Shown in pieces: positions 1-18,988 of a stretch of 18,988 nucleotides of DNA; within the stretch, counting starts at the first letter, position 1, and each line of letters opens with the position of its first letter. The stretch comes from Candidatus Zixiibacteriota bacterium (lineage in GTDB: Bacteria; Zixibacteria; MSB-5A5; SM1-73): NCBI GenBank assembly GCA_023127875.1, contig JAGMFA010000020.1:1-18988 (forward strand). Direction: 5' to 3'. The notes beneath the pieces were generated by a model, which worked only from the letters and a program-made list of their open reading frames with translations, was not told where the DNA came from and did no database searches. A program made the translations under genes and the position numbers.

Positions 1-328
1 AGATACACCCCATTTTACAGAAGTAAAAGTCTAACATGTCCACAGGTCAGTTGACTCAAATGAGATCCAAATTCGGACTACTTGATTATACTAAAGGCAA
101 GGGTTTTTCTCCCATTCCCCGAAGGGGACAATAATTGCCTTCCATGGGGGGAATTCTTCCCGCCCCAGAGTTCTTTCGGGTCGGATAAATCCGACCCCTA
201 CAATTAAGCTAAGAATTTTGTTGAGGGGCTTAATTCATAAAACCTTCCTTTGTAAAAATTGACCTAACTGACAAAAATAGAGGAAGAAACTGAAATCTTG
301 GCAGTAAGTATAACAGAAGATTTAAGAT
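1..328. other. Left-edge intergenic region with short palindromes
   Basis: No gene could be supported here. The stretch holds small palindromes: CCCCGAAGGGG near 118-128, a decayed GGGGGGAA/TTCCCGCCCC hairpin at 146-166, and a perfect 9-bp stem GGGTCGGAT/ATCCGACCC at 178-197. The last two belong to hairpin repeats that recur elsewhere in the window (near 1187 and 10145). The rest is AT-rich and without visible signals. Confidence 0.6.
169..208 (+). repeat. Dispersed palindromic repeat, copy 1
   Basis: About 40 bp centred on the palindrome GGGTCGGAT-AA-ATCCGACCC, preceded by TTCTTT and followed by CTACAATTAAG. A second copy with nearly the same flanks lies at 1178-1216 in the same orientation. 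The similarity covers the flanks as well as the palindrome, so this is a dispersed repeat unit rather than chance symmetry. The two copies bracket the holin-like gene. Confidence 0.6.
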
Positions 329-412
329 AAAAAAATTGGGAGTGGTGGAGGGGGGATACCCGATTTTGGCGTCGGGTGGTTATAATTGCTCATAACCGCA
401 CCACTCCCAATT
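329..412 (-). ncRNA. Structured RNA or complex terminator (three-way junction plus U tract)
   Basis: A perfect 14-bp outer stem (334-347 with 399-412) encloses two hairpins: ACCCGA/TCGGGT (358-363 with 372-377, 8-nt loop) and GGTTAT/ATAACC (378-383 with 392-397, 8-nt loop). On the minus strand the closing stem runs directly into seven T residues (335-329), as in a Rho-independent terminator. The element lies about 340 nt past the stop of the holin-like gene, the last gene of the minus-strand cassette, so it could end that transcript or be the 3' part of a small RNA. The cloverleaf look does not fit tRNA: there is no TTCRA loop, and the outer stem is twice acceptor length. The function is inferred; the pairing is seen directly. 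Confidence 0.5.
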
Positions 413-754
413 AATGCTTATTCTTGCGCCATTTTATATACGCAAACCTCAACCAATTTAATAAGCAACCGATGTGCCGATCTCCAATAAATACACATGT
501 TTGCCGGGCTAAATATCACCTCCAAAACAGCCTTGATAAAACACAGGAAAAGATTTAACGCTTCGTTGATCTATTTAACTCTTTGTAGAAAATAGGGTTA
601 AGATTTGTTCTCCTTTTAGTTAAATGTCAACCTCGAATTTCGGATTTCACAAAAAAAGGACAGATTCGTTTGACTCATTCAAAAAAAATTCGGGTGCGAC
701 CTTGCAATTCTGTTCACAGTTTGTGCAATCTTTTGAGTTTTATTAAGGATAGAC
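413..754. other. Intergenic region between the structured element and the holin-like gene
   Basis: AT-rich stretch with no supported gene. On the minus strand a GGAGGTGAT ribosome-site-like sequence occurs at 523-515, followed by a 26-codon frame from 498 to 418. The spacing of about 16 nt is too long and the peptide resembles nothing known to me. No hairpin terminator follows the holin-like stop codon directly. Confidence 0.5.
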
Positions 755-1087
755 TTAGCGTCTTATTCCTTTGCGAGCTAAAGCCGCCTGTGCCGCTCTG
801 GTGGCTACCTCTCTTGACACTTCGGTTATCTCCATTATCTTGTCCACCGCCTGATCCAGCCACCTAAAAAGTTCATTTTGAGGATATTTTGCTACCAGCT
901 GGTCGGTCACCTCATCAGCAATCAAAAGAACATACTCTGCCATCTTCTTTTTAAGCTCGGTGTCAAGAAAGGGAATCAGATATTTTTTGACCGCCCATCC
1001 TGAAAGCAGAAGAAGAATGGCACCTAAAGTCTGAAAAGTATTTGCCGTGACCCAATCTCCTAAAGCTGAGAATATGCTAAGGAACAT
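755..1087 (-). CDS. Holin-like small membrane protein (LLH-type)
   Basis: A 110-residue protein with one strongly hydrophobic segment at about residues 18-40, a basic turn (KKY) and then a long amphipathic helical tail of charged residues. This layout fits phage holins of the LLH/superfamily-6 type, which insert in the inner membrane and release endolysin. The start is firm: ATG at 1087 follows AAAGGAGGTG at ideal spacing, the best ribosome site in the cassette. It is the last gene of the minus-strand phage cassette, where lysis genes often sit, but no endolysin gene is present beside it. It could instead be a membrane anchor for the preceding beta-helix protein. Holin identity is inferred from size, topology and place. 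Confidence 0.6.
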   Translation of the reverse strand: MFLSIFSALGDWVTANTFQTLGAILLLLSGWAVKKYLIPFLDTELKKKMAEYVLLIADEVTDQLVAKYPQNELFRWLDQAVDKIMEITEVSREVATRAAQAALARKGIRR

Positions 1088-1177
1088 TTTCTTTCACCTC
1101 CTTTAAGCTAAGCTTTATAGGGGTTTGATTTATCAAACCTGTTTTGGTAAGACTTTTTCCAGCCTTACCTTCCGGCG

Positions 1178-1216
1178 AACTCTTTGGGGTCGGATAAATC
1201 CGACCCTACCATTAAG
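1178..1216 (+). repeat. Dispersed palindromic repeat, copy 2
   Basis: Second copy of the unit at 169-208: the same GGGTCGGAT/ATCCGACCC palindrome (1187-1206), with matching CTCTTTG-type left flank and CTACCATTAAG-type right flank, in the same orientation. Confidence 0.6.
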
Positions 1217-1298
1217 GATTTTTGAATTCAGGTGAGTGGGGCTGGGAGCCCCGCCTACGGATGTCTTTTACTTTCCATCAGGCGAAAACATCGGGACT

Positions 1299-1338
1299 AC
1301 GGAGACCCCCGGACGGGGGCGTCTGCCCGTCTGGGACA
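1299..1338 (+). repeat. 40-bp GACGGGGGCGTCT repeat, copy 1
   Basis: A 40-nt segment running from ACGGAGACCCCC through GACGGGGGCGTCT to CCGTCTGGGACA. Its reverse complement occurs at 9871-9910 with only two differences by hand alignment (38 of 40 identical). Both copies are intergenic in the minus-strand cassette and face opposite ways. Confidence 0.75.
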
Positions 1339-1410
1339 AAGTCCCAATGCAACAAAATTTTCTCTGCCGCCCCTTCTTTGAACTCTAAACGCCTTTCCGC
1401 CGCTGGACAG

Positions 1411-1446
1411 CCCGTCTGGGAAGGCGAATCTGCCTTCCCAGACGGG
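1411..1446. repeat. Perfect 15-bp inverted repeat
   Basis: CCCGTCTGGGAAGGC at 1411-1425 pairs perfectly with 1432-1446 around the 6-nt loop GAATCT. It shares the CCCGTCTGGGA core with the neighbouring 40-bp repeat, so it is probably a member of the same family. No T tract follows on either strand, so it is not a clear terminator. Confidence 0.7.
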
Positions 1447-1463
1447 TCTCCGTCGGCAGAAAT

Positions 1464-4022
1464 TTACCACTGCAATTCCCAACTTGCCTGATCCGGCACC
1501 TCGGTCTGAAGTCGTAAAATTGTCCCGGAAGGACTGAAGATGTGAAAGATATATTTGGTGTCAGAAGGACTTAAAACAGTATTGGGATACAGATCCAGAT
1601 ACCAATAGCCCTCATCGTCTGTTACCGCACTTTTATAATATGGGCTGATAACAAGGTTCTGATACCTCAAAGGAACCGTCTTTATTTGGGCTTTGATCTT
1701 TGTCCCCACCATGGGTTGATCGTTTATGTCATAAACCCAGCCATACACTCGACATAAATCCGCCTGTGGTGGCGAACCCGGATCAAACGCTTCTGCATAG
1801 TAGCTGGTATCCTCATTCTCATCTACCTTTAAAGTCTCAGGCACGGTGAATTGCCATCCTGGTTTGTATAGCCTCACGCAGTAGACTCCGTTATCCAATG
1901 CAAAGAATCCCCGACCCTGAGAATCTGAGGTCAAAAGTCCAATAGTGGAATTCTCAGTAGAGTCCAGCACCTGAATTTGAGCAAAGGCAACTGCGGAGCT
2001 GTCTGAAAAACTCATACATCTTACCACCACGCTGTTTGCTCCAGAACCGGTTCCAGAGGTCAAAGTTCTGACAGAATAATTCCAGACAAAAGATGCACCC
2101 CACTGGTTATTGTCGTTCATGGCTTTGATCAGGGAGGTGTCAACTGAGGCAGAAATCTCCTCACCCAGGCTATCCACATATTGTATTCTTCTTTCCATTT
2201 GGGGAATTATATCATCATTCCAGGTGGATCGAGCAATCGATTCCGTATCACAGGATGCGGACAAGGTCTGAGTTATGCTGTCCACTGAATCCACGAAAGC
2301 CATGCGGGTATGGCTGAAATTAACCTCTGCATCTTGATTTTTTATGTTGTTCCAGTCGGTTCGCATATAAAGCGAGCTATCACCTCTGGATAAGAGATCG
2401 GAGATGTCAGCTTTAAAATTGGCTTTGTTTGTATTAGTTATAGCATTATTTACCGAATCAACAGAGAGGTAAATATCTTCCTCAACTGTGCTGGTGGTAT
2501 CCTCTTCCCATCTTCCACTTCTCCCATGATTGGCAACGTAGGCTGTGGCATTGCTATAAAGCTCCTTGTATTCTTGCCCCACCGTCCCGGAATAAACATA
2601 ATTGTCTACGATAAAGTTGTCTCCCGATCCATCTGCAACCTCAATACCATAGCTACTTCCTTCCACGTGAATTTTGTTATTGTGGATCGTATTCCATTTG
2701 GCAGTGGTAGAAAGAATAAGAGCCTTTGTTCCAGATACAGTGCGAAGACTATCTATGATATTGTTGTAAACTAAATTATAGTCTCCCTGGATGCTTATGC
2801 AAAAACCCCACTGTGTATGAAAGAAATTATTATATATTCGACCATAGTGTGAATCACCAAATGCTAATATGCCATCGCCCATGTGACTTGTGTTGTTTTT
2901 GATTCTATTGTCATGGATATTGAAATGACTGCTATTATTGATCCAAATTCCATCATTTCCTCCGGCAAGCTCAAAACCGGTTATTTCTATTCCATTAGCT
3001 TCAATTCGCATAACCGGTTTCCCAGAAACACCCGACAAAAACGTGAGTCCCCTTCCAGCCCCCATCCAATGCACATTGGCAACATCAGTGGTGCAACTAG
3101 TGGAGCTATAAATCCCCGGAGCTACGTAAATGTAATATTCATCCGCCCCAGAACATTTTCTCTCGGCAATCTCCAAAGAGTCAACTGCACCATCCCAACT
3201 TAGACCAGAACTGTCACTGTGTCCGTTTGTGGAGACGAAAATGTTTTTGCGATTAAGCTGTGGTTCTATAAATTGTCCTATAACGGTTACATCCGCTTTG
3301 AAATCGTCCCTGTGGACATACATTGTATCATAATTTCTGTGAGCAATGTCTTCAAGGTTACTTGCAAGGATCACATCATCAATCCCTGCTTGAAAAGGAT
3401 TGGTATTTGTATCCCCAATGGCGGGGCGATTAGCTAATTGATTTACAATGTCAAAAGTATTGGTATCTCCAGAAGATTGATATGCCGGAGGATTCGCCGT
3501 CATCACTGAATCAGATGTAGGATCGAAAGTTGAAAGACCAGAAATGTCAGCTTTAAAATTGGCTTTGTTGGTGCTGGTGATGGCGTTGGTTAAAGAATCA
3601 AAGGTCTCCACCACAGTCCAGGACCAGGTCTTAATGTCCGTATAAGAGCCGTCAAATTTATATGCCACCACTTTGGCTATGTAGTTTCCGGTGTGATTGG
3701 ATGCATCTGAAGCTTTGATGTTGGTGGAGTAAAAGCCGGACTCCACGGATGAGGTTAGCTTTTTTGTCCCCACATAAGTCCATCCCCCATCCAGCCACCA
3801 CCATTTGATTCTCACCGAATCGCAGTCCTGAACAGAATCTGAGCCTATGCTTACCGTTCCTATGGTGAGCGGAACGCTGTCGGAAGGAGCATAATAATCT
3901 GCCCAAGCGACAGCAGACAGTGAAGAGCTTACAGCTAACAGCAGACAGCTTACAATTAACAGCTTATAGCCAACAGCTATCAGCTTATAGCTTTCAACTA
4001 ACAGCCTCAGTCTCAATCTCAT
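1464..4022 (-). CDS. Secreted parallel beta-helix, tail-spike-like protein
   Basis: An 852-residue protein. Residues 1-41 form a signal peptide (arginine-rich start, hydrophobic core, likely cut after AVAWA). About 270-480 is a right-handed parallel beta-helix of the PbH1 kind, with recurring Asn/Asp-rich turns such as NIHDNRI, YNNFFH and IHNNKIH, typical of tail spikes and polysaccharide-active proteins. Two beta-sandwich regions follow (about 665-730 and 755-835), the second like a carboxypeptidase regulatory domain (VYGWVYDINDQPMVGT). The motif NKANFKADIS occurs near residues 150 and 530, in front of each half, with a weaker FKADVT near 240. The start is fixed by GGAGG nine nt before ATG, and ATGA overlaps the upstream stop, so the two are probably translationally coupled. 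It is probably a receptor-binding or surface-adhesion protein. A signal peptide is odd for a phage tail protein. Confidence 0.8.
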   Translation of the reverse strand: MRLRLRLLVESYKLIAVGYKLLIVSCLLLAVSSSLSAVAWADYYAPSDSVPLTIGTVSIGSDSVQDCDSVRIKWWWLDGGWTYVGTKKLTSSVESGFYSTNIKASDASNHTGNYIAKVVAYKFDGSYTDIKTWSWTVVETFDSLTNAITSTNKANFKADISGLSTFDPTSDSVMTANPPAYQSSGDTNTFDIVNQLANRPAIGDTNTNPFQAGIDDVILASNLEDIAHRNYDTMYVHRDDFKADVTVIGQFIEPQLNRKNIFVSTNGHSDSSGLSWDGAVDSLEIAERKCSGADEYYIYVAPGIYSSTSCTTDVANVHWMGAGRGLTFLSGVSGKPVMRIEANGIEITGFELAGGNDGIWINNSSHFNIHDNRIKNNTSHMGDGILAFGDSHYGRIYNNFFHTQWGFCISIQGDYNLVYNNIIDSLRTVSGTKALILSTTAKWNTIHNNKIHVEGSSYGIEVADGSGDNFIVDNYVYSGTVGQEYKELYSNATAYVANHGRSGRWEEDTTSTVEEDIYLSVDSVNNAITNTNKANFKADISDLLSRGDSSLYMRTDWNNIKNQDAEVNFSHTRMAFVDSVDSITQTLSASCDTESIARSTWNDDIIPQMERRIQYVDSLGEEISASVDTSLIKAMNDNNQWGASFVWNYSVRTLTSGTGSGANSVVVRCMSFSDSSAVAFAQIQVLDSTENSTIGLLTSDSQGRGFFALDNGVYCVRLYKPGWQFTVPETLKVDENEDTSYYAEAFDPGSPPQADLCRVYGWVYDINDQPMVGTKIKAQIKTVPLRYQNLVISPYYKSAVTDDEGYWYLDLYPNTVLSPSDTKYIFHIFSPSGTILRLQTEVPDQASWELQW
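3917..4010 (-). repeat. AGCTTACAGC-type iteron cluster inside the signal peptide
   Basis: A run of imperfect direct repeats built on AGCTTACAGCTAACAGC and AGCTTATAGC units. It overlaps the codons for residues about 5-36 of the beta-helix protein and so encodes most of the signal peptide (segments such as KLIAVGYKLLIVS). Such iterons are usually intergenic; here one lies inside the reading frame. Confidence 0.65.
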
Positions 4023-4642
4023 CTTATGATTCCTCCTTCAATTATGCCCGCATCAATTTCAATGATTCCTTTGGTTCCTTCTTCCGTGGTGTAGTGCATT
4101 CGCATGGTGTAACGGTTGGAGTTATGACCGGTGTAGCTTCCCCAGGGATTGGGAAATGTGTCAGCATACGTCTGTCCTGACTTCCACTCATGGGAGTTAG
4201 TAGGTCCCCCAGCTACATAACACATCTCCTCGGAAGCGCTGGTTTTGAAGGCAAACCAATAGTAAGCATCCCCGGTTATCTGGATGGTGGTCACATCCTC
4301 TCCACACCAAACTCCCCCCGAATAGGTGATATCTGTCCCTTCCCATAGTTTATTTTCAGGACGACCATTGTCGTCATCGTAGACTGCCATCCGGAAGGTG
4401 GATCCTTTAGTAGAGGTCCAGGTACGTATTTCCAGGCGGGTGGAAGTCCCATCCTCTGGAGCCTGAAATCTCTGCGCATCAGCATAGCCGGTGGAGAAGT
4501 TCCAATGTAAGGGACAACTGTCTAGTCCGAACCAGGCGGCAGGCACAGGAAAATTCAAAACGAAAAATGAAAAAAGCAAAATGAAAATAGCGAATGACGA
4601 ATGATTGATGACGAATGAATAATGCATTTTTAACTTTATCAT
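4019..4642 (-). CDS. Secreted beta-sandwich protein of the phage cassette
   Basis: The frame is open from 4729 (ATG overlapping the upstream stop), but no ribosome site precedes that codon and the first 29 residues are translated repeat. I prefer ATG at 4642, which has GGAG nine nt upstream and gives 207 residues beginning MIKLKMHYS. A signal peptide covers about residues 1-34 with a core of AIFILLFSFFVLNF. The mature part (AQRFQAPEDGTSTRLEIRT, then MAVYDDDNGRPENKLWEGT) resembles extracellular beta-sandwich modules that carry a 'RLGIYDDNGGxPGxLL'-like strand, found in surface and carbohydrate-binding proteins. The stop overlaps the start of the beta-helix gene, so both are probably made together, perhaps as a base and spike. 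Exact function unknown. Confidence 0.65.
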   Translation of the reverse strand: MIKLKMHYSFVINHSSFAIFILLFSFFVLNFPVPAAWFGLDSCPLHWNFSTGYADAQRFQAPEDGTSTRLEIRTWTSTKGSTFRMAVYDDDNGRPENKLWEGTDITYSGGVWCGEDVTTIQITGDAYYWFAFKTSASEEMCYVAGGPTNSHEWKSGQTYADTFPNPWGSYTGHNSNRYTMRMHYTTEEGTKGIIEIDAGIIEGGIIR

Positions 4643-4745
4643 ATCTTTGCTCTCCATTACGAATGAGGATTCATCCTGAAGGAATGATTGATGACGAATG
4701 AATAATGAATGCAATTCGTCATTCTTCATCCGTCATTCGTCATTG
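4555..4745 (-). repeat. ATGACGAATGA iteron cluster
   Basis: Degenerate direct repeats of ATGACGAATGA/ATTGATGACGAATG units, in two blocks (about 4555-4624 and 4672-4745) separated by the ribosome site and start codon at 4642. The sequence ATTCATCCTGAAGGA inside it recurs at the end of the small membrane-protein gene (14177-14191). The repeats overlap the 3' end of the 92-residue gene (TMTNDG tail) and the signal-peptide codons of the next one. Confidence 0.65.
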
Positions 4746-5004
4746 TTTTATTCAGTTCCTCTTTCCTCAACTGATCTATCAACTCCCAGAATATCTTTTC
4801 TGCTTCAGAGGTTTGAGCCAGCTTCTGTTTCAATTGAATCGCCCTCAGCGCATCCTGCACCTTTGGCTCAAAGCCGTTTTTCTCCAGTTTTTCAATGAAT
4901 TTGTTAATCAACATCTCCAGAAGCCGTAGATCCGATATCTGTTGATTGTTAGCTTTTTTGGGAATAGATTTTTTTCTGATTTTCTTCTTGATTTTTCTTT
5001 TCAC
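4726..5004 (-). CDS. Small basic coiled-coil protein, unknown function
   Basis: A 92-residue protein with a very basic N-terminus (KRKIKKKIRKKS, residues 2-13) followed by helical, charged sequence from about residue 22 to 85. It starts at GTG (5004), with AAAGGA about 12 nt upstream, a weak site. The basic tail could bind nucleic acid or membrane, and the helical body suggests an oligomer. It lies between structural genes and overlaps the longer frame of the next gene by ATGA. A small-terminase or minor head role is possible, but nothing specific supports it. The last residues come from the ATGACGAATGA iterons. Confidence 0.6.
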   Translation of the reverse strand: MKRKIKKKIRKKSIPKKANNQQISDLRLLEMLINKFIEKLEKNGFEPKVQDALRAIQLKQKLAQTSEAEKIFWELIDQLRKEELNKTMTNDG

Positions 5005-5060
5005 GATGATCTAATCCTTTCCACCTGTGACACAAACCTTAACCCTACATGCTAAAGTTG

Positions 5061-5112
5061 GCGTAGCCAAGCCTTCATGGCTTGGTGGCAAGCCGTAAAG
5101 GCTTGCCTACGC
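5061..5112. repeat. Double-hairpin element in a GCGTAG/CTACGC frame
   Basis: Outer arms GCGTAG (5061-5066) and CTACGC (5107-5112) enclose two hairpins: CCAAGCC/GGCTTGG (5067-5073 with 5079-5085) and GGCAAGCC/GGCTTGCC (5087-5094 with 5100-5107). A partial relative with CCAAGCCTTCACGGCTT is at about 14312-14335. This has the same architecture as 5661-5702 and 15281-15355 with different stem sequences. Confidence 0.7.
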
Positions 5113-5179
5113 AAACATCACTTCAGTCTTACAAAAAAGGGAGAAATTCACCTTCAGAACCTCTCTTTTCTCAACTCAC

Positions 5180-5212
5180 TTAAACTTTGAACTTTGAACC
5201 CTAAACGCTTTT
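5180..5212 (-). repeat. TTTGAAC iterons
   Basis: TTAAACTTTGAACTTTGAAC followed by CCTAAACGCTTTT, ending at the stop codon of the 123-residue gene. Same family as 6651-6686, 11124-11155 and 13666-13722. The CTAAACGCTTT end recurs at 6671-6685 and, changed, near 1385-1396. Confidence 0.6.
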
Positions 5213-5582
5213 ATCCCATTTCCACAATCATCAAATCCACCAGTCCGGTCTTCTCAAATCCGGAAAATTTTGCGATCCTGAAACCGGTGTCAGTTTCTGT
5301 TCCGACCACAAAACAGTTGACCTCATTTTTGGACAAAACTACCACCTTGGGACTTTTGAGCATCTCCGGGAGTTGATTCCCTTTGAAATCATAAAGGTTG
5401 GAGAAACTAACCATCTGATCTAAACCACCAAGGTTGTTTTTTGCCAGCATCACTCTTTTAGAGGTTTCGCCCATTTCGGTGTAGAGGAGAAGGAAAGATG
5501 CCAAAGACCAATCTCCCCACACCACGAAATTAGGCACCACCCAGGTTCTTCTTCCTCGGAGATAATCTAACGTAATGTTCAT
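5211..5582 (-). CDS. Unknown small cassette protein (123 aa)
   Basis: The start at ATG 5582 has only a weak purine-rich site (AGAAAGAGAG) upstream. The sequence is a mix of short hydrophobic strands and loops with a compact C-terminal part (KVVVLSKNEVNCFVVGTET, then a FRIAKFSGFEKTGLVDLMIVEMG-like end), so a small beta-rich globular domain is likely. There is no signal peptide and no membrane segment. It lies between the connector-like gene and the coiled-coil protein, so a minor virion or tail-completion role fits the position. I do not recognise the family. Confidence 0.6.
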   Translation of the reverse strand: MNITLDYLRGRRTWVVPNFVVWGDWSLASFLLLYTEMGETSKRVMLAKNNLGGLDQMVSFSNLYDFKGNQLPEMLKSPKVVVLSKNEVNCFVVGTETDTGFRIAKFSGFEKTGLVDLMIVEMG

Positions 5583-5660
5583 TTTCTACTCTCTTTCTCA
5601 AATTCTCAGCGTATTGTTTCTCCCCGCCAGATTACCGAAGGAGAAAAACATTATCAGCTC

Positions 5661-5702
5661 GTAGTTGCCCAATTTATTGGGCTCGATGAATCGAGCAACT
5701 AC
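5661..5702. repeat. Perfect three-way-junction repeat in a GTAG/CTAC frame
   Basis: Outer arms GTAGTTG (5661-5667) and CAACTAC (5696-5702) close directly on two perfect 6-bp hairpins, CCCAAT/ATTGGG (5668-5673 with 5676-5681) and CTCGAT/ATCGAG (5682-5687 with 5690-5695), leaving almost no unpaired base. It lies in the 179-bp gap between the connector-like gene and the 123-residue gene. No T tract follows, so it is not a simple terminator. Confidence 0.75.
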
Positions 5703-5761
5703 ACTATTAGCTCATGCCCATCTTCATCTCTTCATCCTTGAAGAAAAGATAGGGGGTGAGG

Positions 5762-6607
5762 TCAATTACTCGATTTTGCGGCATAAGGCGAACAAAAACC
5801 TCCGGGGTCTTTTTTGAATCTTTTCAAAAGCTCGTATGCTCGCTCCCGGTAAGTGGTAGACATTCTTGACCATGCTAAAGATAGAGAGTGAGCCTGCCAT
5901 CCAGCGCCGGCGGCTACGTTTTGGGTCATCGCCTCGATGGCTTTGATGTTGCTCAATATGGAAACGGCCAAATAGGTCTCCGCAGTTACCAGAGATTGAT
6001 CAGTGGAGTTGGCATAGGAGGAATCGATGTATTTAAGAATCTGGTCGTTGGCTTCATTTATGGCGTTTTTGATGACCTCATCACCTAAAAGGGCAAACTC
6101 CACCCTATAATCCACCAGAACCCATTGACCATCCTCAATATCTCCGGTGGCCAGTCTTTTTATCTGTCCTTTAGTGTAATCAATTTCATAATCGGTATCT
6201 TTGGGATATATGCGGAAGTAGAGATACCAGATAACCACAGAAGATGTCGGTGGGATAGATCCACTTGGGATCAGAACTATCCTTCCATCATCATAGTCAA
6301 TGGAATAGTCCACGTTCTCCACATAGATTTCCCCCAGGGATGAATCGTTTGCCACCACCACGGTATCCGGTATGAGCTCTGGATGTGCCAGTTGCACTGC
6401 GTCCGAGGAAGCAAAGCTTATACTCTCCTGGGTGGGAGCGTTCTGCTCCTTTGCCTTCACCTTCTCCGAACCTATTAGAATCAAAACATGAGGAAGCTGA
6501 AACGGTGTTTCTCCTTCCAGACGGCAGGCTACATTTTCTTTGCTGACCGTACCAAGTTCGTGCTCTAAGATATGCTTTTTGACCAAATCCATGTTTGTAA
6601 ATGCCAT
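5762..6607 (-). CDS. Probable phage head-completion/connector protein
   Basis: A 281-residue soluble protein. ATG at 6607 follows AAGGA with good spacing. Residues about 90-170 hold two tandem beta units with the same phrase, VDYSIDYDDGRI (about 99-110) and TDYEIDYTKGQI (about 138-149), as in head-tail or baseplate proteins that assemble as rings. Residues about 172-265 are helical with several aromatic and charged positions (INEANDQILKYI, SRMSTTYRERAYELLKRF), resembling connector or adaptor helical bundles. It has no signal peptide, unlike the downstream fibre genes. Following the capsid and propeller genes, it probably helps join head to tail or tail to fibre. The family is not certain. Confidence 0.6.
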   Translation of the reverse strand: MAFTNMDLVKKHILEHELGTVSKENVACRLEGETPFQLPHVLILIGSEKVKAKEQNAPTQESISFASSDAVQLAHPELIPDTVVVANDSSLGEIYVENVDYSIDYDDGRIVLIPSGSIPPTSSVVIWYLYFRIYPKDTDYEIDYTKGQIKRLATGDIEDGQWVLVDYRVEFALLGDEVIKNAINEANDQILKYIDSSYANSTDQSLVTAETYLAVSILSNIKAIEAMTQNVAAGAGWQAHSLSLAWSRMSTTYRERAYELLKRFKKDPGGFCSPYAAKSSN

Positions 6608-6650
6608 GTTATTTATCCTTCCTCATCCACCGTCTTTTTTCAGTATGAAT

Positions 6651-6686
6651 CTTAAACTTTGAACCTTAAACCTTAAACGCTTTTTT
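6651..6686 (-). repeat. TTTGAAC/CCTTAAA iterons
   Basis: CTTAAACTTTGAACCTTAAA and a second CCTTAAACGCTTTTTT unit fill the gap before the connector-like gene and touch the stop codon of the propeller gene. Same family as 5180-5212. Confidence 0.6.
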
Positions 6687-8109
6687 ATTTTATCACCTTC
6701 AGATACTTTGCCTCCGGCACCGCGGTGATCTGAGTCCCTACCGGAGTGGTGGCAAAAGCTGTGGTGACCAGAATCCTTAACCAGAATTCGGAGACACCAT
6801 TCACCGGACACCTTTGCCAATCTAAGGGAACCGAATTCAAATCCTGCCACAAGATGACCGTCTTATCCTGAGAGTCCAGATGATAACTACCGGATTGGGG
6901 GACAAAATCAGACCAACTCTCTCCATTGAAATATTGCCACTTCACCTCACCCCCGATCCCCGCGGTGGACAAAATGATTTTTGTTAGGTTGAATTTGACG
7001 TCCATCCCTACGTAGAAGGCATCATCGGTATCCTTGACCAATCCTCCGGAAGTGGGATGAAATACATCTGCGGGTGTTGAATCGGATGCTTGGGTGGTTC
7101 GGTCGGAATATTTGGTGACTGCAGAATCATCGTAACAGAAGACTTTATCGAAAGGTTTCTGTCCTGGCTCAAAAGAGAGGGGTGATACAAATGACGAGCC
7201 ATCCTTATAGGAATAAAAGAGCTGATTCTGCCCGGTGCCGATGTTTTTGGCAAAGAAAACATAGGGGATGTTATCCAGAAATTTTATGGCCAAAGAAAGA
7301 GGGGTGTTGTTGTCCACGGTGAACACCCCACTCCAGTTGTTTCCATCATACTCCTTATATAGAAGGGAGGACGTTCCAGGGAATACAATTCCCACTTTAT
7401 TGTCTGAAGATAGATCTGCACAGAAATTATCATCTATGGTAGAGCCGGAATAGATGGTCTGTTGTGAATCCCATCCGGCGGCTTGTAGCTCATGCGAGCG
7501 ATAAGCCAAAAGGGTGGAATCATCCGAATAGAAACAATGGATGTAGGGTGATTGAAAAAGCAGTTGGGAATAGCAAGAGCTGGTGCCGTTAGTCAAACAT
7601 GTTCCCGGATCAGATGGACCGGTTCCCCAGGTGGCTCCATCATCTTGTGAATTCTTGGCATGCACAAAGTATCTTTCGGTTCCAGAATCGTAATAGGTCC
7701 AGGACACCCACAGTCGACCGAGGGAATCTTTGGTGATGCTGGGGAAATAATTCTCTCCCACATTGCATACGGTATTGACCGTTCCTAAGCTCCAACTGCC
7801 CTGGGAAAAGCTCATCTTCAGCTCAAGCAGATTCAGGCTAATCTGCTGGGTATACACCACATAGATATTCCCGTCTGAGTCCATATAGGCGGAGGGTGGA
7901 TAATCCGCGCTGTCTGTAGCAATGTCTGTTGGATCCGACCAGCTAAGGTAAGGAGGATCAGACCATACATACACCAATTGACTGGGCGTCTTGGGATAGA
8001 TGATGATCACCCGATCCAAATACTGTCCGAAAGAGACTTTGAATATCTTAGCCTGCGGTTGAATGCCGGTGGCATAGAATGAGCTGATTGTGTCGATTAA
8101 TTTCTGCAT
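6685..8109 (-). CDS. Asp-box beta-propeller with tail/baseplate-like C-terminal domain
   Basis: A 474-residue protein. Residues about 20-330 read as propeller blades with repeated 'DSxGxxxVxW' phrases (PPSAYMDSDGNIYVVY, PSITKDSLGRLWVSW), and an Asp-box, SQDDGATW, at 154-161, the signature of sialidase/BNR propellers. The acidic and arginine catalytic set of a sialidase cannot be recognised, so binding is more likely than hydrolysis. Residues about 375-455 form a separate domain (KWQYFNGESWSDF, then FWLRILVTTAF and PVGTQITAV) that I associate with phage baseplate or tail proteins. ATG at 8109 has only a poor ribosome site. There is no signal peptide. It probably recognises surface sugars as part of a tail or capsid-attached fibre. 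Confidence 0.7.
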   Translation of the reverse strand: MQKLIDTISSFYATGIQPQAKIFKVSFGQYLDRVIIIYPKTPSQLVYVWSDPPYLSWSDPTDIATDSADYPPSAYMDSDGNIYVVYTQQISLNLLELKMSFSQGSWSLGTVNTVCNVGENYFPSITKDSLGRLWVSWTYYDSGTERYFVHAKNSQDDGATWGTGPSDPGTCLTNGTSSCYSQLLFQSPYIHCFYSDDSTLLAYRSHELQAAGWDSQQTIYSGSTIDDNFCADLSSDNKVGIVFPGTSSLLYKEYDGNNWSGVFTVDNNTPLSLAIKFLDNIPYVFFAKNIGTGQNQLFYSYKDGSSFVSPLSFEPGQKPFDKVFCYDDSAVTKYSDRTTQASDSTPADVFHPTSGGLVKDTDDAFYVGMDVKFNLTKIILSTAGIGGEVKWQYFNGESWSDFVPQSGSYHLDSQDKTVILWQDLNSVPLDWQRCPVNGVSEFWLRILVTTAFATTPVGTQITAVPEAKYLKVIK

Positions 8110-8123
8110 GATAGGTTATCTCT

Positions 8124-8203
8124 GTCCGCCGTCCACCGACCGCAGTCCGCCGCAAAACCTTAAAGCGGCGGTCGGTCGACAGCGGACGGCGGACGTTTTT
8201 TTT
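8124..8203. repeat. GTCCGCCGTCC inverted repeat with T8 on the plus strand
   Basis: GTCCGCCGTCC (8124-8134) pairs with GGACGGCGGAC (8184-8194) over 11 bp, and inside it CCGACCGC (8136-8143) pairs with GCGGTCGG (8168-8175). On the plus strand eight T residues follow at 8196-8203, giving a terminator shape for antisense transcription. On the minus strand, the sense for the cassette, no T tract follows. It fills the space between the capsid and propeller genes. Related elements are at 9339-9392 and inside the ligase gene at 11598-11704. Confidence 0.7.
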
Positions 8204-8207
8204 GGTT

Positions 8208-9317
8208 TTATGTCCAGACCGTATCCAGAACTAAAGCCGCCTCCTTGATCACCTTGGCATAAGCCACTGATTCGGATATGACCGCCTCCTCTAACTTCTG
8301 CTCAATCACCTTATCATACTCCACCATCAAAGGCTGGCTTACCACCTCCTCGATGGCAAAGCGGTTGTCCATTCCGATCACCAGATCGGAGGAAACATCG
8401 TCACACCGCACCAGGCTTGATCCCAAGGGAGATACTAAATCGCCGGTCTTCTGGAACTTAAATCCGGCCATGGGATCTTTGAACTTTTCCATAGTAAGGA
8501 TGGTCTTTATCAGGTCCTTGTGGCACAGGATGGTGTTCATCTCAAAGGGGAAGAATTCATTCCACAAGGCGATAAGATCAGCATAGGTGAAGCTCCCGGA
8601 TGTGGCGGTGTTTATCACCGTGGCAGAGTTGTCATTTCCGTCTCCGTTAATGATGGTATCCACCACCAGTGCCATTTTGTCCGCTTGAAGTCTGAATCCA
8701 ATATACCACAGAAGAACCCTGAACTGGGCGGTGGTGCGATGCCTTAAGGCTTTGTAAGAGGTCTTCAGGGTTATCCCATAATCCGGCACGGTGATAGAGT
8801 GTAGTTGTTCTGCCACCGTCAAGGTGGGAATCTCCGCTGAGTCACCGATGGGTCGCAGTGAAAGCTTTGACTGATCAGGGGTGACGTTAACGTAGAAGGG
8901 GGTATAGCGGGAGGAGGAGATCATACTGGTGCTGGCTATAAGCTTATCCAGTTCCGGTCGCATCTTCTGTCCTCTCTTTATCTCCCTCATCATGAACTCA
9001 GGAAGAAGCGCTGGGGCACCCTGATAGAAAAGCTCCACCGTGACAGGATTTTTTCCTCCCACTCTTATGTCATGCACTGCTAACTGTCGCTCAAAAGCAT
9101 CCAGAGGGGAGTTTACGTCACTGGGATCGTATTCCTTCTGCTCCAGAAGTTCAGATAAGGTCACGCCCCGGGATTGTGCCTCCAGGTAAATTTCCTTAGT
9201 GATTTTGATCTCCTTTGCTCTGGTAACATCCACCTGTCCAGAGACGGGTCTCTCCCCGCTGGCTAATTCCAAAAGCTTCTTTCCTTCAGCCGAGTTTAAC
9301 AATTTTTCCAAATCCAT
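8208..9317 (-). CDS. Phage major capsid protein, HK97 fold
   Basis: A 369-residue protein from ATG at 9317, which has AAGGAGAG seven nt upstream. The frame extends to a TTG at 9335, but that codon has no ribosome site. The order of elements fits the HK97 fold: helical N-terminal arm (about 1-95), extended strand with long spine helix, P-domain, then an A-domain with a late segment LVIGMDNRFAIEEVV followed by QPLMVEYDKVIEQKLEEAVI and a final helix-strand. That end is typical of tailed-phage and encapsulin-type shells. Around it lie a prohead protease, a decoration-like protein and a connector-like protein, as in head modules. A separate scaffold gene is not obvious; the charged N-terminal arm may act as scaffold and be removed by the protease. 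An encapsulin is less likely, because of the protease. Confidence 0.85.
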   Translation of the reverse strand: MDLEKLLNSAEGKKLLELASGERPVSGQVDVTRAKEIKITKEIYLEAQSRGVTLSELLEQKEYDPSDVNSPLDAFERQLAVHDIRVGGKNPVTVELFYQGAPALLPEFMMREIKRGQKMRPELDKLIASTSMISSSRYTPFYVNVTPDQSKLSLRPIGDSAEIPTLTVAEQLHSITVPDYGITLKTSYKALRHRTTAQFRVLLWYIGFRLQADKMALVVDTIINGDGNDNSATVINTATSGSFTYADLIALWNEFFPFEMNTILCHKDLIKTILTMEKFKDPMAGFKFQKTGDLVSPLGSSLVRCDDVSSDLVIGMDNRFAIEEVVSQPLMVEYDKVIEQKLEEAVISESVAYAKVIKEAALVLDTVWT

Positions 9318-9338
9318 GTTTTCTCTCCTTTTCAAAAT

Positions 9339-9392
9339 GTCCGCGGTCAGCCGTCCGCGGCTTCAAGATCTTTTGCTGTGGACGGCGGACGG
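9339..9392. repeat. GTCCGCC-type inverted repeat
   Basis: CCGTCCGC (9351-9358) pairs with GCGGACGG (9385-9392) around a 26-nt loop. It fills the gap between the decoration-like and capsid genes and belongs with the elements at 8124-8203 and 11598-11704. Confidence 0.6.
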
Positions 9393-9393
9393 T

Positions 9394-9816
9394 TCAGTTC
9401 AGAATCAACGTGCATTCTGTGGTTCCATTCACCGAGATGACCGTTCCTCTGGCGATATTTCCACCAGCGGGATCGTAACCCGTCAATGCGGGAGCCTGTT
9501 TGACGGTTCCACTGGCACCGCCCACCACTCGATCTCCTACCTGGGGATAGGTGGTGGTAATGGGACCTGTCATCACTCCACCAATCTGCACGGTAGCCAC
9601 CCTTTTCCCATCATCTGAGTCGGTTAAAGTAAGATCGATCAATTTCCCCAGAAAAACTGAGCCATCCGTGGTGGGTCCCACCTCATTGTTTCCGGAAAGC
9701 GTTACCGCCTTACCTATGTCTGCGTCTTTTAGATCATCCACTTCGCCGGTTTGCTTGATGGAGAAGGTGGCAAAGGTCGCTCCGGTGGCTTCCAAGTTTT
9801 GATCTCTAATCCCCAT
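9394..9816 (-). CDS. Probable phage head decoration protein
   Basis: A 140-residue, beta-rich, Gly/Thr/Val-rich protein without signal or membrane segments. ATG at 9816 follows AGAAGGAGGAAA, a strong ribosome site suited to a protein needed in many copies. The phrases GKAVTLSGNNEVG, GKLIDLTLTDSDDGKRVATV and QVGDRVVGGASGTVKQAP resemble small capsid-stabilising proteins of the HK97-phage type (head decoration or DUF2190-like), which bind the outer capsid surface. It comes directly before the major capsid gene, the usual place for this role. Family assignment is by pattern and position only. Confidence 0.65.
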   Translation of the reverse strand: MGIRDQNLEATGATFATFSIKQTGEVDDLKDADIGKAVTLSGNNEVGPTTDGSVFLGKLIDLTLTDSDDGKRVATVQIGGVMTGPITTTYPQVGDRVVGGASGTVKQAPALTGYDPAGGNIARGTVISVNGTTECTLILN

Positions 9817-10231
9817 TATTTCCTCCTTCTTTGTAACTGTTTACTGTAAACTGTGAACCATTTAGAAGACTGTCCCAGACGGGTAGACGCCCCCGTCTGG
9901 GGGTCTCCGTCTTTTAGGACATCCCTTCGGGTCATAACACCCACTATGATTTTTCTTGTTTTTTCAAACCTATCTTCTGTAATAGAAAGGATGAACATTG
10001 TAGGGGTGAAGCTCCAGTTCTACCTTTGTTTTGGCAGGGCTAAATGCCCTTCAGGGTGTCCTTCGATCCCGAAGATCTCAGGATCGAGGGAAATCCCTTC
10101 AGGGTGAACCCTGCCCTATGAATGATAAATAATTCTCTCCCATAGGGGCGGGAATTCATCCCGCCCCGGAGTGTATCTTTTTCAACAAGCCCTGAAGGTT
10201 CGCCCAGTTTATTTGCCAGTCTGGAGCGTAA
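9817..10231. other. 415-bp repeat-rich intergenic region in the cassette
   Basis: Contains TTTACTGTAAACTGTGAACC iterons (about 9840-9860), the second 40-bp GACGGGGGCGTCT repeat (9871-9910), a nested palindrome from GGCAGGG (10033-10039) to CCCTGCC (10109-10115) with an inner CGATCC/GGATCG hairpin (10064-10069 with 10081-10086) and two CCCTTCAGGGTG direct repeats, and a GGGGCGGG/CCCGCCCC hairpin (10145-10152 with 10160-10167). No gene is credible on either strand. Confidence 0.65.
9871..9910 (-). repeat. 40-bp GACGGGGGCGTCT repeat, copy 2 (inverted)
   Basis: Reverse complement of the repeat at 1299-1338 with two differences. It lies just upstream of the decoration-like gene. Confidence 0.75.
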
Positions 10232-10651
10232 TTATATTTTCATTCCCGTTTTGAACTCTGAAATCCTGAAATTAGATTCTCCGTGGTCGACCATCACCCT
10301 AAATTGAGGTGAAGAGGTAAAGCTTTGATTAAATTCTTCCTTTACTTTTTCTCTCAAAAAGATGAGGTCTTCAAAACTCAAATTCGGGGATGACAAAAGC
10401 TTTTCCACCAGCCCACAGGAATTTAACTCTCCCTTCACCCGAGAAACAGCTAAAGCCATCTTTTTGATCTCTGATTTGAATTCGCAAAAGAGCTTTTCAC
10501 AGAATCTTTCCTTTTCAGAAAGCGAGCCTAAAGCACAGGCTGCCTTGCTCAAATCCTTTTCCAGTTGGTCAAAATCCATCTTCTGGATCATCTCATCACC
10601 GATGGCATTCCGATGCTCCTTCAAGGATTCGATCAGATTTTGAATGTTCAT
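10232..10651 (-). CDS. Helical cassette protein, unknown function (139 aa)
   Basis: ATG at 10651 has GAGGT seven nt upstream. The protein is almost all helix and rich in Lys/Glu, with Cys at about 39, 51, 56 and 79, and a short beta-like end (FRVMVDHGESNFRISEFKTGMKI). There is no signal or membrane segment. Its place between the protease fusion and the decoration and capsid genes is where scaffold genes often lie, and a charged helical protein would fit that, but no family is recognised. A separate intracellular role cannot be excluded, because 415 bp of repeats divide it from the capsid pair. Confidence 0.55.
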   Translation of the reverse strand: MNIQNLIESLKEHRNAIGDEMIQKMDFDQLEKDLSKAACALGSLSEKERFCEKLFCEFKSEIKKMALAVSRVKGELNSCGLVEKLLSSPNLSFEDLIFLREKVKEEFNQSFTSSPQFRVMVDHGESNFRISEFKTGMKI

Positions 10652-10744
10652 GTTTACCTCTTTATATGAAGTTTGAAAATCTTGTGAAAGCTCTGAAAAA
10701 GTCGTTTTTGCGGGGCTGAGTTATTTGTGTTTAACACCTAACCG

Positions 10745-10768
10745 CGTAGGGCGGGCTCTTAGCCCGCC
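10745..10768. repeat. GGCGGGCT/AGCCCGCC hairpin
   Basis: An 8-bp perfect stem (10750-10757 with 10761-10768) preceded by GTAG, in the 157-bp gap between the membrane/coiled-coil gene and the helical gene. It belongs with the GTAG-framed hairpins seen elsewhere. There is no T tract. Confidence 0.55.
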
Positions 10769-10808
10769 GTCTTCTGATACTTTTCAGAGACCTCTTTATG
10801 GATTTTGG

Positions 10809-11123
10809 TTATTTCTTATCCATCCCAAACGGGCTGTTCATCTCCGAAAGTTGAAATTCAATTCTATTTAATCGATTTTGTAAATCCTGGCTGAATTGGT
10901 GAAATTCCTCTTTGGTCAAAAAATTCTGATTTAGAATCACCTCTATGTTGGACAATCTTTTATCCAACTGATTCACCACGACAGATTCCGCCTTCTGGGA
11001 AAGATCTAACTTTATTCCCGCAATGGTGGTGTAGTAAGCGGTGATGATTCCCAAAGCGGTCACAAAGAAAGCCACCAGAAATTGTAACAACTGCACCTTA
11101 GAAAAAAACTTGTTGTTCTCCAT
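10809..11123 (-). CDS. Small membrane protein with coiled coil
   Basis: A 104-residue protein with one membrane segment at about 12-37 (LLQFLVAFFVTALGIITAYY) and a polar helical tail (about 48-95) with heptad-like spacing (LDKRLSNIEVILNQNF, then LQNRLNRIEFQLSEM). This layout resembles small phage membrane proteins of the XhlA/hemolysin kind that work with holins, and also some bacterial coiled-coil anchors. The start at ATG 11123 lacks a clear ribosome site; the upstream DNA is TTTAAC/GTTCAACC iterons. It sits between the ligase fusion and the head genes, away from the holin-like gene. Role not certain. Confidence 0.6.
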   Translation of the reverse strand: MENNKFFSKVQLLQFLVAFFVTALGIITAYYTTIAGIKLDLSQKAESVVVNQLDKRLSNIEVILNQNFLTKEEFHQFSQDLQNRLNRIEFQLSEMNSPFGMDKK

Positions 11124-11212
11124 AACATTAAACTTTTAACGTTCAACCTTAAATGTCTCTCATCCGTTTAATCCGTTTTATCCGTTGACCCATCCGTTCC
11201 ATCCGTTGACCG
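11124..11212 (-). repeat. TTTAAC iterons followed by ATCCGTTT iterons
   Basis: Two iteron families side by side: TTAAACTTTTAACGTTCAACC (split across about 11127-11150) and then five ATCCGTTT/ATCCGTTGACC units (11161-11212). The second block overlaps the 3' end of the ligase gene and encodes its last residues (STDGTDGSTDKTD). The ATCCGTT family recurs at 15358-15430 and 17190-17262. Confidence 0.65.
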
Positions 11213-13531
11213 TTTCCAGAACAGCCATCTATCTTTCCCCTTCAGCCTAACCTTTCTCACCAGATAGATTCCATTCAGAACTTTCCCTTCAATTTTGAAA
11301 CTGGAGAAGTCCGTTTTTCTCTCCAGGATACGATATTTTCCTTTGTCCAGAATTTTCATGTGTGCCACAAGATTCTTTGAAGGATTTCCTTCCGTCCCGC
11401 CTTCTTCCGGAGGTATATCTCCCTCGAACTCCATCCATTTGGGATCATGATAATCTTTCCATTCACATAAAAATCTTTTCCCCCGATTCAACCCATCCAG
11501 ATCCAGCTCAAAAATGGTTAAACCGATTGCGACCTTCCCCTTCTGGAATCTCAGATCATGATGTTTTGCCTTTCCCCACCAATGAAGCTGAAGCACAAAT
11601 CTGTCCACCGACCGCCGTCCTTCGACTTCGCTCAGGACAAGTCCACTGTCCACCGCTTCAGGATTTTTTGTGGCGGTCGGCGGACGGCCGACAGCGGACT
11701 TTTTCTCGTCGATCATCCTCTCCAAAACTGAGATCGGATCCGGCTCTTTTCTATCCGATCTCTTGTCCAGAACCCGGGGAGCATACCAGGTGAAACGATC
11801 ATCCACTCTGGTTACATAATCAACTCTAACCCTGATTATGTCTCCGGGCTTTGCTTGAATGGAGGTGGAATAGGTGCTTCCCACAGGGATGGGATTTGCT
11901 TTTGTTCCGACAGCGCAGGTGTAGTTATAACTGCCCCCTTTATTCTTCTCCACCCCCATCACCAAAACATCCAACTCAAAATATCTTTTCCATTTATACC
12001 AGCTTTCTTCATCAAAATAACCGGAACCGGTCTTTTTGATCATCGCCCCTTCGGAGGTGGCAATACCTTTGATTTTTGAAAGTAAATTACTCGAAAGGAT
12101 TCGTTCATATTTAACTTTCTGAATGAAATTGGTGTCCTGAAAGAGGTCCTCTAAAAGCTTCTTTCTTTGCTCAAGTGGGAAAGAAGTCCTGTCCTCTCCA
12201 TTCAGATAAAGCAGATCAAAAAGTTTGAATCTGAAATGAGAATCATCCGGAGCTTCATTTCTTTTTGAGGAAGATCCGTCAGGTTTTTGGTGAATGTATC
12301 CCCCCACATCTTTATGTGATAGACGCGAATTCCCTTTGTATTTCACCAGCTCCCCGTCCAGTATGAAGTTTCTTTGGGGATTCGATAGAATGTCTTTTAC
12401 CAGATGAGGGAATTTCTGTTCAATCCGGTTCCCTTCGTCCGTGCAGATTCTAACCTCTTCTTTTTTTCTATGTATCTGTACTCTGACTCCGTCATATTTG
12501 GGCTCTATTAAAAATTCGCCGGAAAGGGTAGAGAGGTCTTCCAAATGAAAAATTTCATTTGAACTCGAACTAGATTTCTTTGGTTTGGTAGGAGGGATGA
12601 ATATGAATGGTGTCACCTTAGGTGGCTTTTCGCTTACGTCTTGCACGAAGTGAACTCTGGATCGTAAGCTGGTGGGCAGTGCCCCTAAAACCAGCACCTC
12701 CAAATGGGGAGGACAGACTAAATCCACGTCATGATCTGAATAACCTTTGTCCAGAACGCCGCCCACCAACTTTACTTTATCAGAAAGCCCTGCCCGCTTG
12801 AGCGCTTTTTCCACTACGTCTCCATAAATTCTGCCTGAGTTTGAACGTGAGCCGGAATCTAAATCCCCGCATCTTTTTTCTGAGTTGCGCTTCTGGTATA
12901 GCCACAGCTCATCAGACATGGAGGTATTGGGCACTGCCCCACGATAAACCAAAGATGTTTCCAGCACCCGAGTGATATTTCGATAATTAAAGTACGCCAC
13001 TCTTTCTTCCTTGACCCTTGCCCCTTGACCCTTCTCTGTCTGGTAGGATTTAAATGGAACGTGGTGGCATCTTCTCATATCCTCGCCGCAGATGGAGCAT
13101 TGAGGAAACTCAAAGAGAAATCCTAAGGAACATTCCTTATAGATTCCATGGTCAATGTTTTCCTTCAGAGAAGAAGCATCCTTAGCGCTTTTCAGCCAGT
13201 AGAACCATACCTTCAACCAGTTTTTCCCGTCTTTTTGCGCCACCTCCGCTTTGAAGTTTCTGGCGATGGGGAGTTTCTCTTTGGTGTGTCCCACCATTAC
13301 CGGGGAGTCGATCACTAAGTTGGCGATGTTGAAAAGTTCTTCTAAAGGAAAGCGACCACCATAGGAGTTCACCTCATCTGAGACCAAAAACATGGTTCGG
13401 ACGAAGATATCGTCTTTGGCTACTGGCTTGGGAGGTTTAATTCGTGAGTTGATTAAAAAGACTATCTCATCGGATATCTCCGCCTCCGGCCTCTTTAGCT
13501 CTGCCCCTACGTATGCTAATAGTTCTTCCAC
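11168..13531 (-). CDS. Fusion: prohead protease, nucleotidyltransferase-like, ATP-dependent DNA ligase, LigD-type phosphoesterase
   Basis: A 787-residue protein starting at GTG 13531 with AGGAG six nt upstream. Residues about 40-205 look like a phage prohead protease (XkdF/U35 type): His82 in PVMVGHTKEKLP, Ser135 in YKECSLGF, a Cys145-Cys148-Cys155-His156 zinc-like knuckle, then ETSLVYRGAVPN. Residues about 235-300 carry the nucleotidyltransferase-fold phrase GGVLDKGYSDHDVDLV. Residues about 335-595 are an ATP-dependent DNA ligase: motif I EPKYDGVR (Lys345 would take AMP), FILDGELV, LFDLLYLNG, EGAMIKK (494-500), WYKWKRY, then an OB-fold. Residues about 644-775 match the LigD 3'-phosphoesterase (QLHWWGKAKHHDLRF: His650, His657/658, Asp659, Arg661). 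The linker at about 614-644 is translated repeat. It is the first gene of the cassette. The product would mature capsids and also heal and seal DNA ends; whether the parts are separated by self-cleavage is unknown. Confidence 0.85.
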   Translation of the reverse strand: MEELLAYVGAELKRPEAEISDEIVFLINSRIKPPKPVAKDDIFVRTMFLVSDEVNSYGGRFPLEELFNIANLVIDSPVMVGHTKEKLPIARNFKAEVAQKDGKNWLKVWFYWLKSAKDASSLKENIDHGIYKECSLGFLFEFPQCSICGEDMRRCHHVPFKSYQTEKGQGARVKEERVAYFNYRNITRVLETSLVYRGAVPNTSMSDELWLYQKRNSEKRCGDLDSGSRSNSGRIYGDVVEKALKRAGLSDKVKLVGGVLDKGYSDHDVDLVCPPHLEVLVLGALPTSLRSRVHFVQDVSEKPPKVTPFIFIPPTKPKKSSSSSNEIFHLEDLSTLSGEFLIEPKYDGVRVQIHRKKEEVRICTDEGNRIEQKFPHLVKDILSNPQRNFILDGELVKYKGNSRLSHKDVGGYIHQKPDGSSSKRNEAPDDSHFRFKLFDLLYLNGEDRTSFPLEQRKKLLEDLFQDTNFIQKVKYERILSSNLLSKIKGIATSEGAMIKKTGSGYFDEESWYKWKRYFELDVLVMGVEKNKGGSYNYTCAVGTKANPIPVGSTYSTSIQAKPGDIIRVRVDYVTRVDDRFTWYAPRVLDKRSDRKEPDPISVLERMIDEKKSAVGRPPTATKNPEAVDSGLVLSEVEGRRSVDRFVLQLHWWGKAKHHDLRFQKGKVAIGLTIFELDLDGLNRGKRFLCEWKDYHDPKWMEFEGDIPPEEGGTEGNPSKNLVAHMKILDKGKYRILERKTDFSSFKIEGKVLNGIYLVRKVRLKGKDRWLFWKRSTDGTDGSTDKTD
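11598..11704. repeat. GTCCGCC/TTCGACTTCGCTCAGGA repeats inside the ligase gene
   Basis: A compound repeat lying in frame within the coding region. It has GTCCACCGACCGCCGTCC, the widespread palindrome-like TTCGACTTCGCTCAGGACAA, GTCCACTGTCCACCGC, and then GGCGGTCGGCGGACGG. Translated on the minus strand it gives the linker with LVLSEVEG between the ligase and phosphoesterase domains. The GTCCACCG parts match the intergenic elements at 8124-8203 and 9339-9392. The length is a whole number of codons, so the frame is kept. Confidence 0.75.
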
Positions 13532-13927
13532 TTAAGCTCCTGTCAATTTTGCAAAATTCACCACCATGACACTTATCACGCCTGTTGAACAGAATGACTT
13601 CCTTTCACTAATCCTCGACCTGTCCTTTTCACCACAAAAGCTCTCTTATTTTTGAACCAGAAGAATTAAACCTTTGAACTTTTGAACCATTGAACTCTTG
13701 AACCCTTGAACTTTTGAACTCTTCTTTCTTGACTCCCGAATGAACCCATTCTCATAGATTCTGCATACGCTTGCACACAACCAGCGGAAAATCCGCAGCT
13801 TGATTTGTTTTTTCTTTAACTGCCACAACGACTTAAAGCTTGAGTTTCAATAATGGAGGACATAGGCACTCGGTTTGCTCAATAGGAGGATGGAGAATCA
13901 AAACAGAAACAAAGAAAGGAAAAAGAT
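13532..13927. other. Divergent intergenic region between cassette and plus-strand genes
   Basis: About 395 bp separate the GTG start of the ligase fusion from the first plus-strand gene, so it should hold both promoters. I could not find a convincing -35/-10 pair for either. TTTGAAC iterons occupy 13666-13722. Short frames here are translated iterons. Confidence 0.55.
13666..13722 (-). repeat. Longest TTGAAC iteron cluster
   Basis: About eight tandem, slightly varied units (CTTTGAAC, TTTTGAACCA, TTGAACTC, TTGAACCC) in 57 bp. Same family as 5180-5212, 6651-6686 and 11124-11155. It lies in the probable promoter region of the minus-strand cassette. Confidence 0.7.
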
Positions 13928-14197
13928 ATGCATTTCATTTTTGGCTACACTCGTGAAGTTCCGGTCAAGATAGAAAGGGAGGCGTCAAAGTTAGCTTTAG
14001 TTGGACTTGCCATTTTGATAGTTCTTCTCTTCATCTTTTTGACTTTTGAGGACATCGATGAAGAGATCCGTGCCTCTGACCTGATTTTCCGTGCACCGTC
14101 CAACTCAATTCAAATAGCTGGTGCGGATAATGCATTTGAAATCGATTCAGAAACTCTTTGGATTCATCCTGAAAGATTCATCCTGAAGGAGATCTGA
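13928..14197 (+). CDS. Small single-pass membrane protein, unknown
   Basis: An 89-residue protein. ATG at 13928 follows AAAGGAAAAAG, an adequate ribosome site. Residues about 23-40 (ALVGLAILIVLLFIFLTF) are a clear membrane segment, flanked by a basic N-terminal part (KIEREASK) and an acidic stretch (EDIDEEIR), so the N-terminus is probably cytoplasmic. The C-terminal 45 residues are polar. The last codons contain a repeated GATTCATCCTGAA (at about 14161-14173 and 14176-14188) that also occurs at 4669-4681, so the end of the protein is translated repeat. A terminator follows 73 nt later. Family not recognised. Confidence 0.55.
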   Translation: MHFIFGYTREVPVKIEREASKLALVGLAILIVLLFIFLTFEDIDEEIRASDLIFRAPSNSIQIAGADNAFEIDSETLWIHPERFILKEI

Positions 14198-14270
14198 ACT
14201 CAAAAACTCATCCCGTTTTCTGCGGGATTCGCAGAGTCAATAAAGCCCCAAGAGATCAGATGCTCCCCCG

Positions 14271-14302
14271 GTAAACCCCGCCCGAAAGCGGGGTTTACTT
14301 TT
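14271..14302 (+). terminator. Rho-independent terminator
   Basis: A perfect 11-bp GC-rich stem GTAAACCCCGC (14271-14281) with GCGGGGTTTAC (14288-14298), 6-nt loop CCGAAA, followed by TTTT. It lies 73 nt past the stop of the 89-residue gene and before the next gene's ribosome site, so the two plus-strand genes are probably separate transcripts. Confidence 0.75.
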
Positions 14303-14370
14303 GAAAAACAGCCAAGCCTTCACGGCTTAGCTGGCAAGCTGGAAATTCAAATGAAGAGGTGATAAAAAAA

Positions 14371-14799
14371 ATGAAATTCAAAACATTGGTTTTAACGATC
14401 CTGTTCCTACTTATGGCAAACGCTATCTGTTATGCCTGGAACTATCCCCGAGACGGCAAATTCAAACAGCTCTCTCCACATAACGATTCCTGGTTTTTTG
14501 TGGATGAAGAACACTGGGACATAAAAGCCCCGGACAAATGGCAGCACTTCACCGGTTTTTATGTCACTCAGAAGTTCTTGTCCAAATATATGAATAAATA
14601 TGTTTCCGCCGTGTTGGCTTTCTCCCTGGGGGTGGCTAAAGAATATGAGGATGGTTACCGGGAAGGCTGGAGTGCCAGAGATTTAGCTGCTAACACTCTG
14701 GGAATACTCTCTGCCATGTATGACAAACCCGATGCCAAAGTCCTTTGCACCTATGATCAAGAAAAGATAATGCTGAACTTCGTTTTCCCCTTGAGGTAA
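14371..14799 (+). CDS. Exported YfiM/DUF2279-like protein
   Basis: A 142-residue protein. I choose ATG 14371 because GAGGTGAT lies eight nt before it; a GTG at 14359 in the same frame overlaps that ribosome site. Residues 1-22 are a signal peptide (FKTLVLTILFLLMANAICYA, cleavage before WNYPRD). The body has DKWQHFTGFYVTQKF and then GVAKEYEDGYREGWSARDLAANTLGI, matching the order of motifs in YfiM/DUF2279 envelope proteins (DKxxHF, then G-K-E-x-x-D, then S-x-x-DLxAN). The biochemical role of that family is not established. It stands between terminator and repeat DNA, so it is probably a single-gene transcript. Family assignment is by motif memory. Confidence 0.65.
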   Translation: MKFKTLVLTILFLLMANAICYAWNYPRDGKFKQLSPHNDSWFFVDEEHWDIKAPDKWQHFTGFYVTQKFLSKYMNKYVSAVLAFSLGVAKEYEDGYREGWSARDLAANTLGILSAMYDKPDAKVLCTYDQEKIMLNFVFPLR

Positions 14800-14811
14800 C
14801 TTCTCTGGAGT

Positions 14812-14965
14812 GTCTGCCTTATGGTAATCAACTAAATATGTGGACATCCTTGCATTTGGAGACGATTCAGCTATGGTTAAAGGAGTTAAGGCGTTAGCCT
14901 TTTAAAAGGCCGCACGAACTCCTCAATATGTTAACTTATTTAGTCGAAGAGACCATTAGGCAGAC
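14812..14965. repeat. Nested palindromic element (MITE-like or structured RNA)
   Basis: Four stacked stems in order: GTCTGCCTTATGGT (14812-14825) with ACCATTAGGCAGAC (14952-14965), 13 of 14 paired; ACTAAATA (14831-14838) with TATTTAGT (14937-14944); AGGAGTT (14881-14887) with AACTCCT (14917-14923); and the self-palindrome GCCTTTTAAAAGGC (14897-14910). Arms are imperfect but continuous in order, giving a long hairpin of about 154 nt with side loops. There is no coding potential and no clear target-site duplication. Confidence 0.6.
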
Positions 14966-15280
14966 TTAAAATCAAACTGAATAGGGTATTACCGTAGGGA
15001 GAGCCCTTCAGGATGAACCCTCGTGGCTGTCCTTATTCCCTCACAGCTGATTATTAGGATTAAGCAGATACAAACATCCTTTCTCAAGATCCTACGGGCA
15101 AACCCCGCCAGAGGCGGGGCAAAAATCCGCTAAATCAGCTTCATCTGCTGTGAAGAAAAACTCGGACAGGGACGAGCCCTGTCCCTACGCTTGATGTTGG
15201 GGCAGGGGTTGAACCCCTGCCCCAACGAAGATTTCTCTCGTCGGTCAGAGCAGGTCGTTCAAAAAATAGGTTTTGAAGTG
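14966..15280. repeat. Intergenic hairpin cluster
   Basis: No gene. Hairpins: CCCCGCC/GGCGGGG (15103-15109 with 15113-15119); GGACAGGG/CCCTGTCC (15164-15171 with 15177-15184), followed by CTACGC; and a 15-bp inverted repeat of GTTGGGGCAGGGGTT with its complement (15196-15210 with 15212-15226). CCCTTCAGG-type phrases near 15005-15020 match those at 10047 and 10095. These are the same GTAG/CTAC-framed hairpins as in the cassette. Confidence 0.6.
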
Positions 15281-15355
15281 GTAGCCGCAACCTTCAGGTT
15301 GCGTATGTTTCTAAAAGTCAACCGAAGATCAGCGCAGGCTAAAGCCTGCGGCTAC
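15281..15355. repeat. Double-hairpin element in a GTAGC/GCTAC frame
   Basis: Outer arms GTAGC (15281-15285) and GCTAC (15351-15355). Inside are CGCAACCT/AGGTTGCG (15286-15293 with 15296-15303) and CGCAGGCT/AGCCTGCG (15333-15340 with 15343-15350), with a 29-nt spacer between the hairpins. It shows the same two-hairpin plan as 5061-5112 and 5661-5702. Confidence 0.7.
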
Positions 15356-15452
15356 ATCCATCCGTTTTATCCGTTGAATCCGCTGACCAATCCGTTCCAT
15401 CTGTTTAATCTGTTGGGAAATCTGTTGGGAATCTCTTTTCCCTATTTTTTCC

Positions 15453-15481
15453 TTGACAGAGATGCACTCAAACAGTATTAT
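15453..15481 (+). promoter_or_regulatory. Sigma-70-type promoter of the pseudogene copy
   Basis: TTGACA (15453-15458) and TATTAT (15476-15481) with an ideal 17-nt spacer. The equivalent site before the intact propeller gene is at 17285-17312. If active, it would transcribe through the pseudogene towards the outer-membrane barrel gene. Confidence 0.7.
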
Positions 15482-15524
15482 AGAATTAAGTCCGTAGCTC
15501 TAAAATCCCAAGATGGAGGTCTCC

Positions 15525-15697
15525 ATGTGCAAGGACAGGAGTTTTATCTTCGTTATCTCGATCATTTCATTGTCTTTTCCCTGTGTGTTTTGTGTAGTCC
15601 AACTCAGTGATCGCTACCATTAGGCTACCGGGTGAGTTAGGTGAAGTAGGTCAGCCTTGCGCCTTTACATACAACTCTCTTAACAACAAAATCTATG
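15525..15697 (+). pseudogene. Truncated, frameshifted 5' copy of the propeller gene
   Basis: Starts ATG TGC AAG like the gene at 17349 and keeps the hydrophobic leader (SFIFVISIISLSFP), but a 2-nt deletion near the signal-peptide end shifts the frame and leads to a TAG stop. Read in the corrected frame, the sequence SVIATIRLPGELGEVGQPCA matches SVIATIWLPDELGGVANPCA of the intact gene. It ends inside the first blade, at 15697. A ribosome site (ATGGAGGTCT) is still present. It is a dead fragment, not a gene. Confidence 0.85.
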
Positions 15698-15812
15698 GTT
15701 GACCGCAGTGTGACGAAGGTTGAATACAGATTTGATGGTGAATTCTGATGGGAAGAGTATGAATATTATCAGACTAAAAATCGATAGATTTCTTCAATTA
15801 TTAGGAGTAGCT

Positions 15813-17060
15813 ATGAAAACAAGAATAATGTTTCTGGTCATATTGTTTGGTTTTGTGCCGACCACTGTATATCCTATGGGGTTGTCGCCGGCGCGGGCTG
15901 TGGCAATGGGGGGAGCCTACACCGGCTTAGCCAAGGGGGTGTATGCGCCATTATATAATCCGGCCAATATTGGACTGTCGGGATACCAGGAGATTGGCAT
16001 TGAATTAGTCGGCGTTGGCGCGGAACTCTCAAATAACAGTTTCACTCTGGATGATTATAACGATTACACCGACGTCATTCTGACCGAAGAAGACAAATCA
16101 ACCATCCTGGGAAAGATACCGGCCAAAGGGCTAAAGGTAACGTCTGATATTGAAGTCAGCCTCATGTCGTTATCAATGGGACCATTTGTCCTATCCATCA
16201 ACGGCAATGCCGCGGCTGAAATCAATCTCGGCAAAGACGCTCTGGAGCTGTTTATGGAAGAAAATGCCCTTGTCGACACATTCTCCCTCGACGGTAGGTA
16301 TAACCAGGCGATTGCCTATGCCTCTGCCGGTCTTTCCTACGGAACATCCATTTATAAATCCGGAACCCGGCAATTAGCTGTTGGCGCAACCTTTAAGTAT
16401 ATCCGGGGATTAGGATATGGGAAAGTAACGGAACTCAGCGGTAGCGGCAGGGTAGATACTCTCATGCCCGGCTATGAAGGCGAGGGAACCATGATTGCCC
16501 AAACCGCCACAGGAGGCAGTGGGTATGCCGTCGATATAGGCACTGCGCTGAAACTGTCAGACAGCTACACGGCCGGTGTGGCTTTCATAAATATTTTGAG
16601 CAGTATTACCTGGGATAAGGATACCGAAGAGCATAGGAGCTATTTCCAGTTCAATACTATAGAAACACTGGATGATATTGATATTGAGGGGTCGGATGAA
16701 GACCCGATCGAGATTCCCAGTTTCAAATCAAATTTGCCTACGGTTATGAAAGTCGGTCTGGCAAACATAAGCGGTAAACTTCTCTGGGCGGTCGATTGGG
16801 AACAGGGGTTTAAGCAGGCCGCCGGGGTTTCATCTAAGCCGCGTCTTTCAGCCGGCGCCGAATACCGACTGATCGGATTCCTGCCATTGAGGGCCGGCTA
16901 CTCCATCGGCGGCGGTAAGGGATCAGTTATTTCCGGCGGTCTCGGTTTTGATTTGTCTCTCTTCTACCTTGATCTGGCAGTCTCCAACCATGGTGGTTTC
17001 AACTTCGGTGAAAAAAGCAAAGGGATTCATTTAGCCGTTTCAACCGGGCTCAGGTTCTAA
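15813..17060 (+). CDS. Outer-membrane beta-barrel protein (DUF5723/PorV-like)
   Basis: A 415-residue protein. ATG 15813 has AGGAG five nt upstream. Upstream in-frame codons reach back to a TTG at 15720 but have no ribosome site and would spoil the signal peptide. Residues 1 to about 20 are the signal peptide. The mature start SPARAVAMGGAYTGLAKGVYAPLYNPANIG is the typical opening of Bacteroidetes/FCB barrel proteins related to PorV, UPF0164 and DUF5723. The rest is alternating strands with Gly/aromatic girdles, ending in VSTGLRF; the C-terminal Phe is the usual signal for BAM-mediated insertion. The role may be transport or anchoring of secreted surface proteins, for which the neighbouring propeller is a candidate, but that is inference. 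Codons appear more GC-rich than those of the neighbours. The gene lies between two copies of the propeller leader. Confidence 0.75.
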   Translation: MKTRIMFLVILFGFVPTTVYPMGLSPARAVAMGGAYTGLAKGVYAPLYNPANIGLSGYQEIGIELVGVGAELSNNSFTLDDYNDYTDVILTEEDKSTILGKIPAKGLKVTSDIEVSLMSLSMGPFVLSINGNAAAEINLGKDALELFMEENALVDTFSLDGRYNQAIAYASAGLSYGTSIYKSGTRQLAVGATFKYIRGLGYGKVTELSGSGRVDTLMPGYEGEGTMIAQTATGGSGYAVDIGTALKLSDSYTAGVAFINILSSITWDKDTEEHRSYFQFNTIETLDDIDIEGSDEDPIEIPSFKSNLPTVMKVGLANISGKLLWAVDWEQGFKQAAGVSSKPRLSAGAEYRLIGFLPLRAGYSIGGGKGSVISGGLGFDLSLFYLDLAVSNHGGFNFGEKSKGIHLAVSTGLRF

Positions 17061-17348
17061 TTGAGCAGACACAAGAAAAATGTAAGGTAATCTGACGAGG
17101 AAATCAATCTTTCTGCTGGCAATGTGGACATTATCAGTTCCCATAGATCGGGTTGTGATCGCAGGGAGCTACCCGACAGATATGCCGACTAATCCGTTCT
17201 ATCCGTTTAATCCGTTGACCAATCTGTTCCATCTGTTTAATCTGTTGGGAAATCTGTTGGGAATCTCTTTTCTCTATTTTTCCCTTGACTAAAAACACTT
17301 AAATAGTATTATAGAATTGAGTCTATAACTCTAAATCAAGAGGTCTCT
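17061..17348 (+). repeat. Intergenic region with intact leader repeat
   Basis: Holds copy 2 of the duplicated leader from 17190: ATCCGTT/TCTGTT iterons (17190-17262), the promoter at 17285-17312 and the ribosome site AAGAGGT before the propeller gene. No terminator hairpin follows the barrel gene, so read-through into the propeller gene is possible. Confidence 0.65.
17285..17312 (+). promoter_or_regulatory. Sigma-70-type promoter of the propeller gene
   Basis: TTGACT (17285-17290) and TATTAT (17307-17312), 16-nt spacer, 36 nt before the start codon. Conservation with the decayed copy (15453-15481) of both hexamers and of TAGAATT after the -10 box supports it as a true promoter. Confidence 0.7.
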
Positions 17349-18988
17349 ATGTGCAAGAGCAAAAGTTTTATCCTTTTTATCCTGATCGTTTTGTTCTCCT
17401 TTCCCGCTTTGTGTTTTGCCCAATCCGACTCGGTCATCGCCACCATCTGGCTGCCGGATGAGTTAGGAGGAGTGGCTAATCCTTGTGCCTTTACGTACAA
17501 CTCCATTAACAACAAAATCTATGTTTGTGGGGGTGAAAGGGTTGTAGTTATAGACGGTGCAACCAATCAAAGGGTAGCTGGCATTACAGTCGGGAAAGAT
17601 GCAAACGCATTAGCCTACAATCCCACCAACAACAAAATCTACTGCGCCAATTATGGGAGTGACAACGTCACCATCATTGATGGAGCAGGTGATTCAGTAA
17701 TAGCCACAGTGGAGGTGGGGGATGAGCCCTGTGCTTTGGTCTACTGTGACACTAGCAACACAATCTACTGTGCTAATCGTTTGAGTGACAACCTCACCAT
17801 AATTGATGGAGAACTTAATTCGGTGATAGCCACAGTGGAGGTGGGAGAAGAGCCTGTGGCTTTAGCCTACAATCCCATCGACAACAAAATCTACTGTGCC
17901 AATTGTATTGGTGACTCCGTTTCCATCATTGACGGAGCAAGTGATTCGGTGATAACCACAGTCGGGGTGGGAAATGCCCCTCGTGCTTTAGCCTACAATT
18001 CCACCACCAACAAAATCTACTGCGCCAATTTTCGGAGTGGCAACGTCACCATCATTGATGGAGCCGGTGATACAGTGAGAACCACAGTGGAAGTGGAACA
18101 TTATCCCTGTGGTTTCGTCTACAATTCGACCAACAACAAGATATACTGCACCCTTCTGGAAAGCGATAGCGTCGCCATCATCGGCGGTCACGTCACAGTA
18201 ATCGATGGTGGAACTGATACGGTAATAACCACACTGCAACAGGTGGGATACCTCCCTCATGCCTTAGCCTACAATTGCGAGAACAACAAAACCTACTGCG
18301 CTTTCTCCGGACCTAATCCGGAAAGTGATAGTGTGGCCATCATTGATGGGGCAGATGATACGGTGATAACCATTGTGGCGGTGGGGTATGAGCCTGTGGC
18401 TTTGGCCTACAATCCCACCAACAACAAAATCTACTGCGCCAATGCGTCCAGTGCCAACGTCACTATCATTGATGGAGCAAATGATTCGGTCGTGGGCACG
18501 GTAATGGTAGGGGAGGGGCGCTCTACTTTAACCTACAATTCCGAAAACAGCCAAATTTACTGCGCCAATGAGTTCAATGCTAATGTTATTGTCATTGACG
18601 GAGCAGGGGATACAGTGACAAATAGGATGGGGACGGGAGATAGTTCTTATGCTTTAGTGTATAACCTAAAAAACAATAAAGTCTACTGTGCCAATCGGGG
18701 AAATGACAGCGTGACCATCATTGATGGAGCAAGTAATACGGTGAAAGCCACAGTGGGGGTGGACGACGAGCCTTGTGCTTTGGCCTACAATGACAGTAGC
18801 AACAAAATCTACTGCGCCAATTGGGGAAGTAACACTGTCACCGTCATTGACGGAGGAGGTGATACAGTGAGAGCGACAGTGCCGGTGGGTGAGGAGCCTT
18901 GTGCTTTGGCATACAATGGCATCAGCAACAAAGTCTACTGTGCCAATATGAATAGTGACAACGTGACCATCATTGATGGAGAAGGTGA
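17349..18988 (+). CDS. Secreted YVTN-type beta-propeller protein (3' end beyond window)
   Basis: The frame is open from ATG 17349 to the window edge, 546 complete codons. AGAGGT lies five to ten nt upstream. Residues 1-25 are a signal peptide (LFILIVLFSFPALCFA). The rest is about twelve repeats, mostly 42 residues, of the form AYNPTNNKIYCAN, GSDNVTIIDGA, DSVIATVEVG, EPCAL. Starts of the KIYC motif are spaced 120, 126, 126, 126, 126, 150, 138, 126, 126, 126 and 126 nt. These are blades of the YVTN (surface-layer/NHL-like) propeller. Nearly every blade has Cys where the classic motif has Val (YCAN instead of YVTN). Propellers of this type are secreted or surface-bound binding domains. A C-terminal sorting domain may lie past the edge. 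Blade DNA is very similar throughout, which suggests recent expansion. Confidence 0.85.
   Translation, partial: MCKSKSFILFILIVLFSFPALCFAQSDSVIATIWLPDELGGVANPCAFTYNSINNKIYVCGGERVVVIDGATNQRVAGITVGKDANALAYNPTNNKIYCANYGSDNVTIIDGAGDSVIATVEVGDEPCALVYCDTSNTIYCANRLSDNLTIIDGELNSVIATVEVGEEPVALAYNPIDNKIYCANCIGDSVSIIDGASDSVITTVGVGNAPRALAYNSTTNKIYCANFRSGNVTIIDGAGDTVRTTVEVEHYPCGFVYNSTNNKIYCTLLESDSVAIIGGHVTVIDGGTDTVITTLQQVGYLPHALAYNCENNKTYCAFSGPNPESDSVAIIDGADDTVITIVAVGYEPVALAYNPTNNKIYCANASSANVTIIDGANDSVVGTVMVGEGRSTLTYNSENSQIYCANEFNANVIVIDGAGDTVTNRMGTGDSSYALVYNLKNNKVYCANRGNDSVTIIDGASNTVKATVGVDDEPCALAYNDSSNKIYCANWGSNTVTVIDGGGDTVRATVPVGEEPCALAYNGISNKVYCANMNSDNVTIIDGEG

Follow-up and report, generated by a model that had tools for sequence, protein, structure and literature searches.

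In the window (the whole stretch of DNA that was analysed, 18,988 nucleotides), one frame joins a head protease, an NTase-like segment, an ATP-dependent DNA ligase and a LigD-type 3'-phosphoesterase (PE) domain, and it lies in a cluster of head genes (Table 1). Downstream of this gene follow small membrane-like, helical, decoration-like and major head proteins and then further conserved proteins, an order common to the longer of the 13 loci from named genomes, with insertions in L010-L012. The helical protein is a possible scaffold. Portal and terminase were not found within the window; in the one locus scanned, portal (phrog_3753, 2.5e-35) and large terminase (phrog_2, 8.6e-30) lie upstream of the protease. 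No small terminase was identified, with one sub-threshold Pfam match. In the related chromosome of G006, about 1.3 Mb separates portal and TerL from protease and capsid.

Table 1. Features of the window; counts of relatives are out of 59 (58 genomes and the window)
Feature	Position	Strand	Evidence
Fused gene, 787 aa	11168..13531	minus	head protease - NTase-like - ATP-dependent DNA ligase - PE
Head maturation protease domain, residues 1-205	12917..13531	minus	His82, Ser135; C-x2-C-x6-C-x-H site at Cys145-His157
NTase-like segment, residues 236-300	12632..12826	minus	GG..SDHDVDL motif
ATP-dependent DNA ligase (nucleotidyltransferase + OB), residues 328-610	11702..12550	minus	Lys345 in KYDG
LigD-type 3'-phosphoesterase (PE) domain, residues 643-773	11213..11605	minus	Q648, H650, H657, D659, R661, H695
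Small protein, membrane-like stretch and coiled coil (by eye)	10809..11123	minus	relatives 53/59
Helical protein (by eye), possible scaffold	10232..10651	minus	relatives 58/59
Virion structural (decoration-like) protein	9394..9816	minus	phrog_4588 2.4e-8; relatives 59/59
Major head protein	8208..9335	minus	phrog_3922 5.9e-66
474-aa protein, propeller-like by eye	6685..8109	minus	relatives 54/59
281-aa protein	5762..6607	minus	PHROG tail/Ig-like match 7e-9; relatives 52/59
123-aa conserved cluster protein	5211..5582	minus	relatives 50/59
92-aa conserved cluster protein	4726..5004	minus	relatives 49/59
852-aa protein, NosD-like part 4.7e-9, signal-like start (by eye)	1464..4022	minus	relatives 44/59
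110-aa membrane-like protein (by eye)	755..1087	minus	relatives 29/59

The cluster of L006 is flanked by host-type genes (Lon-like, MscS and M48 peptidase), and the same gene clusters occur in L007. Families of the flanking lipoyl synthase, HD-domain response regulator and M50 peptidase, scanned with one member each, were found in 14, 25 and 20 other genomes, respectively. Two proteins of the window cluster (1464-4022 and 4019-4729) have signal-peptide-like starts by eye, and for the second none of the other 58 locus sets has a relative; export is unusual for phage structural proteins. At 17349-18986, an open-ended gene with YNCE-like beta-propeller repeats adjoins the cluster, and similar genes flank the cluster in L009.

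Modules of the fused gene

The protease domain has phage homologues, an invariant His/Ser pair and head-module synteny, which together point to a head maturation protease. Its PHROG family match is weak, its profile found no match in a sequence search of the PDB, and the structure-comparison lists for both structure models were filled by ligases. Sites similar to its Cys/His site occur in two viral proteases (L001, L002). Enterococcus phage fHoEfm07 and Flavonifractor phage Cormatin have a similar protease domain ahead of the capsid gene, but there the proteases are annotated as separate genes, of 378 and 230 codons, with no ligase. The earlier note had placed the gene where the protease of a head module belongs, and the phage homologues and the portal-terminase-protease-capsid synteny bear this out.

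A minimal nucleotidyltransferase has a GG/GS...DxD motif and a third acidic residue. Only the first motif is recognisable by sequence in the NTase-like segment, which was found in 70 of 108 proteins and is collinear with a counterpart in the archaeal virus ANMV-1. Matches of the segment in the PDB were weak, mostly to enterovirus VP1, and were taken as chance.

ATP-dependent DNA ligases are recognised by motifs I, III, IV and V with the catalytic lysine, and the window ligase has the complete set, lysine included. It scores better against archaeal and LIG1-type ligases than against LigD. PMC8656161 lists Gln40, His42, His48, Asp50, Arg52, His84 and Tyr88 as the residues of the LigD 3'-phosphoesterase; by our motif reading, six of these seven stand at matching places in the window PE, while the essential Tyr88 is replaced by Trp699. 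LigD works with Ku and can have up to three domains (POL, PE and LIG). As in bacterial LigD, ligase and PE share one chain in the window protein; unlike LigD, that protein has no polymerase-domain match, and no Ku was matched in any of 132 Zixibacteria genomes, which speaks against end joining by the classic Ku-LigD route.

The DNA coding for the low-confidence linker that joins ligase and PE (11603-11685, residues about 616-643) is a short, imperfect inverted repeat with 14-nt arms that are 93% complementary, and the linker differs in length among relatives. A repeat pattern sought in this linker gave two inexact matches and was set aside, as 18 of 200 shuffles were equally good.

The fusion and its relatives

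A search of 5.8 billion proteins returned 372 relatives of the fused protein. Among the matches listed (120 of the 372), many are 51-82% identical over 98-99% of the chain, and all 12 with an organism name are Zixibacteria; likewise, all 13 loci in named genomes come from Zixibacteria MAGs. The four-module frame is thus a real, conserved fusion, as the earlier note had read it. That an assembly or frame artefact joined separate genes can be rejected with near certainty, because many contigs and MAGs, independent of one another, carry full-length relatives. The earlier note had named protease and ligase as separate genes in related genomes as its refutation; these were not seen in the loci examined, and some relatives instead have a chain without the ligase.

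How far is the ligase itself conserved? All seven chosen ligase residues are present in 84 of the 112 proteins that reach the ligase. Where pairs were not saturated, dN/dS was low: 0.11-0.18 for the ligase core (4 of 15 pairs) and 0.06-0.16 for the PE (measurable in 5 of 15 pairs). The ligase/PE module looks catalytically complete in the window protein and most of its close relatives. Lys345 is replaced in 20 of 121 proteins, some of them 60-70% identical to the window protein, and the catalytic lysine is absent from all 16 sampled proteins of other Zixibacteria lineages (motif I column, by eye), in which the ligase fold is still recognisable. Ligation therefore cannot be the sole use of the domain, and these pseudo-ligases speak for an additional role that needs no catalysis.

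Queried with the window protein, IMG/VR and INPHARED yielded partial relatives only, and no INPHARED record matched more than 80% of the chain. Plasmids gave 356 records with partial matches, none over 80%, and the eight of these listed are annotated as cisplatin damage response ligases. A DNA-level search of the cluster against phages found no match, and in the open-licence PMC literature we found no description of a protease-ligase fusion or of this Zixibacteria head locus.

Scans of IMG/VR with protease and capsid alignments uncovered three virus contigs with protease-ligase chains that share the motif-I lysine: L258 with 922 aa, L259 with 913 aa (79-kb contig) and L176 with 1229 aa (55-kb contig). 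These chains share their contigs with portal and capsid relatives. In L258 and L259 the portal precedes the chain and the capsid follows it (in L259, phrog_3753 at 6.8e-39 and phrog_3922 at 2.6e-74); in L176 the capsid gene adjoins the chain, and portal and terminase lie elsewhere on the contig. They differ from the window protein in their length, 913-1229 aa, and in their zinc-ribbon-like linkers. By eye, L176 runs protease-ligase-NTase-PE, its ligase being followed by a GS..HDIDI motif of NTase type and by a PE that has the His/Asp set, and the PE of L258 and L259 is degenerate or absent. As protein queries, L258 and L259 returned 15 matches, four of them full-length, one of which is L259's own; L257 is a protease alone. 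The earlier note's remark that no described phage has this arrangement thus holds for INPHARED, but contigs in IMG/VR do carry protease-ligase chains.

A further relative lies in ANMV-1 (KP703175), whose 866-aa ATP-dependent DNA ligase has NTase, ligase and PE collinear with the window protein (hhalign E 1.9e-30). ANMV-1 shares the module order and the head-gene setting, and differs in being an archaeal virus and in lacking a recognisable protease domain in this protein. Its ligase gene sits between portal and head-morphogenesis genes: the gene at 1913-3193 is annotated as a MutT-like phage hydrolase and has its match in a portal family (phrog_146, 2e-30), and its neighbour has a C-terminal head-morphogenesis match (phrog_4728, 2.5e-5). 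An IMG/VR scan with the ANMV-1 protein found no relative. Since ligase-PE modules accompany head genes in several groups of viruses, the fusion is probably older than the locus of Zixibacteria.

An 11-kb cluster of Zixibacteria type is itself catalogued as a virus (L177/L175, IMGVR_UViG_3300027896_005586); it carries portal, terminase and capsid genes and a protease of 607 aa that includes a pseudo-ligase. Because such a locus is listed there, a listing in IMG/VR is no proof of a virus.

Distribution and inheritance in Zixibacteria

Among 132 Zixibacteria genomes, the protease domain was found in 118 (119 matches, G102 matching in the ligase alone), the terminase in 114 (115 matches, with G042 at 1.7e-4 excluded), the portal in 112 and the capsid in 111. 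All four head genes occur in 94 genomes, at least three in 116 and at least one in 123. As an rpoB domain was detected in 122 of the same genomes, most absences may reflect incomplete assemblies; six genomes with rpoB have none of the four. The genes are mostly single-copy, allowing for split matches at contig ends and a few second matches. Of 56 genomes whose fetched loci include all four, 53 have them in the order portal-terminase-protease-capsid and on the same strand; most of these loci were picked because the genes share a contig.

To see how the locus is inherited, we compared gene trees with that of rpoB in 49 genomes. The capsid tree shared 37 of 46 splits (distance correlation r 0.89), the portal tree 32 (r 0.89) and the terminase tree 30 (r 0.83); agreement was lower for the short protease domain (21 splits, r 0.64), and the concatenate of all four shared 38 (r 0.92). 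The highest of 500 permutations reached 0.25. In trees that combined 27 chosen Zixibacteria entries (fewer for portal) with up to eight virus sequences, the Zixibacteria proteins grouped together and separately from the viral ones for protease, capsid and portal alike; support for this was modest (0.70 for protease, 0.73 for capsid, none given for portal).

A few fetched terminase frames are partial, and where residues are readable the motifs are intact: Walker A is identical in 53/53 sequences, the DE pair is present in 56/56, and the nuclease aspartates are kept in 55/55, 54/54 and 53/53. As far as the contigs of 28 genomes extend, the 20 kb to either side of the cluster contain no tyrosine integrase; by coordinates, the nearest are about 26-28 kb off, in G011 and G055. 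A tape-measure family was found in 9 of the 132 genomes, which is weak evidence for a missing tail because the family was also missed in all four IMG/VR records with such clusters. Collectively, these data indicate that the head locus is nearly universal, mostly single-copy and vertically inherited in Zixibacteria, and is no ordinary phage.

Two genomes depart from the common arrangement. G022, with its cluster on a 2.12-Mb contig (L068), has portal, protease and capsid and no terminase match, and this locus is perhaps decaying. G039 C1 (L118) has two partial capsid matches, at 1725307-1725753 and 2322220-2323002, about 0.6 Mb apart, reflecting a rearrangement or an assembly problem.

A GTA-like reading and its rivals

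As defined in PMC9662315, GTAs have caudoviricete-derived proteins, are endogenised, often in several loci, and are inherited mostly vertically, co-diversifying with the host; they also package mostly random host DNA, do not fit their whole locus into a particle and deliver DNA to other cells. In Zixibacteria, caudoviricete origin is indicated by PHROG matches of portal, TerL and major head protein, endogenisation by the presence of at least one gene in 123/132 genomes and by the split loci of G006, and vertical inheritance by the agreement with a single marker, rpoB, in 49 genomes. Three of the six features can thus be seen in the genes, and we therefore call the locus GTA-like rather than a GTA. 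RcGTA and other GTAs likewise are compact, endogenised and inherited head and packaging loci of phage origin. According to PMC12946183, studied GTAs come predominantly from Alphaproteobacteria; FpGTA I of Faecalibacterium is also about 10 kb, with particles in which no tails could be identified and genes in two operons, and particles of a Faecalibacterium GTA candidate of similar size carry about 9 kb of DNA. Unlike known GTAs, the Zixibacteria locus is phylum-wide, has its protease fused to ligase and PE, and is known here from its genes.

We give even odds to a model in which the locus is a domesticated, GTA-like head and packaging locus whose protease bears a repair module that heals and seals packaged chromosomal DNA. 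A phage-derived head and DNA-packaging locus would have become a resident, vertically inherited trait of Zixibacteria. The protease domain would carry the chain into the procapsid, and the NTase-like/ligase/PE module would form part of the DNA-receiving particle or be kept at it. In the window clade the module could then heal 3' ends and seal nicks in chromosomal DNA packaged by the terminase; in other lineages the ligase, which has lost its lysine and kept its fold, probably only holds DNA or shapes the protein. We infer that particles form, contain host DNA and house the module, and that the module acts in this way. Intact terminase motifs, the conserved fusion, synteny, congruent phylogeny and low dN/dS support this GTA-like repair reading, as do the near-universal occurrence, the lack of an integrase within 20 kb, the full set of ligase residues in 84/112 proteins and the relatives in head modules of ANMV-1 and IMG/VR contigs. 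T4 requires ligase for DNA encapsidation (PMC10893049), which we count in favour of repair during packaging; the same source reports that 500-bp nicked DNA was packaged in vitro as well as intact DNA, and shorter nicked DNA less well, and the 500-bp result counts against it. Also against the reading are the loss of Lys345, the ligase-less relatives and the change of PE Tyr88 to Trp, as well as G022 without terminase, the six rpoB-bearing genomes without the four genes, the lower correlation of the protease tree and the lack of an identified small terminase. The rarity of the tape-measure family leaves DNA delivery unexplained, a weak objection since virus records miss the family too.

It is unlikely, if not by a wide measure, that the C-terminal module serves mainly as structure, extending the protease by a DNA-binding or scaffold-like part in which ligation is incidental or a relic. 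Some phage proteases do carry scaffold parts. Retention of all seven ligase residues in 84/112 proteins and the low dN/dS where measurable speak against such a role, as does the recurrence of ligase, PE and NTase-like part beside head genes on other virus genomes.

We regard it as improbable that ligase and PE ride in the finished particle and seal, circularise or end-join delivered DNA in the recipient cell, a reading near to the second of the earlier note's ideas. The same four-module architecture would suit this, and with no Ku in 132/132 genomes a self-contained end-processing enzyme could matter there. However, head proteases usually exit or are degraded after maturation, and lineages in which the ligase is without its lysine or missing altogether still keep the locus.

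We think a co-opted capsid shell, an encapsulin-like nanocompartment that keeps its packaging genes for assembly only, very unlikely. Exported-looking and membrane-like cluster proteins (by eye) and the 123/132 genomes with no tape-measure match would fit. Encapsulins, though, are shells without phage packaging genes; here portal and TerL are retained, the portal in 112/132 genomes, and the terminase motor and nuclease residues are invariant where readable. Hardly credible, lastly, is an active prophage or capsid-forming satellite in many genomes: the locus resembles cf-PICIs in being a packaging set with no recognised tail genes, and IMG/VR lists one such locus, L177, as virus, but cf-PICIs carry an integrase, are mobile and have a patchy distribution, whereas this locus is mostly single-copy, near-universal and rpoB-congruent, with no integrase within 20 kb in 28 genomes and with Zixibacteria apart from phages, at modest support, in the protease, capsid and portal trees.

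Of the earlier note's interpretation, which coupled DNA end repair and sealing to capsid maturation in a phage, the chain and its head setting stand; the locus is no ordinary phage locus, and the catalytic lysine is lost in some relatives. Going beyond the GTA-like repair model, we offer only tentatively the fuller picture of a phylum-old Zixibacteria GTA whose protease would bring along an enzyme that heals DNA ends and seals nicks, allowing damaged chromosomal DNA to be repaired at packaging or delivery, with the module drawn from a wider, so far undescribed head-associated NTase-ligase-PE group in phages and archaeal viruses.

The genes hint that Zixibacteria have a DNA-packaging particle of viral origin that brings its own means of DNA repair. 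If this is true, DNA repair would be physically built into a capsid maturation enzyme, and a natural series from active ligase to pseudo-ligase would lie within one locus. It would also mean that a GTA-like system spans a whole phylum, one known here from MAGs only, and would suggest a route of gene exchange in Zixibacteria.
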